The position numbers and the translations under genes are program-made. 64,000 bases of DNA. Origin: Owenia fusiformis. Lineage: Eukaryota > Annelida > Polychaeta > Sabellida > Oweniidae. The notes under the pieces are model-generated. The model saw only the letters and a list, made by a program, of their open reading frames with translations, made no database searches and was not told the DNA's origin. Numbering within the stretch: the stretch's first letter is position 1; the number at the start of each line of letters is the position of its first letter. The stretch covers positions 15,891,915 through 15,955,914 of the forward strand of contig CAIIXF020000001.1 in the NCBI GenBank assembly GCA_903813345.2, in the 5' to 3' direction. This document shows positions 1-64,000 of this stretch, piece by piece.

Positions 1-1151
1 ATTAGTTGTGCAAAGAGTGATTGCGGAAATGCATACGTGTTCGTCTTCTGTTAAAAAGATTGCTTGGAATGCAGGGAATTCGTTTCCTCATGACCGTTGT
101 ACTATATCTAGTAGATGTTCTCTTTGTCTTTACCTTAATGGTATGTGACACTTAATTAGGACAGTTCTTGGCTTATCTTAAGGTGGATTCCGGTTATGGC
201 ATTGACCCGGGGTATTGATGGTTCAGAAAAAGGAATCAAAACCTGCCTAAGATTTCTCCTGATAACCACTGTGAATGATTGTGTTTTATTGTGAATACTA
301 GTACATATATCTAGAACTATTCCTTATGTGAAGATCACTGTATTGTTTGTTTATAACTAGACTCTGCGCGCAGGGTAGAGTATTGCTCGTCATTTCTAAT
401 TTATTCTTCAACCTGCAATTCTGCATTGCAAGGATCCGCAGTATGAAAGAAATGTTACTTGGTTTTGTGGTCTTAGATTGTGATAACCGTTCCAGAATGA
501 TAGGGACGGATGTATGACCCATTGTTGCTGTTGTTGAATTTTGTGTATTTTTGCCACAGAAAAAGTGAAATTTAAAATGTAAGTTAGCTAGAGTGACATA
601 CTTGTCGTTTTCTTATTTCCGCATATGTATGATTGTAATTTTAGTGATCTCACTTATGTATCGTTGTGAAGTCCGAAAATAGCACTGATCGAATCCGAGC
701 ACTTATTTTATCTTAAAAAGTGTATAGTAAAAGCACTAAATCTATTTTACATTGGTTCTTAAGTTTATTTGCCATAAATTGTTAATATATAGCTAGTTAG
801 TAATTAAATAGTAATTTTAAGCAATAAAACCAACATATTCACACTATCAATTAGTCGTGCAGAGAAAATACAAATTAGTATGTGTTCCACTTCTGATAGA
901 AAGATACGTATCAATTTCTATCTCTCTAGTTTATATCCAAATATTAGTAATACCGCTTGCTAAAAGTTGCAATATTTTAAAATAGCCTATAAGCCAATTA
1001 TGTGGCCATATATCGACCCCAGTATGTTGCTCTTGAGCAGGATTATTTGGTGCACAAATTTTAGATTTTGTATGGTGGTTAGTAATTCACACTGGCACTC
1101 TTATCATAAAATCCTCCCAGAAAAGAGCACGTGAGACAGTGAGAAGTATAC
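1..1151. other. Left edge, no exon recognised
   Basis: By position this should be the intron before the last PDE10A exon. I looked on the minus strand for the FY...PCY...L segment that ends PDE catalytic domains and did not find it. Bases 360-376 carry a GACTCTGCGCGCAG-type motif seen elsewhere in the window. Confidence 0.4.
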
Positions 1152-1232
1152 CTCCATCATCGGTAACTCATCTGATTTAGTCCGATCCATCATTGTTATT
1201 GGTGTTTGACCCTGATTCTTTTCCTCATCGCC
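1152..1232 (-). CDS. PDE10A: PDE10A exon 23, variant b: MMDR exon with Glu at the invariant Gln position
   Basis: An 81-nt phase 0-0 exon coding [20 protein letters not shown] and then DELPMME, between TGTCAG and GTATAC. Its length and ends equal variant a. The last residue, aligned with the invariant substrate-binding Gln, is Glu. The frame is open and both splice sites are good, so it does not look like a dead copy. Confidence 0.85.
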
Positions 1233-4200
1233 CTGACAATGTATAACCCAATCAAATTGTTTTAAACTCAATGTGATGACTACAGCACCACATATACTTG
1301 TAAATAACATCATGTGTATCGATCATGATGCACTCACATCTTCGACCAGTTGAAAAAACTAAACAGTAGTCATCGGTCAACTGAAACATTGGTCAACTGA
1401 AAGACCTAAACAGTAGTCATTGGTGAACAACATGCATTCATAGTACGAATACTACACATCTGCTTTGGTCGACCACAAATTACAATTATATTTTGGTAAT
1501 TATAACATGTTAGTCTCATTGAAGTCGAACAAAAGCAAATGGTAATATTTATAACGATCACTGTATCATCTACCTGACTCTGCGGTAGCTCATGGGCTTT
1601 GTCTCGATCCATCATTGGAATGGGTTGGTTTCCTTGTGCCTTCTCTTCATCACCCTATATAATAATATGATTAGTACGACATAGTATTGTCTTTATATCT
1701 AGTAATTATACTTTTAAACATTGTAAATTGTGATTTCTGAAAGGAGGAACACTTTAAAAATCAAAATCAAGTCTTTATCATGCATGTAGTGAAGAAAATT
1801 GAAATACAAACAAAAATAATTGACAGCCTTTAATATTTCATTTCAGGAATGCATGACTAACTTTCACAATGTCTGGTTTTTAATACAAGTATAGAAGTGG
1901 ATTAATTTTGTCTGCGATATTGTTCTTCAAACATAATGCCTGTCGTTCTGTACCACTGTACATAAATATGTGTCAAATGAAATACACGTTTTAAATACAC
2001 TGAAACATTAACAGCACCATCGTATAGCAGCCTACAACTGAACACAACACAGCAACTACGTATACACACAATATTTCTGTTCGGTTGCACATTTATCTAA
2101 CCTGCACATGCAAGAATGTATGGCCATTCAAAACGCTTTGCGTTTTTGTATTTAAAAAATCAAGATTTGTCAGACTTACGTCATGAAACGTACATTGAGA
2201 TTAAAACAATTTCAAATAATTTGACAGTTGGTGCAGATTTAACAAAATGCTAGCAACAGTCCTGTTACCTTTGGAACACACTTTATGTTTACGAGTTCTT
2301 TGATCCCTAAATTTTAAACACAATCATGCAGAACTTTTTGAATGGCTCCAGCATATCACTCAAAAAAGGAATATCAATATAACAATAAGATTGCACTTAG
2401 AAGTCAATTAATTTAAAGTTCACATACTACAGAAAATGATGTATTTTGTTCAGTAACCCATCCCCATGATACAGCAATTTTGCATTTTGCGCCCATGCTC
2501 ATCTTAGATATCAGATAGTTTTATGCAAAATATACGAAAATAAACGTTTCACTATCAAATAAGAAGATCTGTCTTTAATACCTACGTTTCTTATACTACA
2601 CTGTTTTAACTATAAATGGTCAATACACATCTATTACATATAAAGCAAACCTGGCACCAAAATTCCTCCATAATAATAAGGACAAGTTGCTTCTGTAGGT
2701 CCCATGGCTTGTACATTGAGCAAAGATCAGCTGCTGTCATGCTGATACCCATTAGCAATTTTCTAGAAGCAGGTACAACATGGATACAACATAACTAAAT
2801 CATTAACTACATGGTTCTAACAACAAAAAACAGAAAATATCTCCTGAAATACCTCCTGTTGAAGAACCACAATTTTTGTTACGTCGAGTCAGTATTGACA
2901 TTGTTCTGATTCCTATTCGCAAATCGCTCGAGTGCTTTTTGAGGTTATTGTGGATTTTAGCAAGGTGCTATTTTTAAGTTTTATTTTAGATTTAAAGTGT
3001 GCGCCAAAGTTTAAAACTGCGCAGGCGCACCGCTCTCGCTAACCTATATAAAGCGATTACCGAGTACAGGCTTCAGAGGTAAGCCAGGAAGGTGAACAAT
3101 CTTCGTTCCGTGTTGATTCCCCGTATAATCGTAACCAAGTAAGTTTCACCATTGAAATTAAAAATTACTATTAGATATAATTTGTAGATGTTATTTATGA
3201 AGCTATTGAGTGTATGCATCAATCAAATGGCTCATTTTAAACATATCAAAAGTATTTGTGTTTTGTTTCCCAGGGAATTGTATTCCCATATAGTACACAC
3301 ATAAATAGTGTACATTATGTACTTGAATAGCCTGGTTTACATAAATTGAAGGGCATGCTGATTACATGCACACGAGTACATGAATGAAGGCCTGATATTG
3401 ATATAGCTTGCATACCTAAACAAAAAATAAACTCTTCTAATCCCCTAATGTAAACACGGCGGTATACGTAGCCCGATTTATCGGGGGCTTTAAGGACACC
3501 TGTTTAACTCTATTATAACTTTACAATTTCCAAGGGATTTAACCAAATTTTGAAGAAAGCATCAAGAAATGTGATATTACAGTATCAACGTATTAAAAAC
3601 AGTGGTTCTGCAACAGAAGATAAAACCGTAACGGGAGGTATTTAGAATTTTTGGTTTGACACTAAAAATGTGTACAGTAAATAAGTGAGGAAATGTAACC
3701 AGAGCAAGACAAACAGTGTATGTGCGTTGCAGGGTGAACTAATATTTTTTGAGTTATTTGAATGTGGATATTTTGTATGTGGCCATTGCGATGTCTCTGG
3801 TCATCATCATCTGTGAATTTCGAAACAGATATACCGTAAAACAGGAATTCCTTCAAACAGCCACTATATTGTATATGCATACGTTAAAGCGGATGATTAA
3901 TTTTCAGAGTTTAACAGTTCATTCGCATTTTCCATACACATTTCCAAATTTGATATCACAAATCATATTTTGCTTGCCATTACAACCACCCACTCTCTGA
4001 AAATTCCCATTATACATCGATCCCACCAATATTTACCCATTGCAATGTATACTATTACCATTTTATTGCAAATTGATTTCCAATTTTAAGTTTTATGATA
4101 CGCCTTCTCAAACCGAAATGACCGAGGATCGATTAGAATAGGCGACTCATTTATTGGGATACCCAGTAGGCTTACCCTGTACATGTACAATATAATAAGA

Positions 4201-7200
4201 CTATTCCATCGGCTGTCTTTTCATAAGAAAACGCATGTATTTGGTGATCTCCAAAGGATGCACATTCTGTGACAAAGGCGTAGTAATATATAATATTCAC
4301 ATAGATACTCAAAGATCTCTGCAATATGATTATGATACATTATTTGTCTGGCTCAGATTACCATGAATATATAAACTTATAACAAATACAATGGTTGCAA
4401 CTGAGACAACTATTTGTAACAGCATACCAAGCAAGTAAAAGAGTCGAGTTTAGCAATTGATGAAAAGCATGGGATGAAGTAATGTTTGTGCCTATAACCA
4501 ATAATGAAAAAGTGGGTATGTATTTACTGATATTGTAAGACATGATTTACCATTGCATATAAAAATCTAATGAAACCATGCTTCCACGGCGCTAGATGGC
4601 ACTGACCTACCAACTAAGTGTAACTAGGGACATATCAACGTTCATAGGGTTGTCCAAATAAGTCGATTACAAAAACATACATATACACGCCGCACTAAAC
4701 ACTGATTATAAGACATTGCACAAGTTCACAAAATAAAATGTAAATATGACTCTCTGTTGTGTTGTTCTGTTTGTTTTGGTTTGGTAATTTGATTAACCAT
4801 TTCACCACAGCACATTTATATTAACATTCATGACAAGGAGGTCGAGATGAGACATTTGAACATACAGCGTAGGATTATTTGAAGTTTGGCCACCGTTAAA
4901 ACTATTTCGAGCACAAAAATGAGGAAATTGAATTCAAATGGTCATACCACGCATCATAATATGAAAAACACCAATTGCAGTGTTCTCTTCAGTATGTATC
5001 ATTTATCATTTGTAAACTATTATAATGTCCTCTTTTACAGCACATTGACTACTGATGAGTTTGTGCTTTGCCGTGGTGTTATACTTAATCAAACCTATTC
5101 GGAAAACAAAGCCACCCAGAAGCCTATTGTTCGTAAGATATTTCCCCCTGCACATTTACACGTGTATGAAGCCAGCATGCGTGGTGACAACATTTACATC
5201 ACATGTCTAGCTAGATTTGAACATACAAATTATGCATGCATAGCTGATACCTGTGCGTAAAATTCTTCAAAAATTATCTTGACTGTGTCGACTTGCATAT
5301 CCCATGGTTTGGTACTGGCACATAGATCACAGGCAGTCATCGCAATTGCCTTGGCAAATGACCTATTTGAAAGCACGGCCAAATACAATAAAGCATTCAC
5401 ATTCTGTTTGTGTTTATTTGATCACTGCATTACACACAATAAATCAAACCCACTGGAATGAAGAAGTGCAGTGAGGAGAGATAAAATGAAATGATAGACA
5501 GAGGTACGACGATCAGGGCAATCATGCAAATACACTTTTCTAGTTTTGAATACCTGGGCATAGAACTCCTCGAAGATGACCTTGACTGTGCTGACCTGCA
5601 CTTGCCAAGGTTTGGTGCTTGCACAAAGGTCGCTAGCCGTCATGGCTATAGCCTGTATCAACCGCCTAAGTAAGCATAGATATTGGAGAAAATAGCTCTT
5701 CAATTTGAATTTCGAAGTCAAAGTAAAAGAATACTACAGTTTTAACTTCAGGTTAGATAACGGAAGTTTCACAAGAGGAACACACCAGTAATATATAGTT
5801 TACTAGGTCAGAATCAAGACTACTAGAAAAGTATTTAGAAAGATACGCATGATTATAATTTTCTTATAATAATCTTTATAATACAATTGTGTGGATGTTT
5901 ACTTTTTTTAACATTTTTAATAAAAATGCAGAATGACACTAACAGACCGAGTTCATAATGAGTGCAAATAATTTTAGATAATAAAATATAACTTTAATTT
6001 CACAAAATACAGATTTCACCTCAATTTATTTCATACTAAAATGATAATTTTATTAAAATATGTAACATTGGATCGAATTTCCATACCTGTGGTCTTGGGC
6101 TTCCCATGAAAACTCTTTCTTTTCACAAAGATCCTTTAGTTTCGCCCTGTTGGGGAAAAACAATGCCAGATCTGTGGCCAGGATACAATGTTTGATGTCA
6201 CTTAAGACTTTCTTGTATTCATCTGATGTCAGGTGCTTGAATATATTGTGACCATCACGCTGCAAAATGGTGGAAATAGCTGAATGAATAATTGAAATAA
6301 TTGAATTAAATAAACTTTTTCTTACCATTCAATCATTATATTTTACAGTTCATACATTTCTGATATAACATTTTGCTCCCCATATTTTTCGCAATTACAA
6401 TAATATGAATTGAATACAGTTATTTGACATGCATCTAAAATAATAATCATAATCAAACCTTAGAACAAAACGCAAACCGGCTACACAGGAATCAATGGTA
6501 AGATCAAATATGGTAGATTAAAACTCGAGGCTATATACAGTTGATCCTATATGTGTTTATTCCTTTCAACTTACCGGTTGATTTAATATATGATAACATG
6601 ACCAGATAAATTTTCTTTAGGCCAATAATAAATCAACATATACATGCAACACATTTCAGTTAATGACGAACACTTAATTCCCTATTCAACTGTGTACTAC
6701 ACCTGTTTTGAAATCAATAAATAGACTAAAAATTAACGTGTTAAGCAAACATTATGACAACACGTTTTGATGTATATGTAAAGGTTTTGACATTGTGGTC
6801 ACTCTGTAAATGATTTTGCATTGCATTGCATTGGTTAAATAAAATCATTAAAGCATACCCCATTAAAGCATTCCCAACAATGACAATATATAACAACACA
6901 TGCGATGAATGGTACAGTTCTTACTTGTAAGATTGAGATGGTGTGATTAAAATGATGTTGTTCCATAGTTGAAGTGGAGTATATGGCTGCTAGGGGACTC
7001 GCAGTCTTCACCATGAAGGCATTTGTGTAACCCCGGTGATCAACATCGTGACAGAGGCATGCAACAAACAATGCCAGTCGCTGCAACATCAAATATGGGT
7101 TCATGTGACCGATACAACAGCTCATGGTTACAACATATTTTGGGTGATACCCATGCATATGATTGGATGATCACACTGCATTTTCATATTTCATACCATG

Positions 7201-10200
7201 GACATGAAGGAATGGATAGGAATGTTTAGGGAACTGGTCTCTCCAATTTAGTTTTGTTTTAGCCCAATAGGCCACACAAAATGGGTGAGATTACTGAGCC
7301 AGCGAAAGATTCCAAAACATTTCCTCAAGTTTATTCATCCATTTTTTCTCACATTCCATACGTGAAAAGTGTACAACATAAATATCCTGCTTCCTGGAAA
7401 GAATGCTATGAATTAGTAAGGTTGTGAGGTTGGAGTTTGGGTAACATAAAGCGTGATACCACATCCCATGCACAATTCGGTTATACCTTGTGTACATGTA
7501 CATTCACAATACCACAGGGTATGTACCTGTAGGATAGTCACTGTCATATTAAAGTGGTGGTGTTCCATAGTTGATGTGCTATATATATCAGCTAGAGGAG
7601 AACATGATTTCACCATAAATGAGTTGGTCTTCCCTCTGTGGTCCAGATCGTGGCATAAACATGCTACATACAATGCCATATTCTGCAAAAGTACTACAAG
7701 TGTGGGGAAATATTTAACAGACGAATGAGAGGGAGATACTTTAAGCCAGATTTTGGAGCGTTTGTCCATTCTAAAAGTATGCATATATGTTTTTCATACA
7801 TCCTAAATTTTCGTATCATGTCCAGTGATACTTTGATTTGGTTAACAGTGATTCAATTAGGCTACTTTTCTGTTCTTTTTTCTCATCGGATCTACAGCAA
7901 AAGACATGGAGCTGCAAAACACTACATAACATTCATGTAACATCGAAAAAACGCAATCAATTCAGCATTGGGACTGATTGAATCATAGTATTTTACTAGT
8001 TTCATACAGCATAGACTAACTGTAGTTTACACGAGCTGATGATTTTATGTGCAATTGGGGGTACCACTTGTAAGTATATCAGGACATGTCCTGGGTGTTC
8101 CGTATTACCGTCCATATTTTCGGTTATTTGCAAATGTTTATTTGTTATTTCTAAAGATAGTCTACTATAGTATAACTTATATAGGCAATTTTCCACAGTG
8201 ATTATCGAGCAATCATTTTGCACAAGATTCCTGATTAATGACCTAATTATCAGGGTCAGTGAAATAAAATCATTACCTCAAGAGGGTTGAATATATTGTC
8301 CGTGGTCTTTATGACAGTGTACATGGCGTGGGCGACCGAGAAAGCATGGCTCCAATTGTGGTATGGCACATTACGATAATTCTTTCTCACAGTCAATGTG
8401 AACTTTATCAAACTGCTAATGTCGAACCTTGAAATAATAATATGCTAAATTGATATATAATTGATGATTGTTTATATGGTTAAAAGTTATTTCTGCATAT
8501 CAAGAATTTGAAGACGTGCTAGACCGATTGATTTATGTGTATGTTATATAATATATTACAGAATGCACTGTTTGCACAGGAGTTTGATTTTAACCCATGG
8601 TAATATTATAATGAACTGTACCTAAATAGAAAGAAAACTTGAAATTATTTTATTACAAATGCCTTAAATTCATTATAGTAAATGTGTATGTTTGTTAAAA
8701 TGAAGAGACAATATCTACACGTCTAGTTTTAAAACGGAAAACATTTACGCATAAAGATAAATATTGTATTGGTCAAAAATACCAATAATTATTGCTATTA
8801 AATAATAAATTAAGGTGTTTGTAACTACACTTTGATTACCCATATGAAACATTTATATATAACTTTAAGTACATAAATAATGCAATAAAGCGCCCTAAAA
8901 TTTTATTCTATGCACAGAAAAAGCTGATAAATCCTAAAATATAACTATTCACATTATACCTTTGGTCCCCCTCTTGGTCGCTATTATGTGAAATAGTATA
9001 ATTGAAATGTTTAATATTTGTGAAATCTACAACAATCCTTTAAGTAAAGGAGCATGGAAGGTATTGCAACAGATTTCAGACAGTCATATGTTGGATTTTG
9101 CCTATTTTGGGAGGATTTGTACAGGTGCATATGCTAGGCCAATGCATAAACTCCATGACAAGCACTCATAAAGATGATAGAATAATTGACTCTGAGACAG
9201 GAAGGGTGCAAACACCCCACCAACACGTTTTTCCTGAAATGTTGTCCTAATTTTCGGCCCTTTCCACCCCTGTCTCTTCAATGCTCGATGCATATATATG
9301 TTGCGTTTTGAGACAAAGTTAACCTCTTAAAAGGAAAATGGATTCATTTGGGATAAAGTGGAAAACAATATTTCCCATGTTATTTTCCCATAGGGAAAAC
9401 TCATGCGATCCATTGTTTTCAGCTTGATTTTGGTCACCTATAAACCCCTGCATGAATCCTGTTTTCCTTTAAAGAGGTTAGCGGTGTCTCTAAACGCAAC
9501 ATACTGATGCATCAAACATTGAAAAACAGGGGTGAAAAGGGCTGAAAATCAGGACGTTTCAAGAAAATATGTTGTTGGGATGTTTGCACTATCCCTGTCT
9601 CAAAGTCCAAATCGTTTTATCATCTCTATAAGTGATTGTCCTGGAGTTAATGCCTAACATATGCACCTGTTCCAACATATGACTGTCTGAAATCTGTCGC
9701 GATACCTCCCGTGTTCCTATAAAGACAAGTCGCTTTTTACAATACTCATAATATTTATAGTAATTATGCTTGGGAGATTGCTCTACTGGTCAAAATAGGT
9801 CTAATATCATTAAGACTAATCCTTCACCAAATTTGTGTTGCATTATCTCTCAAACAAATGGTAGGCATATGCCTCAGTAGTTAACTGTTAAAACAATATC
9901 AAACAACACCAGGTATGGATTACTTGGTGCTTTGCTAGAATTACTACTCTGTAAGGACAATGATTTGGTGAGAGGGCAGAAAAAAATATATTTAAGATTC
10001 TACTATACCTTGACATGTTGAAGATGTCTTTGAACATGTACAGGACATACTGGGGCTTGTCTTCATTCAATACTCCCCATGGCGAGAATTCGTATCTAAC
10101 AAATACATATGCATAGGATTTTAATGACAGTCATTGGGTGATTGTTTCTAGTATCAGTCAATTTTAATTTTGTAGGCGTTCTAGGGTTTGTTCCTAGTTT

Positions 10201-13200
10201 AAATACGCTTCTACATATCACTACAACATCTGCATTAATTATAGTAAGTTAATTGTATAATTGCGTGCGTTTCACAAAACTATGACTCAGTTGTAAACTA
10301 AATGATAAGGAATCCAAATATATTAGAATTCTAATGTGTAACATCCTCCTAACGTAGGGTTCCAGATCTAGACATCATCCACTACTAGATTGAATGACAT
10401 CCGGCACCTTGCGTTTGGAGGATGAATGTGCAAATAATGCAATATCAAGTTATTATACTGTAGTATTGGTTATTTCAACTCACAGTGTGACATCAGGTAG
10501 TGTTGTGGGTATGACTCGGTCTTTGTATTGAGAAAACTCATCTTCTGTGCATTGGCTATGGTAGGATAGTACTTCAAGTGCAACCTTGTGTTTTTGTTCA
10601 GACCGACGGATTTTATCATAAAGCTATAATGTAAATGCACTTCGGTTAATTCAAATCTGTTATGCAATCCTGAATGATGGGCGAACATTGTTTCTAATGC
10701 GTTGGATCATAATTGGGGTACTTGGGTTTGTTGACTTGTTTCTTGCCTTCGTCTTAATACACTTGGGTTCTTCTTATGTCACTGTGCTAACATACATGTA
10801 CCATATAAAGTGAAACCGGTAGTGACTGAATTACTTCTTCTGTTATTTTCTGTTTTAATAATCATTTTATAGATATTCATGATTTTATTTATGATTTTCT
10901 GTCAGTTGCCTGGGGATTTAAACAAGAAACTAGTTGCAACGAAATGAAATCATCTTATGTTTTTTATTAAAATGTTATTACAGTAAAACCTGCGAACAGG
11001 GAATGCTCTTGGGACTGGAGGAAAGTTTCCTTGTTCAGAGGTTTTCCCTATAGAGAGGGGCCGCACTTTCAGCAAACTCAAACTTGCCGAATAAGATTAT
11101 TTGTATATATATTGATTGATTGTACAAATGCCGATTCCATACTTGGTTACATTCTCCCCATGTTGATTTTAGCTGCTGCTAGCGTCTGATGATGTCTAGT
11201 TGATGTAATCATTGGTATGATGTGTAGAGATATATTGCTAAGAACAGAATTTCAAGTTTCAGCAACCCTATTTTATATCATTGATAATCTAGAAGTTGGA
11301 TCAGTAAAAGATTTAAAGAGATTTGGCTCAACATGACCGTGTACTTACTATCTATCAACTCCATAAAACAATTGTGTCAGTCCCTAGATTATCACAACTG
11401 ATTTGATGTAATTAGGTTTTTGAAAGAAAGAATTGGTGTCATGATAATAAGTAACAGATTAGTATTAGTTTTAAAATAAATCAGGGTAATTAACAGTGGG
11501 TGGGATGCTACATCATGTCAACAATTAGCTTATCTTAATCTCAATCATATTAATCCAAGCTTTTTATATTCAGATATTGGCTTAAGACTTTCACACCTCT
11601 GAAAAATAATGGAATATACAGTGTCACCAATATTCCATATTCCTTGTTCACAGGTGAATTTTCATAATTTGCCCCAAAATAGTGTTCCTTGTTCCCTGTT
11701 CACAGGTTTTCCCTACAGAGAGGGTCCGTTAACATATAAGTCAATGGAAAAATATTTGGTTCTTTTGAAAAGCATTCCTTGTTCATAGGTTTTCCCTACA
11801 GAGAGGTATTCCATCGGACAGGTTTTACTGTATATATATATAGCAACATCATACTTATGTCCGATCATAAGTTCGAATAATAGTTTCAAATATTAATTGT
11901 ATGACATGTATATAAGACCAATGTTAACGCTACCAGGGGGAATCGGACATGCAGACCTTACTATTTATACATGTTATTCTGTCTTTTGAAAAATTCAACT
12001 TGTAATGTATATTTCCTAGTTTTTCAAAGAAATATCAATTTAAATATCAAGACGTCATGCTTTTCTCATACTTATAGAACCCAATGTGGCTGTCACTGGT
12101 CATTTATTAAAGCAGGAAAAAAATTGCTTCATGGATGACAAAATGTTTCTACTTTCCCGGTAAATGTAGAGTCTCGCACCATACGAATATAATTTTAGGC
12201 GATCTGTCTGCATGGGGTGGAAATAAGGTAGTCTAGTACAGTGTAGTATGAAATTGAATGATATACATGTGTGTCAAATATCAGGCAGAAATTCCTTAAA
12301 ATGACAAAGATATGGGGAAACAGAGTTGCCGTTTTTTACCACCCTGTATAAATCTAGAGATAGTAAATACAAGACGTAAATGATTATGAGAACAGGATTT
12401 ATGGTAGTAGCAAGAATTTCAAAATCATTATTTTCTTAACTAATGCTAAATTATTGGAAACACAATTGCATCAATATGAAACGTTGACTATTGGCATACA
12501 TGTTACATAACACTTGGACAACATAGATGTCAATCATAAATCGATGGCTAATACCTAATGATTTATCGTTATTGTTTACCTTTGCGTGGTGAAGGGCCAA
12601 GCCACAGTACACTGCAAACGTTTCGAATGACTCTTCGTCTGATTTTGTAAACACGCCATGTGTTTTATTCACCATTTGAACGACTCCTATTATGCTATAT
12701 AGTACAAAATAATTTGAATTACATTGAGTACGATGAGTCGTTAAAACTTTGAAACCTATTATGCTATATGGTACAAAATAATTTGAATTGCATTGCATAC
12801 GATAAGTTGTTAGAACGTTGAGATCCTTTTGTACAGATACCATTCTGTTGTGTAAGAGTCAAATCATCTATTGTATAACCATTTAGTATGGTTCAATATT
12901 ATCTAATGTCCAGGTTATAATGAAACATTTTGGGTGTTGGAATAAGGTAATGTACTGCTTAGTCTATTGTTTCAAATTATTGCAGTTAGTTTTTTGTTGG
13001 GCATTGTTAGTCTTTAAATATTCAAATATCTAAGACAACACTTCGATTCAACACAAACGAAATGATCTGAATATGTGATATCACATGTAAGACAAATAAT
13101 ATGAGGACTTACTCTCGACTTACTGTCTGACTATTTGCTACTATATCTTAACTATTCACAATGTCAAATGGAACATATCAAAATTACATAACACAATATA

Positions 13201-16200
13201 GGAATATTATTTTCTTACTTGTACTTCTTTTGACTGTAAGAGGAAAAGGGAAAATATAGAGAGATTACCTATTATGAGCAAATTAAAGCAGAATGTAAAT
13301 GAGTACCAGTAATACAAGCATACACATGCAAAACATACAATAATTCATTTCAAACTAACTTGCTTGAACTTAGGCATATGGCGTTACATATACGATATAT
13401 AGCCAACACAATAAAATATTATATTTTATAAAGCAAACACTCAATTGAAGAAAACGTGGATACCACAGGGGCAAATATGCAAGAATATACATGATTTAAA
13501 TATTAAGACCATGCATCACACACAATAGTTACATCAATATTCTTTCTGAACTTGTATCGAAAGTCAATGACAAGCCCTAAAATTTGAGGCAAAACTGAAT
13601 ATGAATCAAACTAAAACATGGATATAGTAATAACCAATAATAACCAGAGGATTGGCCTCATATTATTATTAAAATAGAATCCATAGTGCCTCAATAATAT
13701 ACCAAAATATATTAATCATAAGAATAACATTTCTAAATGAGCCATGCATTTTAAGAGCATAAAATATGATTAAATAGTTTGAAAAGATATGACAAACTAA
13801 AATTTAATAATTAAATAAAATACTATGACTATTATAATGGGATTGTTAATATCACAACATACCTTCCACGAATATATATTGGCATACACAGAATTGTTTT
13901 CGTAGTATAGCCTGTCTGGGCATCAACATCTCTGTAAAATAATATATAATATTATATTATAATGGATTATACTATATTATACTACACTATATTATATTAT
14001 ATTGTATTATACTATACTATATTATATTATATGTCATGCCAAGATTGTGCATCAAATATCTGGTTTAGCTTATGGTCAGGTAATTACAGTAAAAACAGAG
14101 TGATACTTTTTATTAATAATGAATTTACACGTTGACTCATCGAATAACCACAAAGATTATCTACTTTATAAGCGAGAAGTAATATCTACATCTGCTCTTG
14201 AGAACAATTATCAAAATGGACAGCTCTAAGTTGGTGTACTTATGTACCTGTTGAACCTGTCATCGCCATAAGCATCAGAGATGTTGAGAGTATTACCGGT
14301 AGTCGCTACATGACCAGCGATTCCCTTGTCCATTGGAAATCTAAAAGTAATTGAATTGCATGATTAATAATTGTAAGATCAAAAAATTAAAAACTATTAT
14401 ATATGGGTTATCAACACAATGAATAATCTTGATCAAATGATATTTAATCATAAAAACTGTTCTTTTCACCACAAATGATAAGTGAAGTATAACAGTAGTG
14501 GACAATACAACAAATAGATATAGGTGAATGATAAGGTTCACGTTCTTGCTTTTAATCATCGACTACAAATGTAACACCATTTCATTGAAGTAATGTGTGT
14601 ACAGACGTCTCGTATTCAACCATATCACAGGATATGCCGCAATACATTATTCATGTACAATATTGATAAAGGATTGATTTCAACAACTGACAATGATTGA
14701 TCAATAAAATATAGTGTGGAATCAATATCGCTTTCATCTTCATGCCATATCTAGTAAATAGACTACGTGTATAACAGACGCGTTGCAATGGTTGACCCTG
14801 GTTAATAGATACCCTTAACCCTCAGTCACATAATATATCGGAAGCACTGGTACCCACCTGGTTATAAAGACGTAACGTAACTTGACAAAATGGATAAACT
14901 TCCGTCGGAGGAGATATTGATTTCATAATAGTAACACCCAGTTACTGAAAAACTACTTATCAGTAACGAGCAAATATATCCAGCAGCTTCAATAATCAAG
15001 TGAGAATTCCCTCACTTCAGCATCCAGGACATAATTGGATACAAATCGACCTCTTTCTTGGTGCAATAAACATTTCCGCCGACGGAAGTTCATTCATTTT
15101 GTTATGAAGACGTTGCGTCTTTATAACTAGGTGGGAACCAGTGGTAAGGTCCACTTTTAGCAATGTCAACAATTTTACACTGGGTTTTCTGACTAGAAAA
15201 GATGGCAGGTCGCAAATACAGGTAGTATGTTAAAAAATTACATACAAATGAATATGACTATCATTCCTGTATCTTTTAGAAAGCAAATGTTAACTAGTAA
15301 TCTGAACCTGACCTAATTTCTTTTTGTTGTCCATCTACAGGCTGAGCACCCAAACCGTTGCCTATATCAAATATCCGAGCGTATAATTCTTTTGTTTGGT
15401 TGTCAACCAGGAACAGTGATGCTCTATCAGCATTTACCAATTTTTGAGCAAAGTTCTGAAATATAATTTTTAACAGTTTACTTATTTATCTATTTATTTA
15501 TTTACTATACTGTCCAGTGTCCAACCTATGATACAGTCTTATCAAACTCCTCCTTTATATCATTTTACATTTTGTAGGATGAAGAACATCAAAATACTCT
15601 CTTATTTTGAAAGCGAAATCGTTTGTATATTATAAAATACCACTCTATACGAATCAGTATACTGTTAGGCAATTGCAATTTAAACAGACGAATGAAATAT
15701 TCTTAATAATAATAATAAAACTATATTCCACTCACCATAATTTTCATGATGACTGTGTCCATGCTGACTATATCTTGGAATATCGACCTTAAAATATAGT
15801 TATATAGAGTTGTACATATATCTAGATTAAGCCAAGTTTTAGTTTTTGATATTACAGGTGAAATAAAACCAAACATAACAATGTTGTTACAAAGAATTAT
15901 TTAATATATATTTTGAATAGGGGAAAACATAAAAATTTACATGTAATAAGAAATGTCAAACCAAAAACATGTTTTTCCGACTAACTTACTTAGTGACTGC
16001 GAGTAGAAACTCATTCAGCTTTCGCTGTTTTGTCATGCCGTGATACATCTGAAAGTAAACGATTTAGGTAAAAGTTACCCTTTGCATTCACATGACTTTG
16101 CCTCTCAAAAGAGAGCTTCGTCTTTTAGGACATTTCAGCTGGACTCTGCGCATAGGGGAGGTAAAAATCATTGGATATCATTCAAAACAATAATCACTTA

Positions 16201-19200
16201 GCTTTACAAACTAGTTTTATTTGACTATGAGTATTCTCGTTAAAATTTTACTTTATAAATTTAAACTTAGTAAACTCAATGCAAGAGAAATATCATGACT
16301 AACAGGAAACGCTTTACAAATAAATATACATACATAACTCACTCGGTGAAACATGATACAAACAAGAGTTACACACGTAAGATTCTATTCAACAACTCAG
16401 AAATTAATTAGAAATGATAACCAAATCAATGTCTGTGACATGTGTTCTTTTCTAGGGTATAATTTATATCTGTCATAGTCTTTCATTTAGATCTAATCAA
16501 CAAATTGCTTTACGAATCATAATTCAGGATGAAACTAATCTTGTTCATTACATTCACTTAGGAAAGCTTTCATACGTTCACCTTTGATATTTTCTCTTCA
16601 GGAAAAAATAGAACCACTATATAATTTGATAGGATATAAAACACTATATTGCCTAATTAATCATTTATTAAGCTAGGTATCATATGTTGAGAGTGATAGG
16701 TAAATAACATTTAACAAATAAATTCTCAGTTTTTAACTAATGATACTAGTAATGAAATATACATGAAGAATGTTAGATTGTGTAAAATACTGGTTCAACC
16801 ATGAATGCAATTTTTCCTCACAGATTGAATGCAAGGTTTGAGAATACATGTGCAAGTATAAGCATGGCCTGTGGTGCTACTTGTTATCATTTACATTTTC
16901 TATGATGCAATATACATATTGTAAAATGAATGATAAATTGGAGTTGAATTGAAACTAGGGCAGTCAAATTCTATAGGAAACTTTTAGTAAGGAACCTTAA
17001 AGATCTATTTTCAGTTCAATAGTACACTGATCGAAATATGGAAGCACAGGTGTCCAAAAGGGGAAACGATCAAACAGTATTAAAACACGGATAGAAAAAA
17101 GTTTAAAGAGAACAGGCCGAAGCATATCCCCAGTATGCCAAAAATATCAAACTAAATGAAAGAATATCCTTTTGACTGCTGATATGAAATTATAAATATT
17201 TTATCATGCCAAAGGGTTATATATAATATCATAGTATCTAATAAATGATTTTGGGAGCCACGTGAGAAATATATTTGATGCAGGAAAATAAGAAAGTGGA
17301 AATGTTTGCCACTGAAATTTCCTTTCAATAGAAGAGTAACATGCATATTTCACAATCTTGTATGAATGAAATGTTCCATGCTTTTGTCGATATGGAGTGT
17401 TCTAATGATGCTTGAATCATGGTTTGTGCATAAACATTGTTTCTTTTGCACGTTAGATTATTATAAGGGATATTGGGGGTTGGTCCTTGTGGGTTATATG
17501 TTCATTTTTCTAGTGGTTTGTAATACTCTCTGATCTTCCCCTTTGTCAATTGTGCATACATATTTACATCCATTACTATAATGACTGCAAATCTTGATTT
17601 CCACATTACTCAATTTAGAGGAGGTGCTTGCATCTATACATTGATTAATATGTAAACAACGACATTTAAACATAAACAACATCCATACAACTATAGCATG
17701 TTTAAGATCATGACTACATTGTATATCTCTTGTGGATTAAATATCCTTATCACATCGAAATACCTCCGCATTGTAGATTCCAAAAGCTCCCCATACCAGT
17801 ATACTGTTACAAATCTGCCAAATATATGCAAAAATTAGTTGGGAAAGCGAGCAGCAAGATAACCCAGGAGTAAATGTTCAAAGCCAAACTAAGGAGGAAA
17901 ATAAAACAAAGCTCGGTTGTAACAAAAATGAAGCCAGGTCGGAAAAATTATAAAACCATATGAAAAATAAGGGGGTTGCAACATTGCTGATCCTGGAAAA
18001 TGGCCAATTGCCACTATACGGTTTCATTATTTGGATTGACTATAAGTTAAGTATTATCATCAAATTGATAGCCATATGCAAATATGTGGGGAGGTGAGTG
18101 GCAATTGACTAAGTTGTTTCCTCCCTAACTGAGCTTTGGGGTACCACAACAAATACCATCTACATAAGTAGAGCTATTTATTTCAATCCTGGAGGATTCT
18201 GGGTTCCAGTAGAATGCGCATTGTGGTTTCTAAATTGACCTTGACATTTTACCTCAGCACTAGAAGTTGCTACTCCACCCCACATCAAAAAACTGCTTGT
18301 AATCTGGAATAGATGCAATGTATTACAATACAGTAAAGTGTTAGCACAACACAAAACTTATTAGTTATTTCTACAATGTTAACAACATTATTTCTAGGAA
18401 TCCATGATAGCCGACAGATGAAGAGCGCCATTTTGGAACATAGTCCCTCTTGCTTGAAATGGACAGTTGGACATTAGAACTCACTTAGTTATGTATTTAT
18501 GTAATCATTCAAAAGTGATCAACCTGTTTTGAAAAGCGAACTTACTACACAATTTGATGATTTGATTGAAAGATAATTTGAAAATAAGGATGTTTGATAT
18601 TCGTCAAAAATTCCCGGAACATCGGAATAAAGTTCATCGATATTTTGAGCCACTGTCCTTCTCAAAGCAATAATAACAATGTTTTCGCTAACTCCTATAT
18701 GCGGCTAATATGGTCACCGGTTGAAGCCAAGCACTAGGGATGTATTTTAAGCAAGAATGCATGTAAAGGCCTATGAGATAAAGCGGTAGAACAAACAAGG
18801 GGAAATTAGTCTGATTAAATAGTAATGTGCAATCATTACTAGTCAAAGAAGCTGCATCTATTGAAGTTTTTCATGTATCACCCTGTTACAAAAGGAAAAT
18901 ATATAGTTAGTTGGAAAAGACGGCTCATTATAAAGTAAATTCGTGTAATTATGAATGTAAGTTCCAAGCTTGTTATTGTACTAACCGAGCCTAGCACGTC
19001 TACGGGATCTACACCTAAAGCGGCCATTACCTCTTGGCATGTTAATAGCACCGGGCACCACTGGAGGGCGCTAGACGTCACCTGGTGGAGAAAACTCCTC
19101 AGTCAATAACTAGCACAACATGCAAAGCTTGGTGCACAACATCTAGCATTCTCAAAATACACAAGTTTGTCATACACTAGTACATTTTCAGAATCTGATA

Positions 19201-22200
19201 TATGTTGAACACTTAATGCAGGAGAGCCTAGTCGATATATTAATCAGCCCCGTGAAAATTTGAAAAAATAAATAAATTATTTTGATATTCGAAAATAGAG
19301 GTAAAAGTGCTATCTAATCCTAGAAAGGTATATTATAAAGACGACTGATGAATGACAATATTATAGTCATCAATTTGATATTAATCAATATCAATTAATA
19401 TTAATCACCAAGCCAATGGTTGCAAATGAAACACGAATCAAGAGAATGAGAACTTTTAACATATATTTAAAGTAGTCTAATCAAAGAATGGTGTGAAGTA
19501 TAATAAAACATTATATATATATGTGATGTATATATATTATGTATAATAAATTCATTAGTTGATTGTGATATTTGATAACATAGAATTATCATACACCACC
19601 ATTGCTACTACGAGGGTTGTCCCAGAAGTAATGCACTATATGCTCTAACTTTATCAATAATTGATATTTTTTCATGAAATTTTCAGTAAATGTTCCTTAG
19701 AGACATTTTGATTATTCTAGAAATTTTCATGTTGACTGATAAAACTAATTTGATGTTATAATAAAATCAAGTTGGTGAGTTTGGGTAGGGCGGGGCAGGT
19801 TATACAGTCACGTCAAAAGGAATGAAAAATTGAAAATCTGAAATAATTAATCAACAAATACCATTTGATGTAGCTATGAGAAGTATGCTCAAAAATACAT
19901 TTTAAGATACTAAATTACTATGAGCACATCCTAGATTTAATGGATGTATATTGCACAGTGTCCCATTTCACATTTTCTCAAAATATTGCCCTTTGCATGT
20001 TATGTACTTTTGATGCCTGTCAGGTCAAACACTCTCGGCAATTTCTTCCACTGTGACTTGTGGAGTTTTTGCCTCCCATGTTTGGAGTTGTCATACAGGG
20101 TCAAATCGTCTCTTTTAAATCTCTTCTGCCACCCCATAATTGTAGTTCTATCTGGTATATACTCCTTATATACTTTCTTCATGGTAGCATTGTTTTGCGT
20201 GGCTGTGAGTCCAAGTGAAGTATGAAATTAGGCCACCAAAGGCAAGGCCTTCTGTTTCCTGGTGAGAATTGCAGCCATTTTTGCAATTTCTTGACTGTGA
20301 CTGTATTTGAATTCGTGACTATTGAAATGTGGTATTATGACATCACAGTGCTAAATGTCATTATTCGTACTTGGTTAACATCATGCTGAATAAATTTAAC
20401 AATTTCCCAAACATTTTGACCATTTAAAGGAAAGAAATATTAATCAAATAACACTTTAGATCTTTTCATAATTAGAAAAATTGGTACCTGCCCCACCCAC
20501 CCCTACCCCCATGTTGTTATAGCAACCATATTAAGACTTAATATTAATGTTGGATGCTGAAACTTCGTGATATAATAGATAAAACTTCAATTGTTATATA
20601 CACAAAATTTCAGCTGAATTGAAGAATATTAAAGAAAGTTAGAGCATATAGTGCATTACTTCTGGGACAACCCTCGTATATATGGAATATTTTCCAATAT
20701 TCACCCATGATATTCTCCATCGCCTCATTGTGTGAAGAATTTACAAATAAGTTTTCACTATTTGGTTAAGAAAAATGAATCAAACGTTTTTTATAACTAA
20801 CAACATTTTTCATTTCCAACAAATCAATTCGTTTTAGTTTTAGTTTTTAATTGTTATAATTAAGAAAGTGCATTGATTTTCGTAAAGAGTGCACAATATA
20901 CCAGATATATGAACAGCGGTGTATAGGATACTGTATTAAATGCTGACCCCGGTACTTTGGAATGAACTTGTTACATAACTTAAGTTATCAATTTAAAAAA
21001 ATACTAAATGTATTAGTAGTAATACAGAAGACACTGACCTCTTCATCTTCGTCTGTGAATTGCTGGTTACCAGCATTTCTGTACAACTCTACCACACCTG
21101 GAATTTAAACACTAAATGCAACTTACTCGTAATCCAGCACATTGGGCGGGTAAGGTTACCACTATTTGTGAGAGAGAAACAATTTTGCCTAACCAGTGTT
21201 CATTTCACACTCGTTTTCAGTTTTAGTTCAACAGAGTGTGAAATAAATACCTCCCCCCAGAAGCTTTAACACAATGTTACATATCTTTTTTGTCTGCATG
21301 ATATATTAATTGTCCTTTAGCACTTAAAAAACTAGCTTTCATGGACCAACTCCACAAGAAGTTTCAGATGACTGGCTCAACTAGTTTTTATGCACAAATT
21401 TTCATACTTTTGAAATTAAGGGGTACATATTTACTTGACACCCTGTATAGTTCCTACTATAGTACTTTTTCTTTGTTTTTCTGGTTTTGTCCATCGCGTT
21501 TTCTGTTAAGGTTTATTGCAACTGATCAAGCTGAACAAAATTTGAATGTAATAAATTGTTCCATAACATCATGTTAAATTTTGAGAGGGTTAAAAAGTCA
21601 TCATAGATTTTTAGATCTGTCATGATGTTAAGTCGAATCACATACCAATCGAATGTAAACATTCGCATTAATATCAGTTCGAGTTAATAACATAATCAAT
21701 CACTGTACTACGTACCCAACGTTGCAGAGTTGGTTTGTATAATAGGTTGCGCTAATACTGCTTGTGCTGTTTCACCTCCAACTGCTATACCATCGGGAAA
21801 CCTTTCATCCTACAACATGTGAGTCATAAAAAAAACAAAATCATCTAAATAAGGAAAAGGAATAGCTCACCATTAGCCATGAGCCGGTGAATAATATAGC
21901 CATGGACCGATACAAGACTTGAATGTATTAAAGGTACATTATTATCTAAAAGCCATTTCATGCATGATTGATGATACATAGTCAGGCTCAAGATCGAAAA
22001 CAAGAGATCATTTCGATCACCCTTACGTTTCGACCATAATCCAACATAAACAAATATATATTTCTTATGAAAGGTCGATCCATACGTACCCCTAGGACCT
22101 CTGTGAGTCTAAGGGCCTCTTGAGTTTCTGCTATATAAGCTCCTAACGTTCCCCCATTGCCTATTCGGCCACTCCACACCGTTGAATTTTTTGTGCTGCA

Positions 22201-25200
22201 ATAATGAATAATTAAAAACCAATAATATTGCTATCAATTGTTTTACTTCTAGGATGTAAATTAAAAATTATACTGAAACAATAAGAATGTATTTGCTTTG
22301 TTCGACAACTTTAATTATAGCTATTGCAGCATTATGTTTTGACCTTTAGTACGAGCCGACTATGTTTTCTAACTTAATTAATATGCGTCAATTTGCATAC
22401 TTATTTGCTATCAATGTTGACTTACTTGTTAGAGTTGGGCTTGAAGTAATATAAATCCTGAAATAAAAACGTCTATATATCAAAATGAACGTAATCGTAC
22501 GAAATTGCATATCAAAAACTTACAATTGTGGAAATGGAACATAGAGTCATAAATATTATTCAGCTTCTGACTATGTGCTAAAAGGATTATTATATTTTTG
22601 CAATTCCAAACAGGTTGATGAGGCAATTTGAAGAATGATGACTTTCATCACTAAGAGTGTACATTATGGTCTAATGGTTACTATGGTAATTTGCAATGAC
22701 AGTGTATCATAATTATGAATAATTGTAAAGTTAAATAACCATATTATCTCACCCGCCCATTTTCATCCACGAGGTATAAATTAAATCCATCGGCATTTAT
22801 TGCTAAAAGAAGAAGAGAGAAATTACTACATTGCATACCTGTATACCTTTATCATCATTAAGCTAACATTAGTGAAAAAGCATCACGTATATATAAAAGA
22901 AACGTCATATAAATCTCGACTGTTAGAATAAAAGTCACATCAAATATACATTAGAGGGGAAATAATGGCTTATCAATAACAAACATGAAAAAATATTATC
23001 CTGTCAACTAGAAATGGTTGAATAAATAAAACGTATTTATATTATTAAATGATCTGCCATATAATGTTTATTATAAACAATTTCATTTCACTTCTCTATT
23101 GTTACCTCATACATATTCTCTTGATATGTGATGTTATAGCTTTAAAATGCACACATTCAAAAAACAACAAAGGGGTTGTTAAAAGTAATTTGAAAAGCAA
23201 CTGTCAGATGTTATCATTCTATGTTCGCAACATTCCTTTGCATGTCTTATGGTCAAATAGTTTATTTATTGCAAAACAATATAATTTTACTTGATATTAA
23301 TCCAATCCATACATATATGGCGCAGGTGGTTTATGAATAAATCTAAGTAAAATGGTAATCGAAAATGTGTTAGCATAATATCATTTAGGAAACGGAAGAC
23401 CGAAAGCACAATCATTAAAATACTATTTTTAAAGAAACGATTCCAGCGCTGCAGGAGCACGTAACGTAATAAATTATATATGTATTTATTGAAATGACGT
23501 CAAGGTATCAGCATAAGTTGAACAAGAGCGTTGAAGAGCGCTATGAGACCCTATCAATCTTTCATTTTGATAATTATCTCTGATCAGGATATTCTCATCG
23601 AACTCTGGATCAAAAACGAAAACGCATAGGTTCAGTCAAAAGAATAAAACTTAAACGTAGGATGCAGAAAAGTAAGACACCTTGTGTCACCCTTCTTAAT
23701 AAAACAAAAGTACTTTGAAGCAATGATTGCATATGTAAATGTAACAGCTTAGTAACTACTTTCAAATGTTTTTTATGAATATAAAAGTAATAAATAATAG
23801 CTAAATAAATAAACAATTAAATAAGTAAATAAAGTTTCAATCCCTTGCCCAAATGCTCTCTGGCTTTAGCAATGTAAATGAATGTCAATATATGTATGAC
23901 CAAATGGCTAGAGCTACTTCTGGAATGGAAGGATATAGTGCTAGGGTCTCATTGGCCTCCATTAATAGCTGGATCAATTTAAAACATTAGCCGATCATAA
24001 GCATGGATAATTCAATTAAATACCGCGTTCAATTCTGATTCTGTACATTAATGGGACATACAGAATTCCGATGCAGAATGAACAAAAGCCAGCCGGGGAA
24101 GATTGCAAAGAAGTTGCTAAGTGAACTAATACAACCTCGAATTAAAATAGAATCATTAGATATGAACACAGTTTTTTGTAATGTTAGGAAAATTGCTTCG
24201 ATCTGTATACAGCTTGTGTAAACACACGCATCCCATTAGTATAGATCGATGGTGTTGTGATCATAGGAAGAGAGGTCTTACCCGAAGCTACACAGTTTGT
24301 CAGCTCGCTAAGAACCTGGGCTTTGTTAGGGTGTTGGTGTATGTCCTTTGTGAGTTCTTGTAATATCTTCCTCTTGTCGGGGTGATGGCCCATCTACAAT
24401 GGAAAGATCATTCATCATGATCGGTTGGTGTTACTATATGTCAAATAGTCAAGTGCTACATTTATGCATATGTATGGTTTCCTATTTCATTAAATGTTGC
24501 CCTTTGTCGATTACAATATAAACTGCCTCGTGGATTCATTCATCAATTCAACCGATTTGAGACTCATCTCATCTATTATTTCTGTTTTCCAACTCGAGAG
24601 GACAATGATAGCAATAGAGGGCTTTGATTTCATCAAGTATCACAACTACTAATCTACAGGAATTACAGATGACCGCATCAGGCAACTTTCAACTAGAATC
24701 GCCTCTGAGCTACTTCACATAGCAGTCAGCCATGTTATAAGATTGATGATGTGGTCACATGTTCTACATTCACAGGTTTTCTGATCAATAGCTCACTTTC
24801 AAAGCAAATTAGATCAAGAAAAAATTCCCAAATTTGCATACTTGAGTTGTTCGTTCGTTGCAACGTCTGTTGGACTTCAGATCTAGAGTAGTTTCTAAAT
24901 GTATATTAGACATTACAGATTCTCGTGTATGGTGGTAAAATGGCGCTATCGTTTTAAACGTATATATAAATATATGTTCCTAGACTTGAGAATTAAAATC
25001 ATTTCAAAACTTCTGATTGGGTTGGAGACGAGGTTTCGCGAGCTGCCCGGATGTGACCGAGCAAAAGCCTAGTTATGCAATAAAAAGATACTAGTATACT
25101 GAGAAGCTCCCGTCACCAACCAACCCTCTTTTACAGCCCACTTACAGAGCTTCTACCGTCGTTAAATGATTAAAAGCTTCATTACTGCTAATACGTCATC

Positions 25201-28200
25201 GTCATTATTTCAAGCTATTTTATACATTTCCTCGTCCCTAGAATGTGATAAGGCTTTGCCGGGAAAGCATAAGGTGTATTATTCTATAAACCGTGGTTTC
25301 CATGGAGATGAATGGACACTTTGATTTATCAGTAATTGGTGAATGATTAAGGACAAGGTGTATAACATATGAGATTAATCCGAGATGTAATGTGAACACT
25401 ATTCAATGCTCTCGCTATAGATATCCAGAGAAAATATACAGTCCCGTGCTGGTGTGTGTGGAAATTCATCCTCCGAACGCAGGGTTCCAGACATCATCCA
25501 CTATGTTCCTTCCTGGAAGAATGAGGAATGAGGCCAGTGTGCGGAGGATGGTGCAAACAAATATAGGAATTTAGATTGTATTAACCTGATAACCTATTCG
25601 GATTAAGACACAATAGTAATGAGGTTCAGTCCGGGATTCTTGTCGTCATCCCGATGCTGAACTCAACTCACAATCACTTATCATTACGTTTTTCTTATTC
25701 CTGTGATTCTATTCCATCTGGCGTTTCCTTGATTATATCACAGGTTAATTGATTATATCACAGGTTAATTGAATTTTAAAACCCCACGGGGGTACATTTA
25801 ATTGATTTTGGAAACCATGGTTACCGGAAAAGATATGTTGCTTCAATAAAAAATTAAGTTTATGTTATTTTGCAATTATTTTTTAGTCCTTAAAGTCTAG
25901 GTAGTTCATTCACCCACCTTCCAGCGTAGCAACCCGCTGCCATCTCGCAGTTCAGATTCCCCTAAAAGCAAAACAATAAATCATTACACGCCATAAAACA
26001 AAATGTAGCTTTCCCTCCTCAAGTGGAAATTTATACTCCTCTAGAACTCGCTTGTAATTAATAAATAACAACGTCAAGCTTGATCTATAGTTTTATAAAG
26101 CATTTGCAGATTTACACAATCCTGATCTCTGGTAAAGCGGTCAGTTGGAGAACAGATATTCAGTTTGAAGATTTTTTCCATTTTTGCTTCTTTAAAAGCA
26201 CATTGTGTTGAAGAACTATATTAAAGTTCGATTCTTGACATAAAGGTTAATTTGAAAAGTGAAATTTGTTATGCAGTTCCGTTTCTAAACAAACCACAAG
26301 ATTTAAAAATACTTATATGGGGGTTCAGGATCATGGTTTTGGGTTTGTGGGGTTACCTTATGTTAAGGATGACCCTATATTTCATATGTTCTGAACCTAA
26401 TGAAACATAACATTGACATACCATTGGGATAACATATAACTTTCCAACTTGACGTTTAAATTAGCTTGAAAAATGGACAGAGTAGCATTGAATTCGGAAA
26501 AAATCTCCCAGAGCGGTATACGTATTTTTCTCGCGCTCTTTACATCAGTATAGATAACAGTAAATATACCATGCTTTTCTATCCTTGAAATTCACTACGT
26601 ATGAGATAGATCTAGTATATCATGAATAAAACTCTCTAATGTTACTAAACTAGCGAGGGTCCATGCCGAAAACACGAAAGCGATTAGTTAATAAGAAACT
26701 GATTCCCAAATGTTTGAAAAGGAAAGTTGATGTTCAAATGAAAAATTGATTTTGCCTGAAAGTCATATATTTGTTGGTTGGTTGGTTTATGTGATGATAT
26801 CATCGTTACATAGCCACATAATCGCTATATCCAATTGTCATTTGAAGGGGAAATATGATATTTCATTACTTTCGCAAATAGGGCCAGGGTTAATTCTTTT
26901 CAAAATACCAAAAACTCATAATGTTATATAGTCAGGCGCATGTTCATCAATATAACTGAGAATGGTGCCACAATTGAAGTAAACCTCTGGTTCTTTTCAA
27001 TATACCTATCAGCAAACGTGTAAATGATAATATTGATGTTCTGTAATATATTGGTGAAGCAATCTTGGCCTAAAGATATGGCCTAAATTTCTGAATTTTC
27101 CCTATGTCCCTGTATACCCCTACTTCAAAAGATGTAATTTTGTCGGTTTTTATCATGATCCAACCAAAAATGTATTTTTCTTACATTTAGAATGAACTTT
27201 CTGTTTTCGAATATTGACAGATGGTACTACATTTATTTTTTCATGATATGGAGCAAACAAGGACGTGTCAATTTACACTGTAATATCCTACATACTTATA
27301 TTTCAAAGGTAGTTTTGAAGAATAATCAAGAAAATCCATGTTTCCAAATGGATTCATCCTTGTCAAAGAACGTGAATGAGTATGCGGTTGAAAAACTAAC
27401 AACATGTTTCAAGTTCTTACAATTCTTGGTTGAAGCAAATATTTTGAAAGTTGTAATTTCGAATGTAATCTCCTACTCAATGAAAATTGTTGATATTTGT
27501 GAAGTTTTTCTTCTCTTTCTTTCATCTTTTTCTAAATATCCACAGTTTAACTCTGTGGAGTTAATATCATAATCATAAGCAGGGGCGGATCTGGGAACCA
27601 ACAAGGGGGGGGGCAAATTACAGGTTAGAGAAAAAACTCCCGGGCCCCTAAAACCCAAAAGTGGCCCCAAATTTGAAATTTCGAGGCCCATTTTCTTCAA
27701 AATTTTTCTGGGCGCAACCAAGGGCGGAGGAGGGCCCCCAGCCCCCCCCCCCCCCCCTCCCCAGTGATAAGTGCTCGAAACACTTTATCATCTACCCTTG
27801 AGAGTCTAATGTTTCATGTTAATCTATAATTATGGTATCGGATTTGAGTATTATTTAGACGAGGCTCAAATGAAGCAATGCAAATGTATACAACCTCTTG
27901 CATTCTCAAAATTCATTTCGTTCGTTGCGTACCTTCACTGTAAGGCACAGGAGGTACGGATGGCACTGGACGAAAGGCTCGGAGACTGAACCTCTTGAAG
28001 AATCCTCCTTCGAAGTGTTACCAAAGTCCTCCCCGGGAATGACAATTTTGTCTTGTGCAATCAAAATAATAGCGGGAATTTTTGTTTGAATTTATAGCTT
28101 ACATCTCTAAATAAGAAGAATATGCTTTTGATTCAATATCTTGTTCCCAAAGGAATTTGTTAAGGAGCGGTATATCTTTACGTACTTTTATCACCCCGAA

Positions 28201-31200
28201 CTCAAACATTGCGAAAACTTATTTCGCGAACGCTTTATTGAGAATGGATTAGAGATGAACAACAAATTATTTTGGAAATCAAAGATGGACGATTTTTGAG
28301 ATTTTCATTTTCGAATGATGACTTACTTACTGAACCTGACTGTATATACTAAAAGGCAAGTTTTCTTTAACCTCGAATCACCTTTGGCAAAAGAGAATAC
28401 TTTTAACATCCAATGTACTTCTTTTTATCAAAATTTTACTGTTTTGTCTAGGTTATTAATTTGACGTTTCACTATCGACTGTGTTTCGCTCAGTAAGGGT
28501 TGTCTGGTGTGCCTGCTATATGATTCTGATTCCTCTATTATATTCGCAAAGGACGGAATTCAGTAACTGAGCAAATTCAATCATCAGTTGATATTTAAAA
28601 TGCATGTATCTTTAAAATTAGTATCTCACCTAATGAACCTTCTTGACGAAATTACTACATTTCATGTACAATCTATTTTACCTGGGTGTTGATAAAAGCA
28701 CTTGAGAATTTCTCATCAGATACTTCTAGCATAGTAATTATTCAGTCTTATATTTCCATCATCTAGTTGGGTGATTTCTTTCAATGATAAGCCTTACTTT
28801 ATAATTGGCAGAAAGCTGTTATGATTGGAAATATTGTATTTTCTAGTTTTCTCTTGGTCATGTACTGAATTAGTTTGATGATCGATAATGGCACAAACCT
28901 TATTGAGGAATTTCCCTTATGGATGTTATTAAAAAATAAAACAAATGAAAATAAGTGGCATATTGAGGAGATTCACATCTTCGCTTTCTGTCATATACAT
29001 CAGTTCAAGTGTTTCTCCATGGCTCGGGTGAAAGTTAGAAATTGGAAAAAATGAGATATTTATAAAATGGTGAATCGATAAGAAAAACAATTCAGAGATA
29101 TTATCATAATATTTAAAATCTGAACAAAGCACTGACATTTCCATTGCCTCTATGTTTCAAATCAAGGCGGGATACATTTCATTAATAACAGAAAGAGTCG
29201 TGGTTGTATCTGGATTCTATGATATTGATTCCAGTCAATTTTGTGTCAGTGAACTTTTTTCTCTCGAGGCCCAACATCGCTGAATAACATTTGACCTTTA
29301 GTAAGGTCTGGTACATTACATCTGATAAATGGCTTATTTTTGAGTTTTGATTCACTGCCATTGGGACTTTCAAGGTTTCTTCGTATTACGATGATATTCC
29401 ATCAACTCTGGACAAATCACATCAGTTATGAATAACTGTATATCATCCCCTTCCTGGGTATGATAGAGTGGGCTTCCTCGTACTACTTATCACGGAGCTT
29501 AAATATTTTAGTCCCTGACTCTATGTTTTATGTCAGAAATATAATGTTGATGTTGCGCTCAGTGATGCAGATACATAGCGGCAACACTACTAAGCCTATA
29601 CCTCGAATATCTAATATAACAATTGACATCTCGTGTTGTATATGTATTGCTTCTATGAAGATGTTGAATTCATTTTTTCTGTTTCAGACTTTCTATTTTA
29701 TCAACCTTTACCATAAACACTATAAATGCCCCCGATGGCTTCGAACTTAAAGACCCTCCATATGATCAAACTACGTGTTGACATGTTCAGTCGCACGTGA
29801 TTATTGGGTGTAAGTGTTTTAGAACTTTTTTATGACTTGCTCTTTGACCGATATGTCCATGAATTTATGTATTTTGGACTGAACTGTGATTTTTGACTAA
29901 CTTTTCAATAAACAAGGACATAAAGTCTCTCTGATACTGTGTCTTGCAAATAACTTATTGTGAGTACTCTGCTCGCAGAGTCTGTTATGAAGACGAAGCT
30001 CTCTTTTAAGAAACGAAGTCTAACGCATCCAAATGGGACACTTTGAAGAACCGAAAGGTAGATAACCGTGATCTTTGGAACGTTGGAACATGCATGTGTA
30101 CAGTATCATTTGCTGGTTTGCTGGGTTGGTCATTTACTTGTATCAACACTTACACCTGAGAGTGTAATACACTGAAGTATCAAGTCTAATACCTATTTAT
30201 TCCAATCAGTGATTTATATCTGAATTTCCCTGACCAATCTACTTATATTAGTGTTGGAGATTCCATCCGTATTTAGCGATATTAATCTCACGTAATTGCA
30301 GTATGCCAACTTATATTACCAATATTATGTTTATTCGGATAGATTGTCTCGTTTCTCATAGCTTAGTACTACATAATAGATAGACTCGACTGAACTTACC
30401 TTCAACAACATGGCACTCGATAAATTATATCAACGTCGACAGATAATCTTAAAAAATATGTATCTTCCCTGTCGGAAATTTGATAAAGCGTTGGATTCTA
30501 AAGGCTAATCTTTACCATTAATGCTTAAGACATGGAGGCTATCTATCAATTGTACACACTTATCTTGTTGGCAAACGTAGCAGAAACAACGTGAGGAACT
30601 GAATGCAAATCATATGAGAATAAGTAAGGTTTCTCGTTAGAATCTGCATTTAACCAATTACAGAAAATAACTAGGTTTTCTTGCTTCAACGAATTCTTTT
30701 GTCAAGCTTTGATCACAAGATTTTTCTTAAGTTACTAATTATGGTATTGTTTTGTCGGAGCAAGGGCAAGATTCGATGATCCAGCAAAATAGCTCGATAG
30801 GGATACGTTCGGTTTAATTTTAATGGCGTAACCATGTTTCTGAGAAGAACCCTTGATGTAACATCTGATCAGTACATTCAGTAGCGATAGAACGCCTAAT
30901 GAGGGGGAATGCACGATGTAGCTATCCAGGCAAATTGAAAGGGAATTGATAATTATGAAATAGATCGAATAGAAAGATTTGTTTGAACGCTCTATTGTAT
31001 CTAGGGTCTGATTACTTTGCTCTAAGTAAACGTCACATTTCGTATCAATGTGTTATTAAAAAATGAAATATAGTTGGGATCTGCATTGGGATACTACATG
31101 CAACCTGCTTACAATAACAATTTTACTGAAGCATTTGAGGCAAGCTCGCTCGGATAAATGTGTCAATGTGTATCTCAAACCAGGTTTTCGGGTATGTAGT

Positions 31201-34200
31201 CTTGCTTCAAGATCTGGATCACCCCCTTATCCGTATCTACTTCAACAACAACAAAGAATCTGTTGTTGGAAAGTGGGGTATCTTGAACCAAGACTATCAA
31301 CAGATCAAGTATGTTTTCATCGACATATTACTATAGGGTTACTCACCATTGATCCCATTTTCAACATCTGATCCTCTACGCTTGCCATTTTCCTTGTTAG
31401 CGTTTTGTGTTCGTTTGATGATCCATCGTTCTAATTGGTCACTATTGACATTACGAACGACGTATTTCTCCAGAAACTCCGGATTATCATTAAGGAATGA
31501 CGTCACTGCATCGGGTGTGAGATCTGAAAAAATAATTCACTTAAAATGAACAACTTTGTAATTACATTCGCATGTGACACACATTAGTAATTGAATCGAT
31601 GTAGTTCAATATACAGACAAACATGCACACAATGCAGAAGTTTTATGACGAATTGATCAAGCTAAAAGAAAATTAAATGGTTTAAACATCCGCAGTTTTT
31701 ATGACCAGTATGGAAATAATGTTGCTGGTGTTCTCTCCAAAGACATATAAGAAGGATTGATCATCTACAATCATATTGTGTTGAAAATGAAAATATCTCA
31801 TCTTAGTTTATAACACAAATATAGATTCTAGTAGATGCCATGTATATGCCCTTTATAACATTAAGCCAAGATACAATGGTGAATCTGCATTTGGGTAACA
31901 GCAGTTGAGGTCACACAGCATGAAAATAATTGTTTCAATGTTTTCAATGTTAATTTCAATTGAAACGTATATTCAATTCATCTATCCATGCATGGTAATG
32001 TTAGCTTATCATATTCCAATTAATACACCATCCTGGTCAACTACAGGATCTCAGAGAGTAAAAACTACTCCTGGCAACCATTCCTCCATTTTTATATTTT
32101 TTATTGTTCGAATAATGATCACGATGATGCACCTCTGTATTAGTGCAATTCTGTGGTGCCCTATGAACATTATTGAAACCAGACCACCAAAACTAACCCC
32201 CAGTGCTCCGCCTATCACCCATACTAATACATTTATTTCGCTGTACTCTCTATTCATGTTGTTCACAGATATATCTTCAAGTGACGTAGTGAAGCCGTCA
32301 GGCATGACATATTAATCCAAGTTATGCTGTTTCAGCTGATTCACCGACCTACCCATTGTATAGGCTGTATCTCTTCGTGAAGGTTTCTTGAAGATAGGGC
32401 TACATGATGTTACTGAATTGCCATTGCCCATGTCGTCTCTCAGTATAGTTAATGAGTAAGTTCTCTAACTCAAATGATCTGCGTTACATGGTCATTTTTG
32501 AGGATTAGTAGACTGTCGATATATTGCAAGAGCTTTGGCTCTATATAACTACCTACTATGGCATTTGATGCATTTGCCACAGCGTTAAGCGGCTTTACAG
32601 GTATTAACCACTGATTGTATGATTTAAAGTCCAAGAGTTATTCGTCCTAGAAATTCACAATGACGTTTTGTAAGTAATAACAATGTCCTCAGCCAATATT
32701 CCTGAAACTTTCTGTGTGTAATGTATGCCCTTTCTGTATTCACAATATCCTTCACAAGTCTATATACTAGCTCATCGCTGTAAGCTCTTAGTAGCTGTAA
32801 GAATATACCTGATCTAGTCCTTCGTCCTGATAGATATCGCGAAAGCGTTGCATTGATCTACTTCAACTCGACTTTATTCAAATAGTTCTAGACTTAACAT
32901 TGAGAGCTCACTGCATCAATGATCTCAAGAGCGATTTGTCACATTGTAAAAAAAATTTGTCAAGGTTCATGGATTTTCTTTTCGAAATAACCTCAATTTG
33001 TTAATTCTGTGTTACATTTGTTTATAGGCATGTATCTAATATCCTCATGCAATAAGCATAGTACAGTTATATGATAGCCTCGCGTACCTTATACATTGTA
33101 CAAGGTGTGAATCTGTTTACAGTAAACACAATGTGTCAAGGGATGTTTTACAACACTCACTTTGTAAACACATCATGTATATCCGTATGCACTAATAAAC
33201 TTGTTAAGTTTGTATTATCACCGGACTGTTTAAGTATCGATTTGTCGGAACATATTATTTATTAGTTTTTTCTTCATTGTTGTTTTTTCTAGTGTTGCCC
33301 CTTGTGCTATCTCATTGAACGACGAACTCCCATCTTGGATACATAGATATAAATGCATCATGTGCTACAATACAGAAGTGTGTAGTCGATTACTTAAGTC
33401 TTTACTTATTAATGCGTTTTCATTAAATGCAGCTTTTGATCTGCAATGGATTCGAAATTATTGGAGACGTGAGTTCTTTAGACGCCATCTTTAGTTGGTG
33501 GAATAACATTCAATGTTTGCATATCAGTGATTTTGCAGTAACTAGATAAATATATAAATAACTCATACTCGATCATTTATTTAATTTGGTGTTGCTTTTC
33601 AAGAGCACCCTTCAAAAGTATAATATACTTCTGCACGTTGAATCAATGTTTTTGAGATCAAATCAATGTCAGGGTGTACCTCTTACCTGAAAGGCAGGAC
33701 TACGTCACTGTACTATTACAACTATCGCTATTGAATTTAAAAGTAAAAATATTATCATTTCTTTTCAACCTACGCACGTCTATCCATTCACTGACTGACA
33801 TGTAATTTATATATATATTATTTTAGATATCATCACATATTAATGTTCCAGCATGTCGTAATTAAACAGAATGGCATTACCCAGCAAAATTCACATTATT
33901 TGTTCATCATACTTACCAACTCCATAAAAATTAAGCAAATTATGGCTTTTGGGAGACGCTGTGTCTGACGCCATCAATTATCTGTGAGTTGAATCCAAAT
34001 TGATTTAAAGCAGTCGTTGCACCCTTCGATTATTAGTAGATGTAAGTTTAAGAAATTGGCCAATTTGACCTTGATTTGAAGTGCATACGGTCTACTCTGT
34101 GTCTACTCCGATGCAAATGTACATGTCAGGGTCGAGATTCCTTATCTTAAAAATCAAATGATGATGGTTATATACGCTACTGACCTGACAATATGTTAGG

Positions 34201-37200
34201 ATGATCCATATGAAAAAATGCGTGGCTAAATGATATATGACCTGATATATTCCCCTCGGATATCGGTTCATGAGAGGTAATATTCTTTGGATGTGTTCTT
34301 ACGATGCGTCCATATCACTTAAATACTTGTGGCAATCGTGGTTTATGCCATCAAAACATTTGCATTGTTTTCCTATGCGGGATAGTACTGCCTAAATCAA
34401 AGATCCTACATTAATGTCCATGAAGAACAGTACTAATGTGCCAATTATCAAGCTCCTTATATTCAATGCACGTCTTCGATCCCTTTATAGTTCGAACCAT
34501 CCAAATTCATTTCTAGTGTTACTGAATCAGTGTCCTTTGGGTGGACATCATTTCACGTCAGCGCTATTTATTTTGCAGCACGTTGTCTTGAGAGGACTTA
34601 TCACAACTAGCTTATACAGGTCTAATATGTACATTGAGATAGAGGAATGGATCATGTTTGACTACATAGAAGGTCGACATAAATTCAGATCTTGAAGAGG
34701 TGTACACAAAGATAATAATAACATAAGTGTCACTGACGAAATATAATACTGATAAATGCCTAATCGTAACTTCAGTATTTCCAATTCACCCGACTATTTA
34801 GCGAGTCGTAAAAACGTTAAACTGAACTTATAATGGGTGCGGTGAAAGGTCAGGAGGTGAAATTAGAGATGAACCATGGACCCATCCTGAATTTTGAAAT
34901 CCGAACAAGAAAATATTGACTTGACTTACAGATCACGACAACGATCTAATCTCTGTGCAGTGATATTACATAAGTTTTGATTTTGTATCAGACCCTGTAA
35001 TACTCGTAGATCAATCTGGTTTATTGTAGTGTTTGAATTATTGAAAATGATTTATCAGTGTTGCCCTTTGTGCTGATTCATCAAGAGTTTTCAATACGGA
35101 TCGACACGAGGGGTTAGCCCTCCATTGATTCTTTCCCGGCAAAACCAAAGAGAAAATAAAAGATTGCTAATGTAAAACTCTTGAAAGGTTCTTTTATTAT
35201 AATATAAAGTCCAATGAATCTCCGCTCCTGATGAGTGTAATATTCCTATCAGAAATGAAGTAGAAACTAAACGCTACGACCAAGTTTTGGTCATAAATTC
35301 ATTCCCCTACTTAAAACGTTGCGTCATGAAGTCGTAAAATATCCTGCGCCTGATTGAAGTTGCGATATCGAAAGATTAAGGACCCTTAGAATGATAATTC
35401 AACTGTTTAAATTACAAAGACTAGCGTCATTTGTTAATCATTCCAATGAAATTTACCCTAAACAGTCGTCGCATGTGGGTATAGGTGTTTCATATCGTTT
35501 TTAGTATACTCATTGTCATACTGATTGTACTTTTATTTTCCAAATGTCCCGTTTACAGTTCTTCACCAAACATGTTCATAAATGACTTGTAACAACACTG
35601 TAGGAATGAGAACCTATGTTTCCCTATTATTCTTACGTTTATCTCGTCACATGAGGTCATATGTTCGAAAATAAAAAAAAATGAGCAAGGCATTAACATG
35701 GCAAATGTCACCATGCATTTAAAAAAGAAATATAAAAAGCGGCCATAAAAATAGGTCACCACTTCCAGTGACAGTGGCGACATAAAATCAAGGTCATAGT
35801 GCAAGATTAGTTCATCCCTTAGCACAGGATTTCATTCTGTGTTTTTATTAACTAATCACTATTTTTCGAAAAATCAATTACTCGTATTATTGATAGGAAA
35901 ATGCTTTACTTGTTGCTAGTGCAGAAAGTTGGGACATGTCCACCTGTCCGTTGGCAACGTGATATATGAATGAGTAAAATAAAACAAAACAAAATAAAAC
36001 GACCTTATTGTTGAATTGAATTAGTGATCATCATATCACATTTCCTCATTAGTCCAAAATGTCTCTTCATTATTATGATCCATCATGATAAACCATGCCA
36101 TCTCAAATCTTCTCAGCCCTGAGTTTCAGGTGAAACAGAAAGATGCTATGAGTATCAGAATGATTATGATCATTGATTACACTGGGGAACACAAGTCCAG
36201 CCGTATAATGCTAACATTTCCCAGAGTCAAGAATATCGTGATATCGAGCCAATTTGCATACATATTGACGTTTTTATTCCGCTCCTAGGAATAAAAATTG
36301 AGTCAAATTTGAGAAGAAGCAGTCATGAATGTTTGATGTATTGCACTGACGGCAATGAAATGAGCATACTTGGACATAAAAGACAATATTTGAAAAATAA
36401 ATTGAATTCCTCGAGTCATTTGAACATTTTGATTGTTAAGAGGATTGAATCATTATTGAAAGTTATTCCAAAAATATGTTTTTGGGGCCACCCTGTATTC
36501 AGATTGCATATATAATTTCCCTTGAGCATGACCTGATGACGATCATCATGATGTAGACCCACAATGTGAAAAATGTGTTACATCATGAAGTCGTAATCAG
36601 TATCTAGAGTTCTTCGATCATTCTTTATTACTGCAAAGTGGAGCATGGTATCACGCAGGTGAAAATAGGGAAAGTTAAATCATGATTTTTCATAATTAAA
36701 GCTCACTAAACGTCATTTTGTTGGAAAAATAAAGATAAACGAAAGCGAAGATATAATTAAACAGTCCTAGATTGGTCTATATGTAGGAAACGGGGTCAAT
36801 TTTAACACCAGACGTCTTATCTTATTCTACAAGCTCGTAGCATTATTTCTGTACTTCGAAACCCGCCTCGATTTCTGTGATAATTACACACATATCAATT
36901 CAACTTCAATTAATTTATTTACATCACAAAATACATACAATAGTAAACAATGAAATGGATGACACAAAGATATGCGTATATTCACACAAATGGAGTGAGT
37001 AAAATACAAGTATGTTACATTATGCAGTTTTGGGGATCTGCCTTTGCATGCCCTCAAAAAAAAGTAAAAAGAAATACAATAAGTGTCATCAAGTTGTCTA
37101 GAATTATTAAAGTTGCAATAGATATTTTTGGTTTGTTTTTTCATGAAAAATATATTATTGATGGATTTAATCGAGTAGAACGACTCGAGTAGTATACTTT

Positions 37201-40200
37201 TAACGAATCAAATTAACATGAATCTATTTTCTCTGTGAACACGTTTCCAATGTCTTGTTAGAGTTAACACCGTTATTGTTAATTTCTACTTATATTCGTA
37301 TTGGTACGGAGGAATCTATATTGTAATGCTCATCACAGTCGAATCTTTTTCGTATATTTCAATAAGGAAGGAGCGAATAAGAGGGCCATTATTTCTCATG
37401 ATAGGAGGAATCAAAAAAAACAGGGCGCAATCTTTATGTCATTGTAGGATTCACAGTAGCCTATGATATATAAATGGGGCTGATAGATCAGAATGTCTGT
37501 GTGATGTATAACATGTCATGTGTGTCTGTCGTGTATCAGCACAGACGTATCTACACTGTACAGACGTCACATCAATTGCCTTGAAACGTGACATTTTGTT
37601 GTTGTGTGCCAAACCATCCTAGACCCTGTCAATAATGATATTACTTAATCATTTTGACAAGTTAGGAGTACACTCTTTTCTGCAAACTAAAAAACTAGGT
37701 GACACATTCATAAGACACAATAAACGAAATCAAAAAGACATAAATATAAACAAATCTATTTCACACATGAATATTCCAAATACGTGCCACACAACACTTC
37801 CAAAAAGGTTCCGTGATATAAGAGAACATCAGCCACAAGTGACGTAGGAAAGTCGAATATCAAATCGTGCAGGACCAAAAAGCAATTAGCAGGACTTTGT
37901 TTTCAAATTAGTTTCAAATGAGCATGTAAATCGGATTGGTTTCTTCTTTATCATGTTTATTACGAATAAATATGCATGCAGGATTATTTTAAATTGGAAT
38001 ACGCATGCGATTGCTTTCAGTTCAAGTTAGCATACACATGGGACTGGTGTCAAATTAGCATGTACGTGGGATTGTTTCAAATAAGCATGAACGTGGTAAT
38101 GGTTTCAGGTTAGCATACACATGGGATGGACTGTTTCAAATGAATATGAACGAATTGGTTTCAAATTAGCATAAACATGGTATTGGTTTCTAGTTAGCAT
38201 GCACATGGAATTGTTTCAAATTAGCACGCTTGTGAGATTGTTTCAAAATAGCATGAACATGGTAGTGGTTTCATGTTAGCATACACATTCGTTCAAATTG
38301 GAAATTTCATGTGATTGTTTCAAATTAGCATATGATAGTTTCGAATGAGTATGCATATGGGATAGTTTTCAAATTAACATGTATGGTTTTGTTTCAAATT
38401 AGAATGTACATGCGATCGTTTCAAATTAGCATAAACATGGGATTGTTTCAAATTAGCATATACATGGGATTGTTTCAAATTAGTATATACATGGGAATGT
38501 TTCAAATTAGTATATACATGGGATTGTTTCAAATTAGCATATACATGGGATTGTTTCAAATTAGCATATACATGGGATTGTTTCAAATTAGCATATACAT
38601 GGGATTGTTTCAAATTAGCATGCACAGGGAACTGGTTTCGAAATGGCATGCAATCGGGTTGTTTTAAAGTATAGACATGTAATATCGTTTCTAATTTGCA
38701 TGCATGGATATGGGATGGGAGAGAATTATCATGCTCATAAAAGTATGTCTACCTACCAAAAGGGCAGAGGGCATCCGTTGATGTGGTACTGTGATTTGAT
38801 TTGTTGTTATTATGGTGATGGCTGGCAGATCCAATTGTATTGTGTCCTAGAATGAATAATAACTAAGCTTACTCACTAGTTTTAAACCAAGTGAATATTC
38901 TCAAATCCCAATATAAACTTCTTTTTCCGTGTCCAATAAGTTAAAAGATGTCTTATGACAACGAACGTCACATAACCTACTCAAATAAAAGGCCCTGCGT
39001 TTGGAAATTGAATCTGTACCAGGAATATCAGAAGAAATGCGTACTATCAATAATTATATTGAATAACAAGTCATGACGAAAAAACACAAAGGACGCCATT
39101 CGAAACAACAACAAAAAAACACTTCTCTTACAATGGGAAATAATCTTATATTTGAAATAATATTATTTGGAAACTTCACAAACACCATTCTTAAACATAT
39201 GTGGACTAATCAGTTTACGTTTGTATTTTTAAAGCAAACCCTCTGTCTTGGATATGATTGTGTATTGTTGAAATGCTTTATTAAGCGCTAAACGAAATAT
39301 GTTAATTGGACCTGAGAGCCATGGCATTTATGGTTAGCATGCGCGCAGAGTCTAGTTACCTGAACACGAAGCTCTTTTAAGAAGCGAAGTCGAAAGAATG
39401 CAAATGGTAATTTATGGTTGAGGAATAGGAACAAAAACTAGCTGTATTTTCCACCTGGTGATTATTGTTGAATTATTGTGTTAATCACTATGACGACGGG
39501 TGGCAGAAGAAAACAGGTTGGCACTCTTATGGATTTTGAGAATGGGTCTTCCCTGTTCATCATCGTTGTAGACTGAATGCTCCATCTTATAAGTGTTCTA
39601 ATAAAAAAAAACGTTTTTCCTGCAAGAGTATGGGTATTGTGGTTTTTTTAACAACAACAATCAAGTACAGTTCTATTTTGATTATATCAAATGATATTTA
39701 TAAGTCGTTACAATTTTAAGTATAATTTGGAATTTTGACGTCGCTACATCTAAAGTGTAATGTTTGAAAGAGCTGCTGTTGACAGTTAGCCTATGTCTAT
39801 ATTTCTAGTAGCTCTTAACAAGAGTCCCAAAAGTGGATATTTTATTGGACATTGAACTATCGTTCAAATGATCTATCGTATGAGCAATATTTGACGTATC
39901 AGGAAAAGATATTAGGGAAGTTAAGCAACACGTTTTTAATACACCTTGTACGTGAACGTGTACAATTGAGGTCTCATACATGGATTAGTCCTTCCCAGTA
40001 ATTACTTGCCCAGTTGAGTATAAAAGTATGAGGGTCCAGGGGTCATAATAGTACACGCCCACGTACACTTTCTCTTATTCTCCGTATTGACACCTTGTTG
40101 ATGGACCAAAAAACCTGTCGATCAAGATGAGATCGGAACAACTGAAACCTTGTCGTCGATCAGGTCAAGGTCGGTTGAATTTGGAACAACTAAATATCAT

Positions 40201-43200
40201 ATCGATCATGTGGTGGCATATTGCTTTGAGATATGTCGATTGCTAGTGCATGTAAGGTGTGTTAGTAGGCCTGTTTTTCCAGAAGTGTATTTGATGTAAG
40301 TGCTCAAAGGCGAATAGCATTGCATTACTCAACCTGAGGATGTTGAAATAAGTAGTGTGTAACATCAGCCGCTTGGACTAATATGGAGGGGTGTATAGAA
40401 CTTGTTATCGGTTTGTTTCTTGTAGATGATAGCATGTACAATGGATATCCCATCTTATGTCACGAGCTGGTCATAATCAATCAATACCCTGGCCAACAAG
40501 TTCTAATTGACTAGTATCATCCGGGTAGTAACATCCACACCAATAGCATTGGTCATTAATAGCAAAGCCTTCTTCAAGAGTTCAAAGGTCGTCATCATTT
40601 GCGAAATAATTGTGATGGCATGGAACTTTTATGGATTGGACCTTATTAATAGGATCTCAGACACCTTACACCCTGCTAACTATTTCTTTACATTGACAAC
40701 GATTCTTCATCATTCATTATACATCAGATACACACATTAAATCCGAATGTACATAAACTGTATGAATAAGTCTGCCATAATACAGGTGATATCAGGTCCA
40801 TATTGATCTCCAGGAGAAAGGAATCAATTGCCTGTACCATGGTAACAATACAAGGAAAATAACATGCTTCACAGGACCTCCTTTGTCGATTACCAATACC
40901 ACATTGATATCAACAGTTGCAAGGCATAATCCAACAGCATAGCAAGTGTGTATTTCTATGTTCATATTTTATGTGAGGCATTTTATGTTACCATTTGCTC
41001 CAGTGGAAACTAGCATCTACTACTGTATGACGAAGACTGGAGTATGTAACCTAATTTAAAGTAACCACCCATTTATAATTATTGACCAGTCAAGGGGTTG
41101 ACTATTAAATAAGGATCCATACGGATACTATGTACAACTAAATTGAACACATATATTTCCACAATCTTTCCGTCATTATGAAACGTCATCCCCAAACACT
41201 GTTAGCCGAAAATGAATTGCTCGATCAAAATGCTTCGAGACCTTTTACCCTTGACGCCTGGTAGATCTGCTAGATAGATACTGAATACGGCATAATTTCA
41301 ATATGATTTCACTGCAGATTATGTTGAAAAGAACATGACACAATCTTTCCGTCTTTCATCCAATTCCCCGAGGTTAATGGTCACAAGTAAATAGTAATTT
41401 ATCGAGGATAACATGCGATTTATGCAGGCTTACTTAAAAAGATAAATGAGTTTAGAACTTCAGAATGCAGCAAAATGACATTGTTTTCTCTCAATTCTGG
41501 GCACACAATTTCCGGAGGACATATCACGGGTTAAGTCCTGATTTTAGAATCATTTATTTAAGCTGCACCTAGATTCATTCTTCATGAAGGGTCAGTTTCA
41601 TTGCACAATTACGCAAAACCTGCAGTCGTTCATTGACGCTTGTGACTTTTCATACTCTCAAGTCCCGGATTGCAAAAATCAAAGTCCCTGTTAAATCCTG
41701 GTAGTACCAAAGAGTCACGAAAAACAATAGAGCTAATACTAAAACAACCGAACCTGCAGTGCTTGTGCCGCGATGCAGTCTTACATTAAGAAATACCATT
41801 ACTCCTAATTGTGGATAAAAACTCCAAACGAATATACCAGGTCGTTCAATAAGTTCACGGAAAATGCTCTCATTTCAAAGATTTTTGATATTTTCTCATG
41901 AAATTTTCACACAATGTATAAAAAATACTTTCTGATTGATTCTTAATATATCAGCGTCTCTTATCTGATTGGTCAAAAATAAGGGTTATTATGGTAACTT
42001 GACTTTTGGGTATACTTGTAATTGTTAATTGATTTCAATCTTAATCTACAAACAAACAAAACTGAAATGAACGTATGATACCCATACCATGTCTATTAGT
42101 ATGGTATATAGTAGTAGTATCATTTCAAATAATCATCAAATATAACTGGAAATAAGCTGAGAAGATCGATATATTCTATTTCAGCAATTTACGAACCCTA
42201 CCATCCTTCATCAAAAGGTAGTGTTGAAGGCTTCATTGCTATTCCAATATTCAGAAGAATGAAGTGAAATACCCATGGGCCAAGGATGGTACCCTGTGTG
42301 ATTTCAGACGTTAAAGGATGGGTGTCAATTTATTGTTTGATTATCTTCTGAATAGTTTGATACCATTTACTGTGAAAATGTATGGTACGCAGTATAGTAT
42401 AGATGCCCTCCACATAGCCTATACAATCATCAGATCTTGGTGTTAATTTTTTAGAGATTAAGTGCTGGCAACACAGAAGAAAGCAATTAAGAACCGTATG
42501 AACACTAACACGTAAGAGCCGGTCTAATTAATTACAAAGTTATTGGAAGCATATCACAAGATACACCTTGTAGATTAACATCAAAGCCAATAATAAGTTA
42601 TGTCATTAATATCCGAAACTCAGTATGGATCAAGAACAAGAATTGTTTTATAGTATAGCCGAAGGGAGAGATCAATACTCTTCAACCTCGAACTTTCCGA
42701 TGGTCTCAAGTTTCTGAACACGGGGTGTCAGTTCTTCATAAACGCAATTTATTTCATCGTGGTAAGCCACGCCCTCTCCACCTCTATCCTTCTGCGATGC
42801 AACAGAGAGAGATGCTATGAGTATCAGAATGAATTTATTTAGTCTTAGTATTGAGTCAAAAGAGGATTTGCTATATAGGTGGTTAAAATAGATGGCAGTA
42901 GAGGTTTTGGGCAGGCAAGAATCCTATAGACCCCTGACAAAAGTTACTTAATGTCTTGATTTATTTCTAATTGCATGATTGGATTACAGTAATGTAAAAT
43001 TATATGTGATATGCTGCGCTCCCTCGGTCAATATCATATTACCCTTCGGTCAATATCATATTGTCCCTCGGAATAAAACCCATATTCAATCCCTCCCAGT
43101 AAATAACCTATATATATCATATATAGTCTAATAGTAATATCATATGTATATAGCACTATGCAGTACATGCAATATTGCTATAGGAATATCCTATGGATTT

Positions 43201-45164
43201 GAAAAAATCATTATATCCGTGAATGATGTTGATATCTTCACGAGTGGGTGTAATTGATACTTTACCCAAACCAGATGATTGTCCGTTTATCCCATGGGAA
43301 GTGATATTCGATGGTTTTGGGGATTTTTGCTTATGATATCTTGATCCACATATCAATATATTTTGGTGATATTCGATCTATATCAACTATTGGATAAAAT
43401 CTGATATTATACATTCGTTACTTGAGCTGATAATCTGATATTCATTCAGGTGTATACTCCCGGTATATACCATAAAATATGAACTTTGATTTTTCAGAAA
43501 ATAGATTAGGAATGGAGACACAAAACGAGTTTGGAATTTGCTATATTTTAAAAGATATAGATATGCATTTTTGCTCCTCGTCCTGTCATAGAGTTATTGC
43601 AATTCTATCATAAATTGAGACGAATATTTATGAACTGCACCCTTAAACTTGATAGCTAATTTTGAATTAGTAATATATAAAATCAGGTTAAAAAAGGTGT
43701 TATTGTTTCATAAGGCTTTGGCTACAAGAATTAATTCCTATATTTTAGTGAAACTGTATATTTAAGATTATATTTGAATTGTGTTAGGTTTTAATATGTA
43801 TTGTGTCTTGTGTCTTATAGCTGTTGTGCAAACAGTAACTCGCTGTCTTTACTCTTTTAGGATGACATGGGTGTCTTTCCACAGAATGTAATAAGAGCTG
43901 AGTATGGTAGTCATCTTGATCCATCAAGGTTCATGGTCGCTTTAACAGTGTCACATATACAAAGAATTGGTGTCTCGCGTTCATTTTTCTATTTTCATTT
44001 TTACAATGTCAACCTGATCTCTAATCCTGGTCTTGGTGATGGCCAACTGCCCAATCTTGATTCCCAAGTCTACGATACCTTGACATCCAACTGCATTGGA
44101 ACTCGCATATGCTAAATTTTTGCCTGATGGTAACATTTGGGGATTAGGTTGTGAGGATTAGGATGAGATTAGGATATGAATTAAATTTGTAACTACACCT
44201 TGATTATACTTTAAATTGTCTCCAACAATAGCAATAACAATTATCGAATCCCTATCAAATTATTATTCAATTATCTCTAGATCTGCATAGAATCCATCCT
44301 CGATTAAATATAATCCATCCTTGATTAAATAAGTGATTGTCGAAAACATCTTCACTACAGCCTGTGATAATGTAATGATTGGAGATACTATGTTTTAAAC
44401 TTTATGATTGGATTAAAATTTCACACCTAAATACGGTTTGATAATGTCGCACTTAGGCCAATCTGATGCTGATCAGATCGTTCTGTTTTCAGAGCTAGAA
44501 CATGAGAAAGGAAGAATGCTGCGATATCTGGATGCGCTCTTGGGTGTAATTCGACTACTATATGAAGCAAACCAAATTAATATCACCTGAACATTGAAAC
44601 CTCCATGGATGATATAATAATATTATACAAGTATACTCTCCTAAGCCCGCATATGGATTGGTTTATTATATAGCTGCTATACTCGAGATTAATAAATGAA
44701 ATATGTTGCTGTTATTGTTCTATTCATATATGATACCTATTAAGCGGAATTAATTCCCCACAAAATGGTAAATAGGAAGTAATCTAAGCAGACGAAAGCA
44801 AAATAGATCACTAGATACTGTACATTCTCTATAAACATAACTCGATCACATATAAGCATATTTTACCATGAACAAAAGATCAAATGATTTCCATGGCAAC
44901 AACATCTAATACATCTATAATTTGCTAAGTTTAATCCTCAGCAAATTAACCTACTAGCAGCTGACGATACATACCTTGTATAACCATGTCATATTGCTGG
45001 CTGCTATAGCTGTTATTGTACCTATCTCGGGGCGAAGTTGCCCCTCCATAATGTCTGTTGGTTCCTCCGCTTTTCCTCTGAGTCTGGGGACTTGTTCCCC
45101 TTCTGCCCAACCCTGGCAGCGGAGGTAATCGCCGATTGTTTATTTGGCGAGCAGGATTGGACAT
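1152..45164 (-). CDS. PDE10A: PDE10A-like cyclic nucleotide phosphodiesterase with tandem alternative exons (3' end missing)
   Basis: This gene encodes a cAMP/cGMP phosphodiesterase that hydrolyses cyclic nucleotides to 5'-monophosphates. I placed 23 exon positions: 44975-45164, 31347-31523, 25918-25961, 24282-24393, 22753-22802, 22426-22457, 22090-22195, 21716-21809, 21039-21097, 18253-18303 or 17764-17814, 15990-16048, 15736-15787, 15313-15455, 14248-14340, 13863-13931, 12580-12694, 10484-10623, 10009-10095, 8277-8427, 7527-7682 or 6925-7080, 6087-6259, one of 5554-5665/5251-5362/2651-2762, and 1574-1654 or 1152-1232. All junctions keep phase and sum to 2346 nt (782 codons). Approximate order in the protein: basic extension 1-160, GAF-A 165-305, GAF-B 325-482, catalytic domain 545 onward. 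Metal-site motifs [14 protein letters not shown] and TACDL are visible. PDE10A rather than PDE5/11 is favoured by [25 protein letters not shown] and PIPMMDRDK. The last exon (FY...PCY region) was not found and is probably off the left edge. Confidence 0.9.
1574..1654 (-). CDS. PDE10A: PDE10A exon 23, variant a: MMDR exon with invariant Gln
   Basis: An 81-nt phase 0-0 exon coding [20 protein letters not shown] and then HELPQSQ, between ATAG and GTAGAT. It matches human [27 protein letters not shown]. The final codon is the invariant purine-binding Gln of class I PDEs. Confidence 0.92.
2651..2762 (-). CDS. PDE10A: PDE10A exon 22, variant c: TAADL metal-ligand exon
   Basis: A 112-nt exon between TTCTAG and a weaker donor GTTTGC. 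It reads [20 protein letters not shown] and then [17 protein letters not shown]. The metal-binding Asp is retained and there is no stop. It is the most diverged copy and lies 2.5 kb from variant b, past an LTR-like promoter island. The weaker donor suggests lower or regulated use. Confidence 0.82.
2859..3140 (+). promoter_or_regulatory. Promoter-like or solo-LTR-like island with TATA box
   Basis: A locally GC-richer block in AT-rich intron DNA. It starts TGTTGAAGAACC, has GCGCAGGCGCACC at about 3021, a TATATAAAG box near 3047, and CAGAGGTAAGCC then CCAAGTAAGT downstream, which look like splice donors. This is the arrangement of an LTR promoter or an independent plus-strand transcription start. 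No flanking target-site duplication or retrotransposon coding was found. Confidence 0.35.
5251..5362 (-). CDS. PDE10A: PDE10A exon 22, variant b: TACDL metal-ligand exon
   Basis: A 112-nt exon between AATAG and GTATCA. It reads [20 protein letters not shown] and then [17 protein letters not shown]. It keeps the canonical TACDL and is closest in sequence to variant a, which is 191 bases away, so this pair looks like the most recent duplication. Confidence 0.9.
5554..5665 (-). CDS. PDE10A: PDE10A exon 22, variant a: TASDL metal-ligand exon
   Basis: A 112-nt exon between CTTAG and GTATTC. It reads [20 protein letters not shown] and then [17 protein letters not shown]. The Asp of TA-x-DL coordinates the metal in PDEs and is kept. 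The usual Cys before it is Ser here. One of three tandem variants with equal length and phase. Confidence 0.9.
6087..6259 (-). CDS. PDE10A: PDE10A exon 21: catalytic HNIF / [10 protein letters not shown] segment
   Basis: Encodes [20 protein letters not shown] and then [20 protein letters not shown], matching human [20 protein letters not shown] and AIIATDLALYFGNRK. Leaves in phase 2 (CAC AG), so the next exon must begin with one base before a codon boundary; all three exon 22 variants do. Confidence 0.93.
6925..7080 (-). CDS. PDE10A: PDE10A exon 20, variant b: HD metal-binding motif
   Basis: A 156-nt phase 0-0 exon beginning [20 protein letters not shown] and ending [14 protein letters not shown], between TTGCAG and GTAAGA. 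The metal ligands are intact. It differs from variant a at about 17 of 52 positions, mostly in the FMVK(T/S)(A/C)SPLA loop and the flanking helices. MEQHHF is the form found in human PDE10A, so this may be the ancestral variant. Confidence 0.9.
7527..7682 (-). CDS. PDE10A: PDE10A exon 20, variant a: HD metal-binding motif
   Basis: A 156-nt phase 0-0 exon (52 codons) beginning [20 protein letters not shown] and ending [14 protein letters not shown], between TTGCAG and GTACAT. It contains the [10 protein letters not shown] motif with metal-coordinating His and Asp. A full-length paralogous exon lies at 6925-7080. Its neighbours on both sides are single-copy. Confidence 0.9.
8277..8427 (-). CDS. 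PDE10A: PDE10A exon 19: metal-site HNWSHA motif
   Basis: Encodes [20 protein letters not shown] followed by [20 protein letters not shown]. The PYHNxxHA motif supplies the catalytic His and the first metal-binding His of class I PDEs. The exon ends in phase 0, compatible with either HD-exon variant. One copy only. Confidence 0.93.
9040..9727. repeat. Foldback element with two ~270-300 bp inverted arms
   Basis: The left arm (about 9040-9347) and right arm (about 9460-9727) are inverted copies. Examples are ACAGATTTCAGACAGTCATA at 9068 and its complement near 9680, and the AAAGAGGTTA-type centre ends. About 110 bases separate the arms. It lies in the intron between PDE10A exons 18 and 19. It could form a long hairpin in RNA. 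Confidence 0.8.
10009..10095 (-). CDS. PDE10A: PDE10A exon 18: catalytic domain N-terminal subdomain
   Basis: An 87-nt exon coding [20 protein letters not shown] and then FKDIFNMS, equivalent to human [22 protein letters not shown]. More diverged than its neighbours, as is usual for this segment. Phases fit. Confidence 0.85.
10342..10431. repeat. Short interspersed repeat copy 1
   Basis: The block CATCCTCC-AACG-AGGGTTCCAG...CATCATCCACTA, ending GGAGGATG, resembles bases 25467-25550. Both have short inverted ends (CATCCTCC and GGAGGATG). A small MITE-like or foldback family. Confidence 0.5.
10484..10623 (-). CDS. PDE10A: PDE10A exon 17: linker to catalytic domain
   Basis: Encodes [20 protein letters not shown] and then [10 protein letters not shown], matching human [23 protein letters not shown]. 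This is the start of the catalytic region. Phase 0 in, phase 2 out, GTGAGT donor. Confidence 0.9.
10981..11830. mobile_element. Pogo/Tigger-like non-autonomous DNA transposon
   Basis: Begins CAGTAAAACCTG after TA (10979-10980) and ends CAGGTTTTACTG before TA (11831-11832). That is an inverted terminal repeat with a TA target duplication, as in the pogo/Tigger group. The interior repeats TTCCTTGTTCA...GGTTTTCCCTA three times and has no transposase. In a PDE10A intron. Confidence 0.7.
12580..12694 (-). CDS. PDE10A: PDE10A exon 16: end of GAF-B
   Basis: Encodes (S)[20 protein letters not shown] followed by [18 protein letters not shown], matching human [11 protein letters not shown]...FAVFCALALHCAN. 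The acceptor at 12695-12696 (TATAG) lies inside a 69-bp tandem duplication. A second identical acceptor context 69 bases upstream would extend the exon to 12763 in frame. Confidence 0.9.
12686..12823. repeat. 69-bp tandem duplication covering a splice acceptor
   Basis: Two copies starting at 12686 and 12755, each beginning CCTATTATGCTATAT. On the minus strand each copy holds the acceptor TATAG followed by CATAATAGG. The unit is 23 codons and contains no stop in the exon frame. Confidence 0.88.
13863..13931 (-). CDS. PDE10A: PDE10A exon 15: GAF-B
   Basis: Codes [20 protein letters not shown] and then RG plus two bases (human [22 protein letters not shown]). 69 nt; ACAG acceptor and GTATGT donor. 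Confidence 0.92.
13936..14034. repeat. AT-rich microsatellite (TATAT/ATTATA type)
   Basis: A run of irregular TATTATATTATACTATA units just upstream of PDE10A exon 15 in the transcription direction. Confidence 0.8.
14248..14340 (-). CDS. PDE10A: PDE10A exon 14: GAF-B GIAG and DAYxDxRFN motif
   Basis: Encodes [20 protein letters not shown] and then [10 protein letters not shown], the most diagnostic GAF-B signature (NKFDE-type GAF region). It matches human [20 protein letters not shown]. Bounded by TTTTAG and GTACAT. Confidence 0.92.
14845..15144. mobile_element. MITE with ~60-bp inverted ends
   Basis: The left end CACTGGTACCCACCTGGTTA and the complement of the right end share ACTGGT-CCCACCT-GTTATAAAGACG...AACTTCCGTCGG. 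300 bp, no coding. In the intron between PDE10A exons 13 and 14. Confidence 0.75.
15313..15455 (-). CDS. PDE10A: PDE10A exon 13: GAF-B core
   Basis: Encodes [20 protein letters not shown], then [12 protein letters not shown] and a variable loop ending KEI. It aligns closely with GAF-B of human PDE10A ([23 protein letters not shown]). GAF-B binds cAMP in PDE10A; the NADR motif of this pocket strand is present. 143 nt, GTCAGG donor. Confidence 0.9.
15736..15787 (-). CDS. PDE10A: PDE10A exon 12: entry of GAF-B
   Basis: Codes [17 protein letters not shown] (human TYFDNIVAIDSLLEHIM). 52 nt; phase 2 in, phase 0 out, GTGAGT donor. Confidence 0.85.
15990..16048 (-). CDS. PDE10A: PDE10A exon 11: GAF-A/GAF-B connecting helix
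   Basis: Encodes [19 protein letters not shown] plus two bases, matching human CRGLAKQTELNDFLLDVSK, the long helix between the GAF domains. Bounded by TTTCAG and GTAAGT. Confidence 0.85.
17764..17814 (-). CDS. PDE10A: PDE10A exon 10, variant b: GAF-A terminal helix
   Basis: A 51-nt, phase 0-0 exon coding [17 protein letters not shown], between GGCAG and GTATTT. Closer than variant a to the typical PDE ending (IYNAE). Because 51 is a multiple of 3, inclusion of both copies would keep frame but duplicate the helix, so exclusion is inferred rather than forced. Confidence 0.78.
18253..18303 (-). CDS. PDE10A: PDE10A exon 10, variant a: GAF-A terminal helix
   Basis: A 51-nt, phase 0-0 exon coding [17 protein letters not shown], between TTCCAG and GTAAAA. 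It matches the end of GAF-A (human ANLAWASVAIHQVQ). A second exon of identical length and phase (17764-17814) lies 438 bases downstream in the gene. The TM/W/G/A/E skeleton is shared but about half the residues differ, as expected of mutually exclusive exons. Confidence 0.75.
18988..19080 (-). other. Exon-like segment or CTCF-like site, function uncertain
   Basis: A GC-rich stretch, open on the minus strand (start [20 protein letters not shown]) and flanked by CACCAG and GTTAGT. It is not homologous to exon 9 or 10. At 19058-19071 the plus strand reads CCACTGGAGGGCGC, close to the CTCF core motif. Either a cryptic exon or a regulatory site. Confidence 0.3.
19611..20676. mobile_element. Mariner-like element with perfect 42-bp inverted repeats
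   Basis: Flanked by TA on both sides. The ends start CGAGGGTTGTCCCAGAAGTA and are identical over 42 bp at 19611-19652 and 20635-20676. The 1066-bp length is too short for an intact transposase, and only a remnant is present inside. Confidence 0.9.
20000..20182 (-). pseudogene. Decayed mariner transposase N-terminal fragment
   Basis: 60 codons including [20 protein letters not shown], which resembles the second helix-turn-helix of mariner transposases (S-x-T-V-x-x-W-x-x-R-F). Upstream in another frame is a Lys/Arg-rich piece and a stop. There is no catalytic DD(D/E) region before the element end, so it is inactive. Confidence 0.6.
21039..21097 (-). CDS. PDE10A: PDE10A exon 9: GAF-A late strand
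   Basis: Encodes [19 protein letters not shown] (human ILELYRHWGKEAFCLSHQE). A 59-nt exon leaving in phase 0, directly before the first duplicated exon position. Confidence 0.85.
21716..21809 (-). CDS. PDE10A: PDE10A exon 8: GAF-A DERFP segment
   Basis: Begins [20 protein letters not shown], matching [21 protein letters not shown] of PDE10A GAF-A. Flanked by GTAG acceptor and GTACGT donor; phase 0 in, phase 1 out. Confidence 0.85.
22090..22195 (-). CDS. PDE10A: PDE10A exon 7: GAF-A
   Basis: Encodes a GAF segment ending [22 protein letters not shown], aligning with human [22 protein letters not shown]. Bounded by TTGCAG and GTACGT; phase 2 in, phase 0 out. Confidence 0.85.
22426..22457 (-). 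CDS. PDE10A: PDE10A exon 6: GAF-A micro-exon
   Basis: A 32-nt micro-exon ([10 protein letters not shown] plus two bases) between TTTCAG and GTAAGT. The phase fits both neighbours. It covers the variable loop that carries CNNSLCIFTPPG in human PDE10A. Confidence 0.7.
22753..22802 (-). CDS. PDE10A: PDE10A exon 5: GAF-A first strand
   Basis: A 50-nt exon coding [16 protein letters not shown], matching the PDE10A GAF-A segment KADGFALYFL. Bounded by TTTTAG and GTGAGA; phase 1 in, phase 0 out. Confidence 0.85.
24282..24393 (-). CDS. PDE10A: PDE10A exon 4: start of GAF-A
   Basis: Encodes [20 protein letters not shown] and then a helix ending [11 protein letters not shown], which leads into GAF-A (human LLYELSSIIKIAT). 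The leading ATG directly follows the acceptor (TTGTAG). It is in frame with exon 3 and need not be a start, although an alternative start here cannot be excluded. Confidence 0.8.
25467..25550. repeat. Short interspersed repeat copy 2
   Basis: Shares CATCCTCCGAACGCAGGGTT...ACATCATCCACTA and terminal GTGCGGAGGATG with bases 10342-10431. It lies in the PDE10A intron between exons 3 and 4. Confidence 0.5.
25918..25961 (-). CDS. PDE10A: PDE10A exon 3: short linker exon
   Basis: A 44-nt exon (2 nt plus 14 codons) between TTTTAG and GTGGGT. It reads [14 protein letters not shown] in the only frame that joins both neighbours, and it sits at the position of the human segment around SRYQDTNMQ. Support comes mainly from the exact phase match on both sides. 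Confidence 0.6.
27575..27765. repeat. GC-rich interspersed repeat with C-tract
   Basis: AGGGGCGGATCTGGGAACCA followed by GGGGGGG, GGCCCC blocks and a run of about 18 C near 27742. Similar GGCCCC/GGGCC text occurs inverted at 47026-47180. Probably a transposon fragment. In PDE10A intron 2. Confidence 0.5.
31347..31523 (-). CDS. PDE10A: PDE10A exon 2: N-terminal LTxxxVxxFL helix region
   Basis: Encodes 59 residues with the pattern [20 protein letters not shown] followed by a basic, Lys/Arg/Asn-rich stretch. It matches the conserved N-terminal segment of PDE10A, where human has [20 protein letters not shown]. Bounded by TTTTCAG and GTGAGT; enters in phase 1 and leaves in phase 1. Confidence 0.85.
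37920..38690. repeat. 27-bp minisatellite
   Basis: The core unit is TTTCAAATTAGCATATACAT followed by GGGATTG. Units are nearly perfect at about 38419-38610 and more degenerate on both sides. The unit is a multiple of three, so both strands show long but spurious open frames. In PDE10A intron 1. Confidence 0.92.
41838..41900 (+). mobile_element. Mariner-type terminal repeat remnant
   Basis: CAGGTCGTTCAATAAGTTCA matches the typical start of mariner elements, and 19 bases are shared with the inverted copy at 48519-48537. The sequences differ beyond that, so these are separate remnants. Confidence 0.45.
44975..45164 (-). CDS. PDE10A: PDE10A exon 1: N-terminal coding exon
   Basis: Starts with ATG at 45164 and reads 63 codons plus one base. 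The peptide begins [17 protein letters not shown] and is basic, Pro/Arg/Gly-rich and probably disordered, with no resemblance to a known domain. It ends at a good GTATGT donor in phase 1, and that extra G completes GAT (Asp) with the next exon 13.5 kb away, which supports the link. Exons of this kind differ between PDE10A promoters and isoforms, so other first exons may exist. Confidence 0.65.
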
Positions 45165-48138
45165 TGTCTGTTCTAGGTAGTGCCTGTACGTTTTGATTTA
45201 TCTTTTAACTATCATGAAATATGACAACCTCCAGTGGCGATCACGATACCTCCATTAGGCGCATTGGTGTCTTCGCCGTCATCTGGATTCTAATACGAAT
45301 CAATAGTAAACAATGTCCTGGCTCTTGTTCCTCTTGTTGCTACATATCTCATTTGGCTCTCTTCGATCAATCGATGAATCCCAATATCAAACGCTTGACA
45401 ACATCTTATAATCTCCTCCTGTGCCAGGTGTTACGTTCAGTTAGTAGCAGTTAAAGACGCAGTATCTCACACGTTAAGAATCTCGGCCTTTCTGGTTTTA
45501 AAACTCCCAGTAATATTGTCAGGTGAAATCAAGCGGCTCTTATACAGGGATGATAACCGATTAGTAATGACTGAATAGACTAGGCTTGCATCTATGTATA
45601 CCTGTAATATATTAGGGATCATGATCGATATAAGGTCCCACGTCACATGTACATGGCAACCTGCCGTTTTGTGTACTGATCATATACCCAATATCTATAA
45701 AAGCCGGGGGTTTTCAAATACCTCGATTCAATTCTAAAGCAATACTAATGTCTATATATATTTAAAGACTGTGCAAATGTTGGTAAACTGTAAAGTAAAG
45801 TTGGTAGAACTGGAAGCTAAAGGTCGAACTATGGACCTGGTATTATCAACAATAGGAACAATAAAATGCTGTTTTTGAACTTTGTCACTACAAAATAAAA
45901 GTACTTAAATTTTGACTCCTTTTCAATCGTTCTATTTAGAATTCTACTATTTATTTCGTGGTTATTTAGTTTAAAAAACGGTAATACAATACAAAATACA
46001 CTCTAACAAATACACAACTCATTTGGGAGGTTTCAACTTATCACATTTTATTGCAACCAATGTTATCATATAAATCAATGCCTAGCTTTTAGAATGAAGC
46101 AGTCCACTTAAAGTATATGGTTACAAATAAAACAGATAGGTCCATTATACAAAAATTATTGAATATATGAATTCATTAGAAATTGAACACGATGTCACTC
46201 TGACAAAGTTCAGTGATTTAAATCAATAAGAATTGTTATGAAAATAATCATTTTGTAATTAATAACTATTATAAATGTCAACTTGAAAAAAAATAAGTTA
46301 ATGTATATGGAATTAGAAATCTGTACTAATAAATGTCTATACCGATCGCTAACACGTGATTTAACGTTGTGCCCTGGTAAGTTCTTGGTTATTCATCCAA
46401 GGTAAGTTAACTTATAAGACCTTTAATTATGAAAAAGGAGATGTCATCCGTTATTGGTTGTGTTTCCTCTCAATTCCGAAAGACATAAAAGCCTATCAAG
46501 TGAATCATGACTTTACATTTACCTAACACTAATCAATACCTGGATATATACATACATAGGTATGTTTAATACTCTGTGTAGATCTATACGTGAGCATACT
46601 CATTAAATGGCATCATATTTCCTTTTATCTTGATCCCTCTGATGACTATGTTGCTACCATATCGCAATTGATAGATACCTACACTATTGGACTCAACGAT
46701 GTTTATGCCGTTGTAGATACGAGGTCGAATACATGATTTATTGGAAGAACCCAAAGGGCAATATTAGAACGGAACATGGTTGCAAAATATATCTCCATTA
46801 ACCCTTTAGAAGTTAGAACCATATATCCCCAATCTTAATGAAATATTGAATGCCTGCACTATTTTAGAGTCAATGGGCGTACATGTCTTATACCATATAG
46901 CCCCTGTATCCGTTGCATATATAGATAGCCCCCAACCCCCATATAATATATATATATATAAATTATAACAATTAATTATTATTATTAATTAATTAATTCA
47001 TTATCAATTATATTGATAGCATCGATGCCAGCCCCCCCCCCCAAGATGGACCTAGAAAAAAAAATTGGGGCCAAAAATTAGAAGGGCCCCACAACTGGGT
47101 CATTTTGGGCCTTATTTCTTAAGTAAGGCCAAAGTATCAAGAAAATGGGCCTTAAATTTGGGGTTTTAGGGGCTCAAAATAGTTTTCTTCGTCAGAATTT
47201 AGGTAATACTTGAAATCTTTACCCATTTATTACCTTCAGTGTCAGAGGCTAGTACATTAGTAATTGAAAGGGTTCCAAATTAAGAACCTCTTGAGTTGAT
47301 AACGCAAACGTTATTTGAGAAAACTAGAGGGCCACTATTTTAGTCACCCTGTGGTTTACATACGTTAATTGTAAAATAGCGCTAAAATCAAATTAATGAA
47401 ATTGCTCTAACCCTTTATTAATGAGATCACACTTCAGCAACTCATGATAACGCACTATTGTAAGAAATGTAAATATTGCAAACACAATAACTAGAACATT
47501 ACAAAACGGTTGTCGACGTAAAAGAGAAAACATTTAGGCCGTACATTTTAAATCTAAAGAGTAAAAATGAACTACGAACTAGCAATTCAAGGCATTATCA
47601 TGCAAACCGTCACTACCTGCCATTTGTTACAGAAGCCAAATGCCGAACACCGTCCACAAAAAATCGAGATTATACCAATATATCAGCACTTCCTGGAGGT
47701 GACATAAAAAACATTACAATTTTGAGAAAAACTGAAATATTCTCATGGTCAACACTTTTGTTCCAGGGAAAATAAATTAACAGAATATTTCAATTTTTGT
47801 AGGAAATTGATAAAAAAAATATGCCTATCTCATCATATTCCAATTGCAAAGTATAAAATGGCATTTATTTTTTCTTTTATTTTCATCTTCTAAAATCACT
47901 TACAAATATATTTAATAGGTTGTCTAAAGATTTCCATGTTTCGCATTTGTACTTCTTTTATTCTCGTACAACAGTTCAATAGATGGCAACACGAGTCAAC
48001 ACACCGTACAAAAGTGTTGAACAACCGTGACATTCAGGTTTTCCCCCGGGGTTGTCCGTGAAATAAAGATCAAGATGTTTTTCCATGAATGATGATTTTT
48101 CAAATATCAAACTGCAAATTGACTTTTGAGCTTTTTAG
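45165..48138. other. Intergenic region between PDE10A 5' end and SLC49A4 3' end (left part)
   Basis: Probably contains the PDE10A 5' UTR and promoter just above 45165, but no clear minus-strand TATA box is visible. A plus-strand TATAAAAG occurs at about 45696. There is an AT microsatellite at 46945-47015 and a GGCCCC-rich repeat at 47026-47180. No coding supported. Confidence 0.5.
47026..47180. repeat. GGGCC-rich interspersed repeat with C-tract
   Basis: Begins with about 13 C near 47029, followed by GGGGCCAAAAATT, GGGCCTTA and GGGGTTTTAGGGGCTC. It resembles, in inverted order, the element at 27575-27765. Confidence 0.5.
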
Positions 48139-48708
48139 CTACAGACAGAAAAGGAGCTCATGGGGTAACAAAATTGACATCAAAATGTAAAAGTAATCTA
48201 CCAATCTATGCCATACAATCTCATATTGTAAATTGGTGAAGTTATTAAAGATTCGAAGTGCAATGTTGGGAGGAAATGTTCCAAATATGATAACCATTAT
48301 TCCAGAAAAATAATACATTATCGTAAAAATCGTTAGTTTCACTAATGTAAAGTATACACTTGTTGGATATTTAGAATGACATGGAAAGGAATGATAGGAG
48401 CCAAAATTCGCACGGAGAATGGGTATAACTTTTGAAATCAGCAATTTTCGGGATTTTTTTACTATGACTGTCAATACTAAGTCGGTGAAAATAAAATTTA
48501 TAGCACTTTTGCATGAACTTATTGAACGACCTCGTAAATTTGGATTTTTCATTTCAATACTAGTATAGAGCAGGATAAAAAAATAGACGGTGAGTATGCT
48601 TTTCTTTTGTAAAATCGGCACATTGAAAAGAAAATCATCATCTGTAAAAGCCAGTTTTAACCGATCTGAACATGTATTACGTAAGCATCGTAATTTAGGA
48701 CATTTCAC
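48139..48708 (-). CDS. Hydrophobic open frame of unknown nature (189 codons)
   Basis: The longest single open frame in the AT-rich intergenic DNA. The C-terminal third is hydrophobic (for example IFTIMYYFSGIMVIIFGTFP and YFYILMSILLP) and could form two or three membrane segments, loosely like the end of a 7TM receptor, but I see no family motif such as NPxxY. The frame runs through a mariner-type end at 48519-48537, which suggests chance or a decayed insertion. No upstream exon or promoter seen. Confidence 0.2.
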   Translation of the reverse strand: MKCPKLRCLRNTCSDRLKLAFTDDDFLFNVPILQKKSILTVYFFILLYTSIEMKNPNLRGRSISSCKSAINFIFTDLVLTVIVKKSRKLLISKVIPILRANFGSYHSFPCHSKYPTSVYFTLVKLTIFTIMYYFSGIMVIIFGTFPPNIALRIFNNFTNLQYEIVWHRLVDYFYILMSILLPHELLFCL

Positions 48709-48905
48709 TCAGATCACACCCGTTTTACGATTGTAAGGACGGAAGAGGATGTTTTGTTAACTAATGTGACTAGGTCTCTAACACACCCGATTCCATTAGA
48801 AACGCATTAAAAATAAATACAATGAAAAAAGTATGCACTAGCGCTCAAAGGACGAACAATTTATCACTTCAACCAGATATTTAGGTCATTCATACGACCT
48901 CTCTA

Positions 48906-49325
48906 GGAAACCTCAGTCAGATTTTCCACGGCGACCATACGGTTTAAGTACCAAGGCAAACGCAAGACGGTCATAGGAGGCTCCTACGACGATCCTACGG
49001 TCGCCTCAATTGTAATTGTAGTTCTCAAAGGTGAAGTTTACCCATAAAACCCCAGGGCAGCAGCAAGTCGATCGTACATCTGACGTACGGCCACAGTGGA
49101 ACCTTTCTACGGTTTGGCTACGGCTTGTTAATGTATACTGTGCCGTAGTAATGATAAAAGTTACACCTTCAAGTTATATTTTCCATCGCGACTATACGGT
49201 CTGTAAAAAAACTGAATACGCAATACGGACACCGTAGACTTTCTACGGTTAACGAAGAAATATCTATTTCAGAGAACTATGGTCAACAAAAGGTCACCGT
49301 AGAGTAAATGTGACTGAGATCTAAA
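48906..49325. mobile_element. MITE, CAGTCACATT / CTACGG family, copy 1
   Basis: The ends are inverted: left CCTCAGTCAGATTTTCCACG, right AAATGTGACTGAGATC. The body is full of CTACGG/CCGTAG words. The same ends occur at 51764-52140. Just downstream of the transporter stop codon, so it may lie in its 3' UTR. Confidence 0.65.
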
Positions 49326-49367
49326 TAAAACAGCAACCAACGATAATCGTATACCACTAAAGGTCCT

Positions 49368-49492
49368 TCAAGATATCCCAGACTGATTTTTCTTGTCAAT
49401 GTCCAATCTAGCATAATTGGCTGTTACGCTAAGTAGTAAAGGAATGGATAAGACACACGATCCTAGTAAACACCAATTCATCCAGACCGCTC
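49368..49492 (-). CDS. SLC49A4: SLC49A4 exon 9: TM12 and C-terminus
   Basis: Codes AVWMNWCLLGSCVLSIPLLL and a short tail ending KKNQSGIS, then TGA (49368-49370). Human has WFNWCLPGSCLLSLLLIL. Confidence 0.92.
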
Positions 49493-52400
49493 CTAAAAGT
49501 AATTAAAAATTCATTTTTAATAGTGTCTGCAATAATTTCCTAATATGAAATACAGAAACTATGTAAATTTTATTGGAAATGATTTCAATTTGGTTTATTT
49601 CTTATACGTTCTTCAGGGATTGGTTTTATGAGTGGACCACCTTAAGTACCTATGTTTGGAATAAATAGTAATAATAGAAATATCATTCCAATTGTAGTAT
49701 TCAAGCCAGTTAACATCCCTCCGGTGATGCCTTCTGCCACAGGGAAGCAGGTCTCACAGGCAAGCTCATATAACAAGGGGATTCCACCGTTGATGAACAC
49801 GCCCATCAGTACAATGCTTGTATAGAGTTGAACTGCAGAATCAATACATTTATTAGCACAATCATTATATTAGCACAATCCTTGCATAATGTTGAACTGC
49901 AACATTTTTCATGCTGGTATGAGAAACGTATTAATAACCCTGACAGGAATGCTGAGTTTACAATATTTCTATATTATATTTTGGGTAATCTCCGGGCTAT
50001 GTTGACCAAGGCAATGAAATAGAAACACTTAGAAAAACATTTGTTTGTTGAACACAAACAATTATAAATATATTATATTATGACGAAAATGCAATGGTTC
50101 TTTTTCAATGGTCAACCTAACCTTTATCGGCTGGTTGTGTAGAATTTGCCGTTTGCATCCATATTACACAAAACCATACAACTGACCCCAGAGACAGGGA
50201 GGCAAGGACAACAAGCATTCTCTTCAACTGGCCAGACAGGCAATCGGCCACCCTAAAATATGATTGGCTCATGGATATACTTTTTCAATTCAAAATATTT
50301 TGAATCAAGAAAGTTCAATTGAGGAAAATAAGAAAACACAACATAAAAATTAGTACATGCATTTTTTTTGATTCTTAGTTATGAAGCATACTCGTTTCCC
50401 AGTTTGATTTTCAATGAACACATCCTACCTTGGAAATCCAAGATGGTTATGAAGTGGAATAATCTCAAACTTGAATGCAATGTTGTGCGAAAACATCATT
50501 GTTACGTATTGTTAAAATTCCAAACGTAAATCTTAATTATAATTGAACGTTGGTCAACTTCTATGCACGACGATGGCTTAAAGTACTAACCCTGACATTA
50601 CAAAACCCGCTACAATTCCACCGACTGTGGCATAGAATCCTAAAAGGCTAGCTTCATTTTGCTCTATGCCAATTGGTCCAAGGTTAATGTCCAGAATGGT
50701 AACCCAGCTTCCAAATATGCCAGTTGGTAGTGAGTATGCCAGACCAACTAACCAGAATTGAGGTTTCCTGAAAAATGTTGAACTAGACGAATGGCTCAAC
50801 AAAGCATTTTGGATAAAAATATTATATAATTTCATAAATGGAAACTGAATTTTGGAAAAAATAAATACAGAACTTTAATATCTGATGCTGTTTGACAATA
50901 CTTCCCAAAATGGGGGCCCCATTTTTCAATTGTAATGAATTCAACATGTCAACACTTACATCCTACATAATTTGCTGCCACTTTAAGCACAGTTTTTACC
51001 TGATTAACAAACCAAATCCTTTTTTGAAATCTACCCTGTCCTTGCTTGCGGATGCACTTGGTGGTGTCGGGGGTTTGTCGGGAAAATAGATCAGCACTAG
51101 CAGAAACAGAACACCACAGACAGCACATTCTGAAAATACACCAGCACTATGTTAAAACATGTCCGCACCACGTTAAGAATATGCCAACACAAGGTTAAAA
51201 ATAGGTCGGCACTAGGTTACGTTAAAATATATATAAAGCGATATGAAAGCACTACGTTAGAGGTATGTAAGCACTCCATTAGAAGTATGTAAGCACTATA
51301 TTAAAAATCAACATATTCCTCTGAGAAGTATTTAAAATATCAGTACCAATGTGTGAAATAATGGGTCGGAATCAGCCCATTTCGAAGAATAAAGAGATAT
51401 AAATGATTCTGCATCAGAAGGTTATGTCAGATTATGCAAATGCCAATGAAAACCTTTATATTACCTGTATACATCAGGTTCAGAATTTCACCTTTCTGTT
51501 GATCCAAGAACGGTGGACCTACAATTAGACAATCTGAGGTAAATTACATCTTCGAACGCTCGGTCTTCACTGCGTTCAACCGACCGACGGGAGCCGAGTG
51601 AACGAAGATGGGTAAATTACACATTTATATTTTTGAAAAGCCTCTTTTATACAAAATTGTATAATTTGATAACCAGACAGATCATTTTGGATTACCAAGG
51701 TATGAAGTTTACATGTGATTGAAAATCAAACTTGTAAGCAAGATGCAGACAGATCATATGGCTACTACCTCAGTCACATTTGCTGTACGGCTATATCGCA
51801 GCCGTGGGCATAGTTCGCCCGATAAGAAAATACCTGCGTTCGCCCCAAGGTTGCCCTATTTTGTTATTTTTGAAGGCCGACGTAGAGGTTGGCAGGGAAT
51901 TAAAGCACGGATTTTTATTTCTACGTTCGCCGTAGCAATTAAACAAGTCGAAGCCATGCCGTGGGGTTTCCCAAGGTATTTGTCAAAAACCTAAGTCCGC
52001 CGCGGGGACCATAGGCGACATTGTGTCATAATTTCAGTCGATACGACAGCCGTATATACTTTTCCTCTATGGCGGCCTTATAATTTCTACTGACCATAGG
52101 AGATTTAGAGGGCACGGCCACCGTAGTAATGTGACTAGTGCAGAACGCATATGTGTACATATCTAACTGTTTTCAAAACATACCAGATGTATTCGCGTAA
52201 CTGCTAGCGTTGATGAGAGAAGAATTTGCGGACGATGGCTCACTCACAAAGGCAATCCCTAACATGAAGGAAGATGCGTCCCCAACATATGAGAATATTG
52301 CTGCAATAGCTGTTGCAGTTGTCCTTTGGTTGGTTGGAAACCATAGAGATGACATCAGAGAGGGACCTCCAAATGGAACAGGTCCTGCCAGACCATTCAA

Positions 52401-54110
52401 CAATTGTCCAGTCATTATCAACCTAGAATGGCATTGTATGTAGGCTTAGCAAATTCTATTATTCACATGCCCGTAGCCCTCCCCCGCCAGCTGGCCAAAA
52501 GGAAGATTCTCGGTTTGGAGAACGAAGTTCATCAATCTAAATGAGCATTATCCCTGCTTCGGACAAATTTGATTTTTTTACATAATAAAGATTTGAATGT
52601 CTTCTTTTGAATAGTCATAATTTAATTTGGGTAATATTTCTAGATTTTTCGCAAAAAAATGTTAGCGCAGTACACTGATGAACTTCTTTCCCCAAATCGA
52701 GACTTGTATTTATATTGAATCGGTCTATTTGAGCATTATCCCTGCTTCAGACCAATTTGTTATCTTTACATCTTGTAGATTTAAATGTCCTCTTTTGAAT
52801 GTTCATAGTTTAATTTGGGTAATATTTCTATATTTTTCATGAAAAAAATTATTAGCCCAGGAGACTGTTCTCCAAACCGAGAATCGTCCTTTCTTTCAAA
52901 ATCATGCAGTTTTTCACCATTCTGACTATTTTTTGAGTGAGTTTTGGCCTAATTTGCCAAAGTTCTTTTTCAAGAAGGAACCAATAGAATGCCATAATTT
53001 CTAAGGATGGACAAAACAAGTTTTGATGCAACGTGGATTATTGTTTTTCTTTCTTCCTCAAACTTTTCAGATCAATGAAGATCATGCTGTATAAAATCAG
53101 AAAGCTCATGGGATACATTTTTAGAAAAGATAAAACAAAAAGTCATTTTGACTTACCATGTGGCGGCAGTGGGCGAGGTTGTGATACACCTGAGTGCTGT
53201 GCCGCAGAACATTAACAAAGTGGCTCCTACCATGGCTACTCTCATTCCTGGAACCAAACTCAATGTCAAGAAATGTGGAAATATTTCAGATTTTTTCCAG
53301 CTCTTTAAAGAAGTATAGTTTTGGTTGTATCTGTATTTGCTCTTAATATTTCTGGGATTTTTCTGATGCTTAAAATTGAATCATGGAACTTCATGTTGGC
53401 CGTTTGCCAACAAATCATTTAATTTTGAGAGACCTCGTTCATTGTTCATGTAAAGATAGATAATTGAGATAGACTAAGATAGGGCAGGCAAGGGGATTCC
53501 CCGACTAGCTTACATCTGAAAGAAAATAGCTTAGGACAGCAATTTGAAATGAAGTCTGCTATCAAATAAAAGTGGCATAACATTGTGTTTCAAATGGGCA
53601 TAGCGTAGAGAGAAGACGGAGTTGATGGCGAGATAAACTACATGAAGGGTACTATAAACAAAATTTGAAATTCAAAGTCGAAATTGTGAATGCCTACCTC
53701 AATGAATACTCACCTTTATCATCCATCACCCAAGATGTAAAAGGAAAAATGAAATATGCTACATTTCCTAAAGCCGGTGGTAAAGCCAGTATACCATCAC
53801 TCCAACCAAACACAAACTTTACTGAATTTCCAATGGGGCCGAATGTATTCCATACTGCCGCCTGAGTTGTTGAGACCAGAGAGAAAAGTATCAGAATATA
53901 CCACCTCCTTTTGTATAATATCACAGTATTGGTACTATCATCAGTTATGCTATTTTGAGAATCCATAAGCTCATTTTTATCAGGTTTTGCTTTGTCTTCG
54001 TGGTTTGGATACCTCCTATAGTTTGCAATAACTGGTGCTTGGACTTGGTCATCACGGCAATAGTCGTCTATCGTGTTGCCTTCTTGTATTAGCGGGCTTC
54101 TTTCATCCAT
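49368..54110 (-). CDS. SLC49A4: SLC49A4/DIRC2-like lysosomal MFS transporter
   Basis: Nine exons, all in phase: 53714-54110, 53157-53247, 52184-52422, 51465-51518, 51000-51129, 50591-50767, 50122-50252, 49650-49832 and 49368-49492. They total 1527 nt (508 residues; human about 478). This is a 12-helix major facilitator protein. Diagnostic matches to human DIRC2 are WNTFGPIGNS (WNTWGPI.NS), the DDKGMR loop motif, CGTALRCI, GQLLNGLAGP, RTTATAIA-x-FSYVG, VFINGGIPLLYELACET, FPVAEGIT and WMNWCLLGSCVLS. The N-terminus has ERSPLI, an acidic dileucine-type signal like the one that sends DIRC2 to lysosomes. In mammals SLC49A4 has been reported as a proton-coupled pyridoxine exporter; the substrate here is inferred only. 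Intron 3 holds a MITE and a hairpin, and intron 2 a duplicated repeat. Confidence 0.93.
49650..49832 (-). CDS. SLC49A4: SLC49A4 exon 8: TM10-11
   Basis: Codes LYTSIVLMGVFINGGIPLLY, then ELACETCFPVAEGITGGMLT and GLNTTIGMIFLLLLFIPN. Human has [20 protein letters not shown] and [20 protein letters not shown]. Confidence 0.95.
50122..50252 (-). CDS. SLC49A4: SLC49A4 exon 7: TM9
   Basis: Codes VADCLSGQLKRMLVVLASLS and then LGSVVWFCVIWMQTANSTQP. Equivalent to human [26 protein letters not shown] donor; phase 2 in, 1 out. Confidence 0.9.
50591..50767 (-). CDS. SLC49A4: SLC49A4 exon 6: TM7-8
   Basis: Codes KPQFWLVGLAYSLPTGIFGS, then WVTILDINLGPIGIEQNEAS and LLGFYATVGGIVAGFVMS. Human has [20 protein letters not shown] and WIGFWSIVGGCVVGIAM at these positions. 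Confidence 0.93.
51000..51129 (-). CDS. SLC49A4: SLC49A4 exon 5: TM6 and central loop
   Basis: Codes CAVCGVLFLLVLIYFPDKPP and then TPPSASASKDRVDFKKG, matching human [21 protein letters not shown]. The Pro-rich turn after TM6 marks the family. Confidence 0.9.
51130..51310. repeat. Degenerate short tandem repeat in SLC49A4 intron 4
   Basis: About eight loose copies of a GTAAGCACTACGTTAGAAGTAT-like unit (CAGCACTATGTTAAAACATGT, CCGCACCACGTTAAGAATATG and so on), spacing 20-30 bases. Confidence 0.6.
51465..51518 (-). CDS. SLC49A4: SLC49A4 exon 4: short luminal-loop exon
   Basis: A 54-nt exon coding PPFLDQQKGEILNLMYT, equivalent to the human loop segment ending KDRIEAVLYAEFG. Phases 1 in and 1 out fit both neighbours. 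GTAATA donor. Confidence 0.8.
51537..51623. repeat. Hairpin inverted repeat
   Basis: GTAAATTACATCTTCGAACG...CTCGG pairs with CCGAG...CGAAGATGGGTAAATTAC. About 30-bp arms. In SLC49A4 intron 3. Confidence 0.7.
51764..52140. mobile_element. MITE, CAGTCACATT / CTACGG family, copy 2
   Basis: Left end CTCAGTCACATTTGCTGTAC, right end CCGTAGTAATGTGACTAG: inverted ends shared with the element at 48906-49325. In SLC49A4 intron 3, between exons 3 and 4. Confidence 0.65.
52184..52422 (-). CDS. SLC49A4: SLC49A4 exon 3: TM4-5
   Basis: Encodes LIMTGQLLNGLAGPVPFGGP, then LWFPTNQRTTATAIA and FSYVGDASSFMLGIAF, followed by an NS/NT-rich luminal loop with three possible N-glycosylation sites (NSS, NAS, NTS). 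GTATGT donor. Confidence 0.95.
52490..52890. repeat. Inverted-end element with a ~190-bp internal tandem duplication
   Basis: The end GATTCTCGGTTTGGAGAAC (52504) is inverted as GTTCTCCAAACCGAGAATC (about 52868). Between them, TGAGCATTATCCCTGCTTC...TTAATTTGGGTAATATTTCTA occurs twice, about 190 bases apart. In SLC49A4 intron 2. Confidence 0.8.
53157..53247 (-). CDS. SLC49A4: SLC49A4 exon 2: TM3
   Basis: Codes MRVAMVGATLLMFCGTALRC and then ITTSPTAAT. It completes the MFS loop motif D-x-x-G-M-R with exon 1. Too short to stand out on its own; placed by homology and phase (1 in, 2 out). Confidence 0.9.
53714..54110 (-). CDS. SLC49A4: SLC49A4 exon 1: N-terminus and TM1-2
   Basis: ATG at 54110. A 60-residue hydrophilic N-terminus with MDERSPLIQEG (sorting signal) precedes RRWYILILFSLVSTTQAAVW (TM1) and a second membrane segment. 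Ends in the loop DDKG at a GTGAGT donor, phase 1. Confidence 0.93.
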
Positions 54111-55164
54111 TTTGCTGCAGATGTACCATAATATTACGTCTTGTCTTCAATATTTAATTCAGAAAAATGTGGTGAATGTGACTCATAACTGCATCTATAA
54201 ATGGTTTTGTTTTATGTCCAAAGCAAAATCTCCTATTTCATACTTATACTACAGATTTAACAGGCTTCATAAGTCAAGTGTTTTACAGATTTAAAACTAT
54301 TGACAAGTGTATGGTTTTATAGTCTTTGACAAGTGTCTAGTTTCAGACTATCCAATATCGCTAGCTGTTTAACAAGTCTTAAGAACATGTACTGTATCAC
54401 CCTGGGCGAAGTGATCGAGACCAATTAAAATCTAGCGGAATCGAGTAAGGAAAAGACGATCCTATCAAAAATAAAAAAATCCAGTACTCCAAATTTGTAG
54501 GGTGTTACGGGATGGTCCAAAAGTTATATTATGGGCGCTGGTTGACAGACATTATAATAAATCTGAACTTATGATATACCAAATTTACGATAAGTAAATT
54601 CCATATCCACTGGTATATAATATGACATGTTTTCATCAAGAAAATCCATATTTATTTTTGAAATACGAGTGTCCCATTTTTGGACCACCCTGTACTTGTG
54701 TAGATAAAGAGGAGAATTATATAAAATGATGTATTATTTGTAAGTGAATCCTCAACTTATAACTTGTTTTTCAAATCAATATGATATACTGACCTCGCAG
54801 AAGCAAGAAGCCTATATATGATAGAAAATCTCTTATGACTTTGACATTGAAGTTATAATCTGTGAGGCTACTCTAACAAGAGCCACCTAAATTCTAGACC
54901 TAAACAGCAGGGCCCTGGGCCCCCGGCCCAGACTGAACTTCTTTAAAAAATAGTACCCGATATTGATGAACACAACATATTCCACTATCGAATGCATGCA
55001 TTTTTGCACAGTTGGTTCTCATTCTTGACAAATGACTGACAACTATCAAAAAGAAAATATATGTACGAACCTCAGAAAAGAACGTCTGTGTTTTTCACAC
55101 AATAAAGACTAAATATTGCAAGCGGAATTAAAAATAGCATATTTCTGATAAAGAGGCCGATGAA
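54111..55164. other. Divergent intergenic region between SLC49A4 and mannanase
   Basis: About 1 kb separating two genes that point away from each other, so it likely holds both promoters. No convincing TATA box on the minus side. It contains a MITE (54487-54697). Confidence 0.5.
54487..54697. mobile_element. Small MITE with GGTGGTCCAAAA-type ends
   Basis: The left end TAGGGTGTTACGGGATGGTC then CAAAAG is roughly inverted at the right as TTTTTGGACCACCCTGTA. A common mariner-derived MITE end. About 210 bp. Confidence 0.6.
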
Positions 55165-55206
55165 ATGGTTAGTAAATTATTTTTGGATATTTGTTTTCTA
55201 CTTCAA
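55165..55206 (+). CDS. Mannanase exon 1 (tentative start and signal peptide)
   Basis: MVSKLFLDICFLLQ, ending in phase 0 at a GTATAC site. It is the only nearby ATG-bearing segment found that joins exon 2 in frame. The combined N-terminus has two hydrophobic stretches, which is unusual, so the true start may be in another exon. Confidence 0.35.
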
Positions 55207-57219
55207 GTATACCATAGACGGGTCTTCTTATATAGGCCTACCTTTCTCGGTTGGTTTGGTTTGATGAACAATGTTTTCGTCCCCTTGATATTTAGTTGTC
55301 TTCATGAAACTTCAACATCTCACTTTGGTTCTATTAAAGCTGAAACCATTATTGGATAATAAAGTTGTATTTTTAATATTGTGTCGAATTTCGCTGTTCT
55401 TTGTTTTAGACTCGATTCGGAATACTCTTCGCGCTTTCACTCATTTGCAAGTCTTTGTATACCAATGGACAGACCTATCTGTCTGTAAGTGGGACAGACC
55501 TTAGGCTGAACAATGAGAAGGTCTTCATGTCTGGTATGAACCTAGCATGGTACCAATTCGGAATGGACTTTGGAAATGGAAGATATCAGAGTGATACTAG
55601 AACTACTCTTATTGGCTATTTGGATGAAATCGCCAACTCTGGGGGAAATTCAATGAGTAAGTATATAGTTGGGGCATATACACGGCGTTCGTATTTAGAT
55701 TCGTCAAGGTGTTCTGTCAGATTAGATCCTAAATCTCAGTTTCTTTTAAAAATGAATAGGTTAGATTGAAAAAATTATATTTGAAATAAGGTTATAATTT
55801 GGTAAAAAAAAGAACGTCAGACTAAAAACGTACCTGGTCTTATATCTCAGTCTGAATGTGAGGTAAATACGATTCATTTGGCTATCAATAGTGGGTCTTG
55901 TGTTTTTGTTGCATTTTATTTTGATGATTGGATATAAAACGGAATAAAATCGTTATGGGCCCACTATATATTTGTTCATAGGTGTAACCCTTACCTAGTA
56001 TTGATTATATGTCTTATTCTTCAGGGCTCTGGCTTCATTGTGCGGGTGCAACAACGCCAGCTTTTGACAGCAATGGTTTTGTGACCAACACAGACGCCCA
56101 GGGAACGATGATCGCTGACCTCAGTGATTTCCTTGATAGGGCACAGGAACGCAATATCTTACTATTCATCGTCTTATGGAACGGAGCAAGACCACCTACA
56201 GACGAGATGAATGGTTTAATTTTTGATGTTGACAAATTGGACTCTTATATTGACAATGCACTGTCCCCGATGGTAAGGGCTCTAAGTGGGAAACGGGCTC
56301 TTGGAGGATGGGAAATCATGAACGAGCCAGAAGGAATGATGCAAGCTGACAGGGTACATCCTAGCCAGTGCTTCGATACCCGACGTATGCGTGGCTCTGG
56401 TATGGGTTGGGTCAACACAAACACTCCTACGGAAGATATGATGCGCTTCATCTCAAGACAGACGGCTGCGATACACAGATCTGACTCAAAGGCCTTGGTG
56501 ACAGTTGGATCATGGTCGGAAAAATCCCAAAATGACGCTTATCCCGATTCACAAGATTACTATACCGATATTTGCATGTTTGAAGCCAGCAATGGGGATT
56601 TAGATGCTTACATTGATTTCTATCAAATGCATACGTATACGTGGCAGGGTAGGTATGCCGCTAACTCACCGTTTAAAGTCCATGGTGATACGTACAATCT
56701 CGGGAAGCCTAACGTCATCGGAGAGTTCAGCGAGGCGGGAAGTGAGGTATGAATTTTATACCACTAGGCACGATAATTTACAATAGATGCTATTTAGATT
56801 GTAATGAAATTTGATAGTGTCAGGGAAATTGATGACAACATATTCATTGAGATTAATTTTGTTTCTATATCATCCCATCCCCAAGCAGGGACCATTGAAA
56901 TCCCATACTTTACTGTTGGTCTAAATAAACGTACAACGGACAACAAAACAGGAAAAACTAAGCACAGGATCCTGATTTAGACCCATGATAAACTGTACCT
57001 GTCACTGAAAGCATCTTTCTCCTATAGGCACGTAATATCACGCACAACATGAACTACGCCTATTACTATGGCTACAATGGTGCGTGGACCTGGCACGCGG
57101 TGGCAACTGGCGACCATACGGATGATCTGGCTACACAAAAGAGAGGGCTAGAGTGGCTCAGGAACAGAAATGACCAAGCCAAGGGAGGAAGAGTTAATAT
57201 CGATATCAGGAATAATTGA
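55165..57219 (+). CDS. Secreted GH5 endo-beta-1,4-mannanase
   Basis: Exons 55165-55206 (tentative), 55410-55656, 56025-56746 and 57028-57219, in phase, 400 codons plus TGA. It hydrolyses internal beta-1,4-mannosyl bonds of plant and algal mannans and is expected to be a secreted digestive enzyme. Family evidence: KVFMSGMNLAWYQFGMDFGN near the N-terminus, NSMRLWLHCAGATTPAFD (the animal mannanase R-x-W-x-H strand), GGWEIMNEPEG with the acid/base Glu, FYQMHTYTW, VIGEFSEAG with the nucleophile Glu, and GYNGAWTWHA. All catalytic residues are present. A hydrophobic leader FGILFALSLIC precedes the domain. Closest known animal enzymes are in molluscs and other marine invertebrates. Confidence 0.93.
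55410..55656 (+). CDS. Mannanase exon 2: leader and first barrel strand
   Basis: Starts after TTTTAG and reads a hydrophobic leader (FGILFALSLICKS), then YTNGQTYLSVSGTDLRLNNE and KVFMSGMNLAWYQFGMDFGN. Ends ATG A at GTAAGT, phase 1. The frame upstream is closed by the TAG of the acceptor, so an upstream coding exon is required. Confidence 0.88.
56025..56746 (+). CDS. Mannanase exon 3: catalytic core
   Basis: A 722-nt exon covering most of the (beta/alpha)8 barrel, including MNEPEG (acid/base) and VIGEFSEAG (nucleophile). Phase 1 in, phase 0 out. GC content is clearly higher than the surrounding DNA, as expected for a conserved coding exon. Confidence 0.96.
57028..57219 (+). CDS. Mannanase exon 4: C-terminus
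   Basis: Codes ARNITHNMNYAYYYGYNGAW, TWHAVATGDHTDDLATQKRG and a tail ending VNIDIRNN, then TGA. The GAWTWHA strand lines the active site in GH5. Confidence 0.95.
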   Translation, partial: ARNITHNMNYAYYYGYNGAWTWHAVATGDHTDDLATQKRGLEWLRNRNDQAKGGRVNIDIRNN

Positions 57220-57246
57220 TTCAAATGTTGTATTTCTGAAAACTGA

Positions 57247-57252
57247 AATAAA
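57247..57252 (+). terminator. Polyadenylation signal of mannanase
   Basis: AATAAA 28 bases after the stop codon, the first such signal downstream. Confidence 0.6.
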
Positions 57253-60200
57253 AAAATCGGTTATGAACCATCCCATCCGGATAAGTTCAACTCATTGATC
57301 GTTCCAATATTTACCACAAGGTCTGGACTTTCAATAGCAGGGGCACGGTGTCCGATACTACCCAATGTAAATCGTTCCGGACTTGTTTTTCACGACCATT
57401 TGAACTCATTTCGTAGGAGAATGAGATGAGACATTCATCAGAATGGCTCAAAAAGGTAATATAATTCAATCGTTTAGAAAAACACATACACGAACTTCTA
57501 CCTAAAACATTCTTTTTCATACCCACATACCTATTTTGGCGATCGTGCCATCATAGTTCATATTTATCGGCATTAAATAACAAAAATGCCAGAAATATGC
57601 TCTAAATCTGCATTAGTGTCATTAAACTATGTTTAAACAAAAAAAATCATTTTATAAAGTGGAACAATATTCACTACATTAAAGATGTGATAATATTTTA
57701 ACTATCTGTACCTTCAAATTTCCATAAATGACCGTAATGTAAAAAGTGGAGTTAACGACGGCGAATGGTCCTTATTCTGACACGGACTTGTCTTATAATC
57801 ACTAGGTGAACGACTGCGAATTGTACACAACGTGATAAAAATAACGATTAGGAATTGTCTTGTAATGTTATTTATACGTTCCGTTGCTTGATGAATTGTT
57901 TATGCTTCTGGAAAAATTGCATTTAGTATGATTATGTTTGAGAGGAGTTTTTGTACTAAATATTCACACATTTAGTAATTTCAGTTCCCAGAAACAAGTG
58001 CCACGAATGTACTTTTAAAAGTGCAGATAAAAATAACAGATCAGCGATTTAGTAAAGAACATCCGATGATGTAATTAAACTCGCTATAGCTAATAACGTT
58101 AGTACCGTTCAAGGTCATGTGTCAAATGAAAAAGATGATGGAATCCATGTATGTGCGGGCAAAGATCGTATTTCGGCGATCGATGATGTTTCTATTTATT
58201 CTTTTCAAAATACATTTGGGGCTAAAATTATTATTGTAAGTTTACAGCAAATCCTGTCTTAGGCGACACCTCTCTCGTATTTAAAAGAGTCAAAACACGA
58301 GTCAAAACCTATATAGTTTAGGCCATTTAAAAGAGGTAACGATGAGCTTTTTGTACGTATTTAGTGCATTGGAAGTTAAGGGGAAAGTCTAAAGAAGAAT
58401 CCGAGGCAAAAACCTGCATGTTGTGAGGCAAATTATGAAATTATAATGAATCAAATTGTTAATAATCTAGGGGCAAACCAGATAACGATTAAAACTAATT
58501 ATTTCTTCTCAACTTTCACTAAACTTCTTGCCTTGCATTAATATAAGCATGGAAGTCAGTTTAAAGCCAATAAGGGCGTTTTAAAGTCTTATTTGAGGCA
58601 AACTTATGCTCACATTTTTCATAGGCAAATTAAAAATAGCGACGAGTGAAGTCTTTAAAAAAGCGAAGAGGCAAAACACAAGAAAAGGTAAAAAATCAAC
58701 TTTTCTCTACATGCATTCTTGCCCTTTGAAAGTATCAAGTAAAGAACATGTATCTAATTCAACCTTGACAAGTATCTCTTAATACATTTAATTAATAATG
58801 ATCATTTAGATAGTATCACTCAGACAACTTCTTCCACTCATCCACTCTGATGATTTGTTGGAAATCTATAAAGTTTATGGAGCTGTTCCACACTTAAAAA
58901 TGGTTCATTGTGTTCTACAAGTCAGAAACGTTCCAATAACACAAGTCAGAAACGTTCCAATAACAAGTCAACATCATTAACTGGAATATTTAGGTCACGT
59001 CCAAATGGTTAAATCTAAAAAATATTCTTTGGACAATTGCTACTCATTTATACCATTTTAAATCATGATTTTCGTTCACAATATGGCTACTTTCAATATG
59101 AATCGGTGTATTCATTGGATACAAGGCAGGCTGGTGATTATCAGGCAAAATAGGTGAAAACACTGGCAGAATCGCTCACATCCCGAAATAACAAGACTAT
59201 AGCAAACGGTTCGTACAAAAAAGGCGTTTGCGGGTGCCTAAAGATAGGGTAAATAGTATGGTAAGTTATCTAATTGTATTATATTTACATAAAGTCAAGT
59301 GAAAGCAATTTCATAACCAAATTTACAAACCTACCTCTACTTTTTTCCATAAATCAAGTCCAAATGGTTATGAAAAACAAGTCCGGAACGATTTACGTTG
59401 GGTAGTATCGGACACCGTGAGGGGGCGAGTGTCCGAAATCGCCGTTTGTTTTCGATAATTCGCCGTTTGTTAGAAGTCAAATATAGTTTTGGGGGAAAAT
59501 AAAAGTCTTCTATAGACTATCCTTTATTTTATTCAGCGATCTTGTTTTGCACTTCCTTGTCTTTGATTTGTACCTCAGTTTCGAACTGCAATGGAACTCA
59601 CTATAATCGTAAAGATCACTTGATCTCATTATAGTAGTAAACACCGTCCAATTTTGTACCCGTTTGGGCTATGCATTTTAGATCACTATCTAACCACTAT
59701 CATGTGCATGATAATTCAAATTCCAACCTTTGGTATAATCAGAGTTGGTTATTTTCCACTGGACATGCAGTTACATGTATGACTGATATAACTACAACCA
59801 GTCACAGTACAGTCTTTCCAATGGGTGTAAAATTGTATTATTACCACCTTGCCGGGCCAGTTCTAGGGGTTTTAGTACTAGTTAATTTAGAAGGCGTTCA
59901 TTTTACTATATCGACCTGAGAAATGTGTGACGTCATAGTGGTGGTCCATATGGACCAGTCTAGAATATATTCTGGACCGGCAATTTTTCCCCGGGAAATT
60001 AGATATCGTTCAGTGCGTAAGATTTTCTTGTTTTTTCAGCCCTGGTCGTTAACGGTGGTAATAATACTTAAAACGTCATTTCTGCGAGCAATATAGTGAA
60101 GTATTGGACCTTGGGCCTCGGTCCAATATTTCACTATATTCCCCTTAGAAATGACGTTATTGTACTATTAATCAGTTAAAGGCCCCATATAAAGTTTAAA

Positions 60201-60569
60201 CCACTTTGGCTTATATTTTTGTCTTATCCAATGTTATCAAAGCGTGAAAATGTGAAACTTTTTATTAATTTCAAAAATGTTTTTGAAGGACTTTTTGTTA
60301 AAAATATCGTGAATTTATTTTAAATTAACTTTAAGAGGTCACACTTATCTTTTAAAGCGATAATTCACACCGATGCATAGCAATCATCCTCACTTGTTTT
60401 TTACCGATAAAATCAAGAAAATTGGTTGATAGATGAGAGAGCAATGAACTCATCCATGCATGAAAGTGGTTCAGAGAAAGATGCATTTCAAAATTTTAAT
60501 TAGAAACCAATGGTAAAACAATATTAAAAACATATTCATCCTTTAACCTGGTTAGACAGTCAAAATTGT
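57253..60569. other. Gene-poor region right of mannanase
   Basis: No coding segment recognised. It includes a near-duplicate pair of GTCCGGAA/ATTTACGTTGGGTAGTATCGGACAC segments in opposite orientation (57342-57390 and 59375-59425), so 57.3-59.4 kb may be bracketed by inverted repeats, plus a hairpin at 60076-60160. Confidence 0.5.
60076..60160. repeat. Hairpin inverted repeat, ACGTCATTTC ends
   Basis: AACGTCATTTCT...AATATAGTGAAGTATTGGACC is followed at once by GGTCCAATATTTCACTATATT...AGAAATGACGTT. About 37-bp arms; MITE-like. Confidence 0.75.
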
Positions 60570-61239
60570 TTTATTTTTTAAGTTTAGCATATTAAGAAAA
60601 GATTAACATTGAAAAATGTTGCCACCTAAGTGATGTCATACGGAAAGCGAAAGGGGATATACCGCAGAATTTAAAATTCAATGGAGTTTTAACATGGGAG
60701 TGATATCACACACCGCGGCCCAGTCAGATATATTTCTGCGCACTTTATTTATTTAATTCACTTTGAACAACGCACCCCTGTAATTCATTCAGTGCGCAAT
60801 TAAAAATTGTTTATGAGTGATATCGCACACCGCGGCCCAGTAAGATCGATTTCTGCGCACTTTATTTATTAACACACTCAAAATATCGCGCTGAAGCTTG
60901 TATATGCTGGCGCGATGTAATTATAGTTTTCTGTTAATAAATACCCAACAAGAAAAGATAGCACAACGAATTCAACTTTTTTCGAAAGACTGCAGACTTG
61001 ACCTGCGAAATTGTAATTTTGGATCACAGTGATGCCTCTAGAGAGGATATCTATGAGAATTACAGATTATAGTGCGCAGAATTATAAAGTCAAACTGACC
61101 TCAAAATGGTAGTACACAGTGTACACTGCCATCTTTCAATAAAGTAACTACAGACCTTCGTATACAAAATACCAGAATGATTGATGTAATACCTGTATAC
61201 CATTTCTTCTGGGAGAAGGAAAGTTCCTATATGTATTCC

Positions 61240-61382
61240 ATGGCCGTAGCCAGGGGGCCTCACCCCCTCCCCCTTGCCAAATATTCGTTCAAAATCATGC
61301 AGTTTTTCACCATTCTTAGCACTTTTCGCAAAAGCTCCCCCCTCTTGGCAAAATCTCCCCCTTGGTAAAACCACTCCCCCAG
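61240..61382. repeat. CCCCCTC-rich interspersed repeat
   Basis: GTAGCCAGGGGGCCTCACCC then CCTCCCCCTTG, ending TCTCCCCCTTGG...CTCCCCCAG. The GTAGCCAGGGGG start is frequent in decayed invertebrate transposons. Confidence 0.5.
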
Positions 61383-61580
61383 GTTAATCCATGATACGGG
61401 TCTGTATTCTTAGACGAGATTGTTCAAGAACATAAGGTGCCACCTGTTAAAAGCTAGGAGATCTTTTCTAAGTTATTAAGTTATCAATCAGCAGACTGGT
61501 AATTGTATCCCCCACCCACTTCAAACTCCATACACTAACATACTATTACAATTTTATCTGTGTTTATTTGACTGTAGAAG

Positions 61581-61710
61581 GTGTACATTCATATTGCATC
61601 ATATTGCACCGCATTGTATTACATCATATTGCACCACATTGTATTGCATCATATTGCACTGCATTGTATAACATCATATTGCACTGCATTGTATTGCATC
61701 ATATTCCGTA
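61581..61710. repeat. 25-bp tandem repeat, array 1
   Basis: Units CATCATATTGCACCACATTG then TATTG, about five copies. Followed by unique sequence that is duplicated 913 bases downstream. Confidence 0.85.
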
Positions 61711-62038
61711 TTTACCATTTCGTTACAGTTTTATTACATAAAATGTTATTTATAAGATTATAATTTTCAAACATTGAAAATATTTTATACAATATCAATT
61801 AAAAGACATGAAATGGCCCAAAATAATATATTTTCAATGGAACCCTTTGCAAGGGTCACTTCAACATAACGCCACGTGTAATCTGTATGCATACGCCCTC
61901 TTTTAATGACCATTATCTTTGAAACCATATTAGAATCGAATCTGATAAAAGTGCGCATCATGGTCCTGGATGTGCTGCGCGCTAGAATCGGGAAATCTCA
62001 AAGTTCTCCTCGTTAGAGCCATCAATATTATCCAAAAT
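61701..62038. repeat. Direct duplication, left copy
   Basis: From ATATTCCGTATTTACCATTT to ATATTATCCAAAATTG, nearly identical to 62614-62952 (913-bp offset, a handful of differences). Confidence 0.88.
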
Positions 62039-62338
62039 TGTACGGAAAGCGATAGGGGACATGCGCATAATTCAAAATCGAATGGAGTTTTAACATGGGA
62101 GTGATATCACACACCGCGGCCAGTCAGATAGATTTCATCGCGCACTGAATGAATTACAGGGGCCGCGTTGTGCAAAGTTAATTAAAATAAAGTGCGCACA
62201 AATTCCGGCATTCAGTGCGCGATGAAAAAATGATTATCTGTGAATAAATAACGAATAAAAATTCGTGGCACCACGAATTTGATTTTTTTCGAAAGACTGC
62301 GGAGTGAACCAGCGAAATGACAATTTTGGATAATATTA

Positions 62339-62625
62339 ATTATTTTATTGCATTTTATTGTATCATATTGCACTACATTGTATTGTATCATATTGCACTG
62401 CATTTTTTGCATCATAGAACACTGGTTTGTATTGCATCATATTACACTACATTGTATTGCATCATATTGCACTGCATTGTATTGCATCATATTGTTCTGC
62501 ATTGTATTGCATCATATTGCACCACATTGTATTACATCATATTGCACCACATTGTATTGCATCATATTGCACTGCATTGTATAACATCATATTGCACTGC
62601 ATTGTATTGCATCATATTCCGTATT
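62339..62625. repeat. 25-bp tandem repeat, array 2
   Basis: About eleven copies of the same CATCATATTGCAC(C/T)(A/G)CATTG-TATTG unit. The frame-compatible 25-bp unit gives His/Ile/Leu-rich open frames in several frames, which are not genes. Confidence 0.88.
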
Positions 62626-62952
62626 TACCATTTCGTTACAGTTTTATTACATAAAATGTTATTTATAAGATTATAATTTTCAAACATTGAAAATATTTTA
62701 TACAATATCAATTAAAAGATATGAAATGGCCCAAAATAATATATTTTCAATGGAACCTTTTGCAAGGGTCACTTCAACATAACGCCACGTGTAATCTGTA
62801 TGCATACGCCCTCTTTTAATGAACATTATCTTTGAAACCATATTAGAATCGAATCTGATAAAAGTGCGCATCATGGTCCTGGATGTGCTGCGCGCTAGAA
62901 TCGGGAAATCTCAAAGTTCTCCTCGTTAGAGCCATCAATATTATCCAAAATT
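62614..62952. repeat. Direct duplication, right copy
   Basis: Copy of 61701-62038. Here it is followed by a minus-oriented TACGGAAAGC block, whereas the left copy is followed by a plus-oriented one. Confidence 0.88.
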
Positions 62953-63549
62953 GTCATTTCGCTGGTTCACTCCGCAGTTTTTCGAAAAAAATCATATTCG
63001 TTATTTATTCACAGATTATCATTTTTTCATCGCGCACTGAATGCCGGAATTTCTGCGCACTTTATTTTAATTAACTTTGCACAACGCGGCCCCTGTAATT
63101 CATTCAGTGCGCGATGAAATCTATCTGACTGGGCCGCGGTGTGTGATATCACTCCCATGTTAAAACTCCATTCGATTTTGAATTATGCGCAGGTCCCCTA
63201 TAGCTTTCCGTAAAAATTGTCATTTCGCTGGTTCACTCCGCAGTCTTTCGAAAAAAATCAAATTCGTGGTGCCACGCATTTTTATTCGTTATTTATTCAC
63301 AGATAATCATTTTTTCATCGCGCACTGAATGCCGGAATTTCTGCGCACTTTATTTTAATTAACTTTGCACAATGCGGCCCCCGTAATTCATTCAGTGCGC
63401 GATGAAATCTATCTGACTGGGCCGCGATGTGTGATATCACTCCCATGTTAAAACTCCATTCGATTTTGAATTATGCGCAGGTCCCCTATAGCTTTCCGTA
63501 GATGTCACGATGTGGTCACTTAGGTTGAAAATATTTTCGATATGCTAAA

Positions 63550-63840
63550 TCATTGAATTGGCACATTAGATATAACATTTAATTTTAACATAGTGTGTCC
63601 GTTATATATTGTTGTTAAAAATATTCCATTCTTGATGAGCTTTGTTAATTCTTCTTTATCGAGTAGCAGACGAGATAAAGAAACATTATCAAAGCGACTG
63701 TCGGATAAATTATGAATGTAGTGAACCCCGCTTTCCCGAACCCGAGTTTCCAGAATTCGCCTCGCATTCCTCTGACTCTTTCTCAAGATTTGGACCCTAA
63801 TTTTCTTCCGCGCAAACGCGGAAATATATTGTACACTTAC
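63550..63840 (-). other. Short open frame of unknown nature
   Basis: Reads MRKSQRNARRILETRVRESG and then VHYIHNLSDSRFDNVSL. The composition is more protein-like than that of neighbouring frames, but I recognise no family and no splice partner. It borders the inverted-repeat complex. Confidence 0.2.
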
Positions 63841-64000
63841 TTTATCATCCTGGTGTCTCGTTTATAACACCCTTGTAATTACGGGGGGGGAGGTTTGACC
63901 CCCCACTTACCAAAAGCTGGAACATGCATACCTTTATATACTCAACCGGCCAAGTATTAACAGTACAAAAGGGAGAAAAAATCTACCAGGTCCATAATTC

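Follow-up and report, generated by a model that had tools for sequence, protein, structure and literature searches.

Mutually exclusive exons have been defined as clusters of neighbouring exons that are similar in sequence and length and share the same reading frame and splice-site pattern (PMC3912159). In the annelid Capitella, a motor-protein gene harbors seven clusters. A single pair of such exons, 6a and 6e, has been described in coq-2 of helminths, annelids and molluscs, where the switch between them remodels the enzyme core and alters the substrate (PMC7434440). For phosphodiesterases (PDEs), 11 residues are listed as forming the pocket of PDE10A (PMC12571622), and in the PDE9 mutant Q453E the catalytic efficiency is decreased about 50-fold on cGMP and 5-fold on cAMP (PMC3069055).

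The stretch analyzed here (the window, 64,000 nucleotides) contains on its minus strand a gene for a PDE10A-type dual-GAF phosphodiesterase, which extends at both ends past the interval given by the first-pass annotation (Table 1). Exon models were built by reading open frames. Among solved structures, the composite catalytic domain is nearest to PDE10A (E 7e-100, vs 5e-74 for PDE5) and the start of GAF-B matches PDE10A GAF-B 2zmf (E 5.9e-21), which confirms the previously proposed PDE10A-like identity. The end of GAF-A aligns with PDE5 and with PDE10A GAF-B, and the middle of GAF-A is modelled in part. A search against Rfam gave 0 matches at the gathering score, and a COX1 search aimed at the mitochondrial genome was negative as well. 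Lox5, Lox4, Lox2 and Post2-like Hox genes mark the genome as lophotrochozoan, and vertebrate PDE10A is thus only distantly comparable. Another PDE10-type gene is located on C11. Over 221 positions it shares 128 identical residues with PDE10A, compared to 121 for the window gene with its best copies. Exons 20 and 23 were found once each in the C11 gene, and a counterpart of exon 10 was looked for there but not found.

Table 1. Exons and other features of the phosphodiesterase gene. Coordinates are window positions; L001 denotes the sequence beyond the window start.
Feature	Position	Strand	Remarks
N-terminal exon, 177 nt	31347-31523	minus	assigned to same gene; counterpart exon in the C11 PDE10-type gene, E 4e-10
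Exon 10a, 51 nt, phase 0-0, GAF-A end	19031-19081	minus	AG/GTG..GAG/gtaatg; third copy, absent from the first-pass annotation
Exon 10b, 51 nt	18253-18303	minus	
Exon 10c, 51 nt	17764-17814	minus	
Exons 11-16, introns included: end of GAF-A, linker, GAF-B	12580-16048	minus	single copy
Exon 19, 151 nt	8277-8427	minus	single copy; YHNW motif
Exon 20a, 156 nt	7527-7682	minus	HDxDHRG metal-binding motif
Exon 20b, 156 nt	6925-7080	minus	
Exon 21, 173 nt	6087-6259	minus	single copy
Exon 22a, 112 nt	5554-5665	minus	second-metal Asp helix and pocket residues
Exon 22b, 112 nt	5251-5362	minus	
Exon 22c, 112 nt	2651-2762	minus	Met at Val678 and Tyr693 positions
Exon 23a, 81 nt	1574-1654	minus	last codon is the invariant purine-clamp Gln (1574-1576)
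Exon 23b, 81 nt	1152-1232	minus	last codon is Glu (1152-1154), not the invariant Gln
In-window part of the intron between exons 23b and 24	1-1151	minus	
Exons 24 and 25, last two of the gene	L001 9646-9734 and 8987-9101		beyond window start

Exons 10, 20, 22 and 23 are present in 3, 2, 3 and 2 copies, respectively. Within each cluster the copies have equal length, equal phase and GT-AG splice sites, and all frames are open. All four clusters thus correspond to the published definition in sequence, length, reading frame and splice-site pattern (PMC3912159), in line with the mutually exclusive architecture suggested by the first-pass annotation. The nine copies described there are all present with the lengths, phases, splice sites and open frames that had been reported; its counts of 2, 2, 3 and 2 hold for exons 20, 22 and 23 but are one short for exon 10. 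As this exon has three copies, the upper limit predicted from the sequence rises from the 24 isoforms proposed earlier to as many as 36. Similarity was scored for AG..GT segments of equal length and phase on both strands. The copies score 218 for exon 20, 148, 103 and 100 for exon 22 and 87 for exon 23, whereas the best plus-strand segment for any duplicated exon scores 11. Among the exon 10 copies, 10a-10b scores 30 and 10b-10c 36, but 10a-10c only 11. Apart from these copies, the highest-scoring minus-strand segment for this exon (15, at 12630) is the terminal part of exon 16, which probably encodes the equivalent helix of GAF-B. Each of the exons 10a, 10b and 10c spans the GAF domain end in the alignment without gaps, with weak scores. 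No convincing second copy was found for any other exon scanned (exons 3-5 and 7 lie outside the models), which agrees with the earlier description of the exons between the clusters as single-copy.

The sequences indicate an ancient tandem duplication of each of the exons 10, 20, 22 and 23; the age of the copies is deduced from the saturation of silent sites between them (pS 0.76-1.04). In clusters 20, 22 and 23, pS is 0.76-0.97 and pN 0.15-0.39, and in a no-selection null at equal nucleotide divergence the observed amino-acid identity was reached by 0/2000 simulations for all five pairs. The same result (0/2000) was obtained for the pair 10a-10b. Constraint on exon 10c is weak, as the identity of 10b-10c was reached by 281 and that of 10a-10c by 88 of the 2000 simulations. 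This last result would fit the possibility that only one exon per cluster is working and the other copies are decaying or rarely used duplicates, as would exon 23b, which carries a change at an invariant residue and lowers the Pfam PDEase_I score from 281.5 to 273.4, and the frequent occurrence of tandem duplications near exons in this genome. However, the proteins encoded by exons 20, 22 and 23 are conserved despite saturated silent sites, the copies have intact splice sites and no stops or length changes, and the best Pfam score is obtained with exon 22c. We therefore regard this possibility as unlikely.

It is slightly less probable still that the copies are alternatives without excluding each other. 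Clusters 10, 20 and 23 might be skipped or co-included in frame, or exon 22 might act as a poison-exon switch that lowers the mRNA level via nonsense-mediated decay. The exon lengths would allow both: 51, 156 and 81 nt are all divisible by three, and double inclusion would keep the frame, whereas all five incorrect sets of exon 22 tested (ab, bc, ac, abc and none) lead to a premature stop. Poison exons, however, have no need to stay alike as proteins. The PDE fold is not expected to accommodate two HDxDHRG segments or two M-loops in one domain, and exon 10 lies where the GAF alignment has no gaps. With one copy per cluster, all 12 combinations of exons 20, 22 and 23 are open, and Pfam PDEase_I fits each of the seven catalytic copies with 273-286 bits (5 of the 12 combinations were scanned), with the highest score for 22c and the lowest for 23b.

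An assembly collapse was considered in the first-pass annotation. That such an error fused haplotypes or paralogous loci into one gene is extremely improbable and was rejected. Duplicate or haplotype-like segments do exist, as seen from nearly identical PDE4-type exons separated by 95 kb on the same contig. However, the copies are too divergent for haplotypes and are interspersed among single-copy exons, their intron flanks are unrelated, and exon 20 and exons 22-24, when searched against the genome, reach at best 68 percent identity outside the window.

The copies are thus in all likelihood used in a mutually exclusive manner, one per cluster and mRNA, which would likely serve to tune the nucleotide pocket. 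Exclusivity, expression of the copies and an effect on the enzyme are inferred here from the sequence. If every copy is spliced in, one gene could provide up to 36 enzymes sharing the same skeleton, and a nuclear mechanism would have to keep the in-frame clusters 10, 20 and 23 exclusive. Crowding by short introns was ruled out as such a mechanism, as 191-2488 nt lie between the copies. Docking/selector RNA structures were assessed in 15 arrangements against dinucleotide shuffles. None was found in clusters 20 and 23. Four of the 15 arrangements looked high against shuffles (0, 0, 0 and 3 of 60). A rerun of the three zero cases against 1000 real-segment controls gave 0/1000 and 21/1000 for 10a/10b and 44/1000 for 22a/22b. 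The best 10a/10b structure (0/1000) is not claimed, because its two pairings overlap by only 2 nt, and docking/selector structures in clusters 10 and 22 are regarded as doubtful.

Alignments of the GAF and catalytic domains bear out the earlier proposal that the exon choice changes one GAF-A helix and three parts of the active site. The HDxDHRG motif and the second metal-binding Asp are present in all copies. Pocket residues were mapped by counting along the PDE10A alignment, and 8 of the 11 residues listed in PMC12571622 fall within exons 22 and 23. Exon 22 would decide between Ser and Met four positions after the metal-binding Asp, where PDE9 carries the residue that steadies its invariant Gln, and between Phe and Met at the position of Tyr693. 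Exon 23 would set the purine clamp to Gln or Glu. The Glu codon of exon 23b differs from that of Gln by one base (GAG for CAG) and is accompanied by nine further differences between 23a and 23b, whereas the clamp Gln is kept in 13/13 other PDE loci read by eye (the C7 locus was left out). Such swaps could tune activity and the preference for cAMP or cGMP. By analogy with PDE9 Q453E, isoforms with 23b should be weak enzymes whose loss of cGMP hydrolysis is about ten times that of cAMP hydrolysis, although these data come from PDE9 and not from PDE10.

The counterpart of exon 22 is likewise present in complete, diverged tandem copies in two other genes, one of them PDE6/5-like and located on C5, the other PDE9-like and located on C1. 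In the latter, a retrotransposon-like frame sits between the two exon copies; an explanation of the double match as a retrotransposon artefact was ruled out, as the exon copies flank this frame. Tandem arrays adjoin splice sites or exons elsewhere in the genome as well, and partial arrays occur at splice sites of PDE genes on C7, C9 and C11. As a control, homeobox loci were inspected, and 2 of 12 also hold arrays. This indicates that duplication in itself is nothing unusual here, and the partial arrays on C7, C9 and C11 were therefore not counted as alternative exons. A more speculative model, which may well not hold, is a combinatorial code of the purine pocket, in which the residues holding cAMP or cGMP are swapped through exons 22 and 23, and tissue-specific splicing sets the nucleotide preference. 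Products with 23b might then occur naturally as subunits that are biased towards cAMP or almost inactive; they would bind nucleotide, form pairs with active subunits and dampen the hydrolysis of cGMP. The second-metal exon might be a recurrent evolutionary target, so that swapping of this pocket segment may have arisen repeatedly within a single animal.

In the catalytic domain and GAF-B the window gene is nearest to PDE10A, but it differs from vertebrate PDE10A by its exon arrays. Relative to the PDE10A residues given in PMC12571622, Val678 is replaced by Ser or Met, Tyr693 by Phe or Met and Gly725 by Ser or Met, whereas Gln726 is Gln or Glu. In exon 23b, as in the PDE9 mutant Q453E, Glu takes the place of the invariant Gln of the purine clamp (PMC3069055). 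However, Q453E is a laboratory mutant with a single substitution in a different PDE family, while 23b is a candidate natural exon choice with additional differences. The discrimination between cAMP and cGMP and the role of the invariant glutamine have so far been argued from engineered mutants. If the predicted exon choice is true, a natural choice between Gln and Glu, along with two forms of the adjacent residue, would make this question testable with evolved enzymes. It would also show how an animal could gain many PDE activities from few genes. Among the literature matches listed, none reports a phosphodiesterase with mutually exclusive exons for its catalytic domain, which is a weak negative. 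The motor-protein gene resembles the window gene in having several clusters of homologous exons of similar length and the same frame in one catalytic domain, including clusters near the nucleotide site. There, exclusivity has been shown by EST/cDNA data for many genes, whereas here it is predicted from sequence. The two coq-2 exons are of equal length (134 nt) and, like exon 22, not a multiple of three (PMC7434440). In contrast to this single cluster with a function shown in C. elegans, the window gene harbors four clusters with predicted exclusivity in a signalling enzyme, and a second-messenger enzyme would thereby join the enzymes with pockets swapped by splicing.

The gene lies on the minus strand, and four of its exons occur as homologous copies of equal length. 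The first-pass annotation had counted two, two, three and two copies of exons 10, 20, 22 and 23, respectively. These numbers hold for exons 20, 22 and 23, but a third copy of exon 10, at 19031-19081, had been overlooked.

Copies of exons in the PDE10A-type gene (window positions)
Exon	Copies	Length (nt)	Positions	Strand
10	3	51	19031-19081, 18253-18303, 17764-17814	minus
20	2	156	7527-7682, 6925-7080	minus
22	3	112	5554-5665, 5251-5362, 2651-2762	minus
23	2	81	1574-1654, 1152-1232	minus

For the copy scan, AG..GT segments of equal length and phase were scored, with the plus strand as comparison. True copies outscored the plus-strand segments, with the sole exception of 10a versus 10c: at 11, this pair scores no higher than the best plus-strand segment for 10b. 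On the minus strand, the runner-up for 10b (score 15, at 12630) forms the end of exon 16 and is probably the counterpart helix in GAF-B. When the peptides of the individual exons were searched by tblastn in the window and the adjoining 10 kb, no convincing second copy emerged for the remaining exons of the gene model, which covers all but exons 3-5 and 7; for exons 2 and 16, single-copy status comes from this search. The acceptor of exon 16 and the bases that open the exon lie within a 69-nt tandem duplication at 12686-12821. In the intron between 22b and 22c, inspection by eye of the plus strand shows a TATA-like box and, after it, a site resembling a GT donor (3000-3140), possibly a promoter or the end of a mobile element. 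Tandem repeats with units of 25 nt and 27 nt form arrays at 61592-62618 and 38021-38621, and diverged dispersed repeats lie at about 60.6-63.3 kb.

The copies of exons 20, 22 and 23 are old and constrained. Silent sites are saturated (0.76-0.97 changed) and 0.15-0.39 of replacement sites differ. The amino acid identities of the five pairs (39/52 for exon 20; 28/37, 18/37 and 19/37 for exon 22; 17/27 for exon 23) were each reached in none of 2000 simulations without selection. Ungapped identity of the intron flanks, 58 nt per side, is 0.16-0.41. All 12 catalytic combinations are open over 367 residues, read from exon 17, and five of them, which include each of the seven catalytic copies, scored 273-286 bits in a Pfam scan, highest with 22c and lowest with 23b. 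In exon 10, 10a is identical to 10b at 7 of 17 residues (0/2000 simulations) and to 10c at only 4 of 17 (88/2000). The identity of 10b and 10c was reached by 281 of 2000 simulations, thus constraint is not demonstrated for that pair. With any one of the three copies placed between exons 9 and 11, the end of the GAF domain aligns without a gap to PDE10A GAF-B, and the domain scores 19.8 bits for 10a, 17.4 for 10b and 18.0 for 10c. The frame of 10a continues to a second donor, and an extended form of 96 nt with 15 additional residues is possible.

For the composite catalytic domain, the match to PDE10A structures has an E value of 7e-100, versus 5e-74 for PDE5. Eleven conserved active-site residues have been listed for PDE10A: Val678, Thr685, Ala689, Ile692, Tyr693, Met713, Gly725, Gln726, Phe729, Tyr730 and Trp762 (PMC12571622). 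Counted on the alignment with PDE10A, exon 22 holds five of them and exon 23 another three. Copies 22a, 22b and 22c carry Ser, Ser and Met at position 678 and Phe, Phe and Met at 693, and all have Gln, Val and Ile at the three positions between; 22a and 22b thus differ only elsewhere. Copies 23a and 23b share the Met, and carry Ser and Met at 725 and Gln and Glu at 726. The HDxDHRG metal motif of exon 20 is intact in 20a and 20b.

The invariant Gln directly precedes exon 24. Read by eye, it is kept in all 13 other PDE loci covered in the same genome (C5, C1:14.31 and eleven more, leaving out the C7 locus). The eleven include a near-identical pair, C1:33.79 and C1:33.88, and two loci that resemble each other, C10:26.88 and C10:29.64. 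Copy 23b, which differs from 23a in 10 of 27 residues, has Glu at this position, a change of one base. In PDE9, the Q453E substitution was reported to lower efficiency about 50-fold with cGMP as substrate and 5-fold with cAMP, and Glu406 to hold the invariant Gln (PMC3069055). If the PDE9-type exons in this genome have the human length, counting upstream from their Gln puts the Glu406 position at the metal Asp plus four. This corresponds to PDE10A Val678, where exon 22 would set Ser or Met. Since the Glu406 equivalent lies in exon 22 and the Gln or Glu in exon 23, both the Gln site and its holding residue appear to be carried by exons predicted to be swapped.

Wrong numbers of exon 22 caused a premature stop in all five sets tested. 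In clusters 10, 20 and 23 the reading frame survives wrong copy numbers, so that an active mechanism would be needed to enforce exclusive use there. Competing RNA structures found no support at clusters 20 and 23 and were unconvincing at 10 and 22. Exclusion by crowding is unsupported by the intron lengths of 191-2488 nt.

The genome surveyed comprises 498 Mb in 525 contigs. Contig C11 carries a second PDE10-type gene, in which exons 20 and 23 were found once each. It is identical to PDE10A at 128 of 221 compared positions versus 121 for the window gene (best copies). The two genes are therefore ancient paralogues, and the ordinary PDE10A role need not fall to the window gene alone. The Hox genes on C1, the contig of the window (C1:15891915-15955914), include Lox5, by its KLTGP tail, Lox4 and Lox2, by their UbdA-like peptides, and a Post2-like gene; this complement is lophotrochozoan, not vertebrate.

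Full diverged copies of exon 22 or its counterpart occur in 3 of the 14 PDE loci where this exon matched, the window gene being one of the three. A PDE6/PDE5-like gene harbors it twice (C5:8035376-8035514 and 8035823-8035961, 139 nt each) as diverged tandem copies with 31 of 46 residues alike (pS 0.75, pN 0.19), and two further exons, homologous to each other, encode its C-terminal part (near 8039714 and 8041574). A PDE9-type gene on the minus strand also has two (C1:14315517-14315621 and 14311143-14311247, 105 nt each). These agree at 28 of 35 residues, 19 of their 29 base differences fall on third positions, and a retrotransposon-like open frame separates them. At a fourth locus, C1:33.8, near-identical exons, PDE4-type by eye, lie 95 kb apart (33789200 and 33884450), representing either a recent duplication or an unpurged haplotype. 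In a small tree (7 sequences, 35 positions) the C5 pair groups together (0.94), as do 22a and 22b (0.92), and 22c has no resolved place (0.37); this fits independent duplications in the C5 gene and the window gene.

Three further loci show partial, recent arrays at the splice sites of this exon. Its acceptor and start are repeated in the second PDE10-type gene (103 nt, 3 units, 99 percent; L031 7129-7436, near C11:21120128-21120435) and, in frame and open, in a PDE gene on C9 (87 nt, 5.9 units, 95 percent; L019 2171-2685, near 2255270-2255784). Its end and donor are repeated in a C7 gene that looks PDE1-like by eye (59 nt, 5 units, 96 percent; L029 121-416, near 38070350-38070645), with additional matches at 38071720-38072006. 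Tandem arrays with a period of at least 30 nt also occur in 2 of 12 homeobox loci taken as control, one abutting a homeobox exon start (76-nt units, 13.4 copies; L009 479-1497), so arrays at splice sites may be common in this genome in general, the partial PDE ones included.

Several exclusive clusters within one motor domain are described for muscle myosin (PMC3912159). In coq-2 of helminths one exclusive exon pair switches the substrate, and the same pair is reported in annelids and molluscs (PMC7434440). Compared with these systems, the kind of enzyme and the count of pocket residues under predicted exon choice are new, as would be a natural swap at a residue regarded as invariant.
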